A stretch of DNA of 38,071 bases. It comes from Bacteroidota bacterium (GTDB lineage: Bacteria; Bacteroidota; Bacteroidia; Bacteroidales; VadinHA17). The notes under the pieces are model-generated. The model did not search any database. It had not been told where the DNA came from and worked only from the letters and a program-made list of their open reading frames with translations. Below are positions 1-38,071 of the stretch, in pieces (position 1 is the first letter of the stretch; the number at the start of each line of letters is the position of its first letter). The stretch is from assembly GCA_030605195.1 (NCBI GenBank), contig JAUWBB010000004.1, positions 1-38,071 on the forward strand, written 5' to 3'. Made by a program: the position numbers and the translations under genes.

Positions 1-290
1 GGACTGTAATTGCGGATCTGCATCTCGGAGATCATGCGGTTACGTAAACTTTTTTTTTTCATGGTAATTGAATTTTAGTTAAATAAAATCCAATTTACGT
101 AAACCTTTTCAAATTATCGCCGAAGGCGGTTTTCGTTCAACTTGTTTATAATGGGAATAAACTTCACATTAATACTCCGATATTTCCGGATAAAAGGAAG
201 TTTGTTCCACTTTATTACAAATATAATCAAAAATCCATGTCCTTCAAAGGACTATTTATACTTAAATACTTGTTCTATTATCTTACAGTT

Positions 291-400
291 TACCCCGTTG
301 GAATAATTATCCTACGGGGTTTACCCCGTTGGAAATTCCGAAATTCCTACGGGGTTTATCCCGTTGGAATAATTATTGGAAATTCCTACGGGATTTATCC
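291..400. repeat. Three tandem hairpin units, ACCCCGTTGGAAT...ATTCCTACGGGGT type
   Basis: Units at about 291-320, 322-356 and 357-400, each with complementary outer arms (ACCCCGT/ACGGGGT twice, ATCCCGT/ACGGGAT once). Confidence 0.75.
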
Positions 401-413
401 GGGCCAGGTATTT

Positions 414-509
414 ATATCCCGAATAGCTTCTGCCTGCGATAGGCATCCTCCCAAAGGGATTCCTTTGGAACTATGGGAAAAGGCATCGCTTTGCAAGCTT
501 TCGGGATAA
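414..509. repeat. Long imperfect inverted repeat with nested hairpin
   Basis: Outer arms TATCCCGAATAGCTT / AAGCTTTCGGGATA; inner CCAAAGGgattCCTTTGG. Confidence 0.6.
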
Positions 510-567
510 ATTATTACTCACTACGTTCGTGAGATCACTTCGTTAAGTTCGCTTCGTTCATGAGATC

Positions 568-715
568 GCCCCGATAGCCATCGGGGCTAAGTTCAACTAT
601 GTTTATATAACTATGCTTGAATGATCGGAGATCCTGACAGCGCAGCTCGTCAGGATAAGTTCGACTATGATTTAAATCTCATTTGGTAGATCCCGACGAA
701 CTTCGTTGTCGGGAT
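568..715. repeat. Three hairpin cassettes spaced about 60 bp, 'gagatc-[hairpin]-aagttcgac'
   Basis: GCCCCGAT-agcc-ATCGGGGC (568-587); ATCCTGAC-agcgcagctc-GTCAGGAT (631-656); ATCCCGAC-gaacttcgtt-GTCGGGAT (690-715); shared flanks. Confidence 0.7.
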
Positions 716-769
716 GAGTTCGACATTCATTATTCACTTCGGCTCTGCCTTGTAAATAATGTGTCTCAC

Positions 770-2176
770 TCACTTACCAATACAAAACTTCGAGAAAATA
801 TTACCCAGGATCTCGTCTGTGGTGATCTCGCCGGTGATCTCACCCATGTAATGCAAAACCTCCCGGATATCCTGCGCCAGGAAATCACCGGAAATTTCCT
901 GTTCCAGTCCGTTCAAAACACGTTGAATGGCTTTAGATGAGTGAATTAAGGCTTCATAGTGCCATGTATTGGTAATAATTATGTCATTCTCCTCTAAAGG
1001 TTTCAGATTAATGGTTTTTACCAGTTCCTGGGCCAGGTCATGAACATCCTCGTGATCGAGGGCCGAGATCAGTATAAATCCATCCTTCTCACGGAGAGAA
1101 TCAAGTTTTTTGCAGGTGAATTTCTTGTTTATCTCAGATTCAGCCAGCTTGTCGGTTTTATTTATGACAAGAATAAGCTGCTTGTCGTCAGAAAAAGTCT
1201 GTTTCAGTATTTCTTTAACAGACCCCTGTATTATGTTAATATCATCTGTAGCATCCACCAAAAGAAGAACGATGGACGCCTGTTTGATTTTCTGGTAGGT
1301 TTTACGAATACCAAGGTTCTCAATGAAATCTGAAGTTTCCCTCAATCCAGCTGTATCAATAAAACGAAAAGCAACACCCTCAATAACAATAGTGTCTTCA
1401 ATCGCATCCCTGGTAGTACCCGGCACCTCGGAAACAATTGCTTTTTCTTCTTTTACCAGCGAATTCAGAAGAGTGGATTTGCCTACGTTTGGCTTACCTA
1501 CAATGGCTACCGGGACCCCGTTTTTTATTACATTTCCAAGCGAAAATGAATTTACTAACTGTTCTATCAGCTTATTGATCTTTAAAACCAGGTCTTTTAA
1601 CTCCTTCCTGTCAGCAAATTCAACATCCTCTTCAATGAAATCCAGTTCCAGTTCAATGAGTGAAGTAAAGTTCACCAGTTTCTCCCTTAGTTTTTTTATT
1701 TCATCCGAGAAGCCACCACGCATCTGGTTGATAGCCACCTTATGGGATGCCCGGGATGTTGAAGCAATCAGGTCGGCTACTGCCTCCGCCTGTGAGAGGT
1801 CCATTTTACCATTCAAAAATGCACGCATAGTAAACTCTCCGGGGGTTGCAAGCCGTGCTCCGTTATTAATGAACAGTTGAAGCAATTGTTGCTGCACATA
1901 TGTAGCGCCATGGCACGAAACCTCAACCACATCTTCGCCGGTGTAGGAGTGAGGGGCTTTAAAAATTCCAACCACAACCTCATCAATGATCTTATCCCCA
2001 TCCCTGATGGTTCCAAAATGCAATGTATTGGGCTTTTGACTGATCAGCTTTTTCCTTTTTGAATAGAAAAGTTTGTCGCATATACGTACGGCATCTTTAC
2101 CTGAAAGCCGCACAACAGCAATGGCGCCTGAGCCGGGTGGGGTTGAAATAGCGCAAATGGTAGAATCGTCGAGCAT
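770..2176 (-). CDS. mnmE: tRNA uridine-5-carboxymethylaminomethyl(34) synthesis GTPase MnmE
   Basis: N-term MLDDSTICAISTPPGSGAIAVVRLSG, G1 GKPNVGKSTLLN, DTAGLRE, NKTD, C-terminal FCIGK. ORF-track start trimmed from 2356 to the ATG at 2176. Confidence 0.97.
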   Translation of the reverse strand: MLDDSTICAISTPPGSGAIAVVRLSGKDAVRICDKLFYSKRKKLISQKPNTLHFGTIRDGDKIIDEVVVGIFKAPHSYTGEDVVEVSCHGATYVQQQLLQLFINNGARLATPGEFTMRAFLNGKMDLSQAEAVADLIASTSRASHKVAINQMRGGFSDEIKKLREKLVNFTSLIELELDFIEEDVEFADRKELKDLVLKINKLIEQLVNSFSLGNVIKNGVPVAIVGKPNVGKSTLLNSLVKEEKAIVSEVPGTTRDAIEDTIVIEGVAFRFIDTAGLRETSDFIENLGIRKTYQKIKQASIVLLLVDATDDINIIQGSVKEILKQTFSDDKQLILVINKTDKLAESEINKKFTCKKLDSLREKDGFILISALDHEDVHDLAQELVKTINLKPLEENDIIITNTWHYEALIHSSKAIQRVLNGLEQEISGDFLAQDIREVLHYMGEITGEITTDEILGNIFSKFCIGK

Positions 2177-2558
2177 TTGAAACTTTGTTTTTAGTTTTTG
2201 AAATCTGCGCGTTTTCCATTGCAAATATACGAAACAATGGGTGAAGAAAAGGTTAAGGTTGAGGTTGAGGTGGCAGCGGCAGTAGGACGAAGCTCCCTGC
2301 CCGAATGACTTCGGTCGGGCGGGCGGTTCGTCATTTTGTTGAGGTGGAAGTAGCAACCTGTCCGGCTACTGACGGATAGCAGGAATAAGTCTCCAGTAAG
2401 ATAGCAAAGCGCAGAGCGCATGGCGCAAAGAGGCGAGAGGGCGAAGCCCGAGTTAATGACCATAAATGACAGCGTCAACGAATGACAGTGAATTTGAAAC
2501 ACAGAACCAAACTTCACGCCTGTCCCGTTTTTTCGGGGAGCAGGTGGTGGGAAGGCTT

Positions 2559-2640
2559 GTGGGAGTGAGTAAACCGGTTCAGTAGAGCCGAATTGTATTC
2601 GGCTAGACGCAGACCTGCCAAAGTCTGGAGGACCTGCCTG
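2559..2640. repeat. Dispersed intergenic repeat, copy 1
   Basis: GTGGGAGTGAGTAAACC...TAGAGCCGAATTGTATTCGGCT...AGACCTGCCA..GTCTGGAGGACCTGCC; shares sequence with 16007-16098. Confidence 0.7.
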
Positions 2641-2719
2641 CCCTCCGTAGTAAACGAAGGCGGGGCAGAGTCGTTAAATAATAAACGTGTATGCCAATTC
2701 ACTGAAAATACTGAGATAG

Positions 2720-4558
2720 TCAGCGGTTAACAGGCATATTGGAATAATTCCGGATTTTCATATTAGCTGTAATCTTTTCAACTGGTAAGGTAATCATAGA
2801 CTCGGCGTAAATCTCCGCGAGGTCCTTTACAGGATAAAGGCCGGCCATTTGGAAAGTCATTTTACATAACGGACAACCGGTTGTTAGTTGTTGAGTATCA
2901 TTTGTTACAATTTGCTCAATGGTTTCCCGGGCAATTTGCATCTTTTCTTCGACATCCAGTTCCAGGTCAGCAAGGCTTCCACCGCAACATAAACCATCCC
3001 CGGCTTTGTAATCTTTGTTTTGTAAATAAACCAGTGAGTCCAGAACTTTTCTCGGTTCACTGTATATTCCCAGATCGCGTCCCAGTTCACATGGATCATG
3101 ATAAACAGTTTTTACTCCGTTTCGTTGAGGAATGAATCTTCCTTCTTTTATCAGGGAATTCAGATACTGGGAATGATGAACCACAGGTATCTGGAAATAG
3201 TAATCATTTTTAAAGGTATTCAGACAAATCGGGCAGGTGGTAACGATTAATGCAGGATGACAATCCAGTATCCTTCTCCGTGTTCTGTTCACAATTTCCC
3301 TGAATGCTTCATATTGTCCTGATAACAGTAAAGGCCGGCCACAACATATGGCCTCATATTCATCAATAAAAATGAAATCTTCTCCGGTGAGCATAAAAAT
3401 TTTCTTCATCGCTTCCCTGATCGCCGGTGTTAACCGTGTCATGCATCCACCAAAAAAAACGATCCTGGATTGAAATGCAGGCCATGAAGCCTCATCCAAA
3501 TACGAGAAATCATAATTCATTTTTCCGTTCATCCTGTTCCTTTCGTTCATCCTTATTGAAAGTGTGTCTACCTGAACAGGGCAAACCTGTTTACAACGAC
3601 CACACATTAAACAATTCATAATTGAATTTTCTTTGGGTTTTTTCCCGTTCCGTAGATTTCTGAGGAAATATAACGATTGTCCCATTAAGCCGGTTTTAAC
3701 ATTCATTTGACAGGTGTCAAGGCATATTCCACATGACGAACAGGCATGTACCTGGAAATTGGTGATGCCGTCATCATGAAGAACTTCTATATTGGCATTT
3801 TTAAGGAAAATATGCGGTATTTCGGTAAAGATATGCATGTAGCGGGAGAAGGGGAGAAGAATAAAAAATCCTCCAAGAACACTGGAATAAAACAACCATG
3901 CAGCATTTGAAAGGAAATTGTAATTTTCCTGAAGATAAATCAGGTTTCCTAGAAAACCTGTAAAGAAGCCACCCCCATCATAAAAAGTATGATTAAGTGT
4001 TTCTGCGATCAGCCTGGCCGGGAAAACAAGCCATAAAAAAGCCAGTGCTACTTTATCAGTACTGCTGTGATTTGCTGTTTTACCGACACCAAGGAGTTTC
4101 GCGTTGAACCGTTTATAAATTGCGAGGAAAAGTCCGGATAAAACAAAAATCAAGAGTATATCCATGATGTAGTTAAACCCTGTTACCGACCATCCGGTTT
4201 CCAAATGCCCTCTGGTATAGAAATCAAGGAATATTGCTTTATACGGGGAAGCAAAAAATGTGCCTGTTTTACTGATGGTTTCAATATGTCCTGCCAATAT
4301 GAGAAGAAACCACCCGAAAGCAAGGCTCATATGCATATACCACAGTCGCTTGTTTACCTTAAATATTCTTATGTGTAACAAGCATTCCCTGAACACTTCA
4401 ACAAGCGAAACCACTAACCATTTTATTGACAGGGCTTTCTTCAATCTGACTTTGTTCTTGATACGCAACGCCATAAACCAGCGAATATAACTGGCTGTCA
4501 ATGAGATAATTAAAAAAATCAATCCAATTGTGAACGGTATGACGAAAAATGATTCCAT
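2720..4558 (-). CDS. Membrane-anchored HdrD/DsrK-like (Fe-S)-binding protein: transmembrane N-terminus, 4Fe-4S dicluster, two CCG domains
   Basis: Hydrophobic N-terminal segments; CSSCGICLDTCQ and CLMCGRCKQVCP; CCG-type motifs ICCGRP, TTCPICLNTF, LCCGGS, TTGCPLCKMTF. Confidence 0.85.
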   Translation of the reverse strand: MESFFVIPFTIGLIFLIISLTASYIRWFMALRIKNKVRLKKALSIKWLVVSLVEVFRECLLHIRIFKVNKRLWYMHMSLAFGWFLLILAGHIETISKTGTFFASPYKAIFLDFYTRGHLETGWSVTGFNYIMDILLIFVLSGLFLAIYKRFNAKLLGVGKTANHSSTDKVALAFLWLVFPARLIAETLNHTFYDGGGFFTGFLGNLIYLQENYNFLSNAAWLFYSSVLGGFFILLPFSRYMHIFTEIPHIFLKNANIEVLHDDGITNFQVHACSSCGICLDTCQMNVKTGLMGQSLYFLRNLRNGKKPKENSIMNCLMCGRCKQVCPVQVDTLSIRMNERNRMNGKMNYDFSYLDEASWPAFQSRIVFFGGCMTRLTPAIREAMKKIFMLTGEDFIFIDEYEAICCGRPLLLSGQYEAFREIVNRTRRRILDCHPALIVTTCPICLNTFKNDYYFQIPVVHHSQYLNSLIKEGRFIPQRNGVKTVYHDPCELGRDLGIYSEPRKVLDSLVYLQNKDYKAGDGLCCGGSLADLELDVEEKMQIARETIEQIVTNDTQQLTTGCPLCKMTFQMAGLYPVKDLAEIYAESMITLPVEKITANMKIRNYSNMPVNR

Positions 4559-4563
4559 ATCTA

Positions 4564-4905
4564 TCAGGTTTTGTATATTTCAAATATTCTTTTCATTTCT
4601 ACAATCGCTTTTCTCGTATTAACTCCCCTGGGGCATACCAACCAGCATTTACCACAATACTGACAGTATTTCAATCCTCTTTTAAGATTTACATACAAGC
4701 CGGTTTTTAAATAAAGATGTAATTTTCTAAACCCCATTCCGGTCATTTCAGATGAATTACAGGTAGCGGTGCATGAACCGCATGAAATGCATAATGATAA
4801 GGAAGGGACCTTTTCTATCATTTCCTTGTAAGCAACATTTGGGCGGTCCTGGTCAAGCAACTGATCTTTATGAATTTTGAAGCCGAAATCTGTCATGCCG
4901 ATCAT
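4564..4905 (-). CDS. HdrC-like 4Fe-4S dicluster protein
   Basis: CISCGSCTATCN and CQYCGKCWLVCPRGV. Confidence 0.85.
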   Translation of the reverse strand: MIGMTDFGFKIHKDQLLDQDRPNVAYKEMIEKVPSLSLCISCGSCTATCNSSEMTGMGFRKLHLYLKTGLYVNLKRGLKYCQYCGKCWLVCPRGVNTRKAIVEMKRIFEIYKT

Positions 4906-5947
4906 GAATTTCAGATATTAAAGAATTTTTAAGAAAATGATGTACCTCAAACGCGACCCTTGATGCTTCATTCATCGATTCTGTAATATTTTTTGGCCCC
5001 GTGCAAGCACCAGCGAAGAACAACCCGTCTTTTTGAGGGTTTGATGAAAAATCAATTTTACCCGTTCCAAAAAATCCGTCGGTCCCGGTCTGTTCATTTA
5101 TTAACGGGCATATCCGGCTGACGGATTTATCAAGCTGCATGCCAACCAATAATACTATCATATCCACGATCATTTTAGCCGGTTTTCCTGCAAGCGTATC
5201 TTCGTATCTTATTACCAATGAACCGTCAACATCTTCATTTGTTTCAGAGAGTCTCCCGCGTATAAATTGTATCTTGTGGCTCATCTGTGCCATCTTATAA
5301 TTGTCTTCATAAAATCGTCCGTTCAGTCTCAGGTCCATATACAGGCAACTGACCTGGATTCCGGGAATCCTTTTCCCGAGTTCCATAGCTTGTTTAATCC
5401 CGGTGATACAGCAGACCGATGAGCAATATTCATTACCAACCTTAATATCTCTCGATCCCACACAATGAATCATCGCGACTTTACCCGGAACCTTTCCGTT
5501 TGTCATGGTAATGTTATTATTTTTCAGTTTATCTTCCAGTTCAACAGAAGTAATTACGTTATCATATATCCCATAGCCGTATTCTTCCTTTCTCCCGGCA
5601 TTAAAAGGTTTAAAACCTGTTGATATAAAAAGGGCTGGGCTTGTGTAGATAGTTTGGTTCTGATCTGCTACTGTAAATTCTTCAGGACTTTTTGTAATTG
5701 TTTCGATTTGTACCGATGTCATTATGTTTTTTTTCTGATCTTTCAGCAATGGATTAAGAATTTCCATAGCAGATTCATCATGAGGGAAAAGAGTATTCCA
5801 TAATAACAGTTTTCCACCCGGTTGGTACTCTTTCTCCAGGATAAATATCTTATAACCCAGTGACTGCAGAATTGTGCCTGCTTTCAATCCTGCCGGACCG
5901 GCTCCAATAATAATACAATCAGCTTCTGTTCTTTTCATATTTTTCAA
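4868..5947 (-). CDS. Short HdrA/QmoA-like FAD-dependent protein
   Basis: GAGPAGLKAG Rossmann motif; HdrA-like CVGSRDIKVGNEYCSSVCC; C-terminal FFAGACTGPKNITESMNEAS. Confidence 0.85.
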   Translation of the reverse strand: MKNMKRTEADCIIIGAGPAGLKAGTILQSLGYKIFILEKEYQPGGKLLLWNTLFPHDESAMEILNPLLKDQKKNIMTSVQIETITKSPEEFTVADQNQTIYTSPALFISTGFKPFNAGRKEEYGYGIYDNVITSVELEDKLKNNNITMTNGKVPGKVAMIHCVGSRDIKVGNEYCSSVCCITGIKQAMELGKRIPGIQVSCLYMDLRLNGRFYEDNYKMAQMSHKIQFIRGRLSETNEDVDGSLVIRYEDTLAGKPAKMIVDMIVLLVGMQLDKSVSRICPLINEQTGTDGFFGTGKIDFSSNPQKDGLFFAGACTGPKNITESMNEASRVAFEVHHFLKNSLISEIHDRHDRFRLQNS

Positions 5948-7014
5948 TAAACTTTTAGTAAATCGGGTATTTGGGGTTTTGATAGTTGTTTGCCTGAAAA
6001 TCCTATATATTTCACAGCCGGATCGTAATCCACACCCATTTTTCCCAATAATGGTTCGACTGCCACCTGGTGCATTTGTAATCCCAGGTGCCAGGGATCA
6101 TATCCGAGGGCCAGGGCGGCAACTTCTTCGTAAGTTAGTACAGGAATTCCATTACCTTCCTCACCATAAGTTTCACCCTTCGTCTCACTGATGACATATT
6201 GCCATCGATCGAAGAAAAAATTACAGCCCGGACAATTGGTAACTATCAGGTCAGGCTGATAAGGTTCCATGGATTTCATTTTTCTGTAGGTACAGGATAA
6301 TGAGTACCCCCGGCTGGCCTTTATAAAATACTGTCTGAATCCGAATCCACAACACATTCTTTTTTCGGGATAATCAATTACCTCGCCACCCAACGATTCT
6401 ATAAGACCGGCAAGAACATAAGGATGTTCTGCTCCCCCGATCCCCTTCTCAGGGAATATTTTGGCATAGTGACAACCGATATGTTCAACCACCTGAAGTG
6501 GTTTTCCCGTATATTGATTTACAAGTTTGTATCGTGTTTTGGCCGCGATCTGATCCTTGAATTTAAAGATAATATCACTGGCGTGAACAAGATTTTCCGG
6601 TATTCTAAATTCTCTTTCTGTTGAACGGTAGAGGTAATCACGTACCTGTTCCTCAATTTCCGGATGTTTCTCCCATATATCCAGGATTTCATTATACAAA
6701 CCAAAGGAAGTAACACAGGAAATTACAAAATTGTGATATCCGGCTTCCGCCATCAGGGAAAACTGCCTTGCAATCACTGTCATGGTTGTTTCAAGCTTTA
6801 CCAGGTCAACATGATAGCCGATCCCTGTACAGGTTGTATGATTGGGATCGGTGTACAAATCTTTTCCAAGATCGTTCCTTAATATCCTGATAAATGCCTC
6901 TTCAGCGCCGGGAAAGAAGTTTTGCCTGATACAACTCCTGACAAAATAGTATTGATCATCGGCAATATCTTTCTGATATTCATTCCAGAATACTTTCTTA
7001 CCGTCAACTTTCAT
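5944..7014 (-). CDS. HdrB-like CCG-domain protein
   Basis: HIGCHYAKIFP, RMCCGFG, VTNCPGCNFFFD; 4-nt overlap with the next gene. Confidence 0.85.
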   Translation of the reverse strand: MKVDGKKVFWNEYQKDIADDQYYFVRSCIRQNFFPGAEEAFIRILRNDLGKDLYTDPNHTTCTGIGYHVDLVKLETTMTVIARQFSLMAEAGYHNFVISCVTSFGLYNEILDIWEKHPEIEEQVRDYLYRSTEREFRIPENLVHASDIIFKFKDQIAAKTRYKLVNQYTGKPLQVVEHIGCHYAKIFPEKGIGGAEHPYVLAGLIESLGGEVIDYPEKRMCCGFGFRQYFIKASRGYSLSCTYRKMKSMEPYQPDLIVTNCPGCNFFFDRWQYVISETKGETYGEEGNGIPVLTYEEVAALALGYDPWHLGLQMHQVAVEPLLGKMGVDYDPAVKYIGFSGKQLSKPQIPDLLKVY

Positions 7015-7711
7015 CCTCGTTCGGGTTTTTGGAATACATTAGCTGAAAATATTTATTTAAGTGCGTATCATTGTACTCCAGGTTTAGTTTTTTTGCACAT
7101 TCAGCTGCATCGTTCTCTAATTTTTCAAACCGGTCAGTGCAGCCGGTGATATTAAAAATCGCTTTAAGTTCATTCATACTCTTTTTTGAAATTTTCCTGA
7201 GTGAACCGTTGCCAGGCTTGTTATATGAATTGCCGAAGAGATTATATATTTCACTGCTGTTTTTTCTGATCCAGTCCCAAACGGGACCCGCTTCCGGAAA
7301 TAAACCGGTATCCACACCATCGGCATGCACACAATAACCGGTAGCCAGAATTGTATCCCCGATAAGCTTCTTTAAAACATACATCTGCTTTCCCCTGTGT
7401 GAGTGCAGGTAAAATCCTGTTTCAATGGAAAGGTTTCGAAGTGCTAATATTAACAACCCTGGGGTATTACCCCGGGGACATCTTGTTTTACATGACATAC
7501 ACTGGCCACAATACCATATTTTTTCACCTTTCAGAAGTTCCTCAAGTATTTTCTCGTTCTCAACCTGAAGAGCATCGGCAATTTCCCTTGGGTCGTAATC
7601 ATAAAATGAAGCAGCAGGACAAATGGCTGTGCAGGTACCGCAATTAATACACGCTTCCAGTCCTTCACTGAACCGGACATCATACTTTAACCGGTCAAAC
7701 AACTTTCCCAT
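7004..7711 (-). CDS. HdrC-like 4Fe-4S dicluster protein
   Basis: CINCGTCTAICPA and CGQCMSCKTRCPRG; overlaps the HdrB-like gene. Confidence 0.85.
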   Translation of the reverse strand: MGKLFDRLKYDVRFSEGLEACINCGTCTAICPAASFYDYDPREIADALQVENEKILEELLKGEKIWYCGQCMSCKTRCPRGNTPGLLILALRNLSIETGFYLHSHRGKQMYVLKKLIGDTILATGYCVHADGVDTGLFPEAGPVWDWIRKNSSEIYNLFGNSYNKPGNGSLRKISKKSMNELKAIFNITGCTDRFEKLENDAAECAKKLNLEYNDTHLNKYFQLMYSKNPNEDES

Positions 7712-7846
7712 TCATTCAAAATTTTTGCTAAAATAACATGCATTCAAACAATGGACAAGCCCTTAAATACTTATTTTTTTTTCAGAAACACGGGATGGTA
7801 TAAAGTGGTAGAGATGGTAAGTATTTATACTACTATATAAAGATCA

Positions 7847-8491
7847 CTAAATCTCAATAAGTTTGTTTTCAACGGCATACATGACCAGACTTGCCGTGTT
7901 GTGTGTATTTGTTTTATCAAGGATGTTTGCCCTGTGCTTATCTACTGTCCTCTTGCTTATATTAAGTTCTTCGGCGATCTCCTGGTTGGAAAAACCTTTA
8001 CATATCAGGTGAAGAATCTCATTTTCCCTGTTGGATAACTTTATTGCCGGAGTTTTGTCTTTCTTGACTTCCTGAATATTTTTAACGACATTATAAAGGA
8101 CTTCCTGGCTGAAAAATGTTCCTCCGTTATACACAGTTTTTATCGCTTTGACCACTTCATCAATACCGGAATTTTTCAGGATAAATCCTTTTGCTCCTGC
8201 CTCTATCATTTTCAAATAATATTCTTCTTCACCGTACATGGATAGTGTAATGATCTTAAGGTCGGGATACATCCGGATGGCTAAACGGGATGCTTCAATT
8301 CCATTCATTACCGGCATTTCGATATCCATCAACACTACATCAGGCATAGTCTTTTGCAGCAATTTACAAAACTCTTTTCCGTTTTCAGCTTCGCCTGTTA
8401 TCTCAATTTCTTTTTCCGCTTTTAGTAAAGTAGACAGGCCATTTCTGAATAATTTATGATCATCCACCAAAACAACTTTAACTTTTTTCAT
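7847..8491 (-). CDS. NarL/FixJ-family response regulator
   Basis: LVDDHKLFRNGL, VLMDIEMPVMNG receiver; LSNRENEILHLICKGFSNQEIAEELNISKRTVDKHR LuxR HTH. Confidence 0.95.
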   Translation of the reverse strand: MKKVKVVLVDDHKLFRNGLSTLLKAEKEIEITGEAENGKEFCKLLQKTMPDVVLMDIEMPVMNGIEASRLAIRMYPDLKIITLSMYGEEEYYLKMIEAGAKGFILKNSGIDEVVKAIKTVYNGGTFFSQEVLYNVVKNIQEVKKDKTPAIKLSNRENEILHLICKGFSNQEIAEELNISKRTVDKHRANILDKTNTHNTASLVMYAVENKLIEI

Positions 8492-9450
8492 TTCCTAATA
8501 TTTTTAAGCTTAAGAACAATTTCAGCTTCCATTCCACTTCCCGGTATACTTTCCACCGAGAAACGTCCGTTAACCGATTGCAGCCTTGAATGTATGTTAT
8601 TGAAACCCGACCCGGTTGATCCGTTTTTTTCCAATATTTTTGGATCAAATCCCTTACCATCGTCCTTATAATGAATTAGCATCATATCTTCGGTTTTAAA
8701 AAGCCTTAAATTAGCATTTCTTGCCTCAGCATGACGAATAGTATTGTTAATAAGTTCACAAATAGCACGAAACAAGATTATTTCGACTTCCGTCTGAAAA
8801 CGTTCTTTGTTTAGATTGGAACTGAAATGTATCCTGATCCTGCCGGCATAATTGATCCTGTTCACAAATGTACGCAGCATCGATTCCAGTCCGAAATTAC
8901 TCAGTATATGCGGACTGAGATTTTCTGAAATTTCTTTCAGACCGTTGATCGCTTCTTCAATAAGCTCGGAGGTATTGTTAATTATATTGTTAACCTTTTC
9001 AGTAAGCTCACTTTTCTGTAGTGCGGAAAAAGACATTTTTACTGTGGATAATATAGGCCCTAACCCGTCATGCAGATCTTTAGCAAACCGTTTACGTTCT
9101 TTTTCTTCTGTCTGAATTATCGCGTTTAATACCCTTCTTTCGGATAATTTCCTGATCTTATCAGCTTCCTTAAGAGATTTAAAAATCTTTTTAATAAATA
9201 TAATACTCACCGTTATCAGAACGGACGTACCAATACCTGTCCATGAACTGAGCATAGAGAGGTCTTTTGAGTATGTCGGGAACATATAGGGCAGAAATTC
9301 AATTAGTCTGCGAATAGCCGTCAAAAGAAGTGCTATGGAAATTAATATCCACGAGAGATTATATTTTGTCAACTTAGTGAGACTAATCGCTATAAAAGCA
9401 GCCACAAACTGCAGAATAAAAGAAACGACCAAACCGTAAAATGTTGCCAT
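8488..9450 (-). CDS. Sensor histidine kinase (HisKA_3 / NarX-like)
   Basis: AKDLHDGLGPILSTVKM; GKGFDP and GSGFNNIHSRLQSVNG ATPase motifs; overlaps RR start. Likely start ATG at 9450 (MATFYG). Confidence 0.92.
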   Translation of the reverse strand: MATFYGLVVSFILQFVAAFIAISLTKLTKYNLSWILISIALLLTAIRRLIEFLPYMFPTYSKDLSMLSSWTGIGTSVLITVSIIFIKKIFKSLKEADKIRKLSERRVLNAIIQTEEKERKRFAKDLHDGLGPILSTVKMSFSALQKSELTEKVNNIINNTSELIEEAINGLKEISENLSPHILSNFGLESMLRTFVNRINYAGRIRIHFSSNLNKERFQTEVEIILFRAICELINNTIRHAEARNANLRLFKTEDMMLIHYKDDGKGFDPKILEKNGSTGSGFNNIHSRLQSVNGRFSVESIPGSGMEAEIVLKLKNIRK

Positions 9451-9627
9451 GCTTTTAATTTTAGTTGATTGATTACTTAAAACAAAGATAAACAAAATGC
9501 ATCTTAAGTAGTTTGTCTTCCAAAGCCAAATATAGAATGACCGTGTGGTTTTCCGGATATTATGTTAAAGCCCATAACCCTTAACCCTAACTATTTCATT
9601 TAAACTTTACCCCAAAGTATGCCATTG

Positions 9628-9835
9628 AACCATAAACCGAAAACCGAGAATAGGGAACCAAAAACCGTAATCAGTAGCCATTCGGCAGTACGCGGTACAC
9701 AAAATTGATAATAAACCATAAACCGAAAACCGAGAATAGGGAAACCAAAACCATAATCAGTAGCCATTCGGCAGTACGCGGTACACAAAACTGATAATAA
9801 ACCGTGAACTGAGAAACAAGAACCATAAACCAAAT
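9628..9835. repeat. 86-bp tandem repeat, about 2.4 copies
   Basis: AACCATAAACCGAAAACCGAGAATAGGG...CAGTAGCCATTCGGCAGTACGCGGTACACAAAA starts at 9628 and 9714; degenerate third copy from 9800. Confidence 0.9.
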
Positions 9836-9900
9836 AATTCTTTTGCCAAACAGGATAAAAAATATACATTTGGGGTTATTATTTTCAAACCAAAAACACG

Positions 9901-10779
9901 ATGAGCATATTAGTTAATAAAGATTCCAAAGTATTGGTACAGGGGTTTACCGGTAGTGAAGGGACGTTTCATGCCTCCCAGATGATTGAGTATGGAACCC
10001 ATGTTGTAGGCGGTGTTACACCAGGTAAAGGCGGACAAACCCATCTTGACAAGCCGGTTTTTAATACCGTTGAAGAAGCCGTGAGAAAAACCGGAGCTAA
10101 TGTTTCCGTAGTTTTTGTTCCACCCGCATTTGCAGCCGATGCCATTATGGAAGCAGCCGATGCAGGAATAAAAGTCATTATTACCATTACCGAAGGTATT
10201 CCCACAAGCGACATGGTAAAAGTAAATGAATACCTAAAGAATAAAGATGTCCATATGGTCGGTCCGAATTGCCCGGGTGTGATCACTCCAGGTGAAGCCA
10301 AAGTGGGTATAATGCCAGGATTTATACATAAAAAAGGCAGCATTGGTATCGTTTCCCGTTCCGGCACTCTTACATATGAGGCCGTTGATCAGATAACAAA
10401 AGCCGGACTGGGACAGTCAACCTGTATTGGTGTTGGAGGTGATCCCATTATCGGAACATCTATCCTGAAAGCTATTCAATTATTTATGAAAGATCCTGAA
10501 ACCGAAGGAATTATAATGATTGGAGAAATTGGCGGGAACATGGAAGCAGATGCTGCAAACTGGATCAGGGAAAATGGTACAAAACCGGTAGTTGGGTTTG
10601 TTGCCGGTATGACCGCACCAAAGGGACGCAGAATGGGACACGCAGGTGCAATAATCGGAGGAAAGGATGATACTGCAGCAGCAAAAATTAAAATCATGCA
10701 GGAATGTGGTATCCATGTTGTAGAATCTCCAGCAGACATCGGAAAAAGGATGAAGGAGGTTTTATATCAGAACAAATAA
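9901..10779 (+). CDS. sucD: Succinate--CoA ligase subunit alpha
   Basis: [52 protein letters not shown]. Confidence 0.97.
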
Positions 10780-10844
10780 ATTATCGGATACATATTATTC
10801 CTAACGAGACACTACTGCAAATAAATTGTAAAATGAGCTAAAAT

Positions 10845-11095
10845 GAAGAGGAAGTTAAAAGTGAACTAAAGTTATAAGTGAGCTAAAGTTGAGAAGAAGT
10901 TATAAGTGAGCTAAAGTTGAGAGTTATGGAGACAATTTACAGATATAATTCCAGTTATTTCTTCATTTAGTCACTTAAAACTTTAGACACTTCTTTATTT
11001 AGTCACTTTCAACTTTAGTCACTTTAGGCACTTCTTTTTTTAGGCACTTTAGGCATTTTACATTTTAGGCATTATTTTTTTAGGCATTTCAAAAG
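10845..11095. repeat. Degenerate simple repeats, 'agtgagctaaagttgaga' then 'tttag(t/g)cactt'
   Basis: Two ATAAGTGAGCTAAAGTTGAGA units, then about 10 (T)TTAGGCACTT / TTTAGTCACTT units in near-inverse orientation. Confidence 0.7.
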
Positions 11096-11137
11096 CCTTG
11101 ATAACACACCAGGGATTAATTCTAAAAAAATCTTACT

Positions 11138-11884
11138 ATGAAACTACTCGAAGGAAAAACAGCTTTAATTACAGGAGCTGCCCGTGGAATCGGAAAAGCC
11201 ATTGCCCTGAAATTTGCAGGTGAAGGTGCCAGTATTGCTTTTACTGACCTGTTCGACAACGACGATTTCCGAAATACCCTTAAAGAACTGGAAGCCAGAG
11301 GTGTGAAAGCAAAAGGCTATACATCCGATGCCAGCAAATTGGATCAAACCCAGGAGGTGGTCAACCGGATCGCTGTAGATTTTGGTCAGATAGATATTTT
11401 GGTAAACAATGCAGGTATAACAAGAGATACTTTATTAATGCGGATGACTGAGGACCAATGGGATGCAGTTATTACCGTTAACCTGAAATCAGTATTTAAT
11501 TTCACCAAGTGTGTTCAGACAATCATGCTAAAACAACGCTCAGGGACAATAGTCAATATCAGTTCTGTGGTTGGTGTTAGTGGAAATGCCGGTCAATCGA
11601 ACTATGCCGCATCAAAGGCAGGAATTATCGGATTTACAAAATCGGTTGCAAGAGAAATTGGAGCAAGGAATATACGTTGTAATGCGATCGCCCCGGGGTT
11701 TATTTTGACCGATATGACCGAAAAGATACCTGAAGAGTTACGAAAGGCATGGATTGAACAAATACCATTGAAGAGAGGAGGTACACCGGAAGATGTGGCT
11801 AACACTGCCCTGTACCTGGCCTCTGACCTTTCTTCCTATGTAAGCGGACAGGTCATCAATGTTTGCGGAGCTATGAAAACCTGA
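11138..11884 (+). CDS. fabG: 3-oxoacyl-[ACP] reductase (SDR family)
   Basis: TGAARGIGKAIA, NNAGITRDTLLMRM, SSVVGVSGNAGQSNYAASKAG, C-term SGQVINVCGAMKT. Confidence 0.95.
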   Translation: MKLLEGKTALITGAARGIGKAIALKFAGEGASIAFTDLFDNDDFRNTLKELEARGVKAKGYTSDASKLDQTQEVVNRIAVDFGQIDILVNNAGITRDTLLMRMTEDQWDAVITVNLKSVFNFTKCVQTIMLKQRSGTIVNISSVVGVSGNAGQSNYAASKAGIIGFTKSVAREIGARNIRCNAIAPGFILTDMTEKIPEELRKAWIEQIPLKRGGTPEDVANTALYLASDLSSYVSGQVINVCGAMKT

Positions 11885-12090
11885 TCGCTGTCTTACAAAT
11901 CATTGAATTAATTGGCACAAGTGAGACATCCTTGGTGTATGCTGCCAAAAATGCCATTGAACTGGCAAGTAAATCTCTCGAAGACCTGAGAATAGCTGAA
12001 GTTATTTCTCAGGATATGAAAATTGAAGACGGTAAAATTGTTTCATACCGTACTAAAATATGTGTATCCTTTAAATTCCGAAAGGAATAA
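11881..12090 (+). CDS. Dodecin-family flavin-binding protein, non-ATG start
   Basis: IIELIGTSETS..AAKNAIELASKSLEDLRIAEVISQDMKIEDGKIVSYRTKICVSFKF. No in-frame ATG; candidate CTG at 11881 overlaps the fabG TGA, or TTG at 11863. Confidence 0.82.
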   Translation: MIAVLQIIELIGTSETSLVYAAKNAIELASKSLEDLRIAEVISQDMKIEDGKIVSYRTKICVSFKFRKE

Positions 12091-12109
12091 AACTTAAACT
12101 TTTTCAGTC

Positions 12110-12574
12110 ATGATTGTAAAAAAGTTAAAAGAATTCCTCGATAAACATGGGATTGAATATTTCACCATTAGTCATTCGAAAGCCTATTCAGCACAAAAAA
12201 TTGCTGCTGCATGTCATATACCCGGAAAAGAACTGGCAAAAACAGTGATGATAAAGATTGACGGGGAAATGGCAATGGCTATACTGCCCGCTTCGTACAG
12301 GGTTGATTTTGAACTTTTAAGAGGCGCTATTGGAGCAGGAAAGATTAAGCTGGCAAAGGAACAGGAATTCCAGGATATCTTTCCAAACTGTGAGATAGGT
12401 GCCATGCCACCATTTGGCAATTTATGGAACCTCCCTGTTTATGTTGCAGAAAGTCTTACCGAAAATGAGGAAATTGCCTTTAACGGCGGGTCTCATACCG
12501 AACTGATCCGGATGAGTTTGAGTGACTATATGAAACTTGTAAACCCCGATATTGTAAAATATTCATTGCAGTAG
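12110..12574 (+). CDS. YbaK/EbsC (aminoacyl-tRNA deacylase-like) protein
   Basis: KAYSAQKIAAACHIPGKELAKTVMIKIDGEMAMAILPASYRVD; GAMPPFG; NGGSHTELIRMSLSDYMKLV. Confidence 0.85.
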   Translation: MIVKKLKEFLDKHGIEYFTISHSKAYSAQKIAAACHIPGKELAKTVMIKIDGEMAMAILPASYRVDFELLRGAIGAGKIKLAKEQEFQDIFPNCEIGAMPPFGNLWNLPVYVAESLTENEEIAFNGGSHTELIRMSLSDYMKLVNPDIVKYSLQ

Positions 12575-12579
12575 AACCG

Positions 12580-12928
12580 ATGAGCAGGGCAAAGCGTTGG
12601 GTCTTTTTAACCGTTATTGCAGGATTATTCTTTTTAATCTAGTACGTCAAAGATAGTTATTGACATACCAAAACCTTCTGATATTGATATACCCGAAAAA
12701 ATTAAAAAATTAGCATTTGTCAAATACAGATTAGGCGATGATTCAACTCATGTAACCAACGTTATTAGAGAAATGATATCGGGAGAAGGAGCAATGGTTG
12801 AAAAGATAGCTATCGATAATGCGATGAATGGTTTTCGGGGAAAAATGAAGGAACATAGTCACTTCTCGATAACCGGTCTTGAAGAACTCCTTGAGAACCG
12901 TTTGTCAAACCAGCGAAAGCAGGATTAA
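12580..12928 (+). pseudogene. Frameshifted, truncated lipoprotein paralogue (DUF6340-like N-terminus)
   Basis: MSRAKRWVFLTVIAGLFFLI* then, in another frame, SSTSKIVIDIPKPSDIDIPEKIKKLAFVKYRLGDD...LENRLSNQRKQD*; layout resembles the N-terminus of the next gene. Confidence 0.6.
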
Positions 12929-13053
12929 CGCATATTTTTTTATCTTAATACCTGTATAAACCAAAAATATCAAATAACAATCTCCAAATTACAAAATTAT
13001 CGCTAGCATGTTATCCATAAGGGCCCTTTTAATAGCCTAACAGAAAGATTCCG

Positions 13054-14103
13054 ATGAGATTATTTCATTCAGGATGGATACTTATTATACTGTTTTTCTG
13101 TCTGTTAAGTACAGCATGTCAAACCACATCCATCATTAAAATACAAATACTTGAGTCCCCTGAAGTATCCTTGCCTCGTGATATTCATGAAATCACCATA
13201 ATCAACAGTAGCCTGAAAACAAACCTTGTCACTCAAAATCAGGATTCAGACAGACCTCTGCCACCAAACAATTCACCTCACCATACTAAGGTCACACACA
13301 CTTGCATTCAGGGTTTATCCGATCTGTTGATTACCTCACCCTTTATCGACACTGTATTTTACGATTCCCTGTTATATGATTTTGGTTTAAGTAACGATTC
13401 AACGGGAAAACCATTACCGCTTGACTGGCAGGATGTTGAATGGGTTTGTGATAAAACCAACACTGAGTTATTGATTTCACTTGAAGATTACGACTGTTCA
13501 GACACCATTTCTCAGGATATTCAATATAGTTTTTTTCACCTTTTTGAAGATGATATTATTAATAGATATTATGTTGCATATTTAAATGTAAGCCCCAAAG
13601 CATTCTGGAGGACATATGATTTAACAAATAAGAAGATTATTGATGAATATCTTTATATAGATACGATTCAGTGGGAGAGGTCAGACAATAAATCATCAAA
13701 GGCACTGAAACAGTTACCTGAAAAAGATAACGCGATACTGGAAGCGGCTTACTGGGCAGGATACGGCTACGGTAAAAGAATTGTTCCATCCTGGCTGGAT
13801 GTTGACCGGTTTTATTATAAGTCGGGTAGTAAGGAAATAAAACAGGCTGGTAAGGAAGTCTTGAAGGATAACTGGACTGGTGCGGTGCAAATATGGAAAA
13901 AACTTGCATATGGGGAGAAAAAAAGCCTGGCAGCGAAAGCATCTCTTAACATGGCCCTGGCATCTGAAGTTGAAGATCAGCTAGAAATAGCCCTGGAATG
14001 GGCTGCAAAATCCTACCTTATGTTTAAAAGATCAAGCAGCAAAGAATACCTCTTACTTTTGCAGGATAGAGTAAAAGTAAAAAGGAAATTACTCAGCAGA
14101 TAA
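13054..14103 (+). CDS. Lipoprotein, DUF6340-like
   Basis: Signal peptide with lipobox LLSTACQTT; IHEITIINSSLK; AAYWAGYGYGKRIVPSW. Confidence 0.7.
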   Translation: MRLFHSGWILIILFFCLLSTACQTTSIIKIQILESPEVSLPRDIHEITIINSSLKTNLVTQNQDSDRPLPPNNSPHHTKVTHTCIQGLSDLLITSPFIDTVFYDSLLYDFGLSNDSTGKPLPLDWQDVEWVCDKTNTELLISLEDYDCSDTISQDIQYSFFHLFEDDIINRYYVAYLNVSPKAFWRTYDLTNKKIIDEYLYIDTIQWERSDNKSSKALKQLPEKDNAILEAAYWAGYGYGKRIVPSWLDVDRFYYKSGSKEIKQAGKEVLKDNWTGAVQIWKKLAYGEKKSLAAKASLNMALASEVEDQLEIALEWAAKSYLMFKRSSSKEYLLLLQDRVKVKRKLLSR

Positions 14104-14331
14104 TCCTACTAAAATATTATTTTTGCACCTTTGTTATTAATGATTAACTCTGAATTATTTATTCTATAATAATACCCAAATTCCCAATAACCCAATTGGG
14201 ACTTGATTCTTGGAATTTATTTAGAAATTAGGTCAATTAGGTTAATTAGATTAATTAAATTTCTGTTTAATATTTAGTTATTACCATATTAATTAAGAAA
14301 CGCTCTACTAGGAATAATTTGAATTATAAAT

Positions 14332-15570
14332 ATGTTCACCACGGTATTTTATATCATTATCGCGATTTTAATTTTCGACTTCTTATTGGAAAGGCTCCTG
14401 AATTACCTGAATAGTACACGCTGGAGTAACGAATTGCCAAAAGAATTGCTTGGAATATACGATGTTGACCAATATAAGAAATCGCAGGGCTATTATTTTG
14501 AAAACCAGAAACTGGGACTTATTACCAGTATTTTGACATTCCTTATTCTCCTCTTATTGTTGTTTTTCGGAGGATTTTCAAAGGTGGATGGTTGGGCAAG
14601 GCTATTAAGCGGCAATTCAATTTTTATTGCCATCCTGTTTTTCGGGATACTTGGCTTTGCCATGGATATTCTTTCCACACCCTTTTCATTATACGATACA
14701 TTTGTTATCGAAGAAAAATACGGATTCAATAAAACAACACTGAAAATCTTTTTCCTGGATAAAATAAAAGGCTGGTTTCTGGCAGCAATCATCGGAGGCG
14801 GGTTATTGGCATTGGTAGTCTGGTTTTATGAACAAACCACTAATATGTTTTGGATATATACATGGATACTGGTCAGTGTGTTCATGATATTTATGACAAT
14901 GTTTTACTCCACACTTATCGTTCCGATATTTAATAAACAAACACCTTTGGAAGAAGGAGAATTAAGGAATGCCATACAGGAATTCTGCAAGAAAGTTGAT
15001 TTTAAACTTGATAATTTATATGTAATTGACGGATCTAAACGGTCAACCAAGGCTAATGCATATTTCAGCGGGTTGGGTGCAAAAAAAAGAATTGTACTTT
15101 TTGATACATTGATTGAAGACCTGACACAAAATGAGATACTTGCCGTACTGGCTCATGAAATCGGGCATTATAAAAAGAAACACACCAGGACAGGCATTAT
15201 TATTTCCATTTTACAAACGGGCTTAACTCTGTTTATTCTTTCGCTGTTTATTGGAAATCCGAAACTATCCGGGGCACTGGGTTCCGGTATCCCAAGCTTT
15301 CACCTGGGATTAATAGCATTCGGCATTCTTTACAGCCCGATATCCACTGTTATTGGTCTTGGTATGAATTTTTTTTCAAGGAAAAATGAATTTCAAGCCG
15401 ATAATTTTGCTAAATTTAATTTCAGTGGAGAAGATCTGTCATCGGCTCTGAAGAAATTATCAGTTAAGAATTTAAGTAACCTTACCCCTCATCCGGCATT
15501 CGTTTTTTTTCATTATTCGCACCCGCCATTGCTGAAGCGATTGAAACGATTGAAGGAAAATGAGAATTAG
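14332..15570 (+). CDS. M48 (Ste24/CAAX protease-like) metallopeptidase
   Basis: VLAHEIGHYKKKH zinc motif; multiple transmembrane segments; NEFQADNFA downstream Glu. Confidence 0.93.
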   Translation: MFTTVFYIIIAILIFDFLLERLLNYLNSTRWSNELPKELLGIYDVDQYKKSQGYYFENQKLGLITSILTFLILLLLLFFGGFSKVDGWARLLSGNSIFIAILFFGILGFAMDILSTPFSLYDTFVIEEKYGFNKTTLKIFFLDKIKGWFLAAIIGGGLLALVVWFYEQTTNMFWIYTWILVSVFMIFMTMFYSTLIVPIFNKQTPLEEGELRNAIQEFCKKVDFKLDNLYVIDGSKRSTKANAYFSGLGAKKRIVLFDTLIEDLTQNEILAVLAHEIGHYKKKHTRTGIIISILQTGLTLFILSLFIGNPKLSGALGSGIPSFHLGLIAFGILYSPISTVIGLGMNFFSRKNEFQADNFAKFNFSGEDLSSALKKLSVKNLSNLTPHPAFVFFHYSHPPLLKRLKRLKENEN

Positions 15571-15671
15571 GTAAATAGTTAGAAGCTAAATGTTATTGGT
15601 TTTTGTTTATAGATGCTTCTTTTAAGTTGTTTTGTAATTAGTCATTGTTGAAATGAATGACAAAGAATGAC

Positions 15672-15697
15672 ACTCGTCCCGTCTGGGCGGGACGAGT
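15672..15697. repeat. Perfect hairpin ACTCGTCCCG-tctggg-CGGGACGAGT
   Basis: 10-bp perfect stem, 6-nt loop; between the M48 gene and tRNA-Thr. Confidence 0.6.
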
Positions 15698-15760
15698 AAA
15701 ATTACGTGAAGCGAAGCGAACTAATTACAATAAATAACGCATGCGCAGCATGCAATTATT

Positions 15761-15833
15761 GCCTCCTTAGCTCAGTTGGTAGAGCAGCTCATTCGTAATG
15801 AGCAGGTCGTCGGTTCAAGTCCGATGGGAGGCT
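15761..15833 (+). tRNA. tRNA-Thr (anticodon CGT)
   Basis: GCCTCCT/GGGAGGC acceptor, D-arm TAGCTCAGTTGGTAGAGC, anticodon arm GCTCA-TTCGTAA-TGAGC, T-arm GTCGGTTCAAGTCCGAT. Confidence 0.95.
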
Positions 15834-16006
15834 CTAAAAGATTTATGATTTGTGATTTAAGATTTATTGAGTTGCAGTAGCAGGAAGAAGTCTCCAGTCA
15901 ACAGTCTCCAGTCTTCAGTCAACAGTCTACAACTGAACTGAAAACTATAACCATTCTGTGAGCTTTGCGAACAGAATGTCTCACGAGCGGGATTGAGCGA
16001 AGGATA

Positions 16007-16098
16007 GTGGGAGCGAGTAAACCAAAAACCATTTAATGTAGAGCCGAATTGTATTCGGCTGAAAATAGACCTGCCAGTGTCCGGAGGACCTGGCAGAG
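16007..16098. repeat. Dispersed intergenic repeat, copy 2
   Basis: GTGGGAGCGAGTAAACC...TAGAGCCGAATTGTATTCGGCT...AGACCTGCCAGTGTCCGGAGGACCTGG; cf. 2559-2640. Confidence 0.7.
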
Positions 16099-16133
16099 TC
16101 TGAAAATTCTTCTTATTTTTGTCGTATTATTTT

Positions 16134-16186
16134 GCGGGAGTAGCTCAGTGGTAGAGCATCAGCTTCCCAAGCTGAGGGTCGCGGGT
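16134..16186 (+). pseudogene. Truncated tRNA-Gly (CCC): acceptor 5' strand, D-arm and anticodon arm present; T-arm and 3' acceptor missing
   Basis: GCGGGAGTAGCTCAGTGGTAGAGCATCAGCTTCCCAAGCTGAGGGTCGCGGGT, then an unrelated hairpin; no matching CTCCCGC follows. Confidence 0.8.
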
Positions 16187-16245
16187 CTTGACGAATTTCT
16201 TTTGTTGGAGAAATTGTCAGGATGCTGACCGCAAGCGTCAGCATT
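16186..16245. repeat. Two consecutive hairpins abutting the tRNA-Gly truncation
   Basis: TCTTGACGAATTTCT-tttgttgg-AGAAATTGTCAGGA (16186-16222) and GATGCTGAC-cgcaagc-GTCAGCATT (16221-16245). Confidence 0.7.
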
Positions 16246-16270
16246 CGATCATTGAAATAAGAAGTTATTA

Positions 16271-16343
16271 GCGGCAGTAGCTCAGCAGGTAGAGCGTCAG
16301 CTTCCCAAGCTGAAGGTCGCCGGTTCGAAACCGGTTTGCCGCT
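16271..16343 (+). tRNA. tRNA-Gly (anticodon CCC)
   Basis: GCGGCAG/TTGCCGC acceptor, TCAGC-TTCCCAA-GCTGA anticodon arm, CCGGTTCGAAACCGG T-arm. Confidence 0.93.
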
Positions 16344-16347
16344 CAAA

Positions 16348-17586
16348 ATGAAAGCCGAAATAATCTCAATAGGCGATGAACTGCTTATTGGCCAAACCAT
16401 CAACACCAATGCTGCCTGGATGGGGCAGGAGCTGAATAAAATAGGTGTTCACGTATATCAGATCATTTCCATTTCCGATACAAAAGATCATATTATCAAA
16501 GCATTGGATGAAGCCAAATGCAGAACTGATCTGATCCTGTTGACAGGTGGTCTGGGCCCTACGCGCGATGATATCACAAAGCATACCCTCGCAGCATACT
16601 TTAGTTCGAAACTTATTTTTAACCAGGAAGTGTTTGAAAATATAAAAAGTTTCCTGTCAGGCCGATCCATTCCAATCAATGAATTTAATCGCGAACAGGC
16701 AGAAGTACCGGAGAATGCAAAGATATTTCAAAACAAAAACGGCACAGCACCGGGGTTGTGGTTTGAAACCGATGGCAGGATTATTGTCTCCATGCCCGGT
16801 GTGCCGCACGAAATGAAAGCCTTAATGAAAGAACAAATACTCCCTGCAATTTCTGCCTTTTTCATAACACCGGTTATCCTTCATAAGACCATTCTTACAT
16901 TTGGAACGTATGAAGCACGACTGGCTGAGATACTCACAGATTTCGAACAATCCTTACCGGAAGCCTTTAGTCTCGCCTATTTACCGAAAGACGGAGTAAT
17001 CAAATTACGTCTGACAGCAAAAGGAACAAATAAAACAGCGTTAACAAAACGCATGGAACATACCATTAGCGAACTGTACCGGATTATCCCTGAATACATT
17101 TTTGGTACAGGTGAAGATACACTGGAACAAATTATCGGGAATCTCCTTAAACACCAAGGCAGTACCTTATCAACAGCCGAAAGCTGTACAGGTGGTCGTA
17201 TAGCACATTTAATTACATCTCTCCCGGGAAGTTCAAATTATTACATAGGATCAATTATAGCCTATTCGAACAGGATTAAGGAAAAAATATTAAATGTGGA
17301 TCCGTCATTGATCAATAACCATGGCGCTGTAAGCAGGGAAGTTGTTGAAGCAATGGCACAGGGTGTACGTCAATATTTCAATACCGATTATGCCGTTGCC
17401 ACTTCAGGAATTGCAGGACCGGATGGAGGAACAATAGAAAAACCAGTTGGAACGACCTGGATCGCAGCAACAAAGCATCAAAAAATCATTTCGAAAAAAT
17501 TTCTTTTGGGTAACAACAGAAACAGGAATGTCAGAAGAGCTTCCCTCACATCACTAAATATGCTCCGGAAACTGATTCAGATGTAA
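16348..17586 (+). CDS. cinA: CinA-family competence/damage-inducible / nicotinamide-nucleotide amidohydrolase protein
   Basis: MKAEIISIGDELLIGQTINTNAAWMG; LLTGGLGPTRDDITK; C-terminal STAESCTGGRIAHLITSLPGSS, ATSGIAGPDGGT. Start trimmed to ATG at 16348. Confidence 0.95.
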   Translation: MKAEIISIGDELLIGQTINTNAAWMGQELNKIGVHVYQIISISDTKDHIIKALDEAKCRTDLILLTGGLGPTRDDITKHTLAAYFSSKLIFNQEVFENIKSFLSGRSIPINEFNREQAEVPENAKIFQNKNGTAPGLWFETDGRIIVSMPGVPHEMKALMKEQILPAISAFFITPVILHKTILTFGTYEARLAEILTDFEQSLPEAFSLAYLPKDGVIKLRLTAKGTNKTALTKRMEHTISELYRIIPEYIFGTGEDTLEQIIGNLLKHQGSTLSTAESCTGGRIAHLITSLPGSSNYYIGSIIAYSNRIKEKILNVDPSLINNHGAVSREVVEAMAQGVRQYFNTDYAVATSGIAGPDGGTIEKPVGTTWIAATKHQKIISKKFLLGNNRNRNVRRASLTSLNMLRKLIQM

Positions 17587-17602
17587 AAAATTCTTCAATT
17601 TA

Positions 17603-17634
17603 TTTGATTAATTTAATAAAAATCACGTATTTTG
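17603..17634 (+). promoter_or_regulatory. Bacteroidota-type promoter for rpmB operon (putative)
   Basis: TTTG (17603-17606), 21-nt spacer, TATTTTG (17628-17634), close to the TTG/TAnnTTTG consensus. Confidence 0.4.
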
Positions 17635-17675
17635 CGCTCTGTTTCGAAAAAGTTGATTTTATTAATTAAGCAGAG

Positions 17676-17918
17676 ATGTCAAGAGTTTGTCAGGTTACAG
17701 GAAAAAGCGTAATGGTTGGAAATAATGTTTCCCACTCCAAAAGAAGAACGAAAAGAAAATTTTATCCCAATTTGTCTACCAAGAAATTTTTTTTGCCGGA
17801 AGAGGATCGTTGGATTACGCTTAAGATTTCTGCTGCCGGAATAAGACTTATTAACAAAAAAGGTCTCAAAACCGTGTTAAAAGAGGCAAAAGAAAAGGGA
17901 TTTATCAAGAACTATTAA
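17676..17918 (+). CDS. rpmB: 50S ribosomal protein L28
   Basis: [33 protein letters not shown]. Confidence 0.97.
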
Positions 17919-17931
17919 TGATCTAAAAGCA

Positions 17932-18114
17932 ATGGCTAAGAAAGGCAACAGGATTCAAGTTATTTTAGAATGCACCGAACATAAGGAAAGTGGAAAGCCG
18001 GGTACATCAAGGTATATTACCACCAAAAATCGACAAAATACACCTGACCGGCTGGAAATGAAAAAATATAATCCAATTTTGAAAAAATATACCCTGCACA
18101 GGGAAATAAAATAA
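17932..18114 (+). CDS. rpmG: 50S ribosomal protein L33
   Basis: [48 protein letters not shown]. Confidence 0.95.
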
Positions 18115-18123
18115 TGACCCATT

Positions 18124-18282
18124 ATGGCGAAGAAAGTTGTTGCAACACTGAAAATAGGTTCAGGTAAAGATTTTACCAAATGCATCAAAATGGTGAAATC
18201 AGAAAAAACCGGGGCTTACCTTTTTAAGGAAGAAATTGTTCATAACTCCCATATAAAAGACTTTTTTGAAAAAAAATCCTGA
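18124..18282 (+). CDS. Small DUF4295-like protein (52 aa), not in the ORF track
   Basis: MAKKVVATLKIGSGKDFTKCIKMVKSEKTGAYLFKEEIVHNSHIKDFFEKKS; position after rpmG is typical for Bacteroidota. Confidence 0.88.
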   Translation: MAKKVVATLKIGSGKDFTKCIKMVKSEKTGAYLFKEEIVHNSHIKDFFEKKS

Positions 18283-18306
18283 TAAGGATTAAAAATAACA
18301 GAGGAC

Positions 18307-18339
18307 AAAGCTTTCTTCTTTAAGAAGAGAGCTTTTTTA
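18307..18339 (+). terminator. Rho-independent-like terminator after DUF4295
   Basis: AAGCTTTCTTCTttaAGAAGAGAGCTTTTTT stem followed by T-tract. Confidence 0.65.
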
Positions 18340-18377
18340 TATTCTTAATATAACATCAGCCGAATAATTTTCACATC

Positions 18378-19331
18378 ATGTCTCCTTTCGGTATCTTCTC
18401 GAAAGAAAAAAAAGAAAACCTTAACAAAGGTCTTGAAAAAACCAAAGAAAGCCTGCTGAAAAAACTTTCAAGGGCTGTGGTTGGTAAATCGAAGGTTGAT
18501 GATGAAGTATTGGATAACCTCGAAGAGGTATTAATTACCTCCGATGTTGGAGTGGACACCACTTTAAAAATCATTGAACGGGTTGAAAACAGGGTTTCAA
18601 AAGACAAATACCTGAATACGGCGGAATTAAATACGATTTTAAAAGATGAAATTGCCGGTTTGCTTGAAGAAAACCAAAAAGGTGAAGAATTTGATTTTGC
18701 AGCCCCCCTTGAAAAAAAACCATTTATTATTATGGTAGTGGGAGTGAACGGAGTTGGTAAAACAACCACCATTGCCAAACTGGCACACCAGTATAAAAAA
18801 GCAGGCAAGAAAGTCTTTCTGGGAGCTGCCGATACGTTCCGGGCTGCTGCGGTAGATCAACTTCAGATATGGGCAAACAGGGCTGGGGTAGAGCTAATAA
18901 AACAAACCATGGGCTCCGATCCCGCCTCTGTTGCATATGACACCCTTAATTCAGCAAAATCGAAAAACATAGACGTAGTTATTGTAGATACAGCCGGCAG
19001 ATTACACAACAAGCAGTTCCTTATGAGGGAACTGACAAAAATCAAGATGGTGATGAAAAAAGTAATCCCCGATGCCCCTCATGAGGTTTTGCTGATACTC
19101 GACGGGTCGACAGGACAAAATGCCTTTGAACAGGCTAAACAATTTACTGCAGCCACTGAAGTAAACTCAATCGCCCTGACCAAACTCGACGGTACAGCCA
19201 AGGGCGGTGTGGTGATCGGTATATCAGACCAATTTAAAATACCGGTCAGGTATATTGGCATAGGAGAAAAACTTGACGATATTCAGGTGTTCAATAAAGC
19301 AGAATTTGTCGACTCCCTCTTTGCTTCATGA
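18378..19331 (+). CDS. ftsY: Signal recognition particle receptor FtsY
   Basis: GVNGVGKTTTIAKLA, GAADTFRAAAVDQL, DTAGRLHNK, TKLDGTAKGG. Confidence 0.97.
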   Translation: MSPFGIFSKEKKENLNKGLEKTKESLLKKLSRAVVGKSKVDDEVLDNLEEVLITSDVGVDTTLKIIERVENRVSKDKYLNTAELNTILKDEIAGLLEENQKGEEFDFAAPLEKKPFIIMVVGVNGVGKTTTIAKLAHQYKKAGKKVFLGAADTFRAAAVDQLQIWANRAGVELIKQTMGSDPASVAYDTLNSAKSKNIDVVIVDTAGRLHNKQFLMRELTKIKMVMKKVIPDAPHEVLLILDGSTGQNAFEQAKQFTAATEVNSIALTKLDGTAKGGVVIGISDQFKIPVRYIGIGEKLDDIQVFNKAEFVDSLFAS

Positions 19332-19378
19332 TACTTAACTTTCTGGTATACAATAATTATGCTGTCCTGTACTTTTAT

Positions 19379-20704
19379 ATGAAAATTCAAACAAAACCTC
19401 AAAAAGTCAATATTGTTACCCTTGGTTGTGCTAAAAACCTTGTTGATTCTGAGGTTTTAATGAAACAACTGGAAAGCAATCAGATAGAGATTGAACAGGA
19501 TTCAGATAAGACCGATGCCAAAACAGTAATTATAAATACATGCGGGTTTATTGAAGATGCCAGGGAAGAATCCATAGAAACGATCCTGCAATTTGTTAGA
19601 GCAAAAGAGGCAGGTGAAATTGAAAGACTATTTGTTATTGGGTGTCTGTCAGAGCGTTATAAAAAGGAACTTGAATCGGAAATACCGGAAGTTGACCAGT
19701 ATTTCGGAGTAAATGATCTCGCGAAAATTATCCGGTTTTTGGGAGCAGAATATAAGAAAAACCTCATTGGTGAACGGGTATTGATCACACCGAAACATTA
19801 TGCTTATCTTAAAATTTCAGAAGGTTGTGACCGTAAATGCTCTTTCTGTTCCATTCCTGATATCAGGGGCAAACACATTTCCCGTCCAATAGAAGATCTG
19901 GTAGAAGAAACCGAAAAATTAGCCGAAAAGGGAGTAAAGGAAATTATTCTTATTGCCCAGGATCTTACTTACTATGGACTGGATCTGTATAAAGACCGGC
20001 AATTAGGAGAATTAATCAGTCAAATCTCTGATATTAAAGACATTGAATGGATCCGTTTGCACTATGCTTTCCCCACGAATTTCCCCCTGGATATCCTTCC
20101 ACTTATCGGGGAAAAACCGAACATCTGCAAGTATATCGATATTCCCGTCCAACATATAACAGATAAAATGCTGAGTATCATGAGAAGGGGAATCAGCAGG
20201 AAAGAAACCTTTCTCCTGCTTGAGAAAATCCGTAAGGAAATCCCGGATGTTGCTCTCCGGACCACCATTATGATAGGGCATCCGGGGGAATCAGAAAAAG
20301 ACTTCAGGGCATTGAAGCAATTTATCTCGGAAGTACAATTCGACCGGCTTGGCGTGTTTACCTATTCCTATGAAAAAGATACATATAGCTACAACCATTA
20401 CAAAGACAATATCTCTGAAAAGCTTAAGGAAGACCGGAAAAATGAAATACTTGAGATACAGGAAAGCATATCCATGCATTTGAATTATAATAAAATAGGA
20501 AAATTATTTAAAGTGATTGTTGATGGAAGGGAAGGTGAATATTTTACCGGACGTACTGAATATGATTCACCGGAGATCGATAATGAGGTGATCATCACAA
20601 ACACGGATAATGAAATAAAACCCGGAGAATTTTATCAGGTAAAGATTACTGACGCTGAAACATATGATCTTTTTGGGGAAGTATTGTGGTTAAAGGAACG
20701 GTAG
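19379..20704 (+). CDS. rimO: Ribosomal protein S12 methylthiotransferase RimO
   Basis: VTLGCAKNLVDSE, radical SAM CDRKCSFCSIPDIRG, C-terminal TRAM-like. Start trimmed to ATG at 19379. Confidence 0.96.
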   Translation: MKIQTKPQKVNIVTLGCAKNLVDSEVLMKQLESNQIEIEQDSDKTDAKTVIINTCGFIEDAREESIETILQFVRAKEAGEIERLFVIGCLSERYKKELESEIPEVDQYFGVNDLAKIIRFLGAEYKKNLIGERVLITPKHYAYLKISEGCDRKCSFCSIPDIRGKHISRPIEDLVEETEKLAEKGVKEIILIAQDLTYYGLDLYKDRQLGELISQISDIKDIEWIRLHYAFPTNFPLDILPLIGEKPNICKYIDIPVQHITDKMLSIMRRGISRKETFLLLEKIRKEIPDVALRTTIMIGHPGESEKDFRALKQFISEVQFDRLGVFTYSYEKDTYSYNHYKDNISEKLKEDRKNEILEIQESISMHLNYNKIGKLFKVIVDGREGEYFTGRTEYDSPEIDNEVIITNTDNEIKPGEFYQVKITDAETYDLFGEVLWLKER

Positions 20705-20947
20705 TGGTAGCGCCAGTTATTCGGTAGTAATTAAGTAGTTATTAAGTGGTAATTAACGTGAGCAGTAGCGAGCAAATGACAGTAAATTGAAATTTGATGA
20801 TGATGTCAGGTGTTTCCACCTGACATTTAGTACTGGAGTAATTAAAATCTTGCCATATCATTAACTGTCGGATGGAAACATCCAACAGCATCGTAAAGTA
20901 TTGTGATAAAAGAAACGGTTGTGGTAGCGCCAGTCATTCGGTAGTAA
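20681..20947. repeat. Direct repeat pair, offset 217 bp (20681-20730 and 20898-20947); copy 1 overlaps the rimO 3' end
   Basis: GTATTGTGGTTAAAGGAACGGTAGTGGTAGCGCCAGTTATTCGGTAGTAA vs GTATTGTGATAAAAGAAACGGTTGTGGTAGCGCCAGTCATTCGGTAGTAA. Confidence 0.85.
20804..20825. repeat. Perfect hairpin TGTCAGGTG-tttc-CACCTGACA
   Basis: 9-bp stem. A related opposite-orientation hairpin CTGTCGGATG-gaaa-CATCCAACAG is at 20865-20888. Confidence 0.65.
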
Positions 20948-21145
20948 CCTGGTAGTTTTACTTTGTACTTTTTACTTTTGCCTTTTTACTTGATTGGTCA
21001 TACAATTGTCCTTCATCGTCATTCGGTGGTCATTAGGTTGTTGTAAGGTAGAGATAAAGTTGAAATAGAATAGAAATAAGGTGGAAATAAGATAGTAATT
21101 AGGTGTTCGCGGCTGTGAATATTTGAACTCTGAATCCTGAACTTA

Positions 21146-23668
21146 CTATTCTTTTTCCTGTTTTTCTTTCTGCTTCATAATAGAGATGGTTATTTCATCT
21201 TTTTTCTTATCCAACTCCACAGAAATCACATCGCCTTTTGTCATCGAAGCTTTTATAATCACCTCAGCCATCGGGTCTTCGAGGTATTTTTGCAGTGCCC
21301 GTTTGAGAGGCCTTGCCCCGAATTGGATATCATAACCCTTTTCTGAAATGAAGTCTTTAGCAGGATCTGAAATTTTTAACTCGTAACCGAGGTTTGTTAC
21401 CCTGTCATATAGTCCCTTCAATTCAATGTCAATAATCTTGTGGATATCCTGCCGTTTTAGGGAATTAAATATTACTACATCGTCAATCCGGTTCAGGAAT
21501 TCCGGTGCAAATGTTTTTTTCAGTGCTTTTTGTATAATACTTTTGGTAATTTCATCCCTGGTTTCTCTCCTTGAATCCGTCTCAAAACCAATACCATGTC
21601 CAAAATCCTTCAGTTGTCGTGAACCGATGTTTGAGGTCATGATCAAAATTGTATTCCTGAAATCAACCCTTCTTCCCAGGCTATCGGTCAATTGTCCTTC
21701 ATCCAAAACCTGAAGAAGAATATGAAAAATGTCAGGATGAGCTTTCTCGATCTCATCAAGCAAAACAACAGCGTAGGGTCTGCGTCTTACCTTCTCCGTG
21801 AGTTGTCCTCCTTCTTCATACCCAATATATCCGGGAGGAGCTCCTATAAGCCGGGATACTGAAAATTTCTCCATGTATTCACTCATATCAATCCTGATCA
21901 GGTTTTCAGTGGTTTCAAAAAGGTATTCGGCAAGAATTTTTGCAAGCTGGGTTTTTCCAACACCGGTAGGACCCAGGAATATAAAAGTGCCAATGGGTTT
22001 ATTCGGATCTTTTAATCCTGCACGGTTACGCTGAATGGATTTTACAATCTTGATGATGGCTTCGCTCTGGCCAATTACACTCTCCTGAAGTTCTTCCTTC
22101 ATTTTTATTAACCGTGTTCCTTCAGCCTGTGCAATACGTTGAACAGGAACTCCTGTCATCATGGCAACCACTTCAGCCACTTTCTCTTCGTCAACGGTTT
22201 CCCTGTTTTTAGACAATTCCTTTTCCCATTTTTTCTTCTCTTCTTCAAGTAGTTCAATATATTCCTTTTCACTGTCACGATAACTGGCTGCTTTCTCAAA
22301 ATTTTGATTCTTTACAGCCATAATCTTTTCCTTTTTTGTCTCCTCAAGTTTCTTTTCCAGTTCGAGGATCCTCTCTGGAACAACTATATTGGAAATATGA
22401 ACGCGGGATCCTGATTCATCCAATGCATCAATGGCTTTATCGGGAAGATGCCGGTCACTTATATACCGGTTGGTAAGCTGAACACAAGCATTAAGGGCTT
22501 CATCCGTATAAGTGACATTATGATGATCTTCATATCGTTCCTTAATGTTCTGCAGAATGTTTATGGTCTCATCTACGGTGGTGGGTTCAACCATTACTTT
22601 CTGAAAACGGCGTTCCAAAGCACCGTCTTTCTCAATATGTTGGCGGTATTCATCAAGGGTTGTCGCACCGATGCATTGTATATCACCCCTTGCAAGAGCA
22701 GGTTTTAGCATATTGGCAGCATCAAGCGATCCGGTTGCGCCACCGGCACCCACAATGGTGTGTATTTCATCAATAAACAATATAATCTCGTCGTTCTTGG
22801 CCAGCTCATTTAAAATTGCTTTCATTCTTTCTTCGAACTGCCCGCGGTATTTTGTGCCTGCAACAATAGAAGCCAGATCAAGCGTAACAACCCGTTTCCC
22901 GAACAATACACGTGACACTTTACGCGAGATAATTCTGAGGGCTAACCCTTCAACAATTGCTGATTTACCAACTCCCGGATCACCGATAAGAATGGGATTA
23001 TTCTTCTTTCTTCTGCTCAAAATTTGAGCCAGTCGCTCAATTTCTGTCTCCCGGCCAACAATTGGATCGAGCTGGTCTTCTTCTGCAGCTTTGGTCAAAT
23101 CAACGCCAAAATTATCCAATACCGGAGTTTCCGATGCAGACTTTGGTGTTGGCTGTGAACTTCCTTTACTACCACCAAATCCCTTGGATTCTTCCTCTTC
23201 CTCCTCACCTGGGAAATCAGCCCTTATATCTGGAATGCTTTCTTCCAACTCAGACCTTACCATTTGATAGTTTATGCTTAATTCTTCCAACTTTTTGGTA
23301 ACCAATGAGTTCTCATCTTTCAAGAGAGCCAGCAAAAGATGACCTGTATCAATTGTAGATTGGCTGAGAGATTTTGCCTCAAGATAGACAAGTTTTAAAA
23401 TCCGTTCCGACTGTTTAAGCAAAGGTATGTTTTCAATATCCGTCAGCTCATCGGGATTTTCAGACTTAATGCTCCCCTCAATAATTCTTTTCAGATCGTT
23501 CAGATCAGCGCCCAATGAAACCAAAACATCAATAGCCAGTCCTTCACCTTCCCTGATAATCCCTAAAAACAAATGCTCGGGACCAATATAATTATTACCC
23601 AGCCTGATGGCTTCTTCCTTGCTATAGCTCAGAACATCTTTTATCTTTTGTGAAAATTTTGCGTCCAT
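21146..23668 (-). CDS. clpC: ATP-dependent Clp protease ATP-binding subunit ClpC
   Basis: Clp N domain, two Walker A sites (GDPGVGKSAIVEG, GPTGVGKTQLAK), UVR-like linker, GARPLKRALQKYLEDPMAE. Confidence 0.95.
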   Translation of the reverse strand: MDAKFSQKIKDVLSYSKEEAIRLGNNYIGPEHLFLGIIREGEGLAIDVLVSLGADLNDLKRIIEGSIKSENPDELTDIENIPLLKQSERILKLVYLEAKSLSQSTIDTGHLLLALLKDENSLVTKKLEELSINYQMVRSELEESIPDIRADFPGEEEEEESKGFGGSKGSSQPTPKSASETPVLDNFGVDLTKAAEEDQLDPIVGRETEIERLAQILSRRKKNNPILIGDPGVGKSAIVEGLALRIISRKVSRVLFGKRVVTLDLASIVAGTKYRGQFEERMKAILNELAKNDEIILFIDEIHTIVGAGGATGSLDAANMLKPALARGDIQCIGATTLDEYRQHIEKDGALERRFQKVMVEPTTVDETINILQNIKERYEDHHNVTYTDEALNACVQLTNRYISDRHLPDKAIDALDESGSRVHISNIVVPERILELEKKLEETKKEKIMAVKNQNFEKAASYRDSEKEYIELLEEEKKKWEKELSKNRETVDEEKVAEVVAMMTGVPVQRIAQAEGTRLIKMKEELQESVIGQSEAIIKIVKSIQRNRAGLKDPNKPIGTFIFLGPTGVGKTQLAKILAEYLFETTENLIRIDMSEYMEKFSVSRLIGAPPGYIGYEEGGQLTEKVRRRPYAVVLLDEIEKAHPDIFHILLQVLDEGQLTDSLGRRVDFRNTILIMTSNIGSRQLKDFGHGIGFETDSRRETRDEITKSIIQKALKKTFAPEFLNRIDDVVIFNSLKRQDIHKIIDIELKGLYDRVTNLGYELKISDPAKDFISEKGYDIQFGARPLKRALQKYLEDPMAEVIIKASMTKGDVISVELDKKKDEITISIMKQKEKQEKE

Positions 23669-23977
23669 AATAAAAATAATGGTATACTATTTGTTTACTT
23701 GTGGATTGTTAAATTACTGAAATTAAGTATCTTAAGCCTCACTTCTCTTGTTTTTCAAATGCCCGGTTGTAACACCCCATTTAATTTGAATATTTTACCA
23801 CCTGAATTTAACGATCCTATTCCAAATTAATTGCAAAGTTAGTAATCAATTATAAACATACAAGTGTTGATAATTAAGGCTCTGAATCGCCTGTTAATAC
23901 ATAATTAATAGCTATTTTCGTAGTTTAAGATACGGAGAGTAAGGAGAAAATTATCTGTCAGAAAATTTAATATTAAA

Positions 23978-26482
23978 ATGCCTGAAAACGAAAAGATTAT
24001 TAAGATCAACATTGAGGAGGAAATGAAATCGGCATATATCGATTATTCCATGTCGGTTATCGTTTCCAGGGCTTTGCCTGATGTTCGCGATGGATTGAAG
24101 CCCGTTCACCGGAGGGTTTTATATGGCATGTCGGAATTGGGATCCCTGTCAAACAAAGCATATAAAAAGTGTGCAAGGATAGTAGGGGAGGTGTTGGGAA
24201 AATACCATCCCCATGGTGATTCTTCGGTATATGAAGCTATGGTCAGAATGGCACAACACTGGTCGCTTCGATACCCTTTGGTTGATGGTCAGGGAAACTT
24301 TGGTTCAGTCGACGGAGATAGTCCTGCAGCCATGCGGTATACCGAAGCACGATTGAAAAAAATTGCGGAAGAAACCCTTTCAGACCTTGATAAAGACACA
24401 GTCGATTTTCAACTCAATTTTGACGACACACTAACAGAACCCACCGTTCTGCCTACAAGAATACCCACCTTACTCGTTAACGGAGCATCCGGAATCGCGG
24501 TAGGAATGGCTACCAATATGCCACCGCACAATTTAACGGAGGTAATCGATGCCATTATAGCTTATATTGAAAACAAGGATATCGAAACAAGTGAACTGCT
24601 TAATTATGTAAAAGGACCGGATTTTCCTACAGGAGGCATTATATATGGCTACCAGGGTATCAGGGATGCATATGAAACGGGGAAAGGCAGAATTGTAATG
24701 CGAGCCAGAACTGATATTGAGATCACACCTTCTGGCAGGGAAAAAATTATTGTCACCGAAATCCCGTACATGGTAAATAAAGCTGAATTAATCCGTAAAA
24801 CAGCCGACCTGATCAACGAAAAGAAGATTGAAGGGATCTCTTATATCAATGATGAATCGGACCGTACGGGAATGCGTATCGTAATCATCCTTAAAAAAGA
24901 TGCTACATCCAACATTGTTCTGAATAATTTGTATAAATATACCCAGCTTCAATCCACTTTTGCCGTTAACAATATAGCCCTGGTTAATGGAAGGCCTAAA
25001 GTCTTGACACTTAAATTGTTAATCAGTTATTTCGTAAAGCATCGCCATGAAATTGTTTTAAGGAGAACCCGGTTTGAAATGGAACAGGCAAAAAAACGGG
25101 CACATATCATTGAAGGATTGTTAACTGCACTCGATCACCTTGACGAGGTCATCCAGCTTATCCGTTCTTCAAAAACTCCGGAAGAAGCAAAAAACGGACT
25201 CATGGAAAACTTCGATCTGACCGAAGTACAGGCAAAGGCAATTTTGGACCTTCGTTTACAGAAGTTAACCGGGCTTGAGAGGGAAAAAATCAGGGCTGAA
25301 TATGAAGAACTGAAAAAACTGATCGAACATCTGAGCCAGATACTTCTTGATGAAAACCGCCAAATGAACATTATTAAGGAAGAACTATTCGAAATTAAAG
25401 AGAAATATGGTGATGACAGAAGAACCGAACTTGTTCCTGATGAAGGAGAGTTTAATCCGGAAGACTTTTATGCCGATGAAGATGTTGTAATCACCATTTC
25501 GCATCTGGGATATATAAAACGTACACCGCTTTCTGAATTTCGCCGCCAAAGCAGGGGAGGTGTCGGTGCAAGGGGTGGAGCAACCCGGGATGAGGATTTT
25601 CTTGAACACCTTTACATTGCCTCAATGCATAATACTATGCTGTTTTTCACCGAAAGAGGTAAGTGTTACTGGTTAAAGGTCTACCGGATTCCTGAAGGGA
25701 CAAAATATTCCAAAGGAAGAGCCATACAGAATGTGATAAACCTGGAACCCGAAGATAATCTCAAGGCATACATAAACGTTAAAAAACTTGACGATCAGGA
25801 ATACGTGAATAATAACTTTATCGTTCTTTGCACTAAAAAAGGAGTCATTAAAAAAACCTCCTTGGAAGCATATTCCCGCCCAAGGCAAAACGGTATCAAT
25901 GCCATCACTGTAAGGGAAGGAGACCAGTTACTCGAGGCAAAGATGACCAATGGCAATCATGAAATACTTCTGGCTGTAAGATCCGGGAGAGCCATCCGGT
26001 TTCCCGAAAAAAAGGTCAGGCCCATGGGCAGAACAGCTTCAGGAGTCAGGGGAATTGTTCTTTCCGGTGAACAGGACGAAGTTGTTGGAATGATTTGTGT
26101 TGAAGATGAAAGCGAAAATATCCTTGTGGTTTCGGAAAATGGATTTGGCAAGCGATCAAAAATAGAAGATTACAGGATTACAAACCGGGGTGGGAAAGGC
26201 GTGAAAACCATGAATGTTACCGAAAAAACCGGTAGTCTCATTGCCATTAAGGGAGTAATTGATACCGATGACCTGATGATCATTACCAAATTGGGACTGA
26301 CGATCCGTATGCCGGTTGCTGATATGAGAATTATGGGCAGGGCAACCCAGGGTGTAAAACTGATTAATCTTAAGGAAAACGATTCCATTGCATCGGTTGC
26401 CTATGTTGAAGTGAATAATGATGAAGAGAATGGAAATGGACATGAAAACGGGGATGTCATTGAACAGAATGATTCCAAATAA
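23978..26482 (+). CDS. gyrA: DNA gyrase subunit A
   Basis: [68 protein letters not shown]-terminal [10 protein letters not shown] repeats. Confidence 0.96.
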
Positions 26483-26568
26483 GATTAAATAGGCAAAGTA
26501 TTTGAACATTTGTATTTAAAAAAATAGTATTTTTGAAAAACTATTAATAAACTTTAAATCACATACAT

Positions 26569-27717
26569 ATGAAACGAATAACAATTTTAATCATGCTTTT
26601 AGTTGGGTTTTTCCCTATTTTTGCACAAAAAGGCAAGGTTACCAGTGCATTGAACTACGTTACAACCGGGAATCTGGAGAAAGCCAAGGAGGCGATCGAG
26701 CCGGCAATGACGCATGAAAAATCAAAAGACTGGCCTAAAACACATTACGCAAAAGGAAGAGTTCTCCAGGCTGTTGCCGAATCAAAGGATACGAACACCA
26801 TGAAATTATACGAAAATCCTTTACCAGAAGCATTTAAGGAATACCAAAAAGCCATTGAACTGGACGAAAAAGGGAAAATAGAGAAAATAGTAAACCTCCA
26901 GTATCCGTTATTATCAAACGATTTTATCCAGTTAGGAATTGAAAAGTTCCAGGCAGGTGAACATAAGGAGGCCATGGAAGCCTTTGAATACTCACTCGAA
27001 ATCGGAAAAACACCTATGTTTGATGGAGCTGTTGATACCAGTGTTGTATTTAATGCCGGACTTTCAGCATACAATGCGAAAATATGGGACAAGGCTATCG
27101 TCTACTTTACACAGGCAAAAGATCTGGAATATGATGATCCGAACCTTTATCCTCTGATGAAAGAGTCTTACATGGAATCAGGTGACACATTAAGCGCTGT
27201 TAAATGCCTCCAGGAAGGTTTTGAAAAATATCCTGAAAATGAAGCGGTAATTATTAATCTGATCAATTATTACATTGAATCAGACGCTAATGAAAAAGCC
27301 CTTGAGTACCTTAATTTTGCAATAGAAACTGATCCTGATAACTATTCTTATTATTTCGGTAAGGGTCTTGCATATGAAAAGATGGATAGGGTAGATGAAG
27401 CAATCGAATCGTATAAAAAGTCGATTGAGCTTAAGGATGATTATTTTAATACCTATTACAATCTCGGAGCATTATATTTTAACCGGGGTGTTAACCTGAT
27501 CGAGATCGCCAATGAGATTAGGGACAATGAGGAATATATTAAAGCCAAGGCAAAAGGGGATGCCGAATTTGCAAAGGCATTGCCATATATGGAAAAAGGA
27601 CATGAAGTCAACCCGGAGGATGTTTCAATCATGGAAACCCTGAAGACCTTATACAGGCGACTACTAATGATGGATAAATATGCTGAAATGGATAAAAAAA
27701 TAAAGGGCGAAGAATAA
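26569..27717 (+). CDS. Secreted TPR-repeat protein
   Basis: Signal peptide MKRITILIMLLVGFFPIFAQ; several TPR-like segments (ALEYLNFAIETDPDNYSYYFGKGLAYEKMDRVDEAIESYKKSIEL). Confidence 0.88.
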   Translation: MKRITILIMLLVGFFPIFAQKGKVTSALNYVTTGNLEKAKEAIEPAMTHEKSKDWPKTHYAKGRVLQAVAESKDTNTMKLYENPLPEAFKEYQKAIELDEKGKIEKIVNLQYPLLSNDFIQLGIEKFQAGEHKEAMEAFEYSLEIGKTPMFDGAVDTSVVFNAGLSAYNAKIWDKAIVYFTQAKDLEYDDPNLYPLMKESYMESGDTLSAVKCLQEGFEKYPENEAVIINLINYYIESDANEKALEYLNFAIETDPDNYSYYFGKGLAYEKMDRVDEAIESYKKSIELKDDYFNTYYNLGALYFNRGVNLIEIANEIRDNEEYIKAKAKGDAEFAKALPYMEKGHEVNPEDVSIMETLKTLYRRLLMMDKYAEMDKKIKGEE

Positions 27718-27724
27718 AAACATA

Positions 27725-27770
27725 GGGAAGGCATTTTTTTGAACCCTTTAAATGCTTTCCTTTATTTTTA
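27725..27770 (+). terminator. Probable intrinsic terminator after the TPR gene
   Basis: GGAAGGCATTT...AAATGCTTTCC followed by TTTATTTTTA. Confidence 0.6.
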
Positions 27771-27824
27771 AACCCTCTATTTAACATAATATATATTATG
27801 GGGCATCCGTAGCAAATTTACGAT

Positions 27825-28390
27825 CAGCTCTGCTGATTAACATAACATCAGCTATGTGGCTTTAGTTACATAGCGGTACCGCCAGCGCACAACCTGGCCC
27901 AAACATCCACCGGATGTTTGACCTATGTTAAAGTAAATTTGCGGTCAATTCAACACCATAACTCTATTTAAAAATCTTGCCCAGCTCCGCTGGTTAACAT
28001 AAAATCAGTTCCAGGACTTTAGTTCTGGAACGGTACCACTTTCACACATGCTGGCTCAAATGTCCACAAGACATTTGTCCTATGTTCAAAAGATTCCCAA
28101 TCAATTCAACACCATATAACTCTATTTGAAATATTGTCCAGTTCCCCTGATTAACATAAAATCAGACTCAATGAGACAAATTCTTTAGGAGCTTATGCGA
28201 ACTAAAGAATATATGTCGAATTAGTCCCGATAACGAAGTTAATCGGGATCTGATGACATTAGAACCTATAACCGGTCCAGATTTTATGCTTTGTCTGCCA
28301 AAGCCTTGGCGAAGGCAGATTAAAGTAAATTTGCGATCAATTTAGCACTAACTTATACTACGAAGCCACCAGGCGAAGTACTATATCGGC
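27825..28390. repeat. 157-bp-period structured repeat array (copies at 27825, 27982, 28139; third diverged)
   Basis: Frame CAGCTC[TC]GCTG[AG]TTAACATAA[CA]ATCAG-[stem]-ctttagtt-[stem']-GGTACC...CAA[stem2]...CCTATGTT...TCAATTCAACACCAT, with stems differing between copies but staying complementary. Confidence 0.85.
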
Positions 28391-28698
28391 ACCGAAATTA
28401 TGTTTAAGCAAATTCCCGGGAAATCAAGAAGTAAATTTTTCCGGGAAACTTTTCGTCAGCATTTTTCCTATAATTCAATGGTGAATCCTTCGTCTAGCTT
28501 ATGCATGGCCCGCATTTTTTTCTGGCCAACGCTTGCTTCTTCTTATAGTTCATCTTTAGTAACAACAAAGACAATTTTGTCATAGAAATCAGTCATGGTT
28601 TTTTTATAGGTTTATTTGATTAACTCAATATTGAAATAAAACATTTTTGCAAATGCGTATTCAGAAATGGGAAAAACCTGAATAACCTCTTTATAAGT

Positions 28699-29094
28699 TC
28701 ACAATCCAGTTGGATCAATACCTCCTTTTAATTCACCGAGTGCAATATATTTTTCATCAAAATGAATAATCGAATCTTTCCCTTTCTTAATTTCTTCAAT
28801 TAATCCTTTTATAGCATTTATTTTGTCATCTTCTGTTAGATAATTTAAAGACTTATCGGACAAACCGGAAGCTGTTAACAAACCTGCTCCAAGATCACTG
28901 ACAGTCAATAAATCTGCTGGGTATTTTATTTTGCCCGCTAGTGCTTTAAGAGCCTTTGCTTCTTCGACATACGGAACAGCGAGATAGTTTTTTTCTAATG
29001 CAAGCGAGATGAAACCTGCTCTGGTTCTCTCTCCGGGTGTTACTAAATCCGCTGCACTATTTATTGGATTGTCAATAATTATCTTTTCTGCCAT
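28699..29094 (-). pseudogene. Internally deleted/truncated AvaI/BsoBI-like type II restriction endonuclease remnant
   Basis: SAADLVTPGERTRAGFISLALEKNYLAVPYVEEAKALKALA...LLTASGLSDKSLNYL...NAIKGLIEE then directly ...IALGELKGGIDPTGL*. The ELKGGIDP motif is recalled from AvaI/BsoBI-like enzymes. Confidence 0.5.
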
Positions 29095-29615
29095 AGATAT
29101 ACACATTTGCGGATTTCAGTTCGCCCGTAATTTCCCATTTGCTGGCTACTGTTGCCTTTGCCTTTGGGTAGAACAAAAATTTTATTGATGTTAAAACCGA
29201 AGTTTTCCGCAAACTCCGATAATATTAAGTCAACGGGGATTTCTTCACCTCCATAGCAAACATTATCGTTTACCATTACGCAATAACCACCACTTTTCGT
29301 TATTCTTGCCATTTCAAACGTAACAAAACAAAGTTCCAGGAAGTAATTTTTAACCATCCTCGGAATGTTGTTGTTATTTAGTTTTCCAAGTTTATTCAAC
29401 TCATATAGAACAGAATTAACCTCTGACATAGCTGCTGAATTATTGTAAATATTCAGCACCTTTTCAAAAGTTCCCGGTCTTTGAATTGAAACATATAATT
29501 GATTTAAATAATCAATTTTTTCTTTGTTCTCAACCGTGCAAGAGAGCATTGTTTGCCGAAGGTTGCGTACGAATTCGTGATCATAGCCGAGATAAATCAA
29601 CTCTAATGAGTTGAT
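29079..29615 (-). pseudogene. C-terminal fragment of an amino-methyltransferase (N4/N6, M.AvaI-like); catalytic SPPY region absent
   Basis: LELIYLGYDHEFVRNLRQTMLSCTVENK...ITKSGGYCVMVNDNVCYGGEEIPVDLILSEFAENFGF...VLPKGKGNSSQQMGNYGR; no (D/S)PPY in the ORF. Confidence 0.6.
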
Positions 29616-29617
29616 TT
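29594..29617. repeat. Perfect 10-bp inverted repeat AAATCAACTC-taat-GAGTTGATTT at a gene-fragment junction
   Basis: Lies at the switch from the REase fragment frame to the methyltransferase fragment frame. Confidence 0.7.
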
Positions 29618-29899
29618 CCAATGATTTTGTTTTGTGGATTTAACTTCAACACCATAATACTTTTTAGCGATTATGTCAGGAAATTTTTGTCCGGAAATTA
29701 GTTCGATCGAATTCCAAAATGGAGTTCCAATAGCGTTAGCTTTCATTAAATCAAATACTTTATCTTCCAATTTTCTGCCAAGCAACTTCAAATAATCATC
29801 CGTTTTCTCCAATGCTTCTTTTTCAAGATTACTAACTGTCTTTTTTAATAAAGAGTGAAAATCTTCTAAATTAGGTTTAGAATTAACAGAAACTACCAT
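29603..29899 (-). pseudogene. N-terminal fragment of a PD-(D/E)xK restriction endonuclease
   Basis: SGQKFPDIIAKKYYGVEVKSTKQNHWKSTH*: PD...EVK catalytic layout, then abrupt end at the junction. Confidence 0.55.
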
Positions 29900-29904
29900 A
29901 TGTT

Positions 29905-31878
29905 TTATAATTTAAAGTATTTTGACCAAAGCTTTTCGATCCTCTTTGCCATATGATATGCTAACAATGGAGGGACTGCATTTCCAATCAACTTATATGC
30001 TGATGAAGGACTAACTAAAAACTTACGTCCATTTTGAGGAATTACAAAATCAAAATCTGGTGGAAATGTTTGAATTAATGCACATTCTCTTGGAGTAAGA
30101 CGTCTTTCATTAAGACAATTTCTTAATTCTTCAATTATCTTTCCACCATTATTAATTGACAACCGCCTATATTCAATGTTTCCATGATGTTCTGCTCTAA
30201 TTGTAGGACCAATTCCATTAGGATTAATTTCTGTTTGTCCCTGGCAGTGCTTCCCCATGTATTTCGCTTTTGAAAAATAAATTTGTGATGGATCAGTTGA
30301 ATCATCAGGTTCTTTAATATTTTGTAAAATATCCCTAAGCTTAACAGGACTTATACTCCCTTTGCATTTAGAAGTAAATGAATGTGAGGGTTTAGGATAT
30401 GGCACAAAGTTCTCACCAAAATTTCCTTTTTCAAATTCTTCAAGAATATCTGAACGAAGTTCTGACTTTTTGATGCCGATAAAAAAGATTCTCTCACGGG
30501 ATTGAGGAACCCCATAATCTGCTGCATGTAATACTTGAGGTTGAAGTACTATATATCCGTTTTCCTGAGCGCTGGCAAAGTCTTGCTGTATAATATCCTT
30601 TAAATCTAACAGATTCACTAATCCCTTAACATTTTCGGCAATAAACATTTTTGGTTTAGTAATTTCAATAACTTCCTTCATCCACATGTATAACTGCCCC
30701 CTGGTTTCAATAGAAGGATTGTTATTACCTATAAGTTTGCCATTGTGATCTTTGTGCGAATTAAATCCTTTTCTCTTACCGGATAGGCTGAAATCTTGAC
30801 ATGGAAATCCTCCGGTAACAATATCAATATTATCCGGGAAAATTTTTACATCTTATTTGTGTTGTTTTACAAGATTAACAATACTTTCAACGTGGTATAT
30901 CTCGGGTGAATATCCTCTTTTCTCAAAATAATTCACCCAAGCATATTTCGCAGTATTTATTATATCGTTGGCAAAAACGGTTTGAAACTTTGTTGGTCTG
31001 AGTTTTACATAATTCTTATCAACTTCTTTTTCAACGTAATCTGGATTAAGTGTAGTATTGACAGAATTTTTATGGACTATGAATCCACCTTCAAAACCAA
31101 GATCCATTCCTCCACAACCTGAAAAAAGTGATAAAAGTTTTATCGGTTTGCCTGGATTATTATAATTTCTTTTTTCATCATAATAAATTGACAATTGGGG
31201 CTCCCCCACCTCTAAAGAATCATTTTGAAAAAAATAATATTTACATCGCTTCTTTAAAACACATATATTACATTGTGGCCTTCTGGATTTACAAACTGAG
31301 GCAGCATAGTCAATGATTGCCCAATTTAACTTTTTACAATTTCGGACGTTAATGACATCTTGTGACAATTCTTGAAGTTCAATATCATTTCTAACATCTC
31401 TAAACTCTCTAAAATGGAAATACCTATTTAGAACACGTGCCATATTTACATCAAGCAAGGGGGCCCGCTTCTTAAGGATGAATAGTTCAAACGCATTAGC
31501 TATATAAAGAGTAGATAAGCTGGATTCTTGTAGTTCCACTTTTGTCTTTGGTAGTTCCCCGTCTTTTTCTTTCAACTCTTTAACAATTTTCATAATTCTT
31601 TTTGCCCTGTGTTTATAAAGCCCTAAGGGCCTTAAAATCGCTTCCAAGTCTTTTTCTGTTGCTTGAATTAGGGAATCCCAATTGGGATATTTATTAAAAA
31701 ACACATTATAATACTTTGCAACAGTTTCTGCTTTTGTACGTTGTAAAAGAATTTCGCTTAAAATAATTTCATAATTAGAAATACCTTCTCTGCGCCACGG
31801 AAAATACCTCTTATTATCATCAAACCAGGCTAAAAGCTTTTTGCGAAAGTATTTTACATCATTTCTGTATACCATCAC
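29905..31878 (-). pseudogene. HhH-GPD DNA glycosylase (MutY/EndoIII-like, Fe-S) fused to a C5-cytosine DNA methyltransferase; one in-frame TAA at 30853-30855
   Basis: N-term: LSEILLQRTKAETVAKYY, LGLYKHRAKRI, LLDVNMARVLNR, CKSRRPQCNICVLKKRC (C-x6-C-x2-C-x5-C). C-term: KLLSLFSGCGGMDLGFEGG (motif I); after the TAA, same frame, [21 protein letters not shown] (IV) and FIAENVKGL (VI), then RRLTPRECALIQTFPPDF, KLIGNAVPPLL. Confidence 0.8.
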
Positions 31879-31917
31879 CCAAAGATTAATATAAAATATC
31901 TTAATAATGAAGCATCT

Positions 31918-32380
31918 ACTTTAAAGCCTCTATATTTGTAGCTATTAAGTCAACTTCTCTACCTGCACTTTCATTTGTATAGACCACTGACGAGCTTTCA
32001 ACAGCTTAACTTTTAAAAAGTGTTCTCTGCTGTTCCAAATTCATTGGATGTGAATGCCATTCTCCGGCATAACCTAATATATCACTACTAGAATTCTTTA
32101 TTTTTTTTAATCATATTAGCAAATCCATATTTACTTAGTTCTGGTATAGCCTTAGTAAACACTTTGATTTCCCAATTAGATAAATGTTTGAATCTCTCGC
32201 CCTGGTCGTTATCAATAAAAATTTGGTTTGGATTTTCGAAAATTCTTAAAGGCATCAAGTATAAATATGACTGCATTTCCTTCATAAACAGCACTAAAGC
32301 TACTCGTAAATTGTCTCCAAGTTGGTAATTCCAGTCTGCTTTTGGAAACCTGATGAAATCAGTTCCATGAATAACATTGA
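31918..32380 (-). pseudogene. Decayed gene remnant with JAMM-like GEWHSHP motif (possible E1/JAB system relic)
   Basis: Frame-broken conceptual translation: GTDFIRFPKADWNYQLGDNLRVALVLFMKEMQSYLYL...ELSKYGFANMIKK / SSSDILGYAGEWHSHPMNLEQ / VVYTNESAGREVDLIATNIEALK*. Motif at 32045-32065. Confidence 0.35.
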
Positions 32381-32481
32381 AAATAAACTATAGCGTGAAT
32401 AATTTTATCACTCCTCTCCTGCTCTAAATTTAGTAAGACTCAATTTTTTATAAATTAAAATTTATAAAAAATTGCTATTCG

Positions 32482-32512
32482 AACTGATCCCGAATTAAAT
32501 TCGGGATCAGTT
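32482..32512. repeat. Perfect 15-bp inverted repeat AACTGATCCCGAATT-a-AATTCGGGATCAGTT
   Basis: Read directly; between the JAMM-like relic and vsr; terminator-like position for the vsr operon is possible. Confidence 0.8.
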
Positions 32513-32709
32513 ATATTTGTTTTAACGATAATTCGTGAAAATTACCGGTTTTGGTCTTAATTACAAATCAACACCCTCACTCCCACTAACACTGCTTCCA
32601 ACCTCTAAATAACCTGTCTTGAGCTCGTCGAAAGAGGCTTTCATAAGCTTCAAATTGACAAAATATTCAGTGTATTTGGAGAGTTTACTAACAAAAATTC
32701 AATATTAGT

Positions 32710-33138
32710 TTAATCTAATGTTTGTATATAGTGAAATATCTTTTTAATACAATTATCACAATCTTTTTTAATATCATTTTCCCAAAATCTAAATACTTTC
32801 CAACCAAGTTTTGTTAATTCATCAATATTCTTAATATCTCTTTTTATATTGTTTTCTATTTTTGGAATCCAATATTGCCTATTGGCCTTTATTTTTTTCT
32901 TTTTAATTTTCCATTGAAAACCATGCCAAAATTCGCCATCAATAAATATCGCAATTTTGTATTTATTAATAACAATGTCTGGTTTTCCAGGTAAATAGCT
33001 CACATTAATTCGATAACGGATTCCAAAATTCCATAATACTTTTCTAAATAACAACTCTGGTTTAGTATTTTGAGAGTGAATTTTACTCATTAAGCGAGAA
33101 CGCTGCTTTGTTGTATTGAATCCGTATTTGGTTCGCAT
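32710..33138 (-). CDS. vsr: Very short patch repair (Vsr) mismatch endonuclease
   Basis: RSRLMSKIHSQNTKPELLFRKVLWNFGIRYRINVSYLPGKPDIVINKYKIAIFIDGEFWHG; overlaps the methyltransferase by 49 nt. Confidence 0.93.
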   Translation of the reverse strand: MRTKYGFNTTKQRSRLMSKIHSQNTKPELLFRKVLWNFGIRYRINVSYLPGKPDIVINKYKIAIFIDGEFWHGFQWKIKKKKIKANRQYWIPKIENNIKRDIKNIDELTKLGWKVFRFWENDIKKDCDNCIKKIFHYIQTLD

Positions 33139-34163
33139 TTTTTTATATCGTTCACTAGTTTTAGAACAGTTAGGTCTTTAAAAATCTTAGATGCAAGAGC
33201 ATAACTTAATTCTACTGGAACTGCATTCCCAATCATTTTATAACCTGTATTTAAGGTATCGTAGTAAAAAATGAAATCATCCGGAAAAGTTTGAATTCTT
33301 GCACATTCTCTTATTGTAAGCCTTCTATATAAGTGTTCTTTCCCAGGAATAAACCTCATTACGTCCTTACTAATCCTTTCCATTTTCGGGCTCTTCGGAT
33401 GAAGGGATGTTTGCCTGCCACTTGCCTGAAGCGTAAATGATGGTTTGTCCCAAGTCAGAACCCTATTTCTTGACATGAATATATAAGAATAGTCCCCCAC
33501 CCAATACTCATGATTAGGGATTTTGCATTTGTCTCCATTTGTTTTATTTCCATTTTTAAATCTTGCTTGAATTGCCAAATTTCGAATATCTTTAATAGCA
33601 TCTTTAACAGTTGGTTGTTTTTCTGACTTTTTTGGAAACTCAAATTTAAGATTCAAGTCATTTCGATAACCTACAAGAAAAATTCTTTTTCTATTCTGGG
33701 GCACATAATAATCTGCAGCATTTAAAACTTTAACAGCAAGATTATAACCTGATTTGCCTGAATTTTCTAATAATTCCTTTATCCTATTAAAGGATTCTAT
33801 ATTCCTTTTTGAAGTTATTCCTTCAACGTTTTCAGCAATAAAAAATAATGGCTCGTTTAAATCTATTATTCGTATGAAATCGAGAAATAGAGCACCTCTT
33901 TTATCCTCAAATCCTTTACCCTTTCCAGCATTACTCCAACTTTGACATGGAGGTCCTCCAATAATGCCAATGATTTTATTTGAAATATCCAGTGGATCAA
34001 TTCTTGAAATATGTCTTTTATCTAATTCTACATTTGAAAAATTTTTTTCATAAGTTTCCCAAACGCTTGGGGCATTATCGTTTGCCCAAATAATATTGAA
34101 TCCTGCTTTTTTAAAACCAAGGTCTAGTCCACCGCAACCAGAAAATAATGAAATTATATTCAT
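33090..34163 (-). CDS. DNA (cytosine-5-)-methyltransferase
   Basis: ISLFSGCGGLDLGFKKAGF (I), GGPPCQSWSNAGKGKGF (IV), FIAENVEGI (VI), YRRLTIRECARIQTFPDDF, MIGNAVPVELS (X). Confidence 0.95.
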   Translation of the reverse strand: MNIISLFSGCGGLDLGFKKAGFNIIWANDNAPSVWETYEKNFSNVELDKRHISRIDPLDISNKIIGIIGGPPCQSWSNAGKGKGFEDKRGALFLDFIRIIDLNEPLFFIAENVEGITSKRNIESFNRIKELLENSGKSGYNLAVKVLNAADYYVPQNRKRIFLVGYRNDLNLKFEFPKKSEKQPTVKDAIKDIRNLAIQARFKNGNKTNGDKCKIPNHEYWVGDYSYIFMSRNRVLTWDKPSFTLQASGRQTSLHPKSPKMERISKDVMRFIPGKEHLYRRLTIRECARIQTFPDDFIFYYDTLNTGYKMIGNAVPVELSYALASKIFKDLTVLKLVNDIKKCEPNTDSIQQSSVLA

Positions 34164-35171
34164 TTAAAATATTGATGCTTTATTTGATATTATTTCTTCT
34201 ATTATTTTATAAGAAGAAAACTTATTAAATCTGGTTTTGTTTATAAAATTTTTTAAAATTCTATAACGGTCGAACATGATTGTCTTATGAATATTTGTTC
34301 TGTCATGCCAATCACCGGTAGAATCTCTGAAGGATTGAGGTATAAACATCAAATAATTTGGGTATGTAGCTAAAGATATAAGCCTATCCCATTTGTCACC
34401 TTTTATTGAGGCTTGCTTCACTGGCCATTCTTTTGGACTACATGCACATTGAGCGAAATATATAGGAAAGCTCGACAACTTGTCCCCTAAAAAAGTTTTA
34501 CCAACTATATCAATGCCTCGATCGCCAGTGTCATATTTTGAAATTTCTTTTTCTTCTACTCTAACTTCTTCTCCTAAAAATTCGGATAACCAAATTAATT
34601 TATCCCAAAGCTTAGCTGATTTCCATCTAGTAGATTGATTTTCAGTATTGCTGCTTCCAAATAAGTGAACTTCTGAATTATTAGGCAAAATTTTTTCAAC
34701 CACCTCTTTGCAAGCTTTTTCAAAGCAACCTGTTAGTTCTTTTTTGAATTTTATTGTATACCTAAGGTTAGAACATAATAACAAGAATAAATACAACTTT
34801 TCATTAATTGATATATCTTTTTTAAAATTAATTGCTAAATTATTTTCTGTTAAAGAATAAGGATAATACTCATCAAATAAGTTTACCCTGCTTTCTATTA
34901 CTCGAAAGCTATCTTTAGCAATTTGATCCCACTTGTCTTTTTTCTCTGGTTTAGTTAATTTTTTTGTATTTTGGAGATCTTCTAAGTCCCCTTCTCCTAA
35001 GTCTTCATAAGGTTGGACTATATCATCAGTAAAGTCGTTTTGAGAATAAAATCCGTCCTTATTGGTTAAACATTTAAGTTCAATATAATCTGCCCATCTA
35101 TAATATTCATCAATTTTACAACGAGGCAGAGTATTTAGTTTTTTAAGAAAATAATCTATTTTTTCTTTCAT
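34164..35171 (-). CDS. Putative PD-(D/E)xK-like nuclease/restriction endonuclease in methyltransferase-vsr operon
   Basis: GDRGIDIVGKTFLGDKLSSFPIYFAQCACSPKEWPVKQ resembles D...QxxxxK-type REase cores; zero-gap adjacency to the methyltransferase. Confidence 0.45.
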   Translation of the reverse strand: MKEKIDYFLKKLNTLPRCKIDEYYRWADYIELKCLTNKDGFYSQNDFTDDIVQPYEDLGEGDLEDLQNTKKLTKPEKKDKWDQIAKDSFRVIESRVNLFDEYYPYSLTENNLAINFKKDISINEKLYLFLLLCSNLRYTIKFKKELTGCFEKACKEVVEKILPNNSEVHLFGSSNTENQSTRWKSAKLWDKLIWLSEFLGEEVRVEEKEISKYDTGDRGIDIVGKTFLGDKLSSFPIYFAQCACSPKEWPVKQASIKGDKWDRLISLATYPNYLMFIPQSFRDSTGDWHDRTNIHKTIMFDRYRILKNFINKTRFNKFSSYKIIEEIISNKASIF

Positions 35172-35177
35172 GAAAAA

Positions 35178-36296
35178 TTATACTATTTCTTCAGATTCAA
35201 GATTAATCAATTTTGAATTAACCAACTGATACAAATCCTTGGCTAGTCTGTAAATTTGTTCTAATGTATCGGCCTGAATATCTGTTGGTTTATCTACCAA
35301 ATGAGAATAATCCCTTGCTATTTCTAAATAAGATAATGAGTCATTTATGTTTTCTTGAAATATTTCACGAGGATAAACTGTTAATCGAGAGGCTTCATCA
35401 AGAGTTTTACCTTCTTTGAAGGCTTGTAAAGCTTTAGGAAATTCTTCGTCTAAAATTTTATTTAACTTTGGCAGGTTTCTTGATTCTCCTAACCTTGTAA
35501 AGCCTTCAGTATTTTTTTCAAATATCCATCTTGTTACATCCTTTAACTTTTCTTGATTTAAATGTTTAATAGGTTCCTCCGATTCAAGATCAATCCCAAT
35601 ATATTTACCAATATTTTCTCTATGTAAAGCAGTATAAAATACTCCAAAATCAAATCTTTCTTCTCTAAGATTAGATATATCATAAAATTCTTCTTCTTCA
35701 ATTTTTATATAGATATCTACTCCAATTAATAGTAGCCTAACGTAATGAGCTTTACTGCCTATTATTTTGGCCAAAATTTTGCATTGCCCATAAAAATCTC
35801 CTTGGGGAATTGTTTTTTTTAATTGACGCAAGTACTTTGCCTTAGCCAATGAATCCCATGCTTGTACACCTGTTATATGTTTGTATCCTAAATAAGCTAT
35901 AATATCTTCTCGCTTATTAAAAATTATTGAAGGAATTTCTTGAGGTATATTTTCAGTTTTAGCTTCATTTAAAATCTCTTCTATTGTTTTTTTCTTCTTT
36001 GTTGCTAGTTCTGGGTTATTTAGAAGTTTCACAGCTGTTAGCCTTCTATTTCCTTCAGCAACCTCATATTTCCCCTCATCCTTTGGTACAACTAAAATAG
36101 GTTCTGCTGGGAAATAACCTTCTTCCCCAATAGATCCCATCAATTCAGTAATATTTTCAAATTGTAGCATCCATTCCAATACTGAGTTTTCATAATCTGA
36201 GTCATTTTTCTTTCTGCGAAGATTCTCAGGCAATCTTGGATTTTCAGAATCAAAAACAAGATTATCTATTGATATGGATATTATTTCTGTATTCAT
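35178..36296 (-). CDS. ParB/sulfiredoxin-fold N-terminal domain protein
   Basis: ISIDNLVFDSENPRLPENLR...ITELMGSIGEEGYFPAEPILVVPKDEGKYEVAEGNRRLTAVKLL, a ParB-like boxI/GNRR pattern; first gene of the operon. Confidence 0.7.
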   Translation of the reverse strand: MNTEIISISIDNLVFDSENPRLPENLRRKKNDSDYENSVLEWMLQFENITELMGSIGEEGYFPAEPILVVPKDEGKYEVAEGNRRLTAVKLLNNPELATKKKKTIEEILNEAKTENIPQEIPSIIFNKREDIIAYLGYKHITGVQAWDSLAKAKYLRQLKKTIPQGDFYGQCKILAKIIGSKAHYVRLLLIGVDIYIKIEEEEFYDISNLREERFDFGVFYTALHRENIGKYIGIDLESEEPIKHLNQEKLKDVTRWIFEKNTEGFTRLGESRNLPKLNKILDEEFPKALQAFKEGKTLDEASRLTVYPREIFQENINDSLSYLEIARDYSHLVDKPTDIQADTLEQIYRLAKDLYQLVNSKLINLESEEIV

Positions 36297-36696
36297 TTTA
36301 TTTAAGTATTTTTTTTACTAAGTAAAAATATTATTTTAAAGTTTAAAAATAATACTTTTAATCTTATTATTTAAACTAATTTATGTTGAATGGTATTTCA
36401 GCAATTTTTTAGTAATCAATAACATATTAGAATTGAAAGTAAATTTTTATCACTCTATAATATTTTATTTCGCTAAGTTTTACTAATATAATGTGTCCTG
36501 TTTTAAATATAAGTAAAGTACTACCTATTCCAAGGACCACTATTGGTCTTTTCTTAGTTGATTTTTATCATTCTTATGATGATGAAACCCTGTGTTATAT
36601 AACCGTAAATAACTCGTAGAGTTATTCTGGTTATTAACACCTTTTCTTTTTTGCTTACTTTTTTCTTTTGTTAATAAATCCATTTCCTGTTAATAT

Positions 36697-37524
36697 CTAT
36701 GCCGCAACTCTGTACAATTCCGCAGGGATACTTCTTCCAATACCCTGATGATGCAGTTCGTGATTGTAATAGTTGAAATACTTCTTCAATCCCTGGTAAA
36801 GCTCTACTCCGTCTTTAGCAGGATGCAGGTATACATAATCATATTTCAAAGATCTCCAGAACCTCTCAATAAAGATGTTGTCAATAGCTCTACCCTTGCC
36901 ATCCATACTGATCTTGATATCCTCGGTATTCAAGTGTTCTACCCATTCACTACAGGTAAACTGGCTTCCCTGATCAGAGTTGATGATCTTAGGCTTCCCA
37001 TATTCTTTAACAGCCTGTTTCAGGACAGACAAGGAAGCTTCGGCTTCAAGAGTATTAGATAGACCCCATCCAACAATATACCGGCTATATATGTCAATTA
37101 TAGCCGGTAAATACAGAAATCCATTCTTCATGGGGATATACGTTATGTCGATAGCCCACACCTGATTTGGTCGATTTATTTTCAAACCCTTCAACAAATA
37201 GGGATGAATGTATTTCTTATGTCCCAACTTACTGAGATTCTTCTTCGGATAGATGGCCATTAAACCCATCAGACGGAGTAATCTCCGGACTCTCTTATGG
37301 TTTACTGTATATCCCTGACCTAGCAGATGGTCCTGCATCCTCAGCACTCCAGCAGTAGGATGATCCAGATAATGTATATCCATCATGCGCATAATCATCA
37401 GATTCTCATTTCTCTCTCCCTGGGACTTGTAATATAATCCACTCCTGTGAACAGATAAAATATCACATTGTCGCCTGGCGCTTAAAATATGTTGGTTATC
37501 AACAAGTTCACGATGTTGAATCAT
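36697..37524 (-). CDS. IS3-family transposase OrfB (DDE integrase core)
   Basis: NQVWAIDITYIPMKNGFLYLPAIIDIYSRYIVGW, INSDQGSQFTC, IDNIFIERFWRSLKYDYVY, YNHELHHQGIGRSIPAELY. Confidence 0.95.
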   Translation of the reverse strand: MIQHRELVDNQHILSARRQCDILSVHRSGLYYKSQGERNENLMIMRMMDIHYLDHPTAGVLRMQDHLLGQGYTVNHKRVRRLLRLMGLMAIYPKKNLSKLGHKKYIHPYLLKGLKINRPNQVWAIDITYIPMKNGFLYLPAIIDIYSRYIVGWGLSNTLEAEASLSVLKQAVKEYGKPKIINSDQGSQFTCSEWVEHLNTEDIKISMDGKGRAIDNIFIERFWRSLKYDYVYLHPAKDGVELYQGLKKYFNYYNHELHHQGIGRSIPAELYRVAA

Positions 37525-37805
37525 AGTCCGATCTTCTTTAAGCTTTTTTTTAAAAAGTCGTTCTTTATTTCCAACTGCCCGATCTTGGCATAAAGCTTCT
37601 CTGTATCTACTTCTGCTTCAGCATCGGATTTCTTATCAAATAACTCGCTTGATCGCTCAACGAACTCTTGCTTCCACTTACTAATCATGTTCGGATGTAC
37701 CTCAAAACGTTTTGATAATTCTGCCATAGATTCTCGCTCCTTGAGCGCCTCAATGGCAACTTTGGCCTTAAAGTCCCCTGAAAATTTTCTCCTTGTTTTT
37801 CTCAT
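37521..37805 (-). CDS. IS3-family transposase OrfA (HTH)
   Basis: KTRRKFSGDFKAKVAIEALKERESMAELSKRFEVHPNMISKWKQEF; overlaps OrfB by TATGA. Confidence 0.93.
   Translation of the reverse strand: MRKTRRKFSGDFKAKVAIEALKERESMAELSKRFEVHPNMISKWKQEFVERSSELFDKKSDAEAEVDTEKLYAKIGQLEIKNDFLKKSLKKIGL
37544..37551 (-). promoter_or_regulatory. A8G slippery sequence for programmed -1 frameshift OrfA-OrfB
   Basis: Minus strand TTTTTAAAAAAAAGCTT; OrfB frame is -1 to OrfA and open from here (KKKLKEDRTMIQHREL). Confidence 0.65.
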
Positions 37806-37977
37806 GATTCACTGGTTAAAATTAATTCAAAATTTTCAACTTAACCAGTGGTCCTAATTTTGGGTAGTATTATAAAGATAATAAATAAAACTTTTTTCAC
37901 TCCCTTCTTTGATTTTATATTTTTAAGAATATTTAGCCTGAATAATTCATAAAAAACAAAAATATGGGAAAGAAATA

Positions 37978-38008
37978 TTGGTTATCTCATTGATATATAG
38001 TATCTTTG
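37978..38008 (+). promoter_or_regulatory. Bacteroidota-type promoter
   Basis: TTGG (37978-37981), 19-nt spacer, TATCTTTG (38001-38008), matching TAnnTTTG. Confidence 0.6.
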
Positions 38009-38036
38009 AGTTATAAAAAACAAACAAATCTTTCCC

Positions 38037-38071
38037 ATGAATAAAGATAAGAATAATTCTCATAAACAAGG
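38037..38071 (+). CDS. 5' end of an unidentified gene truncated by the window edge
   Basis: ATGAATAAAGATAAGAATAATTCTCATAAACAAGG (MNKDKNNSHKQ), about 29 nt after a good promoter match; flanked by ATGGGAAAGA/TCTTTCCCAT inverted repeat. Confidence 0.4.
   Translation, partial: MNKDKNNSHKQ

What the first reader, a model, noticed from the sequence alone, without database searches (positions are those of the whole stretch)
27825..28240. 157-bp repeat array whose hairpin stems change together between copies
Copy A (27825) and copy B (27982) share their framework, but stem 1 is GCTATGT-ggctttagtt-ACATAGC-GGTACC in A and GTTCCAG-gactttagtt-CTGGAAC-GGTACC in B: nearly every stem base differs while pairing is perfect and the 10-nt loop and GGTACC are conserved. 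Stem 2 also covaries (CAAACATC/GATGTTTG vs CAAATGTC/GACATTTG, 5-nt loops). This implies selection on or templating of structure (an RNA, ssDNA, or structure-copying repeat). Copy C (28139) keeps the lead-in but has other hairpins (CTTTAG/CTAAAG, CCCGAT/ATCGGG) and about 78 extra bp.
Basis: seen in the sequence. Interest (0 to 1): 0.75.

Follow-up and report, generated by a model that had tools for sequence, protein, structure and literature searches.

The report
Folding recombination-site array beside chromosomal dif
The hairpin repeats sit right beside dif, the single site where the host's Xer enzymes separate joined chromosomes, and they look like single-stranded DNA landing sites of the kind the cholera-toxin phage uses to hijack those enzymes, here found across the Bacteroidota and often next to anti-phage genes.

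Summary
In detail: copies A, B and C exist, with covarying, perfectly paired stems. At 27779-27806, directly before copy A, lies a 28-bp dif (XerD arm ATTTAACATAA, 6-bp centre, XerC arm). It occurs about once per genome, downstream of gyrA-TPR in 39 of 40 relatives checked, where GC skew flips sign.

The repeat unit is a forked hairpin. This is the architecture of the CTXphi attP(+) site. On 24 units from relatives, 93.5% of cells pair against 79.9% shuffled, with 109 double changes against 29. The unit lies on the XerC side of dif in some relatives and is absent in others.

In other Bacteroidota, dif-plus-hairpin blocks directly flank cargo: an Argonaute system, a methyltransferase system, phage genes. 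In the window an R-M island follows.

Best explanation: stacked, partly decayed attachment sites of Xer-exploiting elements, used as folded ssDNA. Integration itself is inferred. RNA, REP/RAYT and integron readings fit worse. New variant of a known kind.

The parts
27779..27806 (-). chromosomal dif: XerD arm 27779-27789 (ATTTAACATAA), 6-bp centre 27790-27795, XerC arm 27796-27806 (TTATGGGGCAT), read here from the XerD side
   Evidence: XerD arm equals that of V. cholerae dif1; about one strong site per genome in 101 of 114 family genomes, 39 of 40 within about 2 kb of the TPR gene; GC skew flips sign here
27812..27942 (+). unit A: P0 stem 27812-27821/27933-27942; hairpin 0 27824-27836; XerD-like arms 27837-27845/27924-27931; stem 1 (XerC-arm position) 27851-27857/27868-27874; GGTACC 27875-27880; stem 2 27900-27908/27912-27920
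   Evidence: relatives aligned and counted
27973..28095 (+). unit B: P0 27973-27978/28090-28095; hairpin 0 27981-27993; XerD-like arm 27994-28002 with 28081-28086; stem 1 28008-28014/28025-28031; GGTACC 28032-28037; stem 2 28057-28064/28070-28077
   Evidence: XerC-arm position no longer resembles dif
28139..28350 (+). unit C: hairpin 0 28139-28149, XerD-like arm 28151-28159, long loop with two hairpins, right half with CCTATA (28265-28270) and GATTTTATG (28280-28288), then a 32-nt hairpin insert (28289-28320) interrupting the XerD-like arm
   Evidence: a similar module in G001, G013 and G022
28355..28420 (+). right half of a fourth unit (CTATATCGGCACCGAAATTATGTTTAAGCAAATTC)
   Evidence: sequence; inverted dif-like match at 28383
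28463..28475 (+). inverted XerC-arm half site TTTTTCCTATAAT, far end of the array
   Evidence: more complete counterparts in relatives (L013, L018)
26569..27717 (+). TPR protein gene downstream of gyrA (23978-26482), the conserved left neighbour of dif
28699..31878 (-). restriction-modification genes, apparently broken: BsoBI-like REase fragment (28699-29106), C5 methylase C-terminal part (29905-30687), glycosylase/nicking-enzyme-like ORF fused to a methylase N-terminal part (30853-31878)
32710..36296 (-). second R-M-type module: Vsr endonuclease, C5 methylase, unknown 335-aa protein, ParB-like protein (PD-Lambda-5_A related)
   Evidence: the methylase, unknown and ParB-like proteins are 62-67% identical to a module between two direct element copies in an Ekhidna MAG

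Best explanation
The array is a stack of partly decayed Xer attachment sites beside the chromosome's own dif. Each unit holds two dif-like sites in inverted orientation. When one DNA strand is exposed it can fold into a forked hairpin whose stem recreates a XerC/XerD binding site, as the single-stranded genome of CTXphi does. I infer that host XerC then exchanges one strand pair with dif, that replication completes the insertion, and that dif is restored on the same side each time, so insertions pile up on the XerC side. The stems covary because the duplex, not its exact sequence, must be rebuilt, within the limits of Xer binding. Some elements carry defence or phage genes; the R-M island right of the window's array is probably such cargo. 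Shown: location at dif, architecture, covariation, presence/absence among relatives, cargo between direct copies elsewhere. Inferred: ssDNA integration, XerC catalysis, mobility of this particular array.
For: (1) dif identity: XerD arm as in V. cholerae dif1; 39 of 40 gyrA-TPR downstream regions carry it; about one strong site per genome in 101 of 114 family genomes and 139 of 199 phylum genomes; GC skew positive left and negative right in 9 of 10 relatives and in the window, the tenth having only 3.4 kb on the right. (2) Of 38 readable sites, 9 have a full unit and 5 one arm within 220 nt on the XerC side; full-unit-like pairs occur in 5 of 403 background windows. (3) Architecture: one site has a 6-nt centre, the other about 9-11 nt, inverted; CTXphi has 7 and 12, inverted, about 90 nt apart. 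(4) Covariation: 93.5% of cells paired against 79.9%, 109 double changes against 29, covariation score 0.370 against 0.125, slid controls 35-42%; P0 mean longest helix 8.9 against 5.4 permuted. (5) The XerC-position arm matches its own genome's dif XerC arm at 5.4 of 9 against 2.4 shuffled, and the XerD arm tracks dif's third base (Fisher p = 0.003; hand-made table). (6) Dif-plus-inverted-site blocks recur as direct repeats around cargo in G252 (17.6 kb) and G336 (9.2 kb), and a shorter dif-like repeat bounds 8 kb in G237, with methylase, Argonaute and phage genes. (7) XerC- and XerD-like proteins are encoded in the genome.
Against: No autonomous ssDNA genome carrying the unit was found: nothing convincing in phage records and one weak plasmid hit, and the viral-contig scan did not complete. 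Tandem units of 106-157 bp without genes are not simply explained by phage integration. Stem 1 of B, and of L208 and L068, no longer resembles a XerC arm. Some copies lie away from gyrA-TPR (G000:C130, several Cytophagales contigs). In G237 the unit lies beyond the phage, so it may be older than it. No experiment shows that this dif works, and the window's R-M island has no visible far boundary. Sampled skew on scaffolded MAG G004 was uninformative.
Confidence: 0.72

Rival explanations
1. A structured non-coding RNA or 3' UTR element encoded in tandem behind gyrA-TPR; covariation reflects RNA structure.
For: Strong RNA folds and stem covariation; many copies lie directly 3' of gyrA-TPR.
Against: No Rfam family matches. 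A single dif precedes the units, their arms resemble dif and track its sequence, 24 of 38 relatives have dif without any unit, and the blocks flank cargo as direct repeats. G-U-type cells are few.
Confidence: 0.06
2. REP- or MITE-like palindromes that gather near the terminus; their stems are kept complementary by template switching at quasipalindromes rather than by selection.
For: REP-like hairpins do sit inside some units (the insert in copy C; several loops in Cytophagales copies). Template switching would change both arms at once.
Against: Arms keep dif-like sequence at the XerD and XerC positions, invariant and variable pairs alternate along the stem, and units at dif lie on its XerC side. 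Template switching alone predicts no such constraint. It may still help produce the double changes.
Confidence: 0.12
3. A host accessory of dif (for example a structure that affects FtsK or Xer at dif) rather than a mobile element's attachment site.
For: Fixed position and orientation next to dif in distant orders.
Against: 24 of 38 family genomes and about 16-17 of 20 wider genomes have dif without it, tandem copy number varies within a genus, and blocks flank foreign cargo.
Confidence: 0.07
4. Integron attC sites: folded ssDNA sites recombined by an integron integrase, which this genome does encode.
For: G000 has an integron integrase; attC sites are also folded, variable in sequence and conserved in structure; GTTAAAT fits the attC R-box consensus as I recall it.
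Against: Only 4 of 60 relatives have the integrase, and element-bearing genomes such as G001, G013, G022, G010 and G018 do not. Several genomes have TTATGTCAA arms, which break the GTT that I recall as essential in attC but match their own dif. Units sit at dif, not at an integrase locus.
Confidence: 0.03

Closest known systems
CTXphi-type IMEX of Vibrio cholerae (attP1/attP2, attP(+) forked hairpin; PMC3089051, PMC5357621)
   Same: Located at dif; two dif-like sites inverted, close together, with unequal centres; folds into a forked hairpin; no recombinase of its own seen in the window; the review reports that integration leaves one functional dif and two dif-like remnants.
   Different: Other phylum; tandem gene-less units; an extra lead-in hairpin and outer stem; compensatory divergence of the stems across many species; neighbouring cargo is often defence genes, not a filamentous phage.
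Bacteroidetes microvirus proviruses (BMV; PMC3091885)
   Same: Integrate at dif-like sites in Bacteroidales without an integrase; some carry an extra dif-like site near one end, compared by the authors with CTXphi.
   Different: Those are whole phage genomes found by capsid genes; the window has no phage genes next to the array.
Integron attC sites
   Same: Folded single-strand recombination sites conserved in structure more than in sequence.
   Different: Different recombinase, different boxes in part of the family, different address.
Acinetobacter pdif modules (PMC6449649, PMC7399989)
   Same: Genes thought to be mobilised between Xer sites.
   Different: Plasmid-borne sites, to my knowledge used as double-stranded DNA; not folded, not at chromosomal dif.

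Membership tests
CTXphi-type IMEX | insertion at the chromosomal dif | tested here: met
CTXphi-type IMEX | two dif-like sites in inverted orientation within about 100 nt | tested here: met
CTXphi-type IMEX | unequal central regions (7 and 12 nt in CTXphi) | tested here: met
   6 against about 9-11 nt in simple units; in window A and B the longer side also holds stem 2
CTXphi-type IMEX | strand folds into a forked hairpin | tested here: met
   DNA folds z = -12.1 to -4.1; prediction only
CTXphi-type IMEX | XerC catalyses a single strand exchange on ssDNA | not testable with these tools
   needs an assay
CTXphi-type IMEX | unit carried by an ssDNA phage genome | tested here: inconclusive
   rolling-circle phage genes lie at dif in G237 but the unit flanks them; no phage record has the unit
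Integron attC | cognate IntI present where the sites are | tested here: not met
   4 of 60 relatives
Integron attC | R box GTTRRRY (recalled consensus) | tested here: not met
   several genomes have GTCAAAG
REP/RAYT or MITE | dispersed intergenic copies, many per genome | tested here: not met
   few copies per genome, concentrated at one site
REP/RAYT or MITE | associated RAYT or other transposase | not tested
   no search for RAYT genes was made
Microvirus provirus (BMV) | capsid and replication genes between dif-like repeats | tested here: not met
   none among the window ORFs scanned
Known RNA family | match to an Rfam model | tested here: not met
   only tRNAs in the window

The most novel reading that the evidence does not exclude
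Across the Bacteroidota, dif is a stacking platform for defence cassettes: each cassette pairs a folded single-strand Xer site with cargo (Argonaute, restriction-modification, other anti-phage genes), and the host's housekeeping XerC/XerD insert it beside dif, giving an integron-like system with no integrase of its own.
Probability: 0.3. Interest if true: 0.88.

Novelty: new variant of a known kind. Interest (0 to 1): 0.72.

Why it matters
Folded-ssDNA use of the Xer system is experimentally known from vibriophages and was only suggested for Bacteroidetes microviruses. Here a large natural series of such sites, spread over at least two orders, shows compensatory stem evolution, which makes the folded-site model testable from sequence. 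It also pins down dif for many Bacteroidota (just past gyrA-TPR in the family studied) and marks the XerC side of dif as a place to look for defence genes and ssDNA proviruses.

Tried and rejected
Rfam search: only tRNAs. I first read the spaced Cytophagales copies as integron-like gene cassettes; annotation of G138, G139 and G148 showed ordinary genes between copies, so I dropped that for those loci. GIY-YIG and ImmA-like ORFs inside some elements look like secondary insertions. GC skew sampled along one single-contig but scaffolded MAG gave no clean shift; flanks of ten other genomes were used instead. Phage and plasmid databases gave no convincing match. The viral-contig scan failed nine times. 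Literature searches found no description of this family, within an open-access library only. The integron integrase was tested and set aside.

Full report
What is there. The window is a 38-kb contig of a Bacteroidales-type MAG (3.04 Mb, 393 contigs). Coordinates, spacing, stem 1, GGTACC and stem 2 are correct. The units contain more structure than stated: an outer stem P0, a lead-in hairpin, and an arm pair TTAACATA/TATGTTAA, so each unit is one forked hairpin. A half fourth unit and an inverted half site extend the array to about 28475.

Relatives. DNA and pattern searches found the unit in many genomes, nearly all Bacteroidota (Bacteroidales and Cytophagales), a few copies each. A tblastn check then showed that many of these loci, found without any gene being asked for, lie immediately 3' of gyrA-TPR in the same orientation.

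The address is dif. Fetching the region behind TPR in 40 relatives showed a nearly invariant CTATTTAACATAATATTAATTATAGG in 39 of them, whether or not the repeats are present. Its reverse complement has the anatomy of a dif site: XerC arm, 6-bp centre, XerD arm TTATGTTAAAT, the last identical to V. cholerae dif1. It is found in 101 of 114 family genomes, almost always as one strong copy, and in 139 of 199 well-covered genomes of the phylum. GC skew is positive on the gyrA side and negative on the other in 9 of 10 relatives and in the window. XerC- and XerD-like proteins are encoded. The dif assignment is therefore well supported but not proven by experiment.

Presence and absence. Of 38 readable relatives, 24 have dif alone, 9 a full unit and 5 a single arm within 220 nt on the XerC side; full-unit-like pairs occur in 5 of 403 background windows. 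Of 20 genomes elsewhere in the phylum, three (L247, L248, L251) clearly have inverted dif-like sites there, and L237 has one possible arm.

Architecture. In simple units the left site reads XerD arm, 6-nt centre, XerC-like arm, and the right site XerC-like arm, about 9-11 nt, XerD arm, inverted. When one strand folds, the arms pair and the extra nucleotides (GGTACC and relatives) form a one-sided bulge. CTXphi has the same layout: centres of 7 and 12 nt, inverted, about 90 nt apart, folding into a forked hairpin that XerC recombines with dif (PMC3089051, PMC5357621). That arm resembles the dif XerC arm of its own genome (5.4 of 9 matches against 2.4 shuffled), and the XerD arm tends to follow the host dif at its one variable base (p = 0.003 on a hand-made table).

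Covariation. Sixteen distinct stem-1 pairs (including window B) match at 111 of 112 positions against 81.9 permuted. The stem list was taken from units in the orientation with the lead-in hairpin upstream. P0 helices average 8.9 bp against 5.4 permuted. On a MAFFT alignment of 24 units, 93.5% of cells pair (shuffled 79.9%), 21 of 35 pairs vary on both sides, and sliding the partners by 1-3 columns drops pairing to 35-42%. Units entered this set by having both arms, and the set was filtered to units with at least 6 of 7 stem-1 pairs, so arm and stem-1 numbers lean upwards; P0 and the lead-in hairpin were not selected for, and they covary too.

Cargo. In G336 a dif-plus-inverted-site block recurs 9.2 kb away and encloses an Argonaute/Cas4-like-nuclease pair and a kinase/phosphatase pair; in G252 a block recurs at 17.6 kb around a C5 methylase, GHKL ATPases and phage virion and lysis genes; in G237 a short dif-like repeat bounds 8 kb with a rolling-circle Rep and endolysin. 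In an Ekhidna MAG two copies of a 720-bp version enclose a ParB-like/unknown/methylase module that is 62-67% identical in protein to genes right of the window's array. In sister genome G001 the array is followed by other genes and a half dif in direct orientation. Defence enrichment was not tested statistically.

Conclusion. Location, architecture, covariation and presence/absence are shown. That the units act as folded ssDNA Xer sites is inferred from their match to CTXphi; that the window's R-M island arrived this way is plausible but unproven, since no far boundary is visible before the contig end. The gene-less tandem units and the missing autonomous carrier remain unexplained.

Noticed in passing
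G000:C142:8537-9481 (L226:1450-2418): The window's genome encodes an integron integrase (TIGR02249, 407 bits), rare among its relatives (4 of 60).
   Followed up: partly
L009/L061, G001:C352: A GIY-YIG ORF with its own 14-bp inverted ends (ACCCTGTGAAATAA) is inserted inside the XerD arm of a dif-adjacent unit.
   Followed up: no
window 28289-28320: A 32-nt REP-like hairpin (CTTTGTCTGCCAAAGCCTTGGCGAAGGCAGAT) interrupts the right XerD-like arm of copy C between TTTTATG and TTAAAG.
   Followed up: no
L258 (G237:C2:458800-467500): An 8-kb provirus with a rolling-circle Rep (PF23343) and endolysin at dif, possibly of a little-known ssDNA phage group.
   Followed up: partly
L260 (G336:C1:2666900-2681000): A long prokaryotic Argonaute with a Cas4-like nuclease and a kinase/PP2C pair in a 9.2-kb segment between direct dif-block repeats.
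   Followed up: partly
L042:1275-4471 and window 33090-36296: A shared module of ParB-like protein, unknown 333-335-aa protein and C5 methylase; the unknown protein matches no family in the libraries searched and may be a new restriction enzyme.
   Followed up: partly
L104, ORF on G134:C19: An ORF that looks like an ImmA-type metallopeptidase (by eye, not searched) sits inside a hairpin of the long Cytophagales element.
   Followed up: no
L042, L098, L102-L104: Cytophagales carry a 600-900 bp version with many extra hairpins, some covarying between copies, starting TATTATGTTAARTAG and ending at a dif-like site, usually in the same orientation within a contig; its role away from dif is unclear.
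   Followed up: partly
window 36697-37805: IS3-type transposase pair at the right end of the R-M island.
   Followed up: no
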